Source: a bacterium
Lineage (GTDB): Bacteria; DUMJ01
NCBI GenBank assembly: GCA_026418035.1
Contig: JAOACC010000037.1
Span: forward strand, 1-43,167
DNA length: 43,167 nt
Direction: 5' to 3'
The notes under the pieces were generated by a model that was not told the origin of the DNA, made no database searches, and saw only the letters and a program-made list of their open reading frames with translations. This document shows, in pieces, positions 1 through 43,167 of this stretch; position 1 is the stretch's first letter, and each line of letters begins with the position of its first letter. Made by a program: the position numbers and the translations under genes.

Positions 1-782
1 TAAATAGAGATGAGATAAATCAACTTATATATCATGGTGTGGGTAAGCCAAGAGCTGCTACCGTAATACCACAGTCTGTATATTACGATCCATCTGTAGA
101 GAAATTATACGCGGAATATGACCCTGTTAAGGCTAATAACATTTTAGATGAGCTTGGACTTAAAAAAAGAGGACCAGATGGGTATAGATTAAGACCAGAT
201 GGTAAGACCTTTTCAGTAACAATAAACGTAGCCCCAGTCTTTGGACCTTGGATAGATGTGTGTGAAATGGTTAAGGGCTATTGGGAAAAACTTGGGATAA
301 AGACTGCAGTAAATACTATGGAGAGAGCTCTGCTTTATTCAAGGGCATATGCTGGAGATTTTGAGATGATGGCTTGGAGCGTTGACAGGTCATCTCAACC
401 TTGGTCTTATCCTTGTTGGTGGGTTCCAATGACTAATGAATGTTTCTATGCTCCTCTTACTGGTGTATGGTACACTACAGGAGGGAAAGGAGGAGAAGAA
501 CCTACAAGTCCAGAATTAAAGAAGATAATAGAATTGTATGATAAAATGAAAGTTACTACAGATGCAACAGTAAGAGCTCGTCTTGCCAAAGAAATCTTAC
601 GACTCCATGCTAAGAACGTCTTTGTAATTGGGACTGTAGGGCTTGTTCCTAGCACTATGTGCGTTGGAGTAGTAAAGAACTATTTCAAGAACGTTCCAGA
701 TGAAACCCACGGTGCAGTATCTGATGTAATATTTATGTCTCCTGGTAACGGATTTCCAGCACAGTTCTTTATAAAGAAGTAA
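1..782 (+). CDS. ABC transporter substrate-binding protein, family 5 (Opp type), C-terminal part
   Basis: This is the end of an extracellular solute-binding protein whose 5' part lies outside the window. The frame is open from base 3, reading NRDEINQLIYHG before the GTG used by the ORF track, so that GTG is not a real start. The text aligns with the complete paralogs at 25458 and 28499: the NREEINQ segment, the AEYDP..AN block, RLRPDGKT, the YTTGGKGGEEP block and the closing QFFIKK. Family 5 SBPs deliver peptides or, in Thermotoga and relatives, oligosaccharides to Opp-type importers. The neighbouring mannosidase operon favours a glycan ligand, but this is inference. No permease or ATPase of the Opp type is visible nearby. 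A strong hairpin follows the stop codon. Confidence 0.9.
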   Translation, partial: NRDEINQLIYHGVGKPRAATVIPQSVYYDPSVEKLYAEYDPVKANNILDELGLKKRGPDGYRLRPDGKTFSVTINVAPVFGPWIDVCEMVKGYWEKLGIKTAVNTMERALLYSRAYAGDFEMMAWSVDRSSQPWSYPCWWVPMTNECFYAPLTGVWYTTGGKGGEEPTSPELKKIIELYDKMKVTTDATVRARLAKEILRLHAKNVFVIGTVGLVPSTMCVGVVKNYFKNVPDETHGAVSDVIFMSPGNGFPAQFFIKK

Positions 783-799
783 AGATTTTTAAATTTATG

Positions 800-830
800 G
801 GCTGGCATTCGCCAGCCCGTTTTATTTTAT
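800..830 (+). terminator. Rho-independent terminator after the SBP fragment
   Basis: An 8-bp perfect stem GGGCTGGC/GCCAGCCC (800-807 with 812-819) with the loop ATTC is followed by GTTTTATTTTA. It sits between convergent genes and overlaps the stop codon of the minus-strand gene. On the minus strand the following bases are only moderately T-rich, so it mainly serves the plus strand. Confidence 0.85.
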
Positions 831-1970
831 CATTTTATCTTGAAGGGAGTACCAGAGGTCTAGAACTTTTTCAGGATTTTCATACCATTCTGGAAGATCA
901 GAGCTAGATGGCATAAATATTAATCCACATCTCGTTTTTCTCTCACTAAAAGGTCTTAATATTCTCTCAAAGTAATCTTTTAATGTCTCAACCTCACTTC
1001 TAGGGAAATTCCCAAAGTAGAATTTCTTGTAGTCTAGAATTAGATTCATAGTAGCGTAATAATTATATCTCTCTGGATTTCCAAAGTTTAATCCCTTTAC
1101 TTCTGGCATATCTAGCAGGTCCTTCAAGAATTGATGTCCACTACCGCAAAAATGAACCCAACCTCCACTAAACGGTCTCAGAGCTTCTGCTATGTAAGGG
1201 GAAACAAATTCCTTAAATGTCTTTGGAGAAAGTAGTGTTGTTGTGTCCTCACAACATCTTACTCCGCCATTTTCCATATAGAGAACCCCATGATATCCTG
1301 AATCTAAAGGTTCTCCTATTACTTCTTTGAGCACTTTGGAGACACTTATATAAGCATTGGTTGTGATCTTTAATAGATGATGAATGAAATCAGGGTCATC
1401 ATATATATCTATAAAGATAGTGTCTCCATATACTAGGTGAGCTATATCTAGAGGTCCCTGAGTATCGGATAAATACAAGTGAGCTTTTCCATTTAATTTT
1501 TCTTTAAAAAAGTTTATATATTCTATAGCAGTTGGAACAAGCCCTCTATCTCTAACAAAGTCTTCATCAACCTCTTCTGGGTTTATGGAAAGAATCTGCT
1601 CTTTTGTCAAATGTTCTTTTAACCAGGGCATTATATCATCAAATATTATCTGGTTAAGGCCAAAAACAGAAGCAACAAAACCGGTCCCTAAGTTAGCTCT
1701 CATAGAGAGCTGAGCATCTCCAGGTAGTCTTGCCCTTCCTATTAATTCCCATAGATGCATAACTAGCATCTTTTCTGGATTATAAAACTGTTCCTTGAGA
1801 TTATAAGAAGGGAACCTTTCTTTTTCTGGAATATAAATGGGTGGAGGAATAATTGGTATATAGTCTGGTTCATCTCCTCTCCACACACTAGCCTGCCTCT
1901 TTTTTCCCAGTTCTATCCTTTCTAAATCTGGTTGTAATAGTTCTAATACATACTCAATCTCTGATAGCAT
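822..1970 (-). CDS. Uroporphyrinogen decarboxylase (URO-D) superfamily protein, methyltransferase-like
   Basis: This 382-residue protein belongs to the URO-D/methylcobalamin methyltransferase (MtaA, MtbA, CmuA) TIM-barrel superfamily and is not expected to be the heme enzyme HemE. Features include the LYLSDTQGPLDIA segment and the HFCGSGH motif near residue 270, which matches the His-x-Cys part of the MtaA-type zinc site. The third ligand position, by my alignment with the sibling at 7911, falls in the MPSSS segment and is not cysteine. The protein is longer than the other two URO-D-like proteins here. The ATG start is preceded by GGGGG with normal spacing. It is the last gene of the mannosidase operon, 48 bases after the alpha-mannosidase stop. 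Substrate is unknown; methyl transfer on a glycan-derived compound is one possibility. Confidence 0.85.
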   Translation of the reverse strand: MLSEIEYVLELLQPDLERIELGKKRQASVWRGDEPDYIPIIPPPIYIPEKERFPSYNLKEQFYNPEKMLVMHLWELIGRARLPGDAQLSMRANLGTGFVASVFGLNQIIFDDIMPWLKEHLTKEQILSINPEEVDEDFVRDRGLVPTAIEYINFFKEKLNGKAHLYLSDTQGPLDIAHLVYGDTIFIDIYDDPDFIHHLLKITTNAYISVSKVLKEVIGEPLDSGYHGVLYMENGGVRCCEDTTTLLSPKTFKEFVSPYIAEALRPFSGGWVHFCGSGHQFLKDLLDMPEVKGLNFGNPERYNYYATMNLILDYKKFYFGNFPRSEVETLKDYFERILRPFSERKTRCGLIFMPSSSDLPEWYENPEKVLDLWYSLQDKMIK

Positions 1971-2018
1971 CTGTAATACCCCCTTATGTGGTTTTTAGAA
2001 ATATAAACGGATTCATAA

Positions 2019-4418
2019 TTATTCTTCCAGAAGATTTACTTCTCTTACAGATAGGTTTTTATCTTTCGGAATTGAGAAGCTTTTTATCTCGCAAGGCTTA
2101 AAAGTAGTAAACCAGATTCTATCAAACAACTTGAATTTAGCTTTTGTCTCTTTACCAATAGTCTCATATGCTCTAAGAATGATGTCATCACTGTCTTCTC
2201 CCTCTTTTATTACAGTTACTATTATGTTTTCTTTATCTACAGAGATAAAACTCTGCTCTTGGGGTAGAATCCCTGGGTGTTTATATTCTACAAAAGCTAT
2301 TACAGGATTGTTTAGGCTTTCAGCTAATTTTACAGTATCGCTGTCTCTCCAATCTCCTTTGTGTGGATAGATTATGTATGTAAAATCTTGTTCTCCCTGG
2401 TCTATATATCTATAATCCTCATGTGGATCTAACACTCTCGGGATATGATGTGCATATACAGGACTTCTTAAGACTGTTAAAGATAACACGTTGTTATCAA
2501 CATCATAGCTATATTTGGCATTATTAATGATACTTAAACCATAGTTTCCGTCTCCTACATCTACCCATTCTCCACCAGGCTCTTCTTCTCCATTGGAGGG
2601 TCTAGTTATAAACCCATAAGGAATCTGATATGTGGCGATAGGATTGTTTACATTAACTGGAAACTTAAGCTTTAACATCTTTAATTGCTCATGCCAATCT
2701 ACAGTTACTTTTACTTCTATATACTTTAATGTCCTATAGATTGTAAATTCTTGTATAAGTTTAGATTTATTGTAATGGCTTTCTACTTTTACTGTTCCCT
2801 TAATAGGCCCTGCTTCTAATACTTTGATTTTGGCATCTAAGAATCTTCCTATTTCATTCTTAAAGCTAAAAACGTTATGACTCCAAGTATCACTAGGGTC
2901 ATCTATAACTACAGGTACAGCTGAGTTTCCTAAAAAGACATCCTTTTCATTTTCTTTATCATATAATCTCTTTATATACCCTGTCTTAGTATCTATCTCT
3001 AGGTATAACCAATCATTCTCTAAGATGTTTTCTTTTACATTTAGAGAATAGGGAAGGTGAACATCATATTTTTCGGGAACTATCCTATAGACCTTGTAAC
3101 CATATGGTAAAAGTTTATCAGTAAATATGATCTTTACCCTTCCTCCTGGAGTAGTAGCGGAGGGCTTAGATATCTGTGAAGGAATTAGATTATCTTTTGT
3201 ATCTAGAATGCTTAAATTTTTATCTCCCCAAGGAATGTCGATTTCTATAGGTGTCATTCTCTCAAATGAAGTAGTGTTAAATACTATCAAAGGTTCCCCC
3301 TTGCCTTGGGTATTAATGTCATTAGCTATATTATGTGTAGCATAAACTATTATCTTACTAGCTTTATCCTCTATGCCGCCATGCATAGCCTTTATATCCT
3401 CGTATGCTTCTGGTATACTTGTACCTGCTAAGATATCGTGAAACTGAGTAAATAATAGTGTCTGCCAGATAATCCTTAAATTATCCTTAGGATAGATAAG
3501 ATTTTTTATTTCTCTTCCCATTATTGCGATCTTTTCTCCATTCAAGAGAAGATGTTCTAATTTTCTGTTGTTTTTCTTTATCCAAGAAAGAACTGAATAA
3601 CATCCACTTGCATGATGCTGTAAGTCATCCTTTACTACGGGGAAATCTAATCCTTTGCTAGATATCTCTTCAAAAAATTTATTAGGTGAACTAAAGATAA
3701 GTCTAGGTAAGTCCTCTCTTTTATCTAGTTCTATTATATTTTCTATGTTTTCTTTTGTCGGACCTCCACCATGGTCTCCTACTCCATAAAAACACATAAG
3801 GGTATCTATCTTTTCATTAAGCTTCTCTGCTACTCTTTTTACCTGACTTTCTACCTCTTTGCCCCAAGTAGCATAGGAGAAGGGGACCCTATAGGCTAGT
3901 ATCCTTGAGCCATCAGGACTTTCCCACCAGAATATATCTTCTGGTAAATCCTTTTCATGTGGTCCTGGCCTCATAAAGACATAATAATCTATTCCCATTT
4001 TCTTTAGAATTTGTGGAATCATCCAATTATGTCCAAAAGAGTCTGGGTTATAACCAACCTTTGCTTCTATACCAAACTTCTCTTCGAAATACTTTTGTCC
4101 ATATAATCCTTGTCTTACTAGTGCCTCACCAGAGGGAATATTACAGTCTGGTTCTATCCACCATCCCCCTACTATACACCATCTTCCTTCTTCTACTTTT
4201 TCTTGTATCTTTTTGAATAACTTAGGATCAGTTTCTTCTACCCACTTATATAGACAGGCACTAGATGCAGTAAATATAAACTCTGAATATTCTTCTATTC
4301 TTTCAATAGCAGATTTAAATGTTGCCCTTGTAGTTACTAACCCTTCGTCCCACTTCCACAACCAAACCGGATCAATATGGGCATTACCAATCATATGGAG
4401 AATAAATCTCTTACTCAT
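2019..4418 (-). CDS. Alpha-mannosidase, glycoside hydrolase family 38
   Basis: This 799-residue retaining glycosidase releases terminal alpha-linked mannose. The GH38 hallmarks are present: the zinc-binding HIDPVWLW motif at residues 14-21, and YNPDSFGHN near residue 126, where Asp is the expected nucleophile. The FTQFHDILAGT segment follows further on, as in bacterial GH38 enzymes. The length fits bacterial cytosolic GH38 enzymes of the MngB type, and there is no signal peptide. The start is ATG with GGAGG four bases upstream, and it overlaps the ROK gene stop by four bases (ATGA), indicating translational coupling. Together with the GH2 enzyme upstream it suggests degradation of manno-oligosaccharides imported into the cell. 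An alternative is processing of glycoprotein-derived glycans. Confidence 0.95.
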   Translation of the reverse strand: MSKRFILHMIGNAHIDPVWLWKWDEGLVTTRATFKSAIERIEEYSEFIFTASSACLYKWVEETDPKLFKKIQEKVEEGRWCIVGGWWIEPDCNIPSGEALVRQGLYGQKYFEEKFGIEAKVGYNPDSFGHNWMIPQILKKMGIDYYVFMRPGPHEKDLPEDIFWWESPDGSRILAYRVPFSYATWGKEVESQVKRVAEKLNEKIDTLMCFYGVGDHGGGPTKENIENIIELDKREDLPRLIFSSPNKFFEEISSKGLDFPVVKDDLQHHASGCYSVLSWIKKNNRKLEHLLLNGEKIAIMGREIKNLIYPKDNLRIIWQTLLFTQFHDILAGTSIPEAYEDIKAMHGGIEDKASKIIVYATHNIANDINTQGKGEPLIVFNTTSFERMTPIEIDIPWGDKNLSILDTKDNLIPSQISKPSATTPGGRVKIIFTDKLLPYGYKVYRIVPEKYDVHLPYSLNVKENILENDWLYLEIDTKTGYIKRLYDKENEKDVFLGNSAVPVVIDDPSDTWSHNVFSFKNEIGRFLDAKIKVLEAGPIKGTVKVESHYNKSKLIQEFTIYRTLKYIEVKVTVDWHEQLKMLKLKFPVNVNNPIATYQIPYGFITRPSNGEEEPGGEWVDVGDGNYGLSIINNAKYSYDVDNNVLSLTVLRSPVYAHHIPRVLDPHEDYRYIDQGEQDFTYIIYPHKGDWRDSDTVKLAESLNNPVIAFVEYKHPGILPQEQSFISVDKENIIVTVIKEGEDSDDIILRAYETIGKETKAKFKLFDRIWFTTFKPCEIKSFSIPKDKNLSVREVNLLEE

Positions 4419-5635
4419 GATCCCTCCTTCTTTATCATCTTATAAGGGTTTTTATAAAATTCATAGAGAGCAATTGTCGCTGCTCCAACAACACCTGTAT
4501 CTTTCCCTATATTTGAAGCAAGTATTCTAGTCTGCTCAGGGGAAATTGAGAAACTCCTTTCTCTTACTAATCTCTCTACTCTTGGTATAATGAGGTCTGC
4601 TCCATTAATAATAGCCTCTCTACCTAACACTACAGCCTGAGGACTAAATGTATTTATTACATTTACTAATCCAACACCGAGCCAGAAGCAATAATCATTT
4701 AAAATCTCAATTGCCTCAATATTTCCTTCTCTAGCGGTTCTATAAAAGATAGAGAGTGTTTCTAATGGGTCTTCTTTTATTAAATGGCTCAGTTTCTCTT
4801 TTATTCTTTCTATAAGAGAACCAACAGACGTGTAAAGTTCCAGGCATCCATAATTCCCACAACTGCATTTAGGACCGTTTATATCTACAGTAGTATGCCC
4901 TAATTCTCCTGCCAGTTCTCCAGCACCTCTATATATCTCCCCATTAATTATTATTCCAGCTCCAACGCCTGTGCCTATTGCAAGATAGACAAAATTATCT
5001 ATATCCTTACAAGAACCAAACCACTTTTCTCCTAATGCACATGCTTTAGCATCATTCTCTATAAATGTAGGTAGGTGAAACTCTCTTTCTATTATCTCTT
5101 TTAAGGGGATATTTCTCCAACCAGTGAAATTTGGCGGTGAGATAATAATCCCCTTACTTGGACTTAAAGGGCCAGGAGAACCTATCCCTATGGCAATAAT
5201 TTTTCCCCTTATCTTCGGCTCTATTTCTTCGAGAAGAGATCGCACGACATCTTTAAGTGTATTTAGCGTAATGGGAAAATGTTGATATAAATCAGAATTA
5301 ACTCTCTTTGAGGTTAATAAATTACCCCCAAGATCTACTAGTCCGCAGGATATAGAAGTCCTTGCTAAGTCTATACCTAATACATAATAAGCATCATTAT
5401 TAATACTTAGTAGGGTTCTACTCCTACCTATCTCTCCTTTTACATTTCCTACCTCTCTTACAAGTCCCTTTCTTATAAGTTCATCAACTAGGCTTGTTAT
5501 AGTAGTTGGAGTTAGAGATGTGATCTCTGTCAGCTCTATGCGAGAAATTGGTGAATATGTTCTTATGGTTTGTAGTACTAGACTTCTATTGTAATTTCTT
5601 ACTTCAGGTAGATTTCTCCCTTGTCGTTTTTTCAC
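4415..5635 (-). CDS. ROK family transcriptional regulator (XylR/NagC type)
   Basis: This 406-residue protein has an N-terminal winged helix-turn-helix (about residues 15-65, with SRIELTEITSLTPTTIT) joined to a ROK sugar-kinase-like domain. In the ROK part I see the phosphate-loop-like GIDLARTS (88-95), an IENDAKACALGE segment around residues 192-203 with the kinase-type Asp, the GTGVGAG glycine motif (221-227), GELGH at residues 243-247, and the zinc site CSCGNYGCLE (257-266). Such proteins are typically repressors released by a sugar or sugar phosphate. The start is GTG, with AGG a short distance upstream. It lies inside the operon between the two mannosidases, so autoregulation of this mannoside operon is the simplest role. 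Confidence 0.93.
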   Translation of the reverse strand: MKKRQGRNLPEVRNYNRSLVLQTIRTYSPISRIELTEITSLTPTTITSLVDELIRKGLVREVGNVKGEIGRSRTLLSINNDAYYVLGIDLARTSISCGLVDLGGNLLTSKRVNSDLYQHFPITLNTLKDVVRSLLEEIEPKIRGKIIAIGIGSPGPLSPSKGIIISPPNFTGWRNIPLKEIIEREFHLPTFIENDAKACALGEKWFGSCKDIDNFVYLAIGTGVGAGIIINGEIYRGAGELAGELGHTTVDINGPKCSCGNYGCLELYTSVGSLIERIKEKLSHLIKEDPLETLSIFYRTAREGNIEAIEILNDYCFWLGVGLVNVINTFSPQAVVLGREAIINGADLIIPRVERLVRERSFSISPEQTRILASNIGKDTGVVGAATIALYEFYKNPYKMIKKEGS

Positions 5636-5641
5636 TCTAAC

Positions 5642-7897
5642 CTATCTCGCCTCTTTCATAATTATCCTCAGCCATTCCTTATATCTCTCTAGGCTAAACG
5701 GTGGATATCCCAAAAGATAATGATTTAGATACTTATTTTTATCGAGTTCCCACTCTATAATAAATAATCTCTTTTCCCCTCTACTTACTTTAATCTTACC
5801 TAATATTTTCTTAGATAAAGGTGAGACTAGAAAATCTCCAGAATTTAACTCTTCTTTAGTATCAGCATCGTATATTCTATAAGTTCCTTGCATTTCTATA
5901 AAAGTATCATTTACTCCTACTACTTTCACATACCAGCTTTCTGGTTCTGTAATCATTATACAGAATGGTTCTTGAACCCTTTTTATATAATAATAGGCAA
6001 GTTTTTTATTGAAATAGTAGTCAACTATAGCGTCTGAAATCTGAGGCCAACAATCTATTACATTCCACCATATAATACCCCATATATCATCAGAAAGTCT
6101 AGCTCTCTCTATAAAAAATTTCTTTGCCTCTGCCTGTGTAATTTGACTAGCTAGGATAAAGTCCTCTATATTTTCTGGAATAATTCCAAATAACTCTCTT
6201 ATTTGATTAGCCATCAGTTCATTTCTATTGTAGCTCCTTCTCTTTGATCTCCAGTGCTCCACTGAATGTAGTCTCCAGTAGTCATTATCCCAGTGCCACA
6301 GATAATCTTCAGGTATAAATTTTTTCAAACTTTCTAGATTTGGGCACCCATGGTATCCTATTTCACTTATGAACTTTGCTTTGTTTTCAGTGTAGAATCT
6401 ACTTTTATAATAATCCCTAGGTCCCCATAGATGCTGTTCAGGTGGAGTCAATTTCCCATTTGACTTAACTACCATATCAGAAATATAAGGTGATGAAGGT
6501 AAATATGGTCTATATGGATCTAATCTCTTGCAGACAGAGGGTAAGACCTTTCTAGTTAATATGTTATCAGAAGGGAGAAGATTTTCCAAGTTATAAGCAT
6601 AATCGCACTCATTATCTCCTGACCAGAGTATCAAACTTGGATGATTCCTCAATCTTTTTACTATCTTTATAACCTCTTCTTCTACTGTCTTTTTAAATTC
6701 TTCTATCTGAGGATATCTAGCACAGGCAAAGGTAAAGTCCTGCCAAACTACTATTCCGTGAGAATCACAAAAGTCAAAGAATTCTTCTGACTCATAGACT
6801 CCTCCACCCCAGCATCTTATTATATTACAGCCTAGATCGTTAAAAAGTTCTAAAACAGGAATGACCCTTTCTCTATCTCTTGAATGGAATGCATCTAGTG
6901 GAACCCAGTTAGAACCCCTTAGTCTTACTGGAATGCTATTTATTATGAATTTAAAAGTTCCTTCTTCAGCAGTCTCAGTTCTCTCTAGATGAACAGTCCT
7001 TATACCAATTTTATTTATTTTTTCATCTAAGATTTCTCCATCATAAATAAGCTCACACTTTACTTCGTATAGATTAGGTTCACCGTAACCTTTGGGCCAC
7101 CATAGAAGAGGGTCTTTCAAGTTTATAGCAATATGTCCTGTTATAAACTCTACTGGAAATTCGAATATTTGTTTTTTACCATCTTTGTCAGTAAAGGTAA
7201 ATCTTAAAATAAACTCTTCAAAGTATTGTAGATTGGTCCTAAACTTAAAGAATATATCTAAAGTAGCAAGGTTATCTTCTACTTTTACTGTAGCATAGTA
7301 AAGTTCTTCTATCTCGTTATCTTTAATCTCCCTTAATTCTATATCCTTCCATATCCCAGAGGATACTATTCTTGGAGCTATGTCCCAACCAAATGAATGC
7401 TGAGCCTTTCTAAGCCATAATGCTTCCTCTCTTCCTTCCCAAGAGACAGTTATTGCCTCATAATTTCTATCCTTTGCCCAGAGAATAGGGGAATCTATCT
7501 TTACTATAAGGTTATTTTCCTCTTTTAAAAGACCTGTCACTTCAAATTCATACTCGATAAACATATTATTAGTCTTACCTAAAAGATTTCCATTTAGCCA
7601 TACTCTAGCAATAGTATCAATGCCATAAAAGATAAGTTTGAATTTTTTATCTAGAAACTCTTTGGGTACTTTGAAGTTCTTTTCATACCACCATTCGTAA
7701 AACTCATATTTACGTAGGTTTAAATAATTCTTTCCGAAGAATGGATCTTGTATTAACCTAGCATTTAATAGGTCTAGATATACATCTCCAGGCACAGTAG
7801 CCTTAATATGTTGAAATTTCTCCTTAGCCTCATCAATATCCTTTACCTTCCCTTGAGGACCAAAATATAAATCCCAAGTACCAGAGAGAGAAAACAT
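5642..7897 (-). CDS. Beta-mannosidase-like glycoside hydrolase family 2
   Basis: This 751-residue intracellular glycosidase has the GH2 domain order: an N-terminal jelly-roll (residues 1-190), an immunoglobulin-like domain (about 195-305) and a TIM barrel (about 310-600). Beta-mannosidase-type signatures are RCWGGGVYE (361-369) and VVWQDFTFACARYP (383-396). The acid/base Glu is at about residue 430 (WSGDNE) and the nucleophile Glu at about 512 (ISEIGYHG). The C-terminal region is shorter than in many 800-900 residue beta-mannosidases. There is no signal peptide. The start ATG is preceded by AGGAGG. Exo-glucosaminidase activity cannot be excluded, but the neighbouring GH38 gene favours mannosides. 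Confidence 0.92.
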   Translation of the reverse strand: MFSLSGTWDLYFGPQGKVKDIDEAKEKFQHIKATVPGDVYLDLLNARLIQDPFFGKNYLNLRKYEFYEWWYEKNFKVPKEFLDKKFKLIFYGIDTIARVWLNGNLLGKTNNMFIEYEFEVTGLLKEENNLIVKIDSPILWAKDRNYEAITVSWEGREEALWLRKAQHSFGWDIAPRIVSSGIWKDIELREIKDNEIEELYYATVKVEDNLATLDIFFKFRTNLQYFEEFILRFTFTDKDGKKQIFEFPVEFITGHIAINLKDPLLWWPKGYGEPNLYEVKCELIYDGEILDEKINKIGIRTVHLERTETAEEGTFKFIINSIPVRLRGSNWVPLDAFHSRDRERVIPVLELFNDLGCNIIRCWGGGVYESEEFFDFCDSHGIVVWQDFTFACARYPQIEEFKKTVEEEVIKIVKRLRNHPSLILWSGDNECDYAYNLENLLPSDNILTRKVLPSVCKRLDPYRPYLPSSPYISDMVVKSNGKLTPPEQHLWGPRDYYKSRFYTENKAKFISEIGYHGCPNLESLKKFIPEDYLWHWDNDYWRLHSVEHWRSKRRSYNRNELMANQIRELFGIIPENIEDFILASQITQAEAKKFFIERARLSDDIWGIIWWNVIDCWPQISDAIVDYYFNKKLAYYYIKRVQEPFCIMITEPESWYVKVVGVNDTFIEMQGTYRIYDADTKEELNSGDFLVSPLSKKILGKIKVSRGEKRLFIIEWELDKNKYLNHYLLGYPPFSLERYKEWLRIIMKEAR

Positions 7898-7910
7898 AAT
7901 TTTTTACCTC

Positions 7911-8933
7911 CTATTCTATCTCCTTCAGTGGTCTACTCCACTCTTCGAATACTGCCTCTATGTTCTCTTTTGGATCTTTTAAACCCCATTCACACTGGGC
8001 AATTACACCACCTCTACCTGTATCAAGAGCCTTTCTCACTCTTCTTACCGCTAATCTTACCTCTTCTACCGTTCCAAATGGAAGTATATATTGTCTATCT
8101 ATCTCGCCCCAGAAGGTAATCTTTCCCTTATACCTTCTTCCTAGCTCTTCTATATTCATACAAAAGAGCTGTGAATTTATAGCATCTATTCCTATCTCTA
8201 TCAAGTCTTGATAAATTGCTTCTATATGACCATCTGAATGAAAGAAAACAAACTTGTTATGAGATTTTAATACTTCACAGTAGTCTTTGTATAGAGGTTT
8301 AAAGAATTCCCTCCAAAGTTTAGGAGAAATAAGGAGTGAATTTTGAGTGCCCCAATCATCCATAAAAGATACGCCATCTATATCTGTCTTTGCCCACATC
8401 TCTAATTCTTTGATGTAGAATTCATGTAACATATCACGTAACGCGTATACTTCTTTTACACCATAGGCTAGATCTAAAAATAGATTTTCTGTTCCTCTTA
8501 AAAATTGCATCCTTTCAAAAGGTCTTACCTCAGTTCCGACTTTAACGAATTTATCTGTTTCTGCACAGCTTTTATTAACTTCCGAGAGGTCCGCCTCTTC
8601 TAGTAACTCCCAAGGTGGCTGATAATTTTTGATCGCTGACCAATCTTTTAAAGGTGGTTCTTTTACCTCACCAACAACCCCTGATTCAGCAACTTTCCAG
8701 ACACAACCCCACGCGTCTACGTATTCTCCAACCACATTTGGTTTACCCTTTGCCCTTTTACTAACGCCATATCTATATCTTGGTGTTGTGAAATCAGATG
8801 GGTATTTGCCTAAGACCTCTTCTAATTCCTTTTTCCTGAACATCTCTACCCCTGGAAGATACCATAGTTCTCTTGGAACCCTATCAGGATTCTCAAATCT
8901 TAGAGCTCTTATAACTCTTTCCCTTGAAGTCAT
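7911..8933 (-). CDS. URO-D superfamily protein with altered zinc motif
   Basis: This 340-residue protein begins MTSRERVIRALRFENPDRVP, the usual start of MtaA/CmuA-like URO-D members. Near residue 232 the zinc motif reads HSDGHI, with Asp where MtaA-type proteins have Cys. The distal segment IAQCEWGLKDPKENI keeps the cysteine at the position of the third MtaA ligand. It is the first gene of the mannosidase operon: a promoter lies directly upstream and the beta-mannosidase starts 13 bases after its stop. GAGG is seven bases before the ATG. It may be a corrinoid-dependent methyltransferase or a lyase-like relative; no corrinoid protein gene is in the window. Its function cannot be read from the sequence. 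Confidence 0.88.
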   Translation of the reverse strand: MTSRERVIRALRFENPDRVPRELWYLPGVEMFRKKELEEVLGKYPSDFTTPRYRYGVSKRAKGKPNVVGEYVDAWGCVWKVAESGVVGEVKEPPLKDWSAIKNYQPPWELLEEADLSEVNKSCAETDKFVKVGTEVRPFERMQFLRGTENLFLDLAYGVKEVYALRDMLHEFYIKELEMWAKTDIDGVSFMDDWGTQNSLLISPKLWREFFKPLYKDYCEVLKSHNKFVFFHSDGHIEAIYQDLIEIGIDAINSQLFCMNIEELGRRYKGKITFWGEIDRQYILPFGTVEEVRLAVRRVRKALDTGRGGVIAQCEWGLKDPKENIEAVFEEWSRPLKEIE

Positions 8934-8953
8934 AATGTTTCCTCTGTATTTGT

Positions 8954-8981
8954 ATTATAAAAATAAAAGGGATAAACTCAA
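8954..8981 (-). promoter_or_regulatory. Promoter of the mannosidase operon
   Basis: On the minus strand TTGAGT (8981-8976) is separated by 16 bases from a perfect TATAAT (8959-8954), about 20 bases before the first operon gene. The -35 element and spacer lie within the hairpin and T-tract of the upstream terminator. The -10 match is perfect but the -35 matches at only four of six positions. Confidence 0.55.
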
Positions 8982-8999
8982 TAAGAGTTATCCCTTTTT
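8961..8999 (-). terminator. Rho-independent terminator of the PsbP-like gene
   Basis: The stem AAAAGGGATAA/TTATCCCTTTT (8965-8975 with 8988-8998) extends inward by GAG/CTC, and on the minus strand is followed by TTTTATTTTTATAAT. It lies just after the stop codon of the 9029 gene. The same bases overlap the promoter of the next operon. Confidence 0.75.
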
Positions 9000-9028
9000 C
9001 TATCTATATCGAGTATTCAAAGTCTGAT

Positions 9029-9571
9029 TTATTCTAAAAACTTAAAGCTTGCTATTATCTGTCTAAATGTAGCTTCCATATCCTGAAAGCTTTCAGAAAT
9101 TGTATCACAGAGAACTGCTACACCATAATTGTCCTTTACAGTATAAGCCTCCATAGTCTTTACAGGGATACTAATATTTTGACCCTTAAAGGTAAATGAA
9201 TATACCCTTAACATACCGGGAGACCCAGCTAAGTTATATTCTACTATAGAATTCTCAACATAATCAGGAAGATTATCCTTTAACCATTTACCAACTGCTT
9301 CAGCATACTGTTTAGCAGTAAATCCCTCGGGAATCTCCTCCATCATTACAATTAGTTCAGAAGAAGTTTCTTCATCATAAAACCAAGCCAAAGCGCCTTC
9401 TAGTTCTCCTTCTATCCAGCCTTCAGGGTAGGATATACTGAATCCCACTTCTGAGTCGGTATAGGTATTTTTTAATTCTTGACTTGCTGACTCTTGTGCC
9501 ATTACAGAAACTGCAGAAAAGAGAAATGAGAAGATTAACACTAAGCTAACTAAAGTTTTTTTGTAAATCAT
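9029..9571 (-). CDS. Secreted PsbP-like domain protein
   Basis: This is a 180-residue exported protein of unknown role. The ORF track starts five codons earlier, but that ATG overlaps the Shine-Dalgarno sequence GGAGG (9584-9580). The ATG at 9571 lies eight bases after GGAGG and gives a normal signal peptide: MIYKK, a hydrophobic core VSLVLIFSFLFSA, and a likely cleavage after VMA. The mature part carries the YTDSEVGFSISYPEGW pattern typical of PsbP-like (Mog1/PsbP fold) domains. It ends with a FRQIIASFKFLE segment that often closes these domains. The gene is monocistronic, with an extended -10 promoter upstream and a terminator downstream. Confidence 0.8.
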   Translation of the reverse strand: MIYKKTLVSLVLIFSFLFSAVSVMAQESASQELKNTYTDSEVGFSISYPEGWIEGELEGALAWFYDEETSSELIVMMEEIPEGFTAKQYAEAVGKWLKDNLPDYVENSIVEYNLAGSPGMLRVYSFTFKGQNISIPVKTMEAYTVKDNYGVAVLCDTISESFQDMEATFRQIIASFKFLE

Positions 9572-9624
9572 TTCAAAAACCTCCATTCCTTTTTAGCCAT
9601 TAGGCTTAAATTTAATTACAACTC

Positions 9625-9633
9625 ATTATAACA
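9625..9633 (-). promoter_or_regulatory. Extended -10 promoter of the PsbP-like gene
   Basis: The minus strand reads TGTTATAAT, an extended -10 element with a perfect TATAAT, about 54 bases before the chosen ATG. No good -35 box is visible, which is common for TGn extended promoters. Confidence 0.5.
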
Positions 9634-9689
9634 TATTTTTCATTATGATAAAATAGAAGAGAGATTTTTGATAAAAGAGGTGTATGATT

Positions 9690-10724
9690 TTGAACTATAG
9701 CACAGTTATGGAAAAAGAGATTAGGGAAGAACCAGAAATACTTCGCAATATCCTGAAAAATAATATTTCTATATTGACGAGTATTAAAAACTTCTTGAAG
9801 AAAAGAGATATAGATGGTGTGTATATATCTGCTAGAGGGACCTCAGATAATGCTAGTACGTTAGGGAAATATCTTATAGAGTCTATTCTTGGGTATGTTA
9901 CAGCTCTTTCTGCTCCTTCTTTATTTACAATATACAAAACCCCTCCATCTTTAAGGAATAAAATTGTGGTAGGGGTATCGCAGTCTGGAAAGAGCGAGGA
10001 TGTCTGTGAGGTATTAAAATGGGGTAAAAAAGAAGGGGCTTTCTGTATAGCTATAACAAACCATTTAGATAGTCCTCTGGCAAATTTGGCTGATGAAGTC
10101 CTTCCTTGCTGGGCAGGTGAAGAGAAAAGTGTTCCAGCCACTAAGACATATCTGGCTGAGATATTCAACATGTATCTATTCTGCTCAGTTATAGGAGATA
10201 AATCTGACATGCTCAATTTACTGAAGGATATGCCTTTTTATATAAGTGATATTATAGAAAAGGCTTCCCAAATAGATGTAGGTAGATTCCACTTTATGGA
10301 TAGGTGCATCTGTATTGGAAGAGGATTTAACTATTCTACAGCTATGGAATTTTCCCTAAAGCTAAAAGAAACTTCGTATGTCTTTGCAGAAGCTTATAGT
10401 TCAGCCGATTTTTTACATGGACCTTTGGCTTTGGTCTCTTATCAATTACCTATCTTTGTCTTTCTTCCTCTAGGACCTACTTACAGACATCTTAAAGAGG
10501 TTATAGATACTCTTAAAGAAAAAACTGAAGATATATTTATATTTAGCTTTGGTGAGTTAGAAATAGAAAAAGGTGGCTTTGTAATACCTTATAAGACAGA
10601 TGAGATTTTAAGTCCTATACTCTTTACTTCTGTCTTTCAGATATTTGCTAATAAATTGGCATTAGATAAAGGGTTTAACCCTGATAATCCTAGATTTTTA
10701 AAGAAGGTGACTATAACTAGATGA
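9690..10724 (+). CDS. SIS-domain sugar isomerase/deaminase (GlmS C-terminal / GlcN6P deaminase II-like)
   Basis: This protein of about 344 residues consists of two SIS domains, like the isomerase half of GlmS but with no glutaminase domain. That arrangement is typical of NagB-II-type glucosamine-6-phosphate deaminases and related ketose-amine enzymes. Visible motifs include SARGTSDNA, the phosphosugar-binding SQSGKSEDV, and SVPATKTYLAE. GRGFNYSTAMEFSLKLKETS holds the catalytic-type Glu, LHGPLALV the conserved His, and the closing NPRFLKKVTITR the GlmS-like tail. The ORF track starts at ATG 9684, but AAAGAGGTG ends one base before it. The TTG at 9690 is better spaced and gives MNYSTVMEKEIREEP. 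The substrate is probably an amino-sugar phosphate. The stop overlaps the next small ORF by four bases. Confidence 0.87.
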   Translation: MNYSTVMEKEIREEPEILRNILKNNISILTSIKNFLKKRDIDGVYISARGTSDNASTLGKYLIESILGYVTALSAPSLFTIYKTPPSLRNKIVVGVSQSGKSEDVCEVLKWGKKEGAFCIAITNHLDSPLANLADEVLPCWAGEEKSVPATKTYLAEIFNMYLFCSVIGDKSDMLNLLKDMPFYISDIIEKASQIDVGRFHFMDRCICIGRGFNYSTAMEFSLKLKETSYVFAEAYSSADFLHGPLALVSYQLPIFVFLPLGPTYRHLKEVIDTLKEKTEDIFIFSFGELEIEKGGFVIPYKTDEILSPILFTSVFQIFANKLALDKGFNPDNPRFLKKVTITR

Positions 10725-10906
10725 GAATAGTTGCTTATAAAGTAAAATGCAGTAGATTTTTACTAGTTTCTAAAGACAAGATAGCTGGAGATTGTCTTCT
10801 TAAAGAAAATATAGGTAGAGAAACCATAAAAACGTGTAAAATAGATGAAAATTGTAAGTTACCAGAGAGACTTGAAAGACTTATCTCTAGATACTTTTCT
10901 TCTTAG
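10721..10906 (+). CDS. Small ORF of unknown function coupled to the SIS gene
   Basis: The 61-codon ORF starts at an ATGA overlap with the SIS gene stop, which favours translational coupling. The product is basic, with three cysteines (CSRF, GDCLL, KTCKIDENC) and no signal or membrane segment. I do not recognise a family. Its 3' end overlaps the beginning of the glycosylase ORF by about 60 bases if that ORF starts at 10845. It could be a real small protein or a chance ORF. Confidence 0.5.
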   Translation: MRIVAYKVKCSRFLLVSKDKIAGDCLLKENIGRETIKTCKIDENCKLPERLERLISRYFSS

Positions 10907-11534
10907 TATATACTCAGCCCTTTATAAAGCATTTGGTCCACAATACTGGTGGCCAGCAGAGACTAAGTTCGAAATAGTAGTTGGGGCTATTCTTACACAG
11001 AATACTAATTGGAAAAATGTAGAAAAGGCTATAGATAATCTTAAAAAAAGCGGAATTATGAGTATTGAAGGTATTTTGGAAAATAAAGACAGAATACCAG
11101 AGTTGATAAAAAGTGTTGGATACTATAGAATAAAGACAGATAGGCTTATAAATCTTATGAATAAGATTAAAGAGTATAGGTCCTTAGAGAACTTTTTAAG
11201 TTTACCTTTAGAGAGACTTAGGGAGGAGCTACTTAGTATAAAAGGGGTTGGTAAGGAAACAGCAGACTCAATAATATTATATGCTGGAGATTATCCCATC
11301 TTTGTTGTGGATGCCTATACTAGAAGGTTATTTTCTAGGCTAGGAATAATAAAAGGTGATGAGAGTTATGATGAGATCCAGAATTTAGTGATGAATAATA
11401 CTTCAAGAGACGGATACCTATATAATGAGTTTCACGCTCTTATAGTAGAGCATTGTAAGAGATACTGTAAAAAGAAGCCTATCTGTGCTGATTGTCCAAT
11501 TAAAAATTTATGTGAGGGGGTTGATAATGGATAG
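10845..11534 (+). CDS. Endonuclease III-related HhH-GPD DNA glycosylase
   Basis: This base-excision-repair protein (229 residues from the first ATG) has the GPQYWWPAETKFEIVVGAILTQNTNW block of the endonuclease III-related/MagIII-like branch. The helix-hairpin-helix is LLSIKGVGKETADS and the catalytic Asp lies in VVDAYTRRL. The C-terminal iron-sulfur ligands are CKKKPICADCPIKNLC (Cys spacing 5-2-5; E. coli Nth has 6-2-5). At the position of the Nth catalytic lysine (GVGRKTA in E. coli) this protein has Glu (GVGKETA), so it is probably a monofunctional glycosylase without lyase activity. The start is uncertain: ATG 10845 has no ribosome site, and TTG 10872 with AGAGAG upstream would reduce the overlap with the small ORF. 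Its end overlaps the ABC exporter start. Confidence 0.88.
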   Translation: MKIVSYQRDLKDLSLDTFLLSIYSALYKAFGPQYWWPAETKFEIVVGAILTQNTNWKNVEKAIDNLKKSGIMSIEGILENKDRIPELIKSVGYYRIKTDRLINLMNKIKEYRSLENFLSLPLERLREELLSIKGVGKETADSIILYAGDYPIFVVDAYTRRLFSRLGIIKGDESYDEIQNLVMNNTSRDGYLYNEFHALIVEHCKRYCKKKPICADCPIKNLCEGVDNG

Positions 11535-13281
11535 GTCTATAATAAAGGCTTATAGAGAGTTGTATGTCTATATAAAACCATATAAGCTACTTATATTTCT
11601 TCTTTTTCTGATTACTATTATTTTGGCTCCTTCTAGGCTTATCTTTTCCCCTATTTTGAAGTTTTTATTTGATGAAGTTTTTAATTCTCAGAAAGCCTAT
11701 AATGTGGCGTTAAGAAATCTGCATACAGCTATACTTCTTATTGTTGGTATTACTATAATCCAGGGTATAATCCAATATTGGCAGATATATATTCAGTCAG
11801 TAATAACCCAAAGAGTAATGAACGATTTACGAGTAAGAGTTTATGCTCATCTACAGAAGCTATCTATGGAATTTTATCAGAGATGGCATACAGGCGAGAT
11901 AATATCTCGTTTATCTAATGATACAACACTAATTCCGCAGGCTCTTAACTCCATCCTTATAGATGTCCCTCTGAGTGGTCTTATGCTTATTGGAGCATTA
12001 GGCTATATGGTATATCTTAATTGGAAGCTCACCCTGTTTACCTTGGCTATACTTCCTTTTATAGCGTCTGTAGTCTCATATCTTGGAAATCAGATGGTAA
12101 GAGTTACTAGACAAGTTCAACAGAGATTTGCTGAGCTAGTAAAACTTCTAGAGGAGAGAATAAGTGGGGTTCATCTGATAAAATCTTTTGGTATGGAAGA
12201 ATCTGAGATATTTAGATTTCAAAAGGTAAGTAAAGAAAGTCTAGAGGTTTCCTTAAAAAGCGCTAAAATTATAGCTACACAAACACCAATAATAACCTTG
12301 CTTCAGACTATAGGTTTGTTAGGAATCCTGTGGTTTGGCGGCTTACAGGTTCTAAATAAGAGTATGACCTCTGGTAGTCTGATGGCTTTTTTTACCGCTT
12401 TACTTATGATGGTAGACCCGATATCCTCTATATCTCGAAGCTTTAATATAATAAGCCAGAGTGCAGGGGCTATAGGGAGGATATTTGAGCTTTTTGAAGC
12501 AGAACCTTTAGTAAGAGAAAAGCCTAATGCTATTACCATCCCGATAAAAGGAGAGATAGAATTTAAAAATGTAACATTTGGATATGATGGTGGAGACCCT
12601 GTCATAAGAAATGTCTCATTCCGTGTAAATCCTGGGGAGATAGTTGCTCTTGTAGGAAGAAGCGGGGCTGGCAAGACAACTATAGTAAATCTGCTTATGA
12701 GATTTTATGACCCTCAGGAAGGTTCAATCTTGATTGATAAAGTTGATATAAGAGATTTCAGGATATATTCACTTAGGCAGCAGATGAGTATAGTTCCTCA
12801 AGATACTATACTGTTTTCTGATACAATTCTGGAGAATATAAGGTATGGGACACCATATGCGACAAGAGAGGAAGTAGTGGAAGCTGCTAAGTCTGCTAAT
12901 GCTCATGATTTTATAATGCAGTTGCCTAATGGCTATGATACTGTAATAGGTGAAGAATCCGGGGTAAGACTTTCCGGTGGACAAAGACAACGTATAGCCA
13001 TTGCAAGAGCCTTTTTGCATAATCCTAAAATTCTCATCTTAGATGAGGCTACATCTGCCTTAGATCCCGAATCAGAGTCTCTAGTAAAAGATGCTATTAT
13101 AAAACTAATGAAGGGGAGAACTACGTTTATCATATCTCACCGCTTAGGTTTTGTTAAGGAAGCTGATCTTATATTAGTGATTGAGAATGGTGAAATAATA
13201 GAGAAGGGGACTCATAAGGAACTTTTAGCTAAGAACGGTATATATAGGAGATTTTATGAAGCTGGATCGGAAACGTTATAG
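11527..13281 (+). CDS. ABC exporter, membrane and ATPase domains fused (MsbA/multidrug type)
   Basis: This is a 584-residue half-transporter that should homodimerise in the inner membrane. The N-terminal half (about residues 20-310) contains six hydrophobic segments, and the C-terminal half carries the ATPase. ATPase motifs are Walker A GRSGAGKTT, signature LSGGQRQR, Walker B ILILDEATSALD and switch IISHR. The ORF track begins 14 codons too early. ATG 11527 follows GAGGGGG at normal distance and overlaps the glycosylase stop by eight bases. Substrate could be lipid A-like lipids, drugs or peptides; nothing in the context decides. Confidence 0.93.
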   Translation: MDRSIIKAYRELYVYIKPYKLLIFLLFLITIILAPSRLIFSPILKFLFDEVFNSQKAYNVALRNLHTAILLIVGITIIQGIIQYWQIYIQSVITQRVMNDLRVRVYAHLQKLSMEFYQRWHTGEIISRLSNDTTLIPQALNSILIDVPLSGLMLIGALGYMVYLNWKLTLFTLAILPFIASVVSYLGNQMVRVTRQVQQRFAELVKLLEERISGVHLIKSFGMEESEIFRFQKVSKESLEVSLKSAKIIATQTPIITLLQTIGLLGILWFGGLQVLNKSMTSGSLMAFFTALLMMVDPISSISRSFNIISQSAGAIGRIFELFEAEPLVREKPNAITIPIKGEIEFKNVTFGYDGGDPVIRNVSFRVNPGEIVALVGRSGAGKTTIVNLLMRFYDPQEGSILIDKVDIRDFRIYSLRQQMSIVPQDTILFSDTILENIRYGTPYATREEVVEAAKSANAHDFIMQLPNGYDTVIGEESGVRLSGGQRQRIAIARAFLHNPKILILDEATSALDPESESLVKDAIIKLMKGRTTFIISHRLGFVKEADLILVIENGEIIEKGTHKELLAKNGIYRRFYEAGSETL

Positions 13282-13283
13282 AC

Positions 13284-13312
13284 TTGATTTATTGATTTAT
13301 AGTTGCTATAAT
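13284..13312 (+). promoter_or_regulatory. Sigma-70-type promoter of the iclR-like gene
   Basis: TTGATT (13284-13289), a 17-base spacer and TATAAT (13307-13312), with TG one base upstream of the -10 (TGCTATAAT). It lies 30 bases before the regulator start, so the regulator and the dehydrogenase after it probably form their own transcription unit. Confidence 0.75.
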
Positions 13313-13328
13313 CCATAAAAACTATAAA
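13296..13328 (+). promoter_or_regulatory. Candidate operator for the IclR-type regulator
   Basis: A perfect 9-bp inverted repeat TTTATAGTT (13296-13304) / AACTATAAA (13320-13328) brackets the -10 box. An overlapping TTATAG-TTG-CTATAA repeat (13297-13311) shares the left arm, giving three CTATAA/TTATAG half-sites. Its position over the promoter of a regulator gene suggests autoregulation. Confidence 0.5.
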
Positions 13329-13342
13329 ATGGAGTTGCTCTT

Positions 13343-14128
13343 ATGAGAACAAAGAGGGAAAGAGGGAAAGCTTTGGATAATGTACAAAGTCTAGAGAGGG
13401 CGTTAAGAATAATAGATCTTTTGGCACACTCAGGTAAGCCTATGGGGGTTACTGAAATAGGTAAGCTTATAGGAGTCCATAAGAGTACTGCCTATAGGCT
13501 TGTAAACACTCTAAGACAGTTTGGTTATGTAGATCAGGATAAAGAGACGGAGAAATATTTTTTGGGGTTAAAGCCTTTAGAACTTTCTAGCATTATAAAT
13601 GAAAGACTTGACATAAAGGATATAATTCATCCATATTTAGAAGAACTTGCGGATAAAACAAACGAGACTGTACATCTGGCTGTTAGGGAAGGGGATGAGA
13701 TTGTATATATAGATAAGGTAGAAAGTAAGCACACTATTAGAATGTATTCTAGAGTAGGAGCTAGAGCTCCCCTTTATTGTACAGCATTAGGTAAATGTTT
13801 ACTTGCTTTTGGGCCTGAAGAGCTGATTAAAAAGTGGATATCAAAAGATACTCTTCCTCAGAGAACCCCAAATACTATAAAGACTGGAAAAGAATTAGAT
13901 GAAGAATTGGAAAAAGTTAGAGAGCAAGGATATGCTCTAGATAGGGAAGAGTTTGAGCCTGGTATAAGATGTATAGGGGTTCCTATCATTAATAGGAAGG
14001 GTAAGGCGATATCAGCAATAAGTATTTCTATCCCGTCCTTTAGGTTAACAGAGGAGAGATTACAGGAACTGATTCCGATTCTTCTCAAGACAAGAGACAC
14101 GGTTTCTGAGAAATTGAAGTATCTGTAA
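13343..14128 (+). CDS. IclR family transcriptional regulator
   Basis: This 261-residue protein has the IclR layout: an N-terminal winged helix (about residues 12-75, with GVTEIGKLIGVHKSTAYRLVNTL) and a GAF-like effector domain (about 90-255). The effector domain carries the usual patterns VHLAVREGDEIVYIDKVES, APLYCTALGKCLLAF, YALDREEFEPGIRCIGVPI and AISISIPSFRLT. ATG start follows GGAG by eight bases. It precedes the PreA-like dehydrogenase by 15 bases and probably controls it, possibly together with its own gene through the inverted repeats at its promoter. The effector is unknown; family members sense small organic acids and aromatic or pyrimidine-related compounds. Confidence 0.95.
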   Translation: MRTKRERGKALDNVQSLERALRIIDLLAHSGKPMGVTEIGKLIGVHKSTAYRLVNTLRQFGYVDQDKETEKYFLGLKPLELSSIINERLDIKDIIHPYLEELADKTNETVHLAVREGDEIVYIDKVESKHTIRMYSRVGARAPLYCTALGKCLLAFGPEELIKKWISKDTLPQRTPNTIKTGKELDEELEKVREQGYALDREEFEPGIRCIGVPIINRKGKAISAISISIPSFRLTEERLQELIPILLKTRDTVSEKLKYL

Positions 14129-14143
14129 AGGAGGAGGAATACC

Positions 14144-15292
14144 TTGCCAAATATAGAAGTAACTTATGCTGGTTTAAGACTTAAAACCCCAATTATAGTT
14201 TCTTCTGCAGGTATAGTTGGGTATGCTCATCAGATAAAAAGAGCAGAGGATTATGGTGCAGGGGCAGTGGTTATGAAGTCTTTTTTCGAAGAGGAGGTAT
14301 GTAGAAAGGCTCCAACTCCTAGATTTAAATTGATAAGAAGAGGATATAATGGTAATTCTTCTGTTATATTATATTCTTACGAGCAGGCTAGTGAACTTGG
14401 CCCAGAGGAGTATGCAGAAGAAGTTTCTAAGGCTAAGAGTATTGTAAAAATTCCTGTCTTTGCCAGTTTAAATTGTATTACTCCAGAGATGTGGAATAGA
14501 ATGGCGCACTTAGTTGAGTCTGCTGGTGCTGATGGGATAGAACTAAACGTAAGCTGTCCTCATGGTGTTCATATAATGGAGGGAAGGACATTAAGAGATG
14601 AAATAAGAAAAGCTTTAGAGGCTACCAAGGATATAAAGATTCCTCGCATTGTAAAATTAAGTCCTCAGACAAGTGATCCAATGATAGAGGCAAGTGAGGT
14701 GGAGAAGAGCGGAGGAAACGGCATAGTTGTTTTTAATAGATTTACCGGATTAGATATAGACATAGAAGCAGAAACTCCTATACTCCATGGGGGATATGCA
14801 GGGCATGGAGGGGCTTGGGCTATTCATTATGTCCTTAGATGGATATCTGCTTTGTACCCTCACATACATATACCGATTTCTGCTAGTGGTGGGGTAACTA
14901 ATGGAGCTGATGCTGTCAAATGTGTATTTGCAGGAGCAACTTCGGTTCAGATATGTACTGTTGTTATTTTGAAAGGATATGAAGTTATAGAAAAGATTAA
15001 TAAAGAGATAATCGGTTTTCTTGAAAAAAAGGGCTATGCGTCTTTAGATGATATAAAAGGTAAAATCATAGGGAAGATTTTGTCGTATAAAGAAGTAGAT
15101 AGAAGAAAATTATATGTAGCATATATAAACCAAGAGAAATGTAATCAATGTGAAGCCTGCTATAAAGCTTGTTATTCTTCTGCTATTGAAAAAGATAACA
15201 ATGGAAAATTCTATGTAAATTCAAACTGTATAGGCTGTGGGCTTTGCGTAGAACTCTGTCCAAGAAGGGCAATTGAACTAGTTAGAATATAA
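14144..15292 (+). CDS. PreA-like dihydropyrimidine/dihydroorotate dehydrogenase family protein with ferredoxin domain
   Basis: This 382-residue flavoprotein joins a dihydroorotate dehydrogenase-type FMN barrel (residues 1-315) to a C-terminal ferredoxin domain with two 4Fe-4S motifs, CNQCEACYKAC and CIGCGLCVELCP. The barrel holds PIIVSSAG near the start, IELNVSCPHG, IVKLSPQTSD, and the FMN phosphate region SASGGVTNGADAVKCVFAGATSVQ. This is the domain order of PreA, the iron-sulfur subunit of NAD-dependent dihydropyrimidine dehydrogenase, but the partner PreT is not in the window. The start is TTG, six bases after AAAGGAGGAGG. It is convergent with pcrA, with only two bases between stop codons. 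Other reductions of unsaturated substrates are possible. Confidence 0.85.
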   Translation: MPNIEVTYAGLRLKTPIIVSSAGIVGYAHQIKRAEDYGAGAVVMKSFFEEEVCRKAPTPRFKLIRRGYNGNSSVILYSYEQASELGPEEYAEEVSKAKSIVKIPVFASLNCITPEMWNRMAHLVESAGADGIELNVSCPHGVHIMEGRTLRDEIRKALEATKDIKIPRIVKLSPQTSDPMIEASEVEKSGGNGIVVFNRFTGLDIDIEAETPILHGGYAGHGGAWAIHYVLRWISALYPHIHIPISASGGVTNGADAVKCVFAGATSVQICTVVILKGYEVIEKINKEIIGFLEKKGYASLDDIKGKIIGKILSYKEVDRRKLYVAYINQEKCNQCEACYKACYSSAIEKDNNGKFYVNSNCIGCGLCVELCPRRAIELVRI

Positions 15293-15294
15293 AG

Positions 15295-17391
15295 TTACAA
15301 TTTTTCTAATCCTGCATACTTTGCCAAGAGGTGCTTCTTACCAATATCATTGAACACCACTACCAGTTCTGTTTCCCCGTTTTCTAGAGGACGCACCTCT
15401 TGGATAATCCCTTCTCCCCATCTAGAGTGCCAAACTCTCTCTCCTCTTTCAAAGATAACATCTACCTTTGTAACTGGTTCTATATACTCTTCTGGTATCT
15501 CTTTTACAAATCTAGAGAGCTCGTTACTGTTAGTATGTCCATAAAGTGTTCTTATTTCTGCAGAGGTAAGATATAGATACTTTTTTGCTCTAGTCATACC
15601 TACATAGCACAGTCTTCTTTCTTCCTCTAACTCTTCTCTTTCTCCCATAGATAGACTGTGGGGAAATACTCCTTCTTCCATACCAGTCATAAATACAACT
15701 GGAAACTCTAAACCCTTTGCACTATGTATCGTCATAAGGACCACTGAAGAATTTTCTTCCTCTAATGTATCTATATCTGACATTAGTGATACATAGTTTA
15801 AGAAACTCTCTAAAGTCAGATCTTCTGCCTGTTTAGAGAATTCCTTTGCTACAGATATCAACTCTTCCACATTTTCTATTCTCATCTGAGCTGTAGCTGT
15901 CTGTAGTTCTGATAGTTCTTTTATGTACCCTGTCTTATCTAGCACTTCTATAATAGTATCTTCTATAGAGTGCAATTTAGCATAAGCTATTAGTGCCTCT
16001 ATAAGTTCTATAAATTTTTCTACCTCTTTGCCTACCTTCTTCCCTAGCTCGCCTGCTTCGATTAGATTTTTCATTGCTTCTAAATAATCTATGCCCTTTT
16101 CGTTAGCATAGTCTATGATCTTAGAGATGGTAGCATCTCCTATCCCCCTTCTAGGCGTATTTATTATCCTCTTTAAGCTTATTCCATCATACTGATTTAC
16201 AAGGAATCTTAAATAGGATAAGATATCCTTTATCTCTTTTCTTTGATAGAATTTTATACCACCAATGATTCTGTATGGTATGCCATTTTTTATCATTGCC
16301 TCTTCAAGAGCTCTAGACTGCGCATGAGTTCTATAGAAAACAGCAAAATCTCCAAAATTTAAATTTTCCTTCTTTTGTAGAAGAATAATCTCTCTTGCTA
16401 CAAAATTTGCTTCAGCTATCTCATCTTTGGCTATATAGAGTTTTATCTTGCTTCCAATTCCATTGTTTGTCCAAAGATTTTTACCTTTTCTAAATTTATT
16501 GTGAGCTATAACTTTGTTTGCAGCTTCTAATATGTTTTGTGTTGACCTGTAATTTTGTTCTAGACGGATCACCTTTGCGCCAGGGAAGTCTTTCTCAAAC
16601 TCTAGGATATTTCTTATATCAGCCCCTCTCCAGCTATATATTGCTTGATCATCATCTCCCACTACTGTAACCCTACGATGCATTTGAGCCAATAGGAATA
16701 CTATTACATATTGAGCGTAATTTGTATCCTGATACTCATCAACAAGTATATATCTAAATTTGTTCTGATAATAAGATAAAATCTTTTCATTCTCTCTAAA
16801 TAGCTTGACCAGATACATAAGAAGATCGTCAAAATCTAAGGCTTGGTTCTGTATCAGTTTTTCTTGATACTTCTGATATACTTTAGCAACTACACTTTCA
16901 TAGTAGCTTTCTACAAATTCTCCATAAGTTACAGGGTCTATAAGACTTTCTTTAGCCCTGCTAATCCTTTCTATGAAACCTCCAGGTGGATACCTCTTTA
17001 TATCGAGATTTAACTCTGATATTACTTCTTTTATAAGGGTAGTTTGGTCATCTTCATCAAGAATGGAGAAATTGTTGTTTATTCCCACATATGGCCCATA
17101 TCTCCTTAGTATTTTTACCGCAGTGGCATGAAATGTTCCTAACCATACATCAGTTACTTCTTTTTGTAACAATTTGGCAACTCTAGACTTCATCTCTCCA
17201 GCTGCTTTATTAGTGAATGTAACTCCTAATATACTATCTTCTGGTACATCTAACTCTTTGACAAGATAAGCAATCTTATAAGTTATAACCCTAGTCTTGC
17301 CACTTCCAGCTCCGGCAAGAACTAAAAGTGGTGCCTCTGTATATAAAACTGCTTCTCTCTGTTGAGGATTTAATTCGTCTAGGAAAAACAT
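15295..17391 (-). CDS. pcrA: ATP-dependent DNA helicase PcrA/UvrD
   Basis: This 698-residue superfamily 1A helicase unwinds DNA 3' to 5' in repair and at stalled transcription or replication. All helicase motifs are visible: Q motif NPQQREAV, Walker A AGAGSGKT, LGTFHA, Walker B VDEYQDTN, GDDDQAIYSWRGA, LEQNYRST, TIHSAKGLEF and YVGMTRAKK. The C-terminus has the PcrA-type Tudor-like domain (WHSRWGEGII to LAKYAGLEKL) that contacts RNA polymerase in Bacillus. The ATG has no evident Shine-Dalgarno sequence and follows the ABC ATPase stop by nine bases, so coupling within a lacZ-to-pcrA transcript is possible. The length is typical. Confidence 0.95.
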   Translation of the reverse strand: MFFLDELNPQQREAVLYTEAPLLVLAGAGSGKTRVITYKIAYLVKELDVPEDSILGVTFTNKAAGEMKSRVAKLLQKEVTDVWLGTFHATAVKILRRYGPYVGINNNFSILDEDDQTTLIKEVISELNLDIKRYPPGGFIERISRAKESLIDPVTYGEFVESYYESVVAKVYQKYQEKLIQNQALDFDDLLMYLVKLFRENEKILSYYQNKFRYILVDEYQDTNYAQYVIVFLLAQMHRRVTVVGDDDQAIYSWRGADIRNILEFEKDFPGAKVIRLEQNYRSTQNILEAANKVIAHNKFRKGKNLWTNNGIGSKIKLYIAKDEIAEANFVAREIILLQKKENLNFGDFAVFYRTHAQSRALEEAMIKNGIPYRIIGGIKFYQRKEIKDILSYLRFLVNQYDGISLKRIINTPRRGIGDATISKIIDYANEKGIDYLEAMKNLIEAGELGKKVGKEVEKFIELIEALIAYAKLHSIEDTIIEVLDKTGYIKELSELQTATAQMRIENVEELISVAKEFSKQAEDLTLESFLNYVSLMSDIDTLEEENSSVVLMTIHSAKGLEFPVVFMTGMEEGVFPHSLSMGEREELEEERRLCYVGMTRAKKYLYLTSAEIRTLYGHTNSNELSRFVKEIPEEYIEPVTKVDVIFERGERVWHSRWGEGIIQEVRPLENGETELVVVFNDIGKKHLLAKYAGLEKL

Positions 17392-17400
17392 TTTACTAAA

Positions 17401-18690
17401 CTAAATTTTTTCACTTTCTGGGACTTCCTCTTCTAGATAAACCTCTTTGCTATCTTCATCGTAGACAAACAATTCAGCATATCTTCCCCAATCTATAGCT
17501 ATCTCCATTTGAGCCTGAGCTTCGCTAGTACTAAATTTTGTCTCCAACAGTTCAATAAAGAATTCTATTGGCATTCTATGATTAGATTTATTCTTTAAGA
17601 CCTGAATTATCTGTTGAATAAATGGAACATTAGCTAGTAATTGCTTTCTAAATATCTCTTTCTTTTCTAGGACGTCTGCCTCTGCAAAGATCTTTCCCAT
17701 TTCTGTAACTGATATATCTCCACCTGTTGTATCTATGAATTTTAACAATTCTGCTGCTTCTATAACTGGTTGAATATCTGCTAAGTCCATATTTAGATCT
17801 TCTGCTATTTTATAAATATCCTCTTTTCTCTCTAGTTCTGCAACAAGCTCTACAAATCCAGCTATAGCTCCTACCCTGACATGAGGAAGAGGTGTTCCAT
17901 ATCTTTCTGGCTTTGATGGCTTAGTAGCTATAGGTTTCCCCATCATAATGCTATAGATTCGATCAACTAACCTCAAAAAATCTTCTGATTCTCTATCTCT
18001 CCAATGAGGTATATTTACATAGATCTCCTGCTTTATTCTCCCGGGATTTTTATCTAAGACTATTACTCTATCTGCTAAGTATACAGCTTCTTCAATGCTA
18101 TGTGTTATTAGGAGAATTGTCTTGGTAGGAATTCTTTTCTCAATCCAAAGCTCTAAAAGGTCGTTACGAAGGTTCTCTGAAGTAAGAACATCTAAACCTG
18201 AGAAAGGTTCATCCATAAGTAGAACTTCAGGTTCCACTACTAAAGCCCTAGCAAAACCAACCCTTTGTCTCATGCCTCCAGACAATTCTTTAGGATATGC
18301 ACTTTCAAATCCATCCAAACCTATTAAGTCTATCATCTTTAAAGCTCTCTCTCTACGCTCTTTGGGTGGTATTCCTTTAGCTTTTAAACCTATCTCTACG
18401 TTTTCTAGGACTGTTAACCATGGAAAAAGTGCTGCCGTCTGAAATACCATTGATACTCCTGGATTTACTCCTTCTACTAATTTCCCTCTATACAAGACTT
18501 CTCCATGAGTTGGCTTTATAAGACCGGCAATAGCTCTTACTATGGTAGATTTTCCGGCTCCAGATGGCCCTAAGATTGCTACAAATTCTCCCTCTTCAAG
18601 AGAAAGATTTATATCCTCCACAACAGTTATCCTAGTATTATTTGGCATATCAAAAATTATTGTTAAATTCTTTGTTTCTATAATTGCCAT
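17401..18690 (-). CDS. ABC transporter ATPase of NitT/TauT type with C-terminal AAA-associated domain
   Basis: This is a 429-residue ATP-binding subunit. The first 255 residues form the ABC domain: GPSGAGKST, Q-loop VFQTAALFPW, signature LSGGMRQR, VLLMDEPFSGLD and switch ITHSIEEA. These resemble nitrate/sulfonate/taurine importers. An extra region from about residue 270 to 415 matches the helical AAA-associated C-terminal domain known in this subfamily. That domain is thought to be regulatory, but its role is not established. It starts 15 bases after the fused permease stop. No periplasmic binding protein of the NitT/TauT type lies beside it. Confidence 0.9.
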   Translation of the reverse strand: MAIIETKNLTIIFDMPNNTRITVVEDINLSLEEGEFVAILGPSGAGKSTIVRAIAGLIKPTHGEVLYRGKLVEGVNPGVSMVFQTAALFPWLTVLENVEIGLKAKGIPPKERRERALKMIDLIGLDGFESAYPKELSGGMRQRVGFARALVVEPEVLLMDEPFSGLDVLTSENLRNDLLELWIEKRIPTKTILLITHSIEEAVYLADRVIVLDKNPGRIKQEIYVNIPHWRDRESEDFLRLVDRIYSIMMGKPIATKPSKPERYGTPLPHVRVGAIAGFVELVAELERKEDIYKIAEDLNMDLADIQPVIEAAELLKFIDTTGGDISVTEMGKIFAEADVLEKKEIFRKQLLANVPFIQQIIQVLKNKSNHRMPIEFFIELLETKFSTSEAQAQMEIAIDWGRYAELFVYDEDSKEVYLEEEVPESEKI

Positions 18691-18705
18691 AGCTCTATTA
18701 TTATA

Positions 18706-20403
18706 TCACAATGAGTAGTGTTCTTCAGCAAGCCAGTATAACCTTCTCCAAAAGAATCTATTTATTAAAGTAACGGTTATAATCATTATAATAGTGCTAG
18801 CTGCTAGGACTCCAAAGTCTCCTTTATCAGCGGAATTACTTATTAATGCTCCTAACCCTCTTGCCATTATAGTTTTACCTCCAAAATGGACGTATTCAGA
18901 CACTATAGATGCGTTCCATGCTCCTCCAGTAGCAGTAATAGTTCCAGTTACAAGGTAAGGAAGGACTGCTGGTATAATTAACCTCCTCCATCTTTCTAGC
19001 CCCTTAAGTTGAAATATTTCTGCTGCCTCTTTTAAATCTGACGGAATAGATATCGCTCCAGCTATTACATTAAAGAGTATATACCACTGTGTCCCTAAAA
19101 GCATAAGTAGTATAGAAGCTACAGATAATCCCCCTCTTAGGTTTATTAGCCACATAAGTATAATAGGAAATACCGCTGTAGCTGGTATAGACGCTAGAAT
19201 TTGTACTACTGGTTGCATCACTGTAGATATTCTTGGATTCATACCTATAGCTACACCGACTGGTAAGGTCCAGGCTATAGATAAAACTACCGCTATAGAT
19301 ACCCTCAATAAAGTAAGAAGATCACTAATTATAATTTCTCCCCACATAAATACAGGAACCCTAGAGATGAGAAACACTAATCTTACAGAAGCATATCCTA
19401 TTATAGTTAAGAAGAGTCCAAGCAATATAATCTTTAATGTAGGGAGGGGACTAACCTTTCTTCCAATGTGTTCTCCTTTGGAGAATCTATTAGTCATTTT
19501 TTCCATAAATGTATCTATCACTTGACTAATCCTTGTTAGAATGGTAGACCTCTGTAATATCATTAAAATAGTTGAAGTTGGCACGTTATCTCTAGCAGTT
19601 AATTCTACCTTAAATTTTTGAGCCCAGGCAATTAGAGGTCTCCATATCAATTGATCTATAAGAACTATTATAGCTACCATTGTTGATAGACCCATTAGAA
19701 TAGCTCTAGTATCTCCATTTATAGCTGCTAATTGCAGGTAAGAGCCTAAGCCTGGAAGCCTAAAATCTCTATCTCCAAGTGTAAACATTTCACATGCCAT
19801 TAGGAAAAACCATCCACCAGCTACAGACATCATGGAGTTTAAAACTAACCCTATAGTAGAGTATGGGAGTTCTACATACAAAAATTTCTGGAATGGCGAA
19901 AGATTAAAAACCTCTGACGCCTCTCTTAAGTCTCTCGGCAAGGAACTCATAGATCCGTATACACTGAAAGCCATATTCCATACTTGTCCAGTAAATATAA
20001 GCACTATACTACCAAGTTCTACTCCAACTCTGCCATGAGGGAAAATAGCTATTAGTCCTAGTATAACTCCAGGCATAAAAGATAATACAGGAACAGATTG
20101 TAGTATATCTAAGAGAGCTATCATAAAAGGTTCTAAAGTTTTATTATGGCTGGCAATATAACCATAAGTTATAGAAAACGATAAAGAGAGAATATAGGCT
20201 AGAAATTGTCTTAGGATAGAAAACCATGCATAAGCTGGAAGATTTTTGGGTGACAATGATATGTTTAATGTATAAGTAGGAATTTCTCTCCAATCCTTAG
20301 CAGTATTTATAATACCGTATATAAACGCAAAAAGAAGAAAAATTATACCAATATCAATTATAGATATTCTTACTTTTCTTATGGGTATTGCTTTATAGAT
20401 CAA
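18706..20403 (-). CDS. ABC transporter permease, two fused NitT/TauT-type membrane domains
   Basis: This 565-residue inner-membrane protein contains two binding-protein-dependent transport modules in tandem. Each carries an EAA-like coupling loop: LREASEVFNLSPFQ near residue 160 and LKEAAEIFQLKGLE near residue 465. The glycine usual after EAA is replaced by Asn or Gln in both. Fused permeases of this kind pair with the AAA-associated-domain ATPase that follows. The start is TTG, seven bases after AAAGGAG. A single fused chain may replace the usual permease homodimer. The substrate is unknown, because there is no SBP and no informative neighbour. Confidence 0.9.
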   Translation of the reverse strand: MIYKAIPIRKVRISIIDIGIIFLLFAFIYGIINTAKDWREIPTYTLNISLSPKNLPAYAWFSILRQFLAYILSLSFSITYGYIASHNKTLEPFMIALLDILQSVPVLSFMPGVILGLIAIFPHGRVGVELGSIVLIFTGQVWNMAFSVYGSMSSLPRDLREASEVFNLSPFQKFLYVELPYSTIGLVLNSMMSVAGGWFFLMACEMFTLGDRDFRLPGLGSYLQLAAINGDTRAILMGLSTMVAIIVLIDQLIWRPLIAWAQKFKVELTARDNVPTSTILMILQRSTILTRISQVIDTFMEKMTNRFSKGEHIGRKVSPLPTLKIILLGLFLTIIGYASVRLVFLISRVPVFMWGEIIISDLLTLLRVSIAVVLSIAWTLPVGVAIGMNPRISTVMQPVVQILASIPATAVFPIILMWLINLRGGLSVASILLMLLGTQWYILFNVIAGAISIPSDLKEAAEIFQLKGLERWRRLIIPAVLPYLVTGTITATGGAWNASIVSEYVHFGGKTIMARGLGALISNSADKGDFGVLAASTIIMIITVTLINRFFWRRLYWLAEEHYSL

Positions 20404-20434
20404 GTATAAACTCCTTTAGCATTATTTTTTCTTT

Positions 20435-20462
20435 GAGGGGCGCATAAACTTATACGCCCCTC
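20435..20462 (-). other. GC-rich hairpin between the Gfo/Idh and permease genes
   Basis: GAGGGGCG/CGCCCCTC (20435-20442 with 20455-20462) continues inward as ATAA/TTAT after a mismatch. In transcription direction (minus) it is followed by AAAGAAAAAATAAT rather than a T-run, so it is not a canonical terminator. It may reduce read-through or protect the 3' end of the lacZ-Gfo/Idh messenger. Confidence 0.5.
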
Positions 20463-20495
20463 CTTTCTAAATCTATCAACTTCTAGTAAAACAAG

Positions 20496-21572
20496 CTACT
20501 TCTTTTTAGATATTCCTACTGTTTTCTTTGTCTCCGAAGATTTATATATCATTTCTAATATTCTAGTAACTTGTGCTGCCTCTTCTGCCTTTACTAGAGG
20601 TTCTTTATTATTTACAAGACAATCTACCCAATAGGCAATTTCTCTATCATATAGAGATTCTAAACTTCTAGTTGGTACTGGTGTTATATCCCAGAGTCTA
20701 CTATTACCCTCTTTATTTATAGTAAGAGTACTATTTACAAGTCTAGCTCCTCCCTTTGTTCCACATAGTACAGAACCATGCTCGTCCTCTTTTATATTCA
20801 GTGCCCAAGAAGCTTTTACCACCACAGTAGCACCACTTTCTAGCTTTACGAAGCCAAATGCAGAGTCCTCAACTTCAAAAGATTCTGGATCCCAAGGTCC
20901 CCACGCGTTATATCCACCTAATGGAGCTAATTCTCTATAAGAAGAACCTAAGACCTCTATAGGCTTAGAATAATCCCCCATAAGCCATAGTGTTAAATCA
21001 AGGGAGTGCGTACCTATATCTATTAGTGGACCTCCGCCTTGTTTTTCTTTAGATAAAAATACTCCCCAGGTTGGTACTCCTCTTCTTCTAAGTGCTAAAG
21101 CCTCTGCATAATATACCTTACCAAGTTCACCATCTAATATCATTCTTTTCAGAAGTTGGGCATCGTCAGAATATCTAGATTGATAACCTACACTCAGTTT
21201 AAGTCCAGTTTCTTTGGCTGTTTTTACCATTGCATCCGCTTCCTCTGATGTTATTGCCATAGGTTTCTCACAGAGGACATGCTTGCCTGCTTTTAATGCG
21301 TCTATTGTCATAGGAGCATGTAGATTATTTGGAGTACAGATACTTACAGCATCAAGGTCTTTCATTTCTAGCATTTCTCTGTAGTCAGTAAATACCTTTG
21401 CCCCTGGAGCTCCATATCTTTCTGCTCCAGTTTTTGCTCTCTCTGGAATAATATCACAAAAAGCTACAACTTCAACTAGGTCAGGAAGTTTTGCATAGCC
21501 TTCCAAATGAGCTCTGGAAATCCCACCAACTCCAATAATTCCTACTCTTAATTTCTTCTTTCCTCTTCGCAC
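20496..21572 (-). CDS. Gfo/Idh/MocA family NAD(P)-dependent oxidoreductase
   Basis: This 358-residue protein has the N-terminal Rossmann fold (VGIIGVGGISRAHL, residues 10-23), the VLCEKPMAIT motif near residue 100 with the catalytic Lys of the family, and a C-terminal alpha/beta domain with GGPLIDIGTHSLDL (about 184-197), which contains the usual Asp and His. Such enzymes oxidise or reduce sugars and cyclitols. The start is GTG with GGAGG six bases upstream. It follows lacZ by 32 bases on the same strand, so its substrate may be derived from beta-galactosides. A GC-rich hairpin separates it from the downstream transporter genes. Confidence 0.93.
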   Translation of the reverse strand: MRRGKKKLRVGIIGVGGISRAHLEGYAKLPDLVEVVAFCDIIPERAKTGAERYGAPGAKVFTDYREMLEMKDLDAVSICTPNNLHAPMTIDALKAGKHVLCEKPMAITSEEADAMVKTAKETGLKLSVGYQSRYSDDAQLLKRMILDGELGKVYYAEALALRRRGVPTWGVFLSKEKQGGGPLIDIGTHSLDLTLWLMGDYSKPIEVLGSSYRELAPLGGYNAWGPWDPESFEVEDSAFGFVKLESGATVVVKASWALNIKEDEHGSVLCGTKGGARLVNSTLTINKEGNSRLWDITPVPTRSLESLYDREIAYWVDCLVNNKEPLVKAEEAAQVTRILEMIYKSSETKKTVGISKKK

Positions 21573-21604
21573 AAGACACCTCCAATTAATAAGTTTTCTC
21601 CTAA

Positions 21605-24739
<3,135 letters not shown>

Positions 24740-24781
24740 TTATACATACTTATATATATTAGAGTCTCAAATTCTCTAACA

Positions 24782-25159
24782 CTAAATCCATCTAAATGGT
24801 AGTAACTCCTCCAGATATACAATCTTATCATAATCAACTATAACCTTTGTCCTTAAATTATTCTTATTTACTTGATACATCATTTCCCTACATCTTCCAC
24901 AGGGTGGTAAAATACTATCTCTTGTGACCGCTACTATCATCTCTATCTCCGTTTCTCTATGTTTTAACATTTCGGCAATTGCTGAATGTTCTGCACAAAA
25001 ACCAATACCACTAGGCAAATCAATACATATACCAGTGTAGATATTTCCTCTTTTTGTAATTAGAGCGCATCCTACAGAACCGGCTGATGAATATTCGTTG
25101 GAAAGCCTAAATTCTCCAACAATCTTTCTTGCCTCATCTACAAGTCTTTCTGGTTCCAT
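24782..25159 (-). CDS. cdd: Cytidine deaminase
   Basis: This 125-residue zinc enzyme deaminates cytidine and deoxycytidine to uridine and deoxyuridine in pyrimidine salvage. The zinc and proton-shuttle motif CAEHSAI and the second zinc motif PPCGRCRE are intact, and the length fits the homotetrameric class. The start ATG follows AGGAGG by five bases. It is transcribed divergently from the SBP operon. Blasticidin-S deaminase-like proteins look similar, so the substrate is not absolutely certain. Confidence 0.9.
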   Translation of the reverse strand: MEPERLVDEARKIVGEFRLSNEYSSAGSVGCALITKRGNIYTGICIDLPSGIGFCAEHSAIAEMLKHRETEIEMIVAVTRDSILPPCGRCREMMYQVNKNNLRTKVIVDYDKIVYLEELLPFRWI

Positions 25160-25275
25160 TTTTACCTCCTAAGATATTTATTTTTTATTATAACTTAAAG
25201 GAAAACAAAATTGATGTTATAAATCTAGATTAAAGTAATATCTCCGAGCTGTAACAGTCACGTTATGTCGTATAG

Positions 25276-25304
25276 TTGACAGAATGTATTTTACAAGATA
25301 TAAT
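25276..25304 (+). promoter_or_regulatory. Perfect consensus sigma-70 promoter of the SBP operon
   Basis: TTGACA (25276-25281) and TATAAT (25299-25304) are separated by exactly 17 bases, matching the housekeeping consensus at all 12 positions. Transcription would start near 25311, leaving a leader of about 147 bases before the SBP ATG. Confidence 0.9.
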
Positions 25305-25315
25305 TATAATGCAAT

Positions 25316-25329
25316 CGGTTTTAAAACTG
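25316..25329 (+). promoter_or_regulatory. Candidate operator palindrome at the start of the SBP leader
   Basis: CGGTTTTAAAACTG has a perfect 10-bp core GTTTTAAAAC and one more matching outer pair. It begins about five bases after the predicted transcription start, a usual place for a repressor site. The regulator is unknown. Confidence 0.4.
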
Positions 25330-25398
25330 GGAAAGAGGGTGATAGAGAGGAAGCTAATATGGGATATTAAAGATTATCCTAGATTGGGGTAGATAGAG

Positions 25399-25441
25399 GT
25401 TAGCATATGGTGTGGTTTTGTAAACTATAGAGAATGCTAAT
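25399..25441 (+). other. Leader hairpin before the SBP ribosome-binding site
   Basis: TTAGCAT (25400-25406) pairs with ATGCTAA (25434-25440), with a flanking G-T pair. An inner stem GTTT/AAAC (25415-25418 with 25422-25425) has the loop TGT. The 3' arm ends a few bases before the GAGGAGG site, so it could affect translation or messenger stability. Confidence 0.4.
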
Positions 25442-25457
25442 GAAGAGGAGGTAAAAT

Positions 25458-27437
25458 ATGAGAGTTTTTAAATGTTTCTTGATATTTTTATTAGTTTTGA
25501 ATTTATTTAATTTAACTTTTAGTAACTTGGCTATAGCACAGCAGAAGGTTATTAGTGTTCAGGTTTACAATAGTCTGCAGGACTATCAGAAAGCAACTGG
25601 AAAGAAGATTGATAAGTTTAATGAAGCTCCGATGTTAGCTGATCTTGTTAAACAGGGAAAGCTTCCTCCTGTAGAACAGAGACTTCCTCAAGAACCGCTG
25701 GTAGTTGCTCCTCTTGAAGAGATTGGACAGTATGGAGGAACTTGGAGGAGAGTTGCAGTTGGGGTTAGCGATGTCGGAATAATTAGTAGTAGACTCACCT
25801 ATGAGAATCTTGTCCGGTGGAGCGCTGACGGTAAGAAGGTTATCCCGAATGTGGCTACTAGGTGGAAGATAGAGGATAACGGTAGAACCTTTACTTTCTA
25901 CCTAAGAAAAGGTATAAAATGGTCAGATGGTCAGCCATTTACAGCAGAAGATATAATGTTCTGGTATAGAGACGTCTTATTAAATAAAGACCTTACACCC
26001 ACTTTTCCTGTATGGCTTACAGTAGAGGGTAAACCTGGTAAGGTTGAAAAAATAGATGATTATACCATCAGATTCAAATTTGATGCTCCTTATGGATTAT
26101 TTATGCAGATACTAGCAGGACCAAATGCCTTGGGTATTACTCAGTATCCTGCTCATTATTTAAAGCAATTTCATATTAGCTATACTCCTAAAGAAAAGCT
26201 AGAGACTATGACAAAAGAGGCTGGTTTTCAGTTATGGCATCAGTTATTCTCTAATAAACAGAGTTGGCAGAATGCAGATTGTCCGAAGATATGGGCGTGG
26301 GTAATAACTACTCCTCCCCCTTCTTCTACTGTTATTGCTACAAGAAATCCATACTATTGGAAAGTTGATACTGCTGGAAATCAGCTGCCTTATATAGATA
26401 GGATAAGCTTCAGTATAGTTGAAAATATGGAAATTCTTAATATGAGAGCTATGGCGGGAGAAATAGATATGCAATTTAGACATATATCATGGACGAACTA
26501 TACTTTGTTTATGGAGAATAAAGATAAGGGGAACTATCGAGTTTTAAAGTGGACCTCTGCTGAAGGCTCTAATGCTCTACTTATGCCTAACCTTAATCAT
26601 AAAGATCAGGTACTTCGTAAACTTTTTGAAAACATTGATTTTAGAAGAGCTCTCTCTTTGGCTATAAATAGAGAAGAGATAAATCAGATAGCTTATCTTG
26701 GTCTGGGTAAGCCTAGACAGGCAGCTGTTATTCCTCAATGTCCATATTATAAACCAGAGTATGAAAAGGCTTATGCAGAGTATGATCCAGCAAAGGCTAA
26801 TCAATTGCTAGATAAGATTGGACTAACAAAGAGAGATAAGGAAGGTTTTAGATTAAGACCCGATGGAAAGACCTTAACAGTAACTATAGAATATGCACCT
26901 ATATTTGGACCTTGGACAGATGTTGTTACAATGGTGAAAAAATATTGGGAGGCTATTGGCATAAAGACCCTCCTTAAAGAAGAGAGTAGAGACCTGTTTA
27001 CTACTAGGGCGCAAGCTGGAGAATTAGATATCGGCATATGGACTATGGACAGATGCTTTACCCCTCTGGTAGAACCACTTTACTGGGTTCCAGGTATGCC
27101 AAGTGGAACACCACCTAACAACGCCAATGAATATTGGAGATGGTATAGGACTGGAGGCAAAGAGGGAGAGAGGCCTCCTGAGGATATAGTGAAGATATAT
27201 CAGCTTTATGATAAGGCTAAGAGTACTACCAATGAGACAGCTAGAACAAACTATGCTCATGAAATTATGAGATTAAATGCTAAAAATCTCTGGGTTATAG
27301 GTATAGTTGGTGTTTTACCCCAGATAGTAATAGTAAAGAATAACTTTAGAAATGTTCCTGAAGATGCCATTCAAGATTGGCTACAGCTTACAGAAGGTAA
27401 TACTTTCCCAGAACAATACTTCTTTAAAACTAAGTAA
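25458..27437 (+). CDS. ABC transporter substrate-binding protein, family 5 (Opp type)
   Basis: This 659-residue exported binding protein has a signal peptide (MRVFK, hydrophobic core, likely cleavage after AIA) and no lipobox cysteine. A short N-terminal region (YNSLQDYQKATGKKIDKFNEAP and the LVKQGKLPPVEQRLP block) precedes the SBP_bac_5 domain, which begins around GTWRR and runs to about residue 560. That N-terminal extension resembles Opp-type binding proteins of Thermotogota, several of which bind manno- or cello-oligosaccharides. GAGGAGG precedes the ATG by six bases. It is the first gene of an SBP - URO-D-like - SBP operon with a consensus promoter. No permease or ATPase partner is in the window, so it must share components encoded elsewhere. 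Confidence 0.93.
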   Translation: MRVFKCFLIFLLVLNLFNLTFSNLAIAQQKVISVQVYNSLQDYQKATGKKIDKFNEAPMLADLVKQGKLPPVEQRLPQEPLVVAPLEEIGQYGGTWRRVAVGVSDVGIISSRLTYENLVRWSADGKKVIPNVATRWKIEDNGRTFTFYLRKGIKWSDGQPFTAEDIMFWYRDVLLNKDLTPTFPVWLTVEGKPGKVEKIDDYTIRFKFDAPYGLFMQILAGPNALGITQYPAHYLKQFHISYTPKEKLETMTKEAGFQLWHQLFSNKQSWQNADCPKIWAWVITTPPPSSTVIATRNPYYWKVDTAGNQLPYIDRISFSIVENMEILNMRAMAGEIDMQFRHISWTNYTLFMENKDKGNYRVLKWTSAEGSNALLMPNLNHKDQVLRKLFENIDFRRALSLAINREEINQIAYLGLGKPRQAAVIPQCPYYKPEYEKAYAEYDPAKANQLLDKIGLTKRDKEGFRLRPDGKTLTVTIEYAPIFGPWTDVVTMVKKYWEAIGIKTLLKEESRDLFTTRAQAGELDIGIWTMDRCFTPLVEPLYWVPGMPSGTPPNNANEYWRWYRTGGKEGERPPEDIVKIYQLYDKAKSTTNETARTNYAHEIMRLNAKNLWVIGIVGVLPQIVIVKNNFRNVPEDAIQDWLQLTEGNTFPEQYFFKTK

Positions 27438-27443
27438 TCTAAT

Positions 27444-27468
27444 GGAGAGAGGTTGATGACCTCTCTCC
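27444..27468 (+). terminator. Intercistronic hairpin, probable partial terminator
   Basis: A perfect 10-bp stem GGAGAGAGGT/ACCTCTCTCC with the loop TGATG lies seven bases after the SBP stop. It is followed by TTAAATTC rather than a full T-run, so it likely gives partial termination or 3' protection. The first ATG used by the ORF track for the next gene lies across this hairpin. Confidence 0.65.
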
Positions 27469-27491
27469 TTAAATTCAAGTATGGAGGTATG

Positions 27492-28496
27492 ATGACTAGT
27501 AGAGAAATAGTATTAAAAAGTTTAAATTTTGAAGGACCTGAAAGGATACCTATGACCTTACCATCACCATATCCGAATGATGTAATTGGGGTAGGCTTGG
27601 GACCGAATCCTTATGTGAGTGAAGAATGGGTCTATAAGGGTAATAATAGATGGGAAAGAGTAGACGAATGGGGCAATACTTGGGCTAGACTTGAAGCGTA
27701 TTCAAAGGGGGAAGTTGTGAAGGGAGCTATAGAGGATTGGAATCAGTTAGATACGTATGAATTTCCACCTCTAGACTTGGAGTCAAGATATGAACCTGCA
27801 AGGAAGATTTTTAAAGAGACGCCGGATAAGTTTCATATAGGATTTCTTCCTGGGTTTCCATTTAGTATTGCTAGATATCTGAGAAGAATGGATAACTTTT
27901 TATTAGATGTAGCTGCAGAAAAGGAAAATGTAGCTAGATTACTTAAAAGTATTGCTGACCTACTTGAAATTGTAATAGAAAAGTTTGCCAAAGTTGGGGC
28001 AGATGCTGTTATGTTCGCTGAGGATTGGGGAACTCAAGATAGACTTTTAGTTTCACCTAAATCTTGGAGAGAATTATTTAAGCCTGGTTTTGTTCAACTC
28101 TGTAATACCGCTCATAAACTTGGTCTTTATGTCTTTATGCACTCTTGTGGACATATCTATGAGATAATTCCAGACTTGATAGAGGTTGGTATAGATGTCC
28201 TTCAGTTTGATCAGCCGGCATTACATGGAGTAGATAATCTGGCTAGAGATTTTGGTGGTAAGGTTAATTTCTGGTGTCCGGTAGATATACAACAGATACT
28301 ACCTCAAAAAAATGAAAGACTAATAGAAGAGTTTGCTAAAGAAATGATAGAAAAGTTGGGTTGTTTTAATGGTGGATTTATAGCCGGTTACTATCAGTCT
28401 AACGAGGCTTTAGGCCTTGATCCTTACTGGCAGGATGTTGCCTGTAGGGCTTTTGTCAAATATGGTTATTTGAATAAAACTAAAAAGGAGGTATGA
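27492..28496 (+). CDS. URO-D superfamily protein between two SBP genes
   Basis: This 334-residue member of the URO-D/MtaA superfamily starts MTSREIVLKSLNFEGPERIP, matching the start of the 7911 protein. The ORF track start at 27453 lies in a hairpin; GGAGG at 27483-27487 supports ATG 27492 (or 27489). The zinc-type motif is intact at HSCGHI near residue 220, but the distal segment IAGYYQSNEALG has Tyr where MtaA has its third ligand Cys. ALHGVDNLARDFGGKVNFWCPVDIQ lies between. It is placed between two Opp-type SBP genes and its stop overlaps the ribosome site of the next. A role linked to the imported compound is likely but undefined. Confidence 0.87.
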   Translation: MTSREIVLKSLNFEGPERIPMTLPSPYPNDVIGVGLGPNPYVSEEWVYKGNNRWERVDEWGNTWARLEAYSKGEVVKGAIEDWNQLDTYEFPPLDLESRYEPARKIFKETPDKFHIGFLPGFPFSIARYLRRMDNFLLDVAAEKENVARLLKSIADLLEIVIEKFAKVGADAVMFAEDWGTQDRLLVSPKSWRELFKPGFVQLCNTAHKLGLYVFMHSCGHIYEIIPDLIEVGIDVLQFDQPALHGVDNLARDFGGKVNFWCPVDIQQILPQKNERLIEEFAKEMIEKLGCFNGGFIAGYYQSNEALGLDPYWQDVACRAFVKYGYLNKTKKEV

Positions 28497-28498
28497 GT

Positions 28499-30472
28499 AT
28501 GAGGCTTTTAAAAACTGGTTTAGTGTTATTTTTGGTCTTGGGTTTACTTGTAAGCACTTGTAGTATAGTATTTTCTCAGGAAAAAATTCTTCCTGGAGAA
28601 TACTATAACCTCTCAGATTATGAAAAGTTAACAGGAAAGAAGGTTACTAAGTTTAATGAAGCACCAATGCTAGCAGAATTAGTAAAACAAGGGAAACTTC
28701 CTTCAGTGGAACAAAGACTACCAAAGAATCCTTTAGTAGTAACACCTGTAGAAGAGATTGGTCAGTATGGTGGAACTTGGCGTAGGGCTTGGGTTGGTCT
28801 TTCCGATCAATGGGGACCAAATAAGATCTGTCATGAGCATCTAGTTATGTTCGATAAAGGCGGAACAAAGGTATTGCCAAATATAGCGGAAAGTTGGAAA
28901 GTCTCTAGAGATGCTAAGGTTTATACATTTAAGATTAGAGAAGGCATTAAATGGTCAGATGGAACCCCATTAACAACCGAAGATGTAATGTTCTGGTATG
29001 AAGATTTAATATTAAATAAAGAGCTCACACCGAATGTTCCAACTTGGCTTATGGCTGGTGGTAAACCTTGTAAGATAGTGAAGATAGATACCTATACATT
29101 TAGGGTAGAATTTGAACAGCCGAGCCCTCTATTCCTTATAAATATATGCAAATCTGGAGGCAATCAATTCTTTCTGCCAAAACATTATGGTAAGCAGTTC
29201 CATATAAAGTATGTTGCAAAAGAAGAGTTAGAAAAGAAAGCAAAAGATGCAGGATTCCAGTTCTGGTATCAATTATTTGATGCTAGAGTAAGTAACTCTA
29301 ACGCTTGGCTACAAAATCCTGAACTCCCAGTCTTACATCCTTGGAAAAACACTACCCTTCCAACCGCTACTACTATGATATTTGAGAGAAATCCATATTA
29401 CTTTAAGATAGATCCAGCAGGTAATCAGTTACCCTATATTGATAAGGTAGCTCATGCCCTCGTAGAAAATAGAGAAGTAATCACTATAAAAGCGGTTGCT
29501 GGTGAGATAGATATGCAGGCAAGACATATCAGTCTTCCCGATTATACACTCCTTATGGAGAATAGAGCTAAAGGTAATTATAGGGTTCTTAACTGGAAAC
29601 AAGGCGTAGGCTCTGATGTTATGATATGCTTAAATCAGAATGTTAAAGATCCTGTCCTTCGTAAATTATTTGAAGATAGAAGATTTAGACAGGCTTTATC
29701 TATAGCTATTAATAGAGAGGAAATCTGGAAGCTTGTATACCTAGGTATGGGTAAACCTAGACAATGTTCTTTGATTAGTGGTGTTGCTTTCTATGATCCA
29801 GAGTGGGAGAAGATCTACGCAGAGTATGATCCAAAGAAAGCTAATGAGATTTTAGATAGAATTGGCCTTAATAAAAGAGATAAAGACGGGTTTAGGTTGA
29901 GAGAGGATGGAAAGACTCTAGCTTTAACTATAACCTTCCCAAGTGGTATATTTGGTGCCTGGTCTGATGTCCTTGAGATGGTAAAGAAATATTGGGAGTC
30001 TGTAGGGGTAAAGGTTGCTCTACAGCCAGTTGAGAGGTCTCTATATGTTACTAGGTGTAATGCTGGAGATTTAGAGATTGGTGTATGGAACTTTGATAGG
30101 AATGCGGCGGTAATATCTGATCCTGGAAGACTTTTGGGAACAGTTACCGATGGACCTTGGGCTCCACTTTACGGTCAGTGGTACTCTACAGGTGGTAAAG
30201 GTGGAGAAGAACCTAAGGGGGATATTAAAAAGATTTATGAACTTTGGGACAAGGCAAAGGCAACAGCAGATGAAAAGCAAAGAAATCGATTCTTCAAAGA
30301 GATTATCAATCTTCACAAGAGGAATATCTGGATGATAGGAATTGTTGGTGAATTACCTCAACCAGTTGTAGTAAAGAATAATTTTAGAAACGTCCCCGAT
30401 GGTATTATTTGGGATGATACCCTTAGGTCTCCTAAGAATGCTAGACCTGAGCAGTTCTTCTTCAAGCAGTAA
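28499..30472 (+). CDS. ABC transporter substrate-binding protein, family 5 (Opp type)
   Basis: This 657-residue exported binding protein is a paralog of the 25458 product, with the same order: signal peptide (MRLLK, core VLFLVLGLLV, likely cleavage after VFS), YNLSDYEKLTGKKVTKFNEAP, LVKQGKLPSVEQRLP, and an SBP_bac_5 domain from GTWRR onward. The ORF track starts at ATG 28493, only one base after AAGGAGG. ATG 28499 is seven bases from it and is preferred. The ribosome site lies inside the end of the URO-D-like gene, so translation may be coupled. Two related SBPs in one operon suggest two size classes of one ligand family. It ends at a strong terminator. Confidence 0.93.
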   Translation: MRLLKTGLVLFLVLGLLVSTCSIVFSQEKILPGEYYNLSDYEKLTGKKVTKFNEAPMLAELVKQGKLPSVEQRLPKNPLVVTPVEEIGQYGGTWRRAWVGLSDQWGPNKICHEHLVMFDKGGTKVLPNIAESWKVSRDAKVYTFKIREGIKWSDGTPLTTEDVMFWYEDLILNKELTPNVPTWLMAGGKPCKIVKIDTYTFRVEFEQPSPLFLINICKSGGNQFFLPKHYGKQFHIKYVAKEELEKKAKDAGFQFWYQLFDARVSNSNAWLQNPELPVLHPWKNTTLPTATTMIFERNPYYFKIDPAGNQLPYIDKVAHALVENREVITIKAVAGEIDMQARHISLPDYTLLMENRAKGNYRVLNWKQGVGSDVMICLNQNVKDPVLRKLFEDRRFRQALSIAINREEIWKLVYLGMGKPRQCSLISGVAFYDPEWEKIYAEYDPKKANEILDRIGLNKRDKDGFRLREDGKTLALTITFPSGIFGAWSDVLEMVKKYWESVGVKVALQPVERSLYVTRCNAGDLEIGVWNFDRNAAVISDPGRLLGTVTDGPWAPLYGQWYSTGGKGGEEPKGDIKKIYELWDKAKATADEKQRNRFFKEIINLHKRNIWMIGIVGELPQPVVVKNNFRNVPDGIIWDDTLRSPKNARPEQFFFKQ

Positions 30473-30489
30473 TTAATGAATATACTTAG

Positions 30490-30520
30490 AGGGCGAGCAT
30501 TTTGCTCGCCCTTTTTCTTT
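30490..30520 (+). terminator. Rho-independent terminator of the SBP operon
   Basis: A 10-bp stem AGGGCGAGCA/TGCTCGCCCT (30490-30499 with 30503-30512), with a TTT loop, is followed by TTTTCTTTTAT. It lies 17 bases after the SBP stop. Confidence 0.92.
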
Positions 30521-30570
30521 TATGTTATACTAATTATTGTTATTACATATGGAAAGGAGGGATGCTTTTT

Positions 30571-31998
30571 ATGCTGGATAGGACTATCTTTCGTATGTAT
30601 GATATACGAGGTGAGTTTGGTAGAGAAATTACTCCAGAGATAATGGAAACTATAGGAAAAGCCTACAGTATATATCTAAGAAACAAAATAACTAAGGAAC
30701 AGTATACCGTATCTATTGGAAGAGATGTAAGGCTACACTCTAAGACCCTTTTTGATGGGCTTGTCAAAGGATTAAATGCAGGTGGTATTAATGTTATAGA
30801 TATTGGTGTTTGTCCGACGCCTGCTTTGTATTTCTCTCTCTTTAAGCTAGATATAGATGGAGGACTAATGATTACTGCAAGCCATAACCCTCCAGAATTT
30901 AATGGATTAAAAATATGTGTTGGGAAAGAGACTATATTTGGTGATGAGATACAGAAGCTTTATGAGATAGCAAAAGATGTTGAAAGCGAGAAGATAGATT
31001 TTAACTTCGAGAAAGGATATATAGAATCTTTTGACATATTATCTCTTTATAGAGATTTTCTTGTAGAAGAATTTAGAAAGGGGCCGCTGGGAAGGATAAC
31101 TTCTGGGTTAATAAAGATAGGAATTGATAGTGGGAATGGATGTGCTGGTCTTATAGTTCCACAGATACTTAAAGAACTAAATATATCTTTAGTTGAACTT
31201 TACTCAGAACCAGATGGTAGATTCCCAAATCATCATCCCGATCCCACATTATTGGAGACGTTAGAAGATCTAATAAAAATAGTGAAAGAACATAGGCTTG
31301 ATTTAGGGATTTCTTATGATGGTGATGTAGACAGAATAGGGATTGTAGACGAGAATGGTAATGTTGTCTATGGAGACAAATTAACTTATATATTTGCCAA
31401 AGAAGTATTAAAGAATAATCCTGGGGCAAAGATAATAAGTGAGGTTAAAGCATCTAAGACCCTGTTTGATGGGATTGAAAAGCTTGGAGGGATTCCCATT
31501 CTTTCTCCAGTAGGTCATTCTCTAATTAAAAAGAAATTAAGAGAAGAATCTGCCCTTTTGGCTGGAGAAATGAGTGGTCATATGTTCTTTAATGATAGAT
31601 ATTTTGGATATGATGATGCTATATATGCAACTCTAAGGATTCTAGAGATAATAGCTCGAGAAAAGCTTAATAATCCTAACTTTGTTTTCTCAGACCTTTT
31701 AAAGGACCTGCCAGAAGTATATGTTTCTCCAGAAATAAGGGTAGACTGTCCAGAAGAGAGAAAGTTTCAGATAGTAGAAGAATTTTTGCCAAGATTTAAG
31801 AGTAAGTTCCCAGAGGTAGCTGAGGATATAGTTAAGGTTGTAACTATTGATGGGTTAAGAGTAGAATTTCAAGATGGTTGGAGCCTTATAAGGGCAAGCA
31901 ATACACAACCTGCTCTTGTATTAAGGTTCGAGGCTAATACTAAGGAGAAATTGGAATTTTATAGAAGAATCTTTGAGGAAACTATTCATTCTTTATGA
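30571..31998 (+). CDS. Phosphomannomutase/phosphoglucomutase
   Basis: This 475-residue alpha-D-phosphohexomutase interconverts hexose 1- and 6-phosphates. The phosphoserine loop ITASHNP (Ser at about 104), the metal-binding SYDGDVDR (248-255), the sugar-binding GEMSGHMFF and the phosphate-binding RASNTQPALVLRFEA are all present. The EMSGH form fits dual mannose/glucose enzymes. The ORF track begins in the upstream terminator; AAAGGAGG at 30553-30560 supports ATG 30571 (ATG 30562 is only one base from it). Its stop overlaps the murJ start by four bases. Mannose released by the mannosidases could enter metabolism here, or the product may feed envelope sugar synthesis, as the murJ linkage suggests. 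Confidence 0.92.
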   Translation: MLDRTIFRMYDIRGEFGREITPEIMETIGKAYSIYLRNKITKEQYTVSIGRDVRLHSKTLFDGLVKGLNAGGINVIDIGVCPTPALYFSLFKLDIDGGLMITASHNPPEFNGLKICVGKETIFGDEIQKLYEIAKDVESEKIDFNFEKGYIESFDILSLYRDFLVEEFRKGPLGRITSGLIKIGIDSGNGCAGLIVPQILKELNISLVELYSEPDGRFPNHHPDPTLLETLEDLIKIVKEHRLDLGISYDGDVDRIGIVDENGNVVYGDKLTYIFAKEVLKNNPGAKIISEVKASKTLFDGIEKLGGIPILSPVGHSLIKKKLREESALLAGEMSGHMFFNDRYFGYDDAIYATLRILEIIAREKLNNPNFVFSDLLKDLPEVYVSPEIRVDCPEERKFQIVEEFLPRFKSKFPEVAEDIVKVVTIDGLRVEFQDGWSLIRASNTQPALVLRFEANTKEKLEFYRRIFEETIHSL

Positions 31999-33542
31999 TT
32001 AACATACATAAGCAGTCAATATTACAGGCAACAATCTTACTTACTGTTATAGCATTTGTAAGTAGAATTTTAGGCTTCTTTAGAGAGGTCGTCATAGCAA
32101 ATATATTTGGAGCTAAAGCAGTAACGGATGCATATTTGGTTGCCCAGGTACTTCCATTAACTTTAGCTGGACTGGTAAGTGGAGCCCTGACTACTGTTTT
32201 TATACCCGTATTTTTGGAGGAGAAGGAAAAGAATGGAGAAGGCAAGGCTTGGTATGCTGCAAATACTGTTCTTAGTGTGTCTTTAGTATATCTAATTATA
32301 GTATTATTCCTGTCTTACTTTTTTACAGAGCAGTTTTTAAGATTGATAGCTCCCGGCTTTCCAAGCGACAGACTAGAATTGGCTATTTTAATGACTAGAA
32401 TGCTACTTCCTTCTCTTTTATTTTATGGGCTTCTGGGAATCCTTACCGGTCTTTCTCAGTCATATAAACAGTTTTTAGTTCCTGGAATAGGCGGTCTTCT
32501 CCATAATATATGTATAATCCTCTCCATTTTAATTCTAGGTAGAAACCTTCCTCCACTTAGCCTTGCTTTGGGTAATGTTTTAGGCGTATTTTTGCAAGTT
32601 TTTTTGGTTCTTATTTATTTGAAAAGTAGACTACCGTATATAAAGTGGCACATAGATTTTTCTCATCCAGCAGTTAAGAAGACATTTTATCTTATGATTC
32701 CTATATTACTTGGGACTAGTGTTAGTTATATAAATACTATAATCGATAGGATTTTTGCCTCTGGACTGCCAGAAGGTTCTATCTCTGCACTAAATTTTGG
32801 TGCAAGGGTAAAAGACCTTCCTGTTTCACTCTTTGCCAGTTCTCTCTCTGTAGCTATATATCCTACTACTTCTGAACTGGTAGTGGAGGGCGAAAATGAT
32901 AAGATTATAGAGTTACTTAATAAAGCTATTAGATTTACCTGGATGATAGTTATTCCAGCAAGTATCGGTCTTATAGTTTTAGACAAGGAGATAATTACGC
33001 TTCTTTTTGAGAGGGGAGCTTTTGATAGTAAGGCTACGATTCTTACCGCTAGTGCACTTAGATATTATTCTATAGGTCTATTTGCCTTTTCTGCTAGTCC
33101 TATAGTTGCTAGAACTTTTTATTCTTTTCAGGATACAGTCACCCCTGTAATAGTTGGTTTTTTAGCTGTGGGGCTAAATATATGTCTTAATGCCATTTTG
33201 ATAAGGATAATGGCTCACTCTGGATTAGCTTTAGCAACTTCTATCTCCAGTATATTTTCCTTTATTCTATTATTAATTTTATTAAGAAAGAAACTTAGAT
33301 GTATAGGCGGAAGAAAATTAATTTTTGACTTTATTAAGATTTTGTTTTCTTCTCTTGTAATGGGAGTCGCTTTACATCTCTCTAAAACCTGCTTAAATTT
33401 TATTGGAAGTGAATTTTTAAAGACAGTTGTTCTTATATTGCTAGGGATATTTATTTATAGTATTATTATGTTGTTAGTTATAGGCGAAGATAGAAAGAAG
33501 TTGAGATCTATTTTAAGTAAATTTATAAAGAGCTATTCTTAG
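31995..33542 (+). CDS. murJ: Lipid II flippase MurJ (MviN family)
   Basis: This 515-residue polytopic membrane protein of the MOP superfamily moves lipid II across the inner membrane for peptidoglycan synthesis. About 14 hydrophobic segments can be counted. Family patterns include SRILGFFREVVIANIFGA near residue 24, DAYLVAQVLP, LSGLSQ-like LTGLSQSYKQFLVPG, and the ALNFGARVKDLPVSLFASSLSVAIYP region near residue 265. LLFERGAFD is near residue 335. The start ATG overlaps the phosphohexomutase stop (ATGA), implying coupled translation; the ribosome site inside that gene is weak. It supports a diderm or monoderm cell with peptidoglycan. Confidence 0.94.
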   Translation: MINIHKQSILQATILLTVIAFVSRILGFFREVVIANIFGAKAVTDAYLVAQVLPLTLAGLVSGALTTVFIPVFLEEKEKNGEGKAWYAANTVLSVSLVYLIIVLFLSYFFTEQFLRLIAPGFPSDRLELAILMTRMLLPSLLFYGLLGILTGLSQSYKQFLVPGIGGLLHNICIILSILILGRNLPPLSLALGNVLGVFLQVFLVLIYLKSRLPYIKWHIDFSHPAVKKTFYLMIPILLGTSVSYINTIIDRIFASGLPEGSISALNFGARVKDLPVSLFASSLSVAIYPTTSELVVEGENDKIIELLNKAIRFTWMIVIPASIGLIVLDKEIITLLFERGAFDSKATILTASALRYYSIGLFAFSASPIVARTFYSFQDTVTPVIVGFLAVGLNICLNAILIRIMAHSGLALATSISSIFSFILLLILLRKKLRCIGGRKLIFDFIKILFSSLVMGVALHLSKTCLNFIGSEFLKTVVLILLGIFIYSIIMLLVIGEDRKKLRSILSKFIKSYS

Positions 33543-33566
33543 GTAAGATCAAAAGAGAGGTGAATT

Positions 33567-35285
33567 ATGTTTTACGATAATATAGATGCTTTGGGGACAT
33601 ATATAGAGGTGTGTCTTGATAGGTATAAAGATAATACCTTCCTTTGCGAACTTGATGAAGGTGAAGTAGTTGCTTCTGTTACTTATGGAGAGGCTAAAGA
33701 TAGAATTCAGGGTATAAAGAGTATATTGAAAGAAAATGGCATAAAACCTGGAGATAAAGTTGCACTTCTTGGAGAAAATTCTATAAATTGGGGTCTTGTC
33801 TATATGGCAATTGTAACATATGGAGCTATAATCGTTCCTATCTTACATGAATTTGATAGTGTTAGTATCTCTAATATCATAAATATGTCTGAATCGCGAA
33901 TCCTTTTTGTCTCTTCTTCACTACTTGAAAAGATAGAAGAAGGCAACTTACCCTACCTAGAGAAGATCTATCTGTTAGATGATTTTAGAGAGGTAGAGAT
34001 AAAAGATGTTAAAGAGGTAAAATCACAGTTAAAGAGTAGATTTCTAGAATTTAAGAATAGAATAGATCAGCTATTTTTTGAGCGTAGAAACAAGATAAAA
34101 CTTGAGTCTAAGGAATACATCCCAAAGGCAGATGATATTGCAGCGATAGTCTATACATCTGGGACTACTGGAAGGTCCAAGGGAGTTATGCTTACACACA
34201 AAAATATCTACTGGAACATCTTGGCAGCGTTAGAATATATAGAGATTAACAGTAATGATAGATTCCTCTCTATTCTTCCGTCATCTCATACTTATGAATG
34301 TACCTTTACCTTGCTCCTCTCTATGGTTGGAGGTGCAAGTGTATACTATCTTAAGCAGAAACCTAGCCCTAAGGTTTTACTAAAAGCTTTCGAGAAGGTA
34401 AAGCCGACTATGGTTATGATGGTTCCATTAGTAATAGAGAAGATATATAAAAAGAGTGTATTACCTAAATTGCAGGATAATATTCTCTTAAAGGGAGCGA
34501 CTAAGATTAAACCTCTTAGAAAACTTCTCCATAAAAAGGCTTGCAAGTCTCTTCTGGAAGCATTTGGTGGTAATATAAAGCTTATATGTATTGGAGGAGC
34601 TCCTCTTAGCCCTGACGTAGATCTATTCCTTTTAGAAGGAGAGTTTCCTAGCGCTGTAGGATATGGTATGACAGAATGTGCCCCTCTAATCACCTTTGCT
34701 ATGCCTGATAAAAAGAGATTTCAAAGTTGTGGATACCCTATAAAGGGAGCACAGATAAAAATAGATAATCCAGACCCAGTAACTGGTGTTGGGGAAGTTT
34801 TAGTAAAAGGTCCTATGGTCACTAGGGGGTATTATAAGAATGAAGAAGAAACGAGAAGGTTATTTACTCCAGATGGTTGGATGAGAACTGGTGACTTAGG
34901 GTATATAGATAAGGATAATTATCTGTATCTTAAAGGGAGATTGAAAAATGTTATTCTAGGTCCTAGTGGAGAAAATATATATCCAGAAGAAATAGAACAG
35001 GTTCTATGTGAAAATAGAGGAGTCTTAGAGGCTTTAGTATTAGAAAGGGAAGGGAAATTAGTAGCCTATATATATCCTGATTACGATTTTTTAAATACTG
35101 AATTGAAACTTCTTGAGATCGAATCTAATCAGGCAAGAGAAAGACTTGAGAAGTATTTTGATGACCTTATAAAAGAAACGAATAAGAGACTTCCTACCTT
35201 TTCTCAGATTAAAGATTTTAACATAGTAGAAAAGGAATTTGAAAAGACCCCTACACAGAAGATAAAGCGATACATATATATGTAA
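33567..35285 (+). CDS. AMP-binding long-chain acyl-CoA synthetase-like ligase
   Basis: This 572-residue adenylate-forming enzyme probably activates fatty acids to acyl-CoA. Motifs are the ATP-binding loop IVYTSGTTGRSKGVMLTH (about residues 192-209), SVLPxxH-like ILPSSHTYE, the aromatic-turn GYGMTECAP (about 368-376), the hinge TGDLGYIDKDNYLYLKGRLKN, and the C-terminal catalytic-lysine region TPTQKIKR. ATG is preceded by AGAGGTG. It lies 24 bases after murJ in what looks like a three-gene operon. Activation of other carboxylic acids cannot be excluded. It is convergent with the ABC-2 permease gene, with three bases between. Confidence 0.9.
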   Translation: MFYDNIDALGTYIEVCLDRYKDNTFLCELDEGEVVASVTYGEAKDRIQGIKSILKENGIKPGDKVALLGENSINWGLVYMAIVTYGAIIVPILHEFDSVSISNIINMSESRILFVSSSLLEKIEEGNLPYLEKIYLLDDFREVEIKDVKEVKSQLKSRFLEFKNRIDQLFFERRNKIKLESKEYIPKADDIAAIVYTSGTTGRSKGVMLTHKNIYWNILAALEYIEINSNDRFLSILPSSHTYECTFTLLLSMVGGASVYYLKQKPSPKVLLKAFEKVKPTMVMMVPLVIEKIYKKSVLPKLQDNILLKGATKIKPLRKLLHKKACKSLLEAFGGNIKLICIGGAPLSPDVDLFLLEGEFPSAVGYGMTECAPLITFAMPDKKRFQSCGYPIKGAQIKIDNPDPVTGVGEVLVKGPMVTRGYYKNEEETRRLFTPDGWMRTGDLGYIDKDNYLYLKGRLKNVILGPSGENIYPEEIEQVLCENRGVLEALVLEREGKLVAYIYPDYDFLNTELKLLEIESNQARERLEKYFDDLIKETNKRLPTFSQIKDFNIVEKEFEKTPTQKIKRYIYM

Positions 35286-35288
35286 TTT

Positions 35289-36047
35289 TTACTCTAGTTC
35301 TTGGGAGTTAAATAAATATACCCCTATAGATACTAGCAAGATAGACAATATGATACTAGATATCGTAGTTTTTAGAGCAGAGCTCCACTTTATACCAGTT
35401 GTTATCCATTGGTTTTCCAAGGATGATAAATATATTGGATTATAGTTTTTTATAGATGGAAACATATTTAATATGCCGAGAATTATAAATATAACGATAA
35501 ATATTCCACCAGCCTGAATGATATTATTTCCTAATGAACTTGAAAATATAGTTAGAGAAACAATAAATGTCATATAGATAAAGAATAATATACAACTCTG
35601 TAAAGGTATTTCGAAGTTAGTATCAGGGAAGAGTATTACTGAGTAATAGTAACATAGGAAGAAAGCTATTAAGGTCAATATAAAGACTAAAGATATCTGG
35701 AAGAAGAACTTTGCTAGAATCCACTTTTTTCTATCTACCCCTTTACTTACAATAAGTCCTGCAGTCTTACGATTTTTCTCCTCTGCAACACTTCCAATAA
35801 AGAGTAAGACTACGATTAAAAATACCATCTGATTTAGATTCTTGAAGAATTGTAAAAATGCATCCTTCCAAGTAGGAGGAGGAACTATTATAGTAATTTC
35901 CGAACTTATAGACTTTATCAATTCTGGCATAACCTTAGCGGTTATAGGACTCATAATAGAAAAGAGAAGGAAGGTAATAATTATAGCTATGAGTTTTCCT
36001 GTTTTTTTGAACTCATAAAACTCTTTTTTTATTAATTTAAGCACCAC
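35289..36047 (-). CDS. ABC-2 type transporter permease (YxlG/NatB-like)
   Basis: This is a 252-residue membrane protein with about six hydrophobic segments. A cytoplasmic N-terminus (MVLKLIKKEFYEFKKTGK) is followed by a first membrane helix, and the EEKNRKTAGLIVSKGVDRKKWILAKF loop is typical of ABC-2 permeases, where it contacts the ATPase. It overlaps the ATPase gene by 11 bases. With the ATPase and the small membrane protein upstream it forms the same three-gene order as Bacillus yxlEFG. The exported substrate is unknown. Confidence 0.88.
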   Translation of the reverse strand: MVLKLIKKEFYEFKKTGKLIAIIITFLLFSIMSPITAKVMPELIKSISSEITIIVPPPTWKDAFLQFFKNLNQMVFLIVVLLFIGSVAEEKNRKTAGLIVSKGVDRKKWILAKFFFQISLVFILTLIAFFLCYYYSVILFPDTNFEIPLQSCILFFIYMTFIVSLTIFSSSLGNNIIQAGGIFIVIFIILGILNMFPSIKNYNPIYLSSLENQWITTGIKWSSALKTTISSIILSILLVSIGVYLFNSQELE

Positions 36048-36942
36048 TTGTTACCTCCAAGAATATATCTTCAAGCGAAGGTTCTAGTATCTCAAGTTTT
36101 TCTAATAAAAGACCATCTTGAACAACAATTTTAGGAATCTCTTTTAGTGTATACTGGATATCTAAGACTTCTATAACAACACTACTATTTTTAACCTCTA
36201 CAGAGTTTGGCTTTAGACTTTCCTTTATCCTCTCCAAAAATTTCTCTAAGTCATCTACCTCTATCAAGATTCTTCTTTTCCAGTATCTTTTTTTAATATT
36301 CTCTATACTATCTTCTAAAAGTAATCTTCCTTCCTTTAAAATACCTATTCTATCACATATCCTTTCCACATCGGAGAGTATGTGGGTAGAAAAGAATACA
36401 GTCTTAGTGCTCTTTAATGAGTAAATTAGATCTAAAACCTCTTTCCTACCCTGTGGATCTAGGCTAGAGGTTGGTTCATCTAGTATGAGAAGTTCTGGAT
36501 CTGATAGAAGTGCTTGTGCCAAACCGAGTCTTTGCTTCATTCCCCTGGAATAAGTTCCTATTCTACTCTTTTCATTCCTTAGTCCTACCAATTCTAGAGT
36601 TTCTTCTATCCTCTTCTTTGGATTTTCTATATCTGTTATATCCGCTATAAATGAGAGAAATTCTCTTGCAGTAAAGAAGTTATAGAAGTTTGGAACATCA
36701 GGAAGAAATCCTACCTTCCTTAGATAATTCCTACTTTTTCTTATATCTTCACCTAATATATAGGCAGTTCCCCCTGTTGGTTTTGCTAAGTTTAAAAGGA
36801 CTCTTATTGTAGTTGTCTTTCCAGCTCCATTTGGACCAAGATACCCAAATATAATACCCTTAGGGATTTCTAGATTTAAATTGTCTAAAGCCTTTTTGCC
36901 CTTGAAATATTTACAGAGTCTCTCTGTAGTTATAATACTCAT
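36037..36942 (-). CDS. ABC transporter ATPase (YxlF/NatA-like)
   Basis: This 301-residue ATP-binding subunit has Walker A GPNGAGKTT, the QA-type segment FLPDVPNFYNFFTAREFL, signature YSRGMKQRLGLAQ, Walker B LLILDEPTSSLD and switch FSTHILSDVE. A C-terminal region of about 75 residues follows, as in NatA-type exporters. The ORF track start 69 bases upstream is inside the preceding small gene. ATG 36942, with GAAGG close upstream, forms an ATGA overlap with that gene's stop and is the better start. Confidence 0.93.
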   Translation of the reverse strand: MSIITTERLCKYFKGKKALDNLNLEIPKGIIFGYLGPNGAGKTTTIRVLLNLAKPTGGTAYILGEDIRKSRNYLRKVGFLPDVPNFYNFFTAREFLSFIADITDIENPKKRIEETLELVGLRNEKSRIGTYSRGMKQRLGLAQALLSDPELLILDEPTSSLDPQGRKEVLDLIYSLKSTKTVFFSTHILSDVERICDRIGILKEGRLLLEDSIENIKKRYWKRRILIEVDDLEKFLERIKESLKPNSVEVKNSSVVIEVLDIQYTLKEIPKIVVQDGLLLEKLEILEPSLEDIFLEVTSGA

Positions 36943-37139
36943 TGCCTTCTTCCAAATATAAGATAGATAATTACTCCTAATATTTGAAATGCAATTATAA
37001 CTATACCCCAAAGAATCTTAGGTCCTCTAACTTCTTCTATTGAACGCTTAATTAGATCAATTAAAGCATATATTTGAAGTCCTATTTGTAAAATAAGTAT
37101 TGGAAGAAATAATTTCCAATTAGATAATACTGTCTCCAT
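36939..37139 (-). CDS. Small membrane protein, PLDc_N domain (YxlE-like)
   Basis: This 66-residue protein has two membrane helices (about residues 8-28 and 43-62) separated by KRSIEEVRGPKILWG, the pattern of the PLDc_N domain found alone in YxlE of Bacillus. YxlE sits directly before the YxlF/YxlG ABC exporter in the sigY operon and acts negatively on SigY; here no sigma factor gene is adjacent. It is translationally coupled to the ATPase by an ATGA overlap. AGGAGG lies about 12 bases before the ATG, longer than usual. It is probably an accessory or regulatory subunit of the exporter. Confidence 0.82.
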   Translation of the reverse strand: METVLSNWKLFLPILILQIGLQIYALIDLIKRSIEEVRGPKILWGIVIIAFQILGVIIYLIFGRRQ

Positions 37140-37180
37140 AGATTTTATCTACCTCCTATAGGCTCAGTTTTAGTAATCCT

Positions 37181-38863
37181 TTATTTTATCATAGACTTTA
37201 ATCTATTGATCTCACTACTTAATTCTATAAATCTTCTATTTAGATCTTCTTTATTTTCGTCCTTTTCCTTACTTAATTCGCTTATTATTTTTGAAAGCTG
37301 TACCTCTAATAAGAGTATCTTATCTTTAATCTCTCCATCTCTTAATCTAGATCTTTTAAAGAGATAATATTCGTAATCTCCAGGATAAACCGTTATTCTA
37401 CAATTCTCTATCTCCCAGATTGTATCTGCAATTTTAGACACAAAGTATCTATCATGTGAAACAAATATTATACTACCTTTATACCATTTTAATGCCTCTT
37501 CTATGACTTCTCTAGAGCTTATATCAAGGAAATTGGTGGGCTCATCCATAAGTAAGATGTTAAATCCGCCAAGAATTAATTTTGCAAGTGTAACTCTTAC
37601 TCTTTCTCCCATGCTTAATGAGCTTATAGGCTTTAAAACCTCATCCTCAAGGAATAAAAGACAACCCAAGAGTGTTCTTATAGTTGTTATATCAGAATTA
37701 GATGCTCTTTTTACCTCTTCTATAATTGTATTCTCTAGATTAAGAAGGTTAATTTCTTGTTCTAAATAACCAATCTTAGCCGATTTTGATATCCAAACTT
37801 CACCCTTAGTTGGAGATTCTTCCCCTAAAATTATACGCAGTAATGTAGTCTTTCCCGCCCCATTATTACCCAATAATGCTATCTTTTGTCCATTTTTTAC
37901 AGATAAATCGGCATTTTCAAAAAGTAGCTTATTGCCAAATGATTTAGATAAAGCAGTACATCGGATTATGGTATCTAACCCTTCATCTTTAGAGTCAAAT
38001 TCAAGTTTGATATGTTGCTCCTCAAAAGGCTTTTCTTTAGCCTCCAATCTTTCTATACGTTTTTCTATAGATTTGCCAATCTTAGCCACTTTAGAGGCTT
38101 TTCTTCCATAGAAATCTTTAGAGTACCGCCAAAAAGAGTCTTTTTTATCTTTTATCCTCCCTACAGATTGAGCTCTTTCCTTTATCTTTCTGCTAGCCTC
38201 CTCTAGTCTTTTCTTTTCTTCAGTGTATCTTTCGTATTCTTGCCAAGCTCTTTCTAGCTCTTCTTTTTTCTTTTGGGCATAGTTAGAGTAATTACCAGTA
38301 TATAAACTTATCTTGCCTCTATAGATTTCGATAATCTTATTGGTAACCTTATCTAGGAGAAACCTATCGTGAGATACTATTAATAGCGTTCCACTAAATT
38401 TATTCAGCTCTTCCTCAAGAAATTCTATTCCTTTTATATCTATGTGATTAGTTGGTTCATCCAAGATAAGAATTATTGGCTTATCTTCTAAAAGCTCTGC
38501 CAATTTTAGTTTTGTTTTCTCTCCTCCACTTAAGACTTTACAAGGAGAATCAAGTATATCTTTTCTTAGTCCCATCCGCTTTAAAATAGCGCTTGAAGAG
38601 TGGATTTTGAAACACTCTCTAACTAATTTATTTTCAGGTAGTGTTAAATCTTGAGGTAAGTATCCAATTTTCCCAGATACTTCTACATACCCCCTGTCAG
38701 GTTCCAAGATGTTAAGTATAAGCTTTAGAAGGGTAGTCTTACCTGTTCCGTTAGGGCCAACAATTCCTATTCTATCTCCAGCATGGATATCAAGAGAAAA
38801 CTTCTCAAAGAGAGTCCTTTCTCCGTAAGACTTGGAAAGGTCTCTTATTCTTATTGTTAACAA
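37181..38863 (-). CDS. ABC-F family ATPase (translation factor/ribosome-associated)
   Basis: This 560-residue soluble protein has two ABC domains and no membrane segments. The first has GPNGTGKTT, LSGGEKTKL and ILILDEPTNHID; the second has GNNGAGKTT, LSMGERVRV and ILLMDEPTNFLD. A charged linker (about residues 195-275, rich in Lys/Glu/Arg) fits the P-site tRNA interaction motif, and a C-terminal coiled coil follows. ABC-F proteins bind the ribosomal E site and rescue stalled or antibiotic-blocked ribosomes. The subclass (Uup-, YfmR- or resistance-type) cannot be decided by eye. The start is TTG or ATG near AGAGGTGATTTTTTG, giving MLTIRIRDLSKSYG. Confidence 0.93.
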   Translation of the reverse strand: MLTIRIRDLSKSYGERTLFEKFSLDIHAGDRIGIVGPNGTGKTTLLKLILNILEPDRGYVEVSGKIGYLPQDLTLPENKLVRECFKIHSSSAILKRMGLRKDILDSPCKVLSGGEKTKLKLAELLEDKPIILILDEPTNHIDIKGIEFLEEELNKFSGTLLIVSHDRFLLDKVTNKIIEIYRGKISLYTGNYSNYAQKKKEELERAWQEYERYTEEKKRLEEASRKIKERAQSVGRIKDKKDSFWRYSKDFYGRKASKVAKIGKSIEKRIERLEAKEKPFEEQHIKLEFDSKDEGLDTIIRCTALSKSFGNKLLFENADLSVKNGQKIALLGNNGAGKTTLLRIILGEESPTKGEVWISKSAKIGYLEQEINLLNLENTIIEEVKRASNSDITTIRTLLGCLLFLEDEVLKPISSLSMGERVRVTLAKLILGGFNILLMDEPTNFLDISSREVIEEALKWYKGSIIFVSHDRYFVSKIADTIWEIENCRITVYPGDYEYYLFKRSRLRDGEIKDKILLLEVQLSKIISELSKEKDENKEDLNRRFIELSSEINRLKSMIK

Positions 38864-38915
38864 AAAATCACCTCTTATATTTAATGTAGTCTTTTTACTA
38901 ACTCTAAGCCCTTAT

Positions 38916-38924
38916 ATTATAACA
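38916..38924 (-). promoter_or_regulatory. Extended -10 promoter of the ABC-F gene
   Basis: The minus strand reads TGTTATAAT, the same extended -10 form as before the PsbP-like gene, about 55 bases before the ABC-F start. The -35 candidate (TATTCA, 17-base spacing) is poor. Confidence 0.5.
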
Positions 38925-39081
38925 TTTAGATTCTAAGATGAATACAGTTGTAAAAGGTACACATAGTGCAGATTGGCTTTATGACAAGATAAATGATGAA
39001 TCCTTAGGGTAGAATTCAATTCTTCGCTAAAAATGAATTAATAAATTCTGATAATAGAAAACCCCTTAGATTAGGGTGGGT

Positions 39082-39110
39082 TTGACTTAAGCATATTCTT
39101 ATAGTATAGT
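39082..39110 (+). promoter_or_regulatory. Sigma-70 promoter of the propeller lipoprotein
   Basis: TTGACT (39082-39087), a 17-base spacer and TATAGT (39105-39110) match the consensus at 10 of 12 positions. Transcription would start at about 39117, inside the left arm of the long inverted repeat, giving a leader of about 177 bases. Confidence 0.8.
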
Positions 39111-39113
39111 ATG

Positions 39114-39257
39114 TTTAGAGACAGGATAATGAAAGGAGTTGGGAGTGGGGAAAACGATATAAAATATGGAATATCTCTTGTTTTTCCGAGAGGATTTGGA
39201 TTTTAAGAGAAAGAGTTCTTAAGTATTCTAAAATTTATTCTTTATCTTGTCTCTAAA
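39114..39257 (+). ncRNA. Candidate structured leader RNA or small RNA
   Basis: TTTAGAGACAGGATAA (39114-39129) can pair with TTATCTTGTCTCTAAA (39242-39257): 16 consecutive pairs with a single G-U. Inside, GGGAAAAC/GTTTTTCC (39148-39155 with 39180-39187) continues into GATAT/ATATC (39156-39160 with 39171-39175). A second hairpin, TTAAGA/TCTTAA (39203-39208 with 39217-39222), extends by wobble pairs. The fold is a three-way junction whose closing stem begins at the predicted transcription start. I do not recognise a known riboswitch or RNA class. Alternatives are a 144-bp miniature inverted-repeat element or chance pairing. Confidence 0.45.
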
Positions 39258-39293
39258 GTTTAAAATTTTATCTTTATAGAAAGGAGAAAGAAC

Positions 39294-40205
39294 GTGAAAA
39301 GACTTATGAAATTTTTGGCATTTTTTATTGTTCCAAGTCTCTTTCTTATGGGGCTTTATGGCTGTGACAGTTGTAATCCAGAGCCTGTATTGAATTTAGG
39401 AAAGATTATATTTGCTAGTGCACGTGATACAGATGGCGACCTTGAAATCTACATAATGAATCCAGATGGATCTAATTTGACTAAAATTACTGATAACCAA
39501 GCTAATGATTATTATCCCTCATTTTCAAAGGATGGTTCAAAAATTGTCTTTGTTTCTGATCGAGATGGAAATCCAGAGATTTATACGATGAATAGAGACG
39601 GCACAAACCAAGTCAGAATTACAAATAATTCGGCTTGGGATTATTATCCCAATTTTTCTCCAGACGGAAAGAAGATAGTATTTTATTCTAATAGAGATGG
39701 GAATGGGGAAATCTATCTTTATGATTCCACAGTTATTTCCCATCCTCAATTTACTAATCTTACCAATCATTCTAGCTATGATAGATTTCCATCCTTTTCC
39801 CCAGATGGACAAAAGATTATTTTTGTATCTGACCGTGATGGGGATGATGAAATTTATACAATGAATATAAACGGTTCTAACCTGACTAAGCTTACTGACA
39901 ACAATTCTAATGATTGGTTTCCTCGTTTCTCTCTAGATGGGACAAGGATAGTTTTTACATCTATGCGTGATGGAAGTGAAGAGATTTATACGATGAATGC
40001 GAATGGCTCTAATCAAAATAGGCTTACTGAAGATTCTTATCAAGATTGGTATCCATGTTTTTCTCTAATAGGTACAAGGATTGTTTTTCAATCTAAACGT
40101 GATGGGGTTACTTGGGAGATATACACCATGGACCTTAACGGGACTAATTTGACTAGACTTACAAACCATACATCTGGTAATGCCTATCCTTTCTGGGGAC
40201 CATAA
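39294..40205 (+). CDS. Six-bladed PD40/TolB-like beta-propeller lipoprotein
   Basis: This 303-residue exported protein starts at GTG, preceded by AAAGGAG. Its signal sequence ends in a lipobox-like LYGC at about residue 24, so a lipid-anchored envelope protein is likely, although Tyr at -2 is unusual. The rest is six tandem repeats of about 42-47 residues with the pattern KIVFxSxRDGxxEIYTMNxDGxN and a YPxFSxDG end, as in TolB-type WD40-like (PD40) propellers. Six repeats would close one propeller. The third repeat deviates ([13 protein letters not shown]). Such domains bind proteins or glycans; no enzymatic residues are evident. The gene is single, with its own promoter and terminator. Confidence 0.88.
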
Positions 40206-40215
40206 GATTAAGCTT

Positions 40216-40247
40216 GGGGCAGGCTAAAGCCTGCCCCTTTGTTTTAG
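40216..40247 (+). terminator. Rho-independent terminator of the propeller gene
   Basis: A perfect 9-bp stem GGGGCAGGC/GCCTGCCCC (40216-40224 with 40229-40237) with the loop TAAA is followed by TTTGTTTTAG, ten bases after the stop codon. Confidence 0.9.
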
Positions 40248-40278
40248 TTAGCTAGATTCCTACACGTCGCAATTATTG

Positions 40279-41016
40279 CTACTTTGCTGAATTTAAAATT
40301 CTTTTTGCATTATTTTTTAATATATTTAATTTTTCCCCCTCGGATATCTTACTACCTTTCACCCAGCCAATAGCTGGTCTTGGGTCTATAAAAGGAAAAT
40401 CTGTTCCAAAAAGAATCCTGTCACTGCCAATTCTTTCAACGTAATACTCAATTATTCCGTTATACATAGCAGAACCCGTCAGATCTAGGTAAACATTATC
40501 GACATTCTTTGCCAAATCTACTGCTAGGAGCATTGATTTTAAGTCTCCTCCTGAGTGTCCCATGATGAATATTGCATTTTGATAAGATTTAGCTACTTCT
40601 ATAAGTGTCCTTACATCTCTTTCCCCCCATGTATGTATTAAGATAGGCCATCTGTGCTCATCTGCATACTTATATGCATATAGATAATTAACCCCATCTA
40701 TGGGGTACAGATGTGTTCCCGGATGTAATTTGATTCCTATAAATCCCTGTGAAGCTCTCTTTTTGAGCTCATCTTCCATCTTACCTGCAAAGTAAGGACT
40801 CAATGTAACATATCCTTTGAACCTATCTGGAAAAGCATTCATAGCTTCAAAAACCATTTCATTACCTAATTCGTAGTCAGGCCCTATTCCTATAAGAGCA
40901 CTTATCCAGGCAAATTCCATGCCTATCCTATCCATTATTTTTACCATAGATAAGAAGTCTCCCCCATCATAGTAAAAGTTATACCACTTCCCTAGATGTG
41001 CATGTGCATCTATCAT
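40279..41016 (-). CDS. Amidohydrolase-family metal-dependent hydrolase (PF04909 type)
   Basis: This 245-residue TIM-barrel protein of the amidohydrolase-2 group keeps the metal and catalytic motifs: IDAHAHLG at the N-terminus (residues 2-9), the barrel His in PILIHTWGERD (about residue 128), FIMGHSGGD (about 151-159) and ILFGTDFPFIDP (about 206-217) with the catalytic-type Asp. Members are hydrolases and decarboxylases acting on cyclic or carboxylated substrates. The start ATG overlaps the stop of the upstream paralog by four bases. It is the last gene of the SBP - Gfo/Idh - amidohydrolase series, so its substrate may be a sugar-acid or lactone derivative; this is inference. Confidence 0.87.
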   Translation of the reverse strand: MIDAHAHLGKWYNFYYDGGDFLSMVKIMDRIGMEFAWISALIGIGPDYELGNEMVFEAMNAFPDRFKGYVTLSPYFAGKMEDELKKRASQGFIGIKLHPGTHLYPIDGVNYLYAYKYADEHRWPILIHTWGERDVRTLIEVAKSYQNAIFIMGHSGGDLKSMLLAVDLAKNVDNVYLDLTGSAMYNGIIEYYVERIGSDRILFGTDFPFIDPRPAIGWVKGSKISEGEKLNILKNNAKRILNSAK

Positions 41017-41759
41017 AGACTTACCTCCTGAATAAGTCTGTCAGCATTTTTATATGCTATATAATTTTTAACTTCTTCCGGTATATCTGCCTTCTCTATA
41101 TAGAATATCGTAGACCCTGGATTCTTATATGGGAGATTACTTCCAAAAAGCATACGTTCTCCACCAAATCTCTTATATAAAGTCTCTATCCCAAGAAATG
41201 TGATATATCCAGATAATTCTATATATACATTTTTATACCTTTTTAAAAGTGGGAAGATGTAAGAACTCTGTCTGTAGGTTAAATCTGTTAAGACCAATCT
41301 AATATTGGGGTGATTTTTCAACATGCTATATATATCTTTCCAGCCCGTACTATTTGGAGACATTAATATAGGGATTTTTATCTCTTCTAAAAGGGATAAT
41401 AGATCTCCTATTACTTCCTCTTCTAATAAGAAATTATGTAAGTCTGGGAAAAACCTAACCGCCTTGACATTGTTAATTTTAAGCTCTTCTAAAAGCTTAT
41501 CAGATGCGTTAATTGGGAAAATATCAATTGGTAGAAGAGTCCAGGTAACATAGAGATTAGGACAATCTTTAATCTCTTCTACCAATTTCTTATCCCCGAA
41601 ATAGGCATCATAGTCTCTGCTATAGCTGTGATAGACTAATGCTCTTTTGATATTAAATCTATTCATCTCCTCATTTAATTTGTTAACATCTAACAGATTG
41701 TCTATAGTGACAACTGTAGTTTTTCCTATCATTACGTTAAAATCGAAATATTCTCTCAT
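41013..41759 (-). CDS. Amidohydrolase-fold protein lacking metal ligands
   Basis: This 248-residue protein parallels the neighbour at 40279 in length and order of segments, but every catalytic motif is replaced. The N-terminal DAHAHLG becomes DFNVMIG, the barrel His becomes PILMSPN, GHSGGD becomes LTDLTYR, and FGTDFP becomes FGSNLP. The scaffold is preserved (VKAVRFFPDLHNF, VYIELSGYITFLG, RMLFGSNLPYKNPG), so it is not a decaying pseudogene. It is likely a non-catalytic partner or regulator of the active paralog, with which it is translationally coupled. ATG start is nine bases after the Gfo/Idh stop. Confidence 0.8.
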   Translation of the reverse strand: MREYFDFNVMIGKTTVVTIDNLLDVNKLNEEMNRFNIKRALVYHSYSRDYDAYFGDKKLVEEIKDCPNLYVTWTLLPIDIFPINASDKLLEELKINNVKAVRFFPDLHNFLLEEEVIGDLLSLLEEIKIPILMSPNSTGWKDIYSMLKNHPNIRLVLTDLTYRQSSYIFPLLKRYKNVYIELSGYITFLGIETLYKRFGGERMLFGSNLPYKNPGSTIFYIEKADIPEEVKNYIAYKNADRLIQEVSL

Positions 41760-41767
41760 CTATTCTT

Positions 41768-42652
41768 TCACCCTATATCTTGAATATATATTTCGGTTCC
41801 ACTAAGATAAGATACCTCAATAGCCTTTAATACTATGACTACCTCTAGCATATCATCATAATCTATTGGTAATTTGGAAGTTTTTATCATCTCTAGAAAT
41901 TTTAAAAGACCATAGTAGTATGGGGAGGGTGTTTGCTTACCATCCCAATAATTCCAACCATTTTTGCCAAAGGCTGAGATTGTAAACGTATAGACTGCAT
42001 TCCCTAACATCATAAGTTCTACTATTCTATCATCGGGATAGGTTAGAGTAACTGCTACATTATTGTTATTATTTACTGCCATAACTCTTTCAACCCCGCT
42101 ACCGAATATCTCTTGACATAGTTCCACTATATGGACTCCATAAAAAAATATTCCCTGATATTCACTGTAGATATCTGCCGGGCCACATACAAATCCGGCA
42201 GTTAAGGGACCCTTAGAAGATAGATCTTCTTTCAATTTTACTATAGGCTCATCAAATCTAAGGGTAGAAAAAGATGTTATAAGTGTACCTTTTTCTTTAG
42301 CCAAATCTATTATACGCTTAGCATTCTCTACAGATGCCTCTAGAGGTTTATCTATGAAAGTTGGTATACCAGCTTCAATAAATGGTTTTGAAAATTTATA
42401 ATGTAAGGCACCATCTCTTAATACCACCATAACTGCATCTACTTTCCCAATCATATCTTCAGGGTATTGAACTATTTCGGGAATATTACCTAGTTTAGCA
42501 ACTTCTTCTGTTCTATTTCTCTCAAATCCCCATATAGAAACAATCTTTGCTCCTTCTATTTTTAACCCCTTTATCCCTTCTGGTAGGTTAGTAAGTTGCG
42601 AAAATGCTATTGCATGAGAATTATCAGAACCTACTATGCCAATTCTTGTCAT
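41768..42652 (-). CDS. Gfo/Idh/MocA-like oxidoreductase
   Basis: This is a 294-residue protein with a Rossmann start MTRIGIVGSDNSHAIAF and the family motif in the form FIDKPLE (usual EKP, here DKP) near residue 103. The C-terminal domain is shorter than in the 20496 protein. GVHIVELCQEIFG near residue 185 occupies the region where the family has its His-containing helix. The ORF track starts 18 codons too early, across a hairpin. GGAGGGG four bases before ATG 42652 fixes the start. It is the first gene after the SBP terminator hairpin and leads the two amidohydrolase genes. Substrate is probably a sugar or sugar-like acid, unproven. Confidence 0.88.
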   Translation of the reverse strand: MTRIGIVGSDNSHAIAFSQLTNLPEGIKGLKIEGAKIVSIWGFERNRTEEVAKLGNIPEIVQYPEDMIGKVDAVMVVLRDGALHYKFSKPFIEAGIPTFIDKPLEASVENAKRIIDLAKEKGTLITSFSTLRFDEPIVKLKEDLSSKGPLTAGFVCGPADIYSEYQGIFFYGVHIVELCQEIFGSGVERVMAVNNNNNVAVTLTYPDDRIVELMMLGNAVYTFTISAFGKNGWNYWDGKQTPSPYYYGLLKFLEMIKTSKLPIDYDDMLEVVIVLKAIEVSYLSGTEIYIQDIG

Positions 42653-42680
42653 TAGACCCCTCCTAATTATTAATAATAAA

Positions 42681-42704
42681 GGGGGCAATATATTCATTGC
42701 CCCC
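42681..42704 (-). terminator. Hairpin after the right-end SBP gene
   Basis: GGGGGCAAT/ATTGCCCCC (42681-42689 with 42696-42704) forms a perfect 9-bp stem with the loop ATATTC. On the minus strand it is followed by TTTATTATTAATAATT, a weak T-tract, so partial termination with read-through into the Gfo/Idh gene is plausible. Confidence 0.7.
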
Positions 42705-42714
42705 AAATATTAGA

Positions 42715-43148
42715 TTACTTTTTGATAAAAAACTGTTCTGGATTCATATATCCAGGACTCATATATGGAAATGCCAAGGTTCCCTCTCTTGGAACATTTT
42801 TAAAGTTATTTTTAACTACTACTGGAGTATAAAAGAAGCCTAATACAGGTAAAGCATATAAATTCTTTGCCCATAGATATAAAATTTCATCCGTAAGTTT
42901 ATCTATTTCTTCCTGATTTACAGAAAGTATTATTTTATCGAAGTTTGCTATCATCTTTAAAGCGTCTCCTGTTGGCTTTATAGCACCTTCAGCTTTACCT
43001 CTAGAAGTGTACCAAAGACCCCAAAGAGGTCCGTAGTAGCAGGATGTGGAATTTGGAAGTATAAACATAGAATAGGTCAGCAAGAATTTACCTGGATACA
43101 GACTTCCTAGGGTATATCCAGCTATCTGATAATCTGCACTGTTTATCC
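42715..43148 (-). CDS. ABC transporter substrate-binding protein, family 5, C-terminal fragment cut by the contig end
   Basis: This is the 3' part of a fourth Opp-type SBP. The ORF track uses a TTG at 43083, but the frame stays open beyond it to the adapter boundary, reading GINSADYQIAGYTLGSLYPG, so the true start is outside. Shared features with the other SBPs are GLWYTSRGKAEG (compare WYTTGGKGGE), LWAKNLYALPVLG, VVKNNFKNVP and the closing NPEQFFIKK. It appears to head the Gfo/Idh - amidohydrolase genes, after a hairpin. Bases 43149-43167 are adapter and should not be translated. Confidence 0.9.
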
Positions 43149-43167
43149 CTGTCTCTTATACACATCT
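43149..43167. other. Nextera/Tn5 mosaic-end adapter sequence (artefact)
   Basis: The last 19 bases, CTGTCTCTTATACACATCT, equal the reverse complement of the Tn5 mosaic end AGATGTGTATAAGAGACAG used in Nextera tagmentation libraries, at 19 of 19 positions. It is untrimmed library adapter at the contig end and not genomic DNA. Confidence 0.97.

Follow-up and report, generated by a model that had tools for sequence, protein, structure and literature searches.

Sugars with O-methyl groups occur widely in the glycans of plants, algae and microbes. Proteins of the URO-D superfamily are routinely annotated as haem enzymes, and MtaA-type enzymes bind zinc through a His-x-Cys...Cys motif. In this superfamily the S-methyltransferases have a His-Cys-Cys site, while the O-methyltransferases swap Cys for Asp or Glu (PMC10418091). 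The aromatic O-demethylases OdmB, VdmB, MtvB and MtoB are corrinoid-dependent and act on methyl ethers (PMC10418091, PMC8630106). For sugars, a cytochrome P450 demethylates 6-O-methyl-galactose in aerobic marine bacteria in an oxygen-dependent reaction, and this aerobic route is the one that was found for sugar demethylation in the literature searched (PMC10033563). No paper linking URO-D proteins to glycan loci was found within the open-access literature.

Architecture of the locus

The window analysed here is a stretch of 43,167 nucleotides, which forms one entire contig (C88) of a 2.13 Mb genome in 168 contigs. We take the host to be a heat-loving anaerobe of a Dictyoglomus-like genus. The sequence-only reading had described an operon of five minus-strand genes with a URO-D gene at each end and short gaps or overlaps throughout, and open reading frames and Pfam matches confirm this arrangement. 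The order is URO-D (protein B), GH2, ROK, GH38, URO-D (protein A), with intergenic spacings of 13 bp (B/GH2), 6 bp (GH2/ROK), -4 bp, an overlap (ROK/GH38), and 48 bp (GH38/A). The features are as follows.

7911-8933, minus strand: URO-D superfamily protein B, 340 aa; PF01208 57.5 bits; H232-x-D234 and E315 invariant in the family
5642-7897, minus strand: GH2 glycosidase, beta-mannosidase-like, 751 aa; Pfam GH2 domains; catalytic motifs WSGDNE and SEIGYHG
4415-5635, minus strand: ROK-family transcriptional regulator, 406 aa, GTG start; N-terminal winged HTH; PF00480 232.6 bits, PF01047 24.9 bits
2019-4418, minus strand: GH38 alpha-mannosidase family protein, 799 aa; PF01074 234 bits, with middle and C-terminal domains
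822-1970, minus strand: URO-D superfamily protein A, 382 aa; PF01208 39.4 bits; D169 and H273-x-C275-G276 invariant, without a conserved third Cys
797-820, plus strand: terminator-like site with a 10-bp stem, between A and a convergent SBP gene fragment (terminator scan)
27453-28496, plus strand: third URO-D of the window, outside the operon; sister to the B family; flanked by two SBP_bac_5 genes

Both A (39.4 bits) and B (57.5 bits) score above the PF01208 gathering cut-off of 23.9 bits. The GH38 protein carries the family motifs HIDPVW and NPDSFGH on direct reading of the sequence, and among solved chains it is closest to Ams1 and other alpha-mannosidases. The GH2 protein had been called a beta-mannosidase, a specificity that is probable rather than certain: the beta-mannosidase 5N6U is its second-nearest solved chain (370 bits), but the closest, 9NFE (603 bits), is named only ‘Glycoside hydrolase family 2’. 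The ROK protein is NagC/Mlc-like and scores under the equivalog cut-offs. The terminator scan returned 7 sites against 4.9 expected by chance, so that the site at 797-820 is weakly supported, and promoter-like sites were no more frequent in the promoter scan than in shuffled sequence.

Two neighbours of the operon have counterparts in a sister species. A PsbP-like secreted protein (9029-9586, minus strand) lies upstream of B and is kept upstream of GH42-B there. The SBP fragment (39-782, plus strand) is cut by the contig end and is convergent with A; in the sister species the corresponding position has an intact copy (L091 12853-14823).

Conservation within the genus

The name of the genus follows a submitters' label: L056, a contig deposited as uncultured Dictyoglomus, matches the sister contig CALGNK010000029.1 (L009, G001:C29) at 99.6% identity over 3.8 kb. 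In this sister species (G001) the order is GH42-B, then a gap of ~300 bp, then SBP-permease-permease-GH2-ROK-GH38-A. The gap, upstream of SBP, carries the promoter-like sequence TTGACA-16-TATTAT, and ~3.5 kb with SBP, MalF and MalG lie between B and GH2. B is thus paired with GH42 in the sister species and lies outside the main transcription unit. The GH42, SBP and both permease genes are missing from the window locus, where B would abut GH2 either through deletion or because the sister species gained these genes. An unbroken run of all five genes with URO-D at both ends is confined to this genome; since the sister locus carries transporter genes between B and GH2, the bracketing is particular to this genome.

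A, by comparison, ends the GH2-ROK-GH38 unit in both species, set close behind GH38. In a third species of the genus (G002), A, B and the orthologous GH38 are all absent. Two species thus have all three genes and one has none of them, which suggests, on three genomes, that the module appears or disappears as a whole.

Fold and metal site of A and B

The AF2 models of both proteins are confident, with a mean pLDDT of 95.1 for A and 96.6 for B. The best Foldseek match of both is MtaA of Methanosarcina mazei (4AY7 for A, 4AY7/4AY8 for B), followed by UROD and then MetE, so that the kinship with MtaA proposed from the sequence holds at the level of the fold. B also has weak matches to sugar isomerases and xylanases, and MtaA and UROD are better by orders of magnitude.

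In the family alignment, the residues invariant in the B family include D192, D193, H232, D234, R280, Q281 and E315. H232, D234 and E315 are invariant at 41-91% identity, and E315 aligns with the position of the third zinc ligand of MtaA-type enzymes. Because profiles of the A and B families found no solved relative among PDB chains, the metal site is placed by position only. Judged by alignment, B has the carboxylate in place of Cys that marks the O-demethylases (MT1) of the UroD superfamily, and A does not (PMC10418091). Given this carboxylate triad and the rule for O-methyltransferases from the same source, B looks like an O-type enzyme. By its residues A is an intermediate, keeping H273-x-C275 without conservation of the third Cys. 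A role for A as a His-Cys-Cys thiol enzyme was rejected, as the third Cys is not conserved in the alignment.

The URO-D family in the genome

The genome holds 23 URO-D members in 2.1 Mb, 22 of them PF01208 matches and one more. A and B fall in well-separated parts of the URO-D tree, in different halves of the family. B groups with the third URO-D of the window (27453-28496; tree support 100/99), and A groups with its own family. This third URO-D keeps HSCGH rather than HSDGH.

Neighbours of the paralogues include GH4, GHL6, Gfo/Idh and an FAD oxidoreductase, an HpcH aldolase with a hydroxyacid dehydrogenase, and an amidohydrolase followed by GH78; two GH29 genes lie near one URO-D paralogue cluster. 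Immediate glycoside hydrolase neighbours were found for 4 of the 23 URO-D genes against 5 of ~100 genes from random contigs, annotated partly by eye, which is borderline (p 0.06); the enrichment becomes 5 of 24 (p 0.02) when a remote homologue is counted. Linkage of URO-D genes to SBP_bac_5 (4 cases, 2.9 expected) is at the level of chance and was rejected as meaningful, since the ~50 SBP_bac_5 genes in the genome account for it. These ~50 solute-binding proteins are encoded in 2.1 Mb.

URO-D, an HpcH/HpaI aldolase and a D-2-hydroxyacid dehydrogenase form a trio in two unrelated phyla (L076 1534-4430, G000:C18; L118 718-3653), its recurrence outside this genome being in Omnitrophota. Elsewhere in the genome (L074 641-2298, G000:C153) an MtaA-like URO-D carries a C-terminal thioredoxin-like domain and adjoins a further thioredoxin-like gene and a GTPase that was read by eye as CobW-like.

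The B and A families in other genomes

The B ortholog family comprises 49 loci from many phyla, 40 of them besides the window at an identity of at least 40%. Their contexts are diverse and mostly unrelated to glycans, and other URO-D genes are often nearby. Outside the genus, 3 of 40 B loci have GH38 in the neighbourhood where 0.66 would be expected (Poisson p ~0.03), and none of the 40 has the ROK/GH2 set. Linkage of B to GH38/ROK outside the genus is therefore weakly conserved; a conserved GH38/GH2/ROK/URO-D neighbourhood was looked for across the family loci outside the genus and was not found. At the level of whole genomes, GH38 is present in 37 of 41 B-bearing genomes and in 4 of 14 control genomes, but the B-bearing genomes belong to glycan-degrading lineages.

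Seven other B-bearing genomes have a homologue of A at 34-44% identity, and further genomes have weaker ones. A match at 1e-10 is found in 20 of 41 B-bearing genomes and is mostly weak; most have no close A homologue. The contexts of A homologues include GH130 with an HpcH aldolase and a hydroxyacid dehydrogenase, and GH43 together with a putative sulfatase identified by eye. Among the weaker relatives of A, GH2 is directly adjacent in two genomes.

Corrinoid machinery

No corrinoid protein or activase is encoded in the window. The genome has a methanol corrinoid system on contig C107 (L073 7326-10471), where MtaB is followed by a fused MtaA-MtaC protein and adjoins SUF-like genes. On contig C32 a corrinoid protein that stands alone is encoded together with two URO-D genes, and an FGGY kinase and a LacI-type gene lie beside them. 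Contig C95 (L130 1219-3021) encodes an AcsV/RACo-like activase. A split MetH on contig C145 (L131 502-2217) has homocysteine- and pterin-binding domains and no B12 domain.

Of 40 B-bearing genomes outside the genus, 37 encode a stand-alone PF02607 protein, counted as an open frame of up to 300 aa; among 27 unrelated genomes, 6 do (Fisher p 3e-9, a value that ignores phylogeny, as the two sets are not phylogenetically matched). A shared anaerobic lifestyle may explain part of this association. In a Nitrospiraceae MAG (L017, 3-4864), URO-D, a corrinoid protein, a homocysteine S-methyltransferase, B and another URO-D lie on one strand, likely a complete methyl-transfer cluster. A corrinoid gene also stands beside B in L013. 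In the neighbourhood survey that had been proposed for GH38/GH2/ROK or corrinoid partners, a corrinoid gene is nearby in only 2 of 40 B loci, GH38 in the three given above and the ROK/GH2 set in none.

Proposed function and alternative explanations

Taken together, the MtaA fold, the carboxylate triad and the genome-level corrinoid link make it plausible, and we tentatively favour the reading, that B is a corrinoid-dependent O-demethylase acting here on a methyl-ether glycan, with the corrinoid protein and activase supplied in trans. In this locus the substrate is probably a methyl-ether glycan; methylated mannose would be a guess. A would be a related protein of uncertain role that is co-inherited with the GH2-ROK-GH38 unit.

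The locus would then function as an inducible glycan-utilisation module, with a ROK regulator and the exo-glycosidases GH38 and GH2; in the sister species the module also includes a sugar ABC transporter and GH42. Methyl ethers of the imported oligosaccharide would be handled by B and, less surely, by A. A divalent metal, probably Zn, would be bound by B via His232, Asp234 and Glu315, and this hard metal site would activate the ether oxygen of a methylated glycan component. The Co(I) corrinoid of a protein encoded elsewhere would then take up the methyl group; the C32 protein is the only stand-alone candidate for this partner in the genome, and the RACo/AcsV-like protein at C95 would re-reduce the corrinoid. 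The methyl group could exit to homocysteine or tetrahydrofolate via the split MetH at C145, or alternatively via an HxC-type URO-D protein, A being one candidate.

The chief rival holds that the URO-D proteins are no methyltransferases and are instead metal-dependent TIM-barrel enzymes which act on sugar intermediates, for instance by decarboxylating an oxidised sugar, cleaving it as an aldolase would or catalysing an elimination, and which have been recruited to many glycan operons. This is unlikely, while still deserving serious weight. It fits the neighbours of the paralogues (GH4, GHL6, Gfo/Idh, the FAD oxidoreductase, HpcH/hydroxyacid dehydrogenase and amidohydrolase-GH78), the recurrence of the aldolase trio in Omnitrophota, the lack in B of the Cys ligands of thiol-methylating enzymes, and the weak matches of B to sugar isomerases and xylanases. 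However, MtaA and UROD are the best folds by orders of magnitude, stand-alone corrinoid proteins are strongly associated with B-bearing genomes, and in L017 genes for a corrinoid protein and a homocysteine methyltransferase accompany B. A looser rival makes A and B general one-carbon or methionine-salvage enzymes, working on methyl-sulfur or methyl-folate, that became chance neighbours of mannosidases through family expansion in a sugar-rich genome. It is rather unlikely: A, B and GH38 are gained or lost together in the genus, A closes the GH2-ROK-GH38 unit with tight spacing in both species, relatives of A have GH2 as a direct neighbour in two other genomes and GH130 or GH43 nearby in another two, and the Cys ligands that methyl-sulfur chemistry would call for are missing from B. 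The 23 URO-D genes in 2.1 Mb, the mostly non-glycan contexts of the B family, the chance-level linkage to SBP_bac_5, the borderline enrichment of glycoside hydrolase neighbours on either count, and the position of B outside the main unit of the sister species speak for it.

Two further explanations concern the pair itself. B might take the methyl group off the sugar and A hand it on to a thiol, the two forming an MT1/MT2 donor/acceptor pair dedicated to this operon. The carboxylate triad of B, the H-x-C kept by A and their joint presence or absence in three genomes would suit such a division of labour, but it is quite improbable given that A is without the third Cys, that fewer than half of the B-bearing genomes (20 of 41) match A, mostly weakly, and that the two genes are non-adjacent in either genome. 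That A and B are true uroporphyrinogen decarboxylases for tetrapyrrole synthesis is suggested by the Pfam family name only and can be set aside almost entirely. Identification as HemE was rejected, as neither protein matches the hemE equivalog model up to E 0.1; MtaA and CmuA models do match, and A and B are only 12-18% identical to solved URODs.

Returning to B as an O-demethylase, the proposal of the sequence-only reading that relatives of corrinoid methyltransferases are tied here to glycan use is upheld in part. The MtaA folds, the carboxylate triad, the genome-level corrinoid link and L017 agree with it, but the locus itself has no corrinoid protein. Its narrower suggestion, a role in handling O-methylated mannosides or another one-carbon step linked to mannan degradation, is not established, with GH38 near B in so few loci, the ROK/GH2 set in none and the bracketing absent from the sister species. 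A wider claim can be framed, in which the B family, as H-x-D...E URO-D proteins, is an undescribed class of corrinoid-dependent O-demethylases for methylated sugars and dozens of paralogues share one or two corrinoid proteins; it is unlikely as it stands and is offered as speculation. With its sharply conserved clade, O-type metal site and strong corrinoid tie, B is a concrete, assayable candidate for anaerobic sugar O-demethylation.

Comparison with known systems

A and B resemble the soluble methylcobamide:CoM methyltransferases MtaA/MtbA (4AY7/4AY8; TIGR01463) in their UROD-type TIM barrel and in having H-x-(C/D) at the metal position. They differ in being only ~15-17% identical, and their TIGR01463 scores (26.7 bits for A, 50.5 for B, against a cut-off of 235.4) place both outside that family. 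Unlike the His-x-Cys...Cys site of MtaA/MtbA, B has D and E for both Cys, and A is without the third Cys.

By description, B also resembles the aromatic O-demethylase MT1 proteins (OdmB, VdmB, MtvB, MtoB), which belong to the UroD superfamily and have a carboxylate metal site (PMC10418091, PMC8630106). Unlike the present locus, aromatic O-demethylase operons encode their own corrinoid protein and activase; neither stands alongside B in the window, and L017 has the corrinoid protein only. Type 1 mlp clusters (Kountz and Balskus, PMC10418091) are like this genome in combining several UroD paralogues with a corrinoid protein and an activase in anaerobes. However, Mlp proteins have His-Cys-Cys and cluster with the corrinoid protein, and neither is true of A or B; the defining set of Mlp2 and Mlp3 with a corrinoid protein and Ram/RACE in one cluster is absent from the locus.

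Mannoside and N-glycan operons (GH38, GH2, ROK and an ABC transporter) share with this locus their enzymes and regulator, and with the sister species the SBP and permeases. Such operons differ in that the present unit has URO-D genes inside it, and in that GH42 and the transporter are absent from the window locus. The P450 route is alike in that a sugar methyl ether is removed during polysaccharide use (PMC10033563). Unlike that route, A and B would be an anaerobic, corrinoid-based counterpart, if the O-demethylase reading holds, and the B family would then give anaerobes an oxygen-free route to O-methyl glycans.
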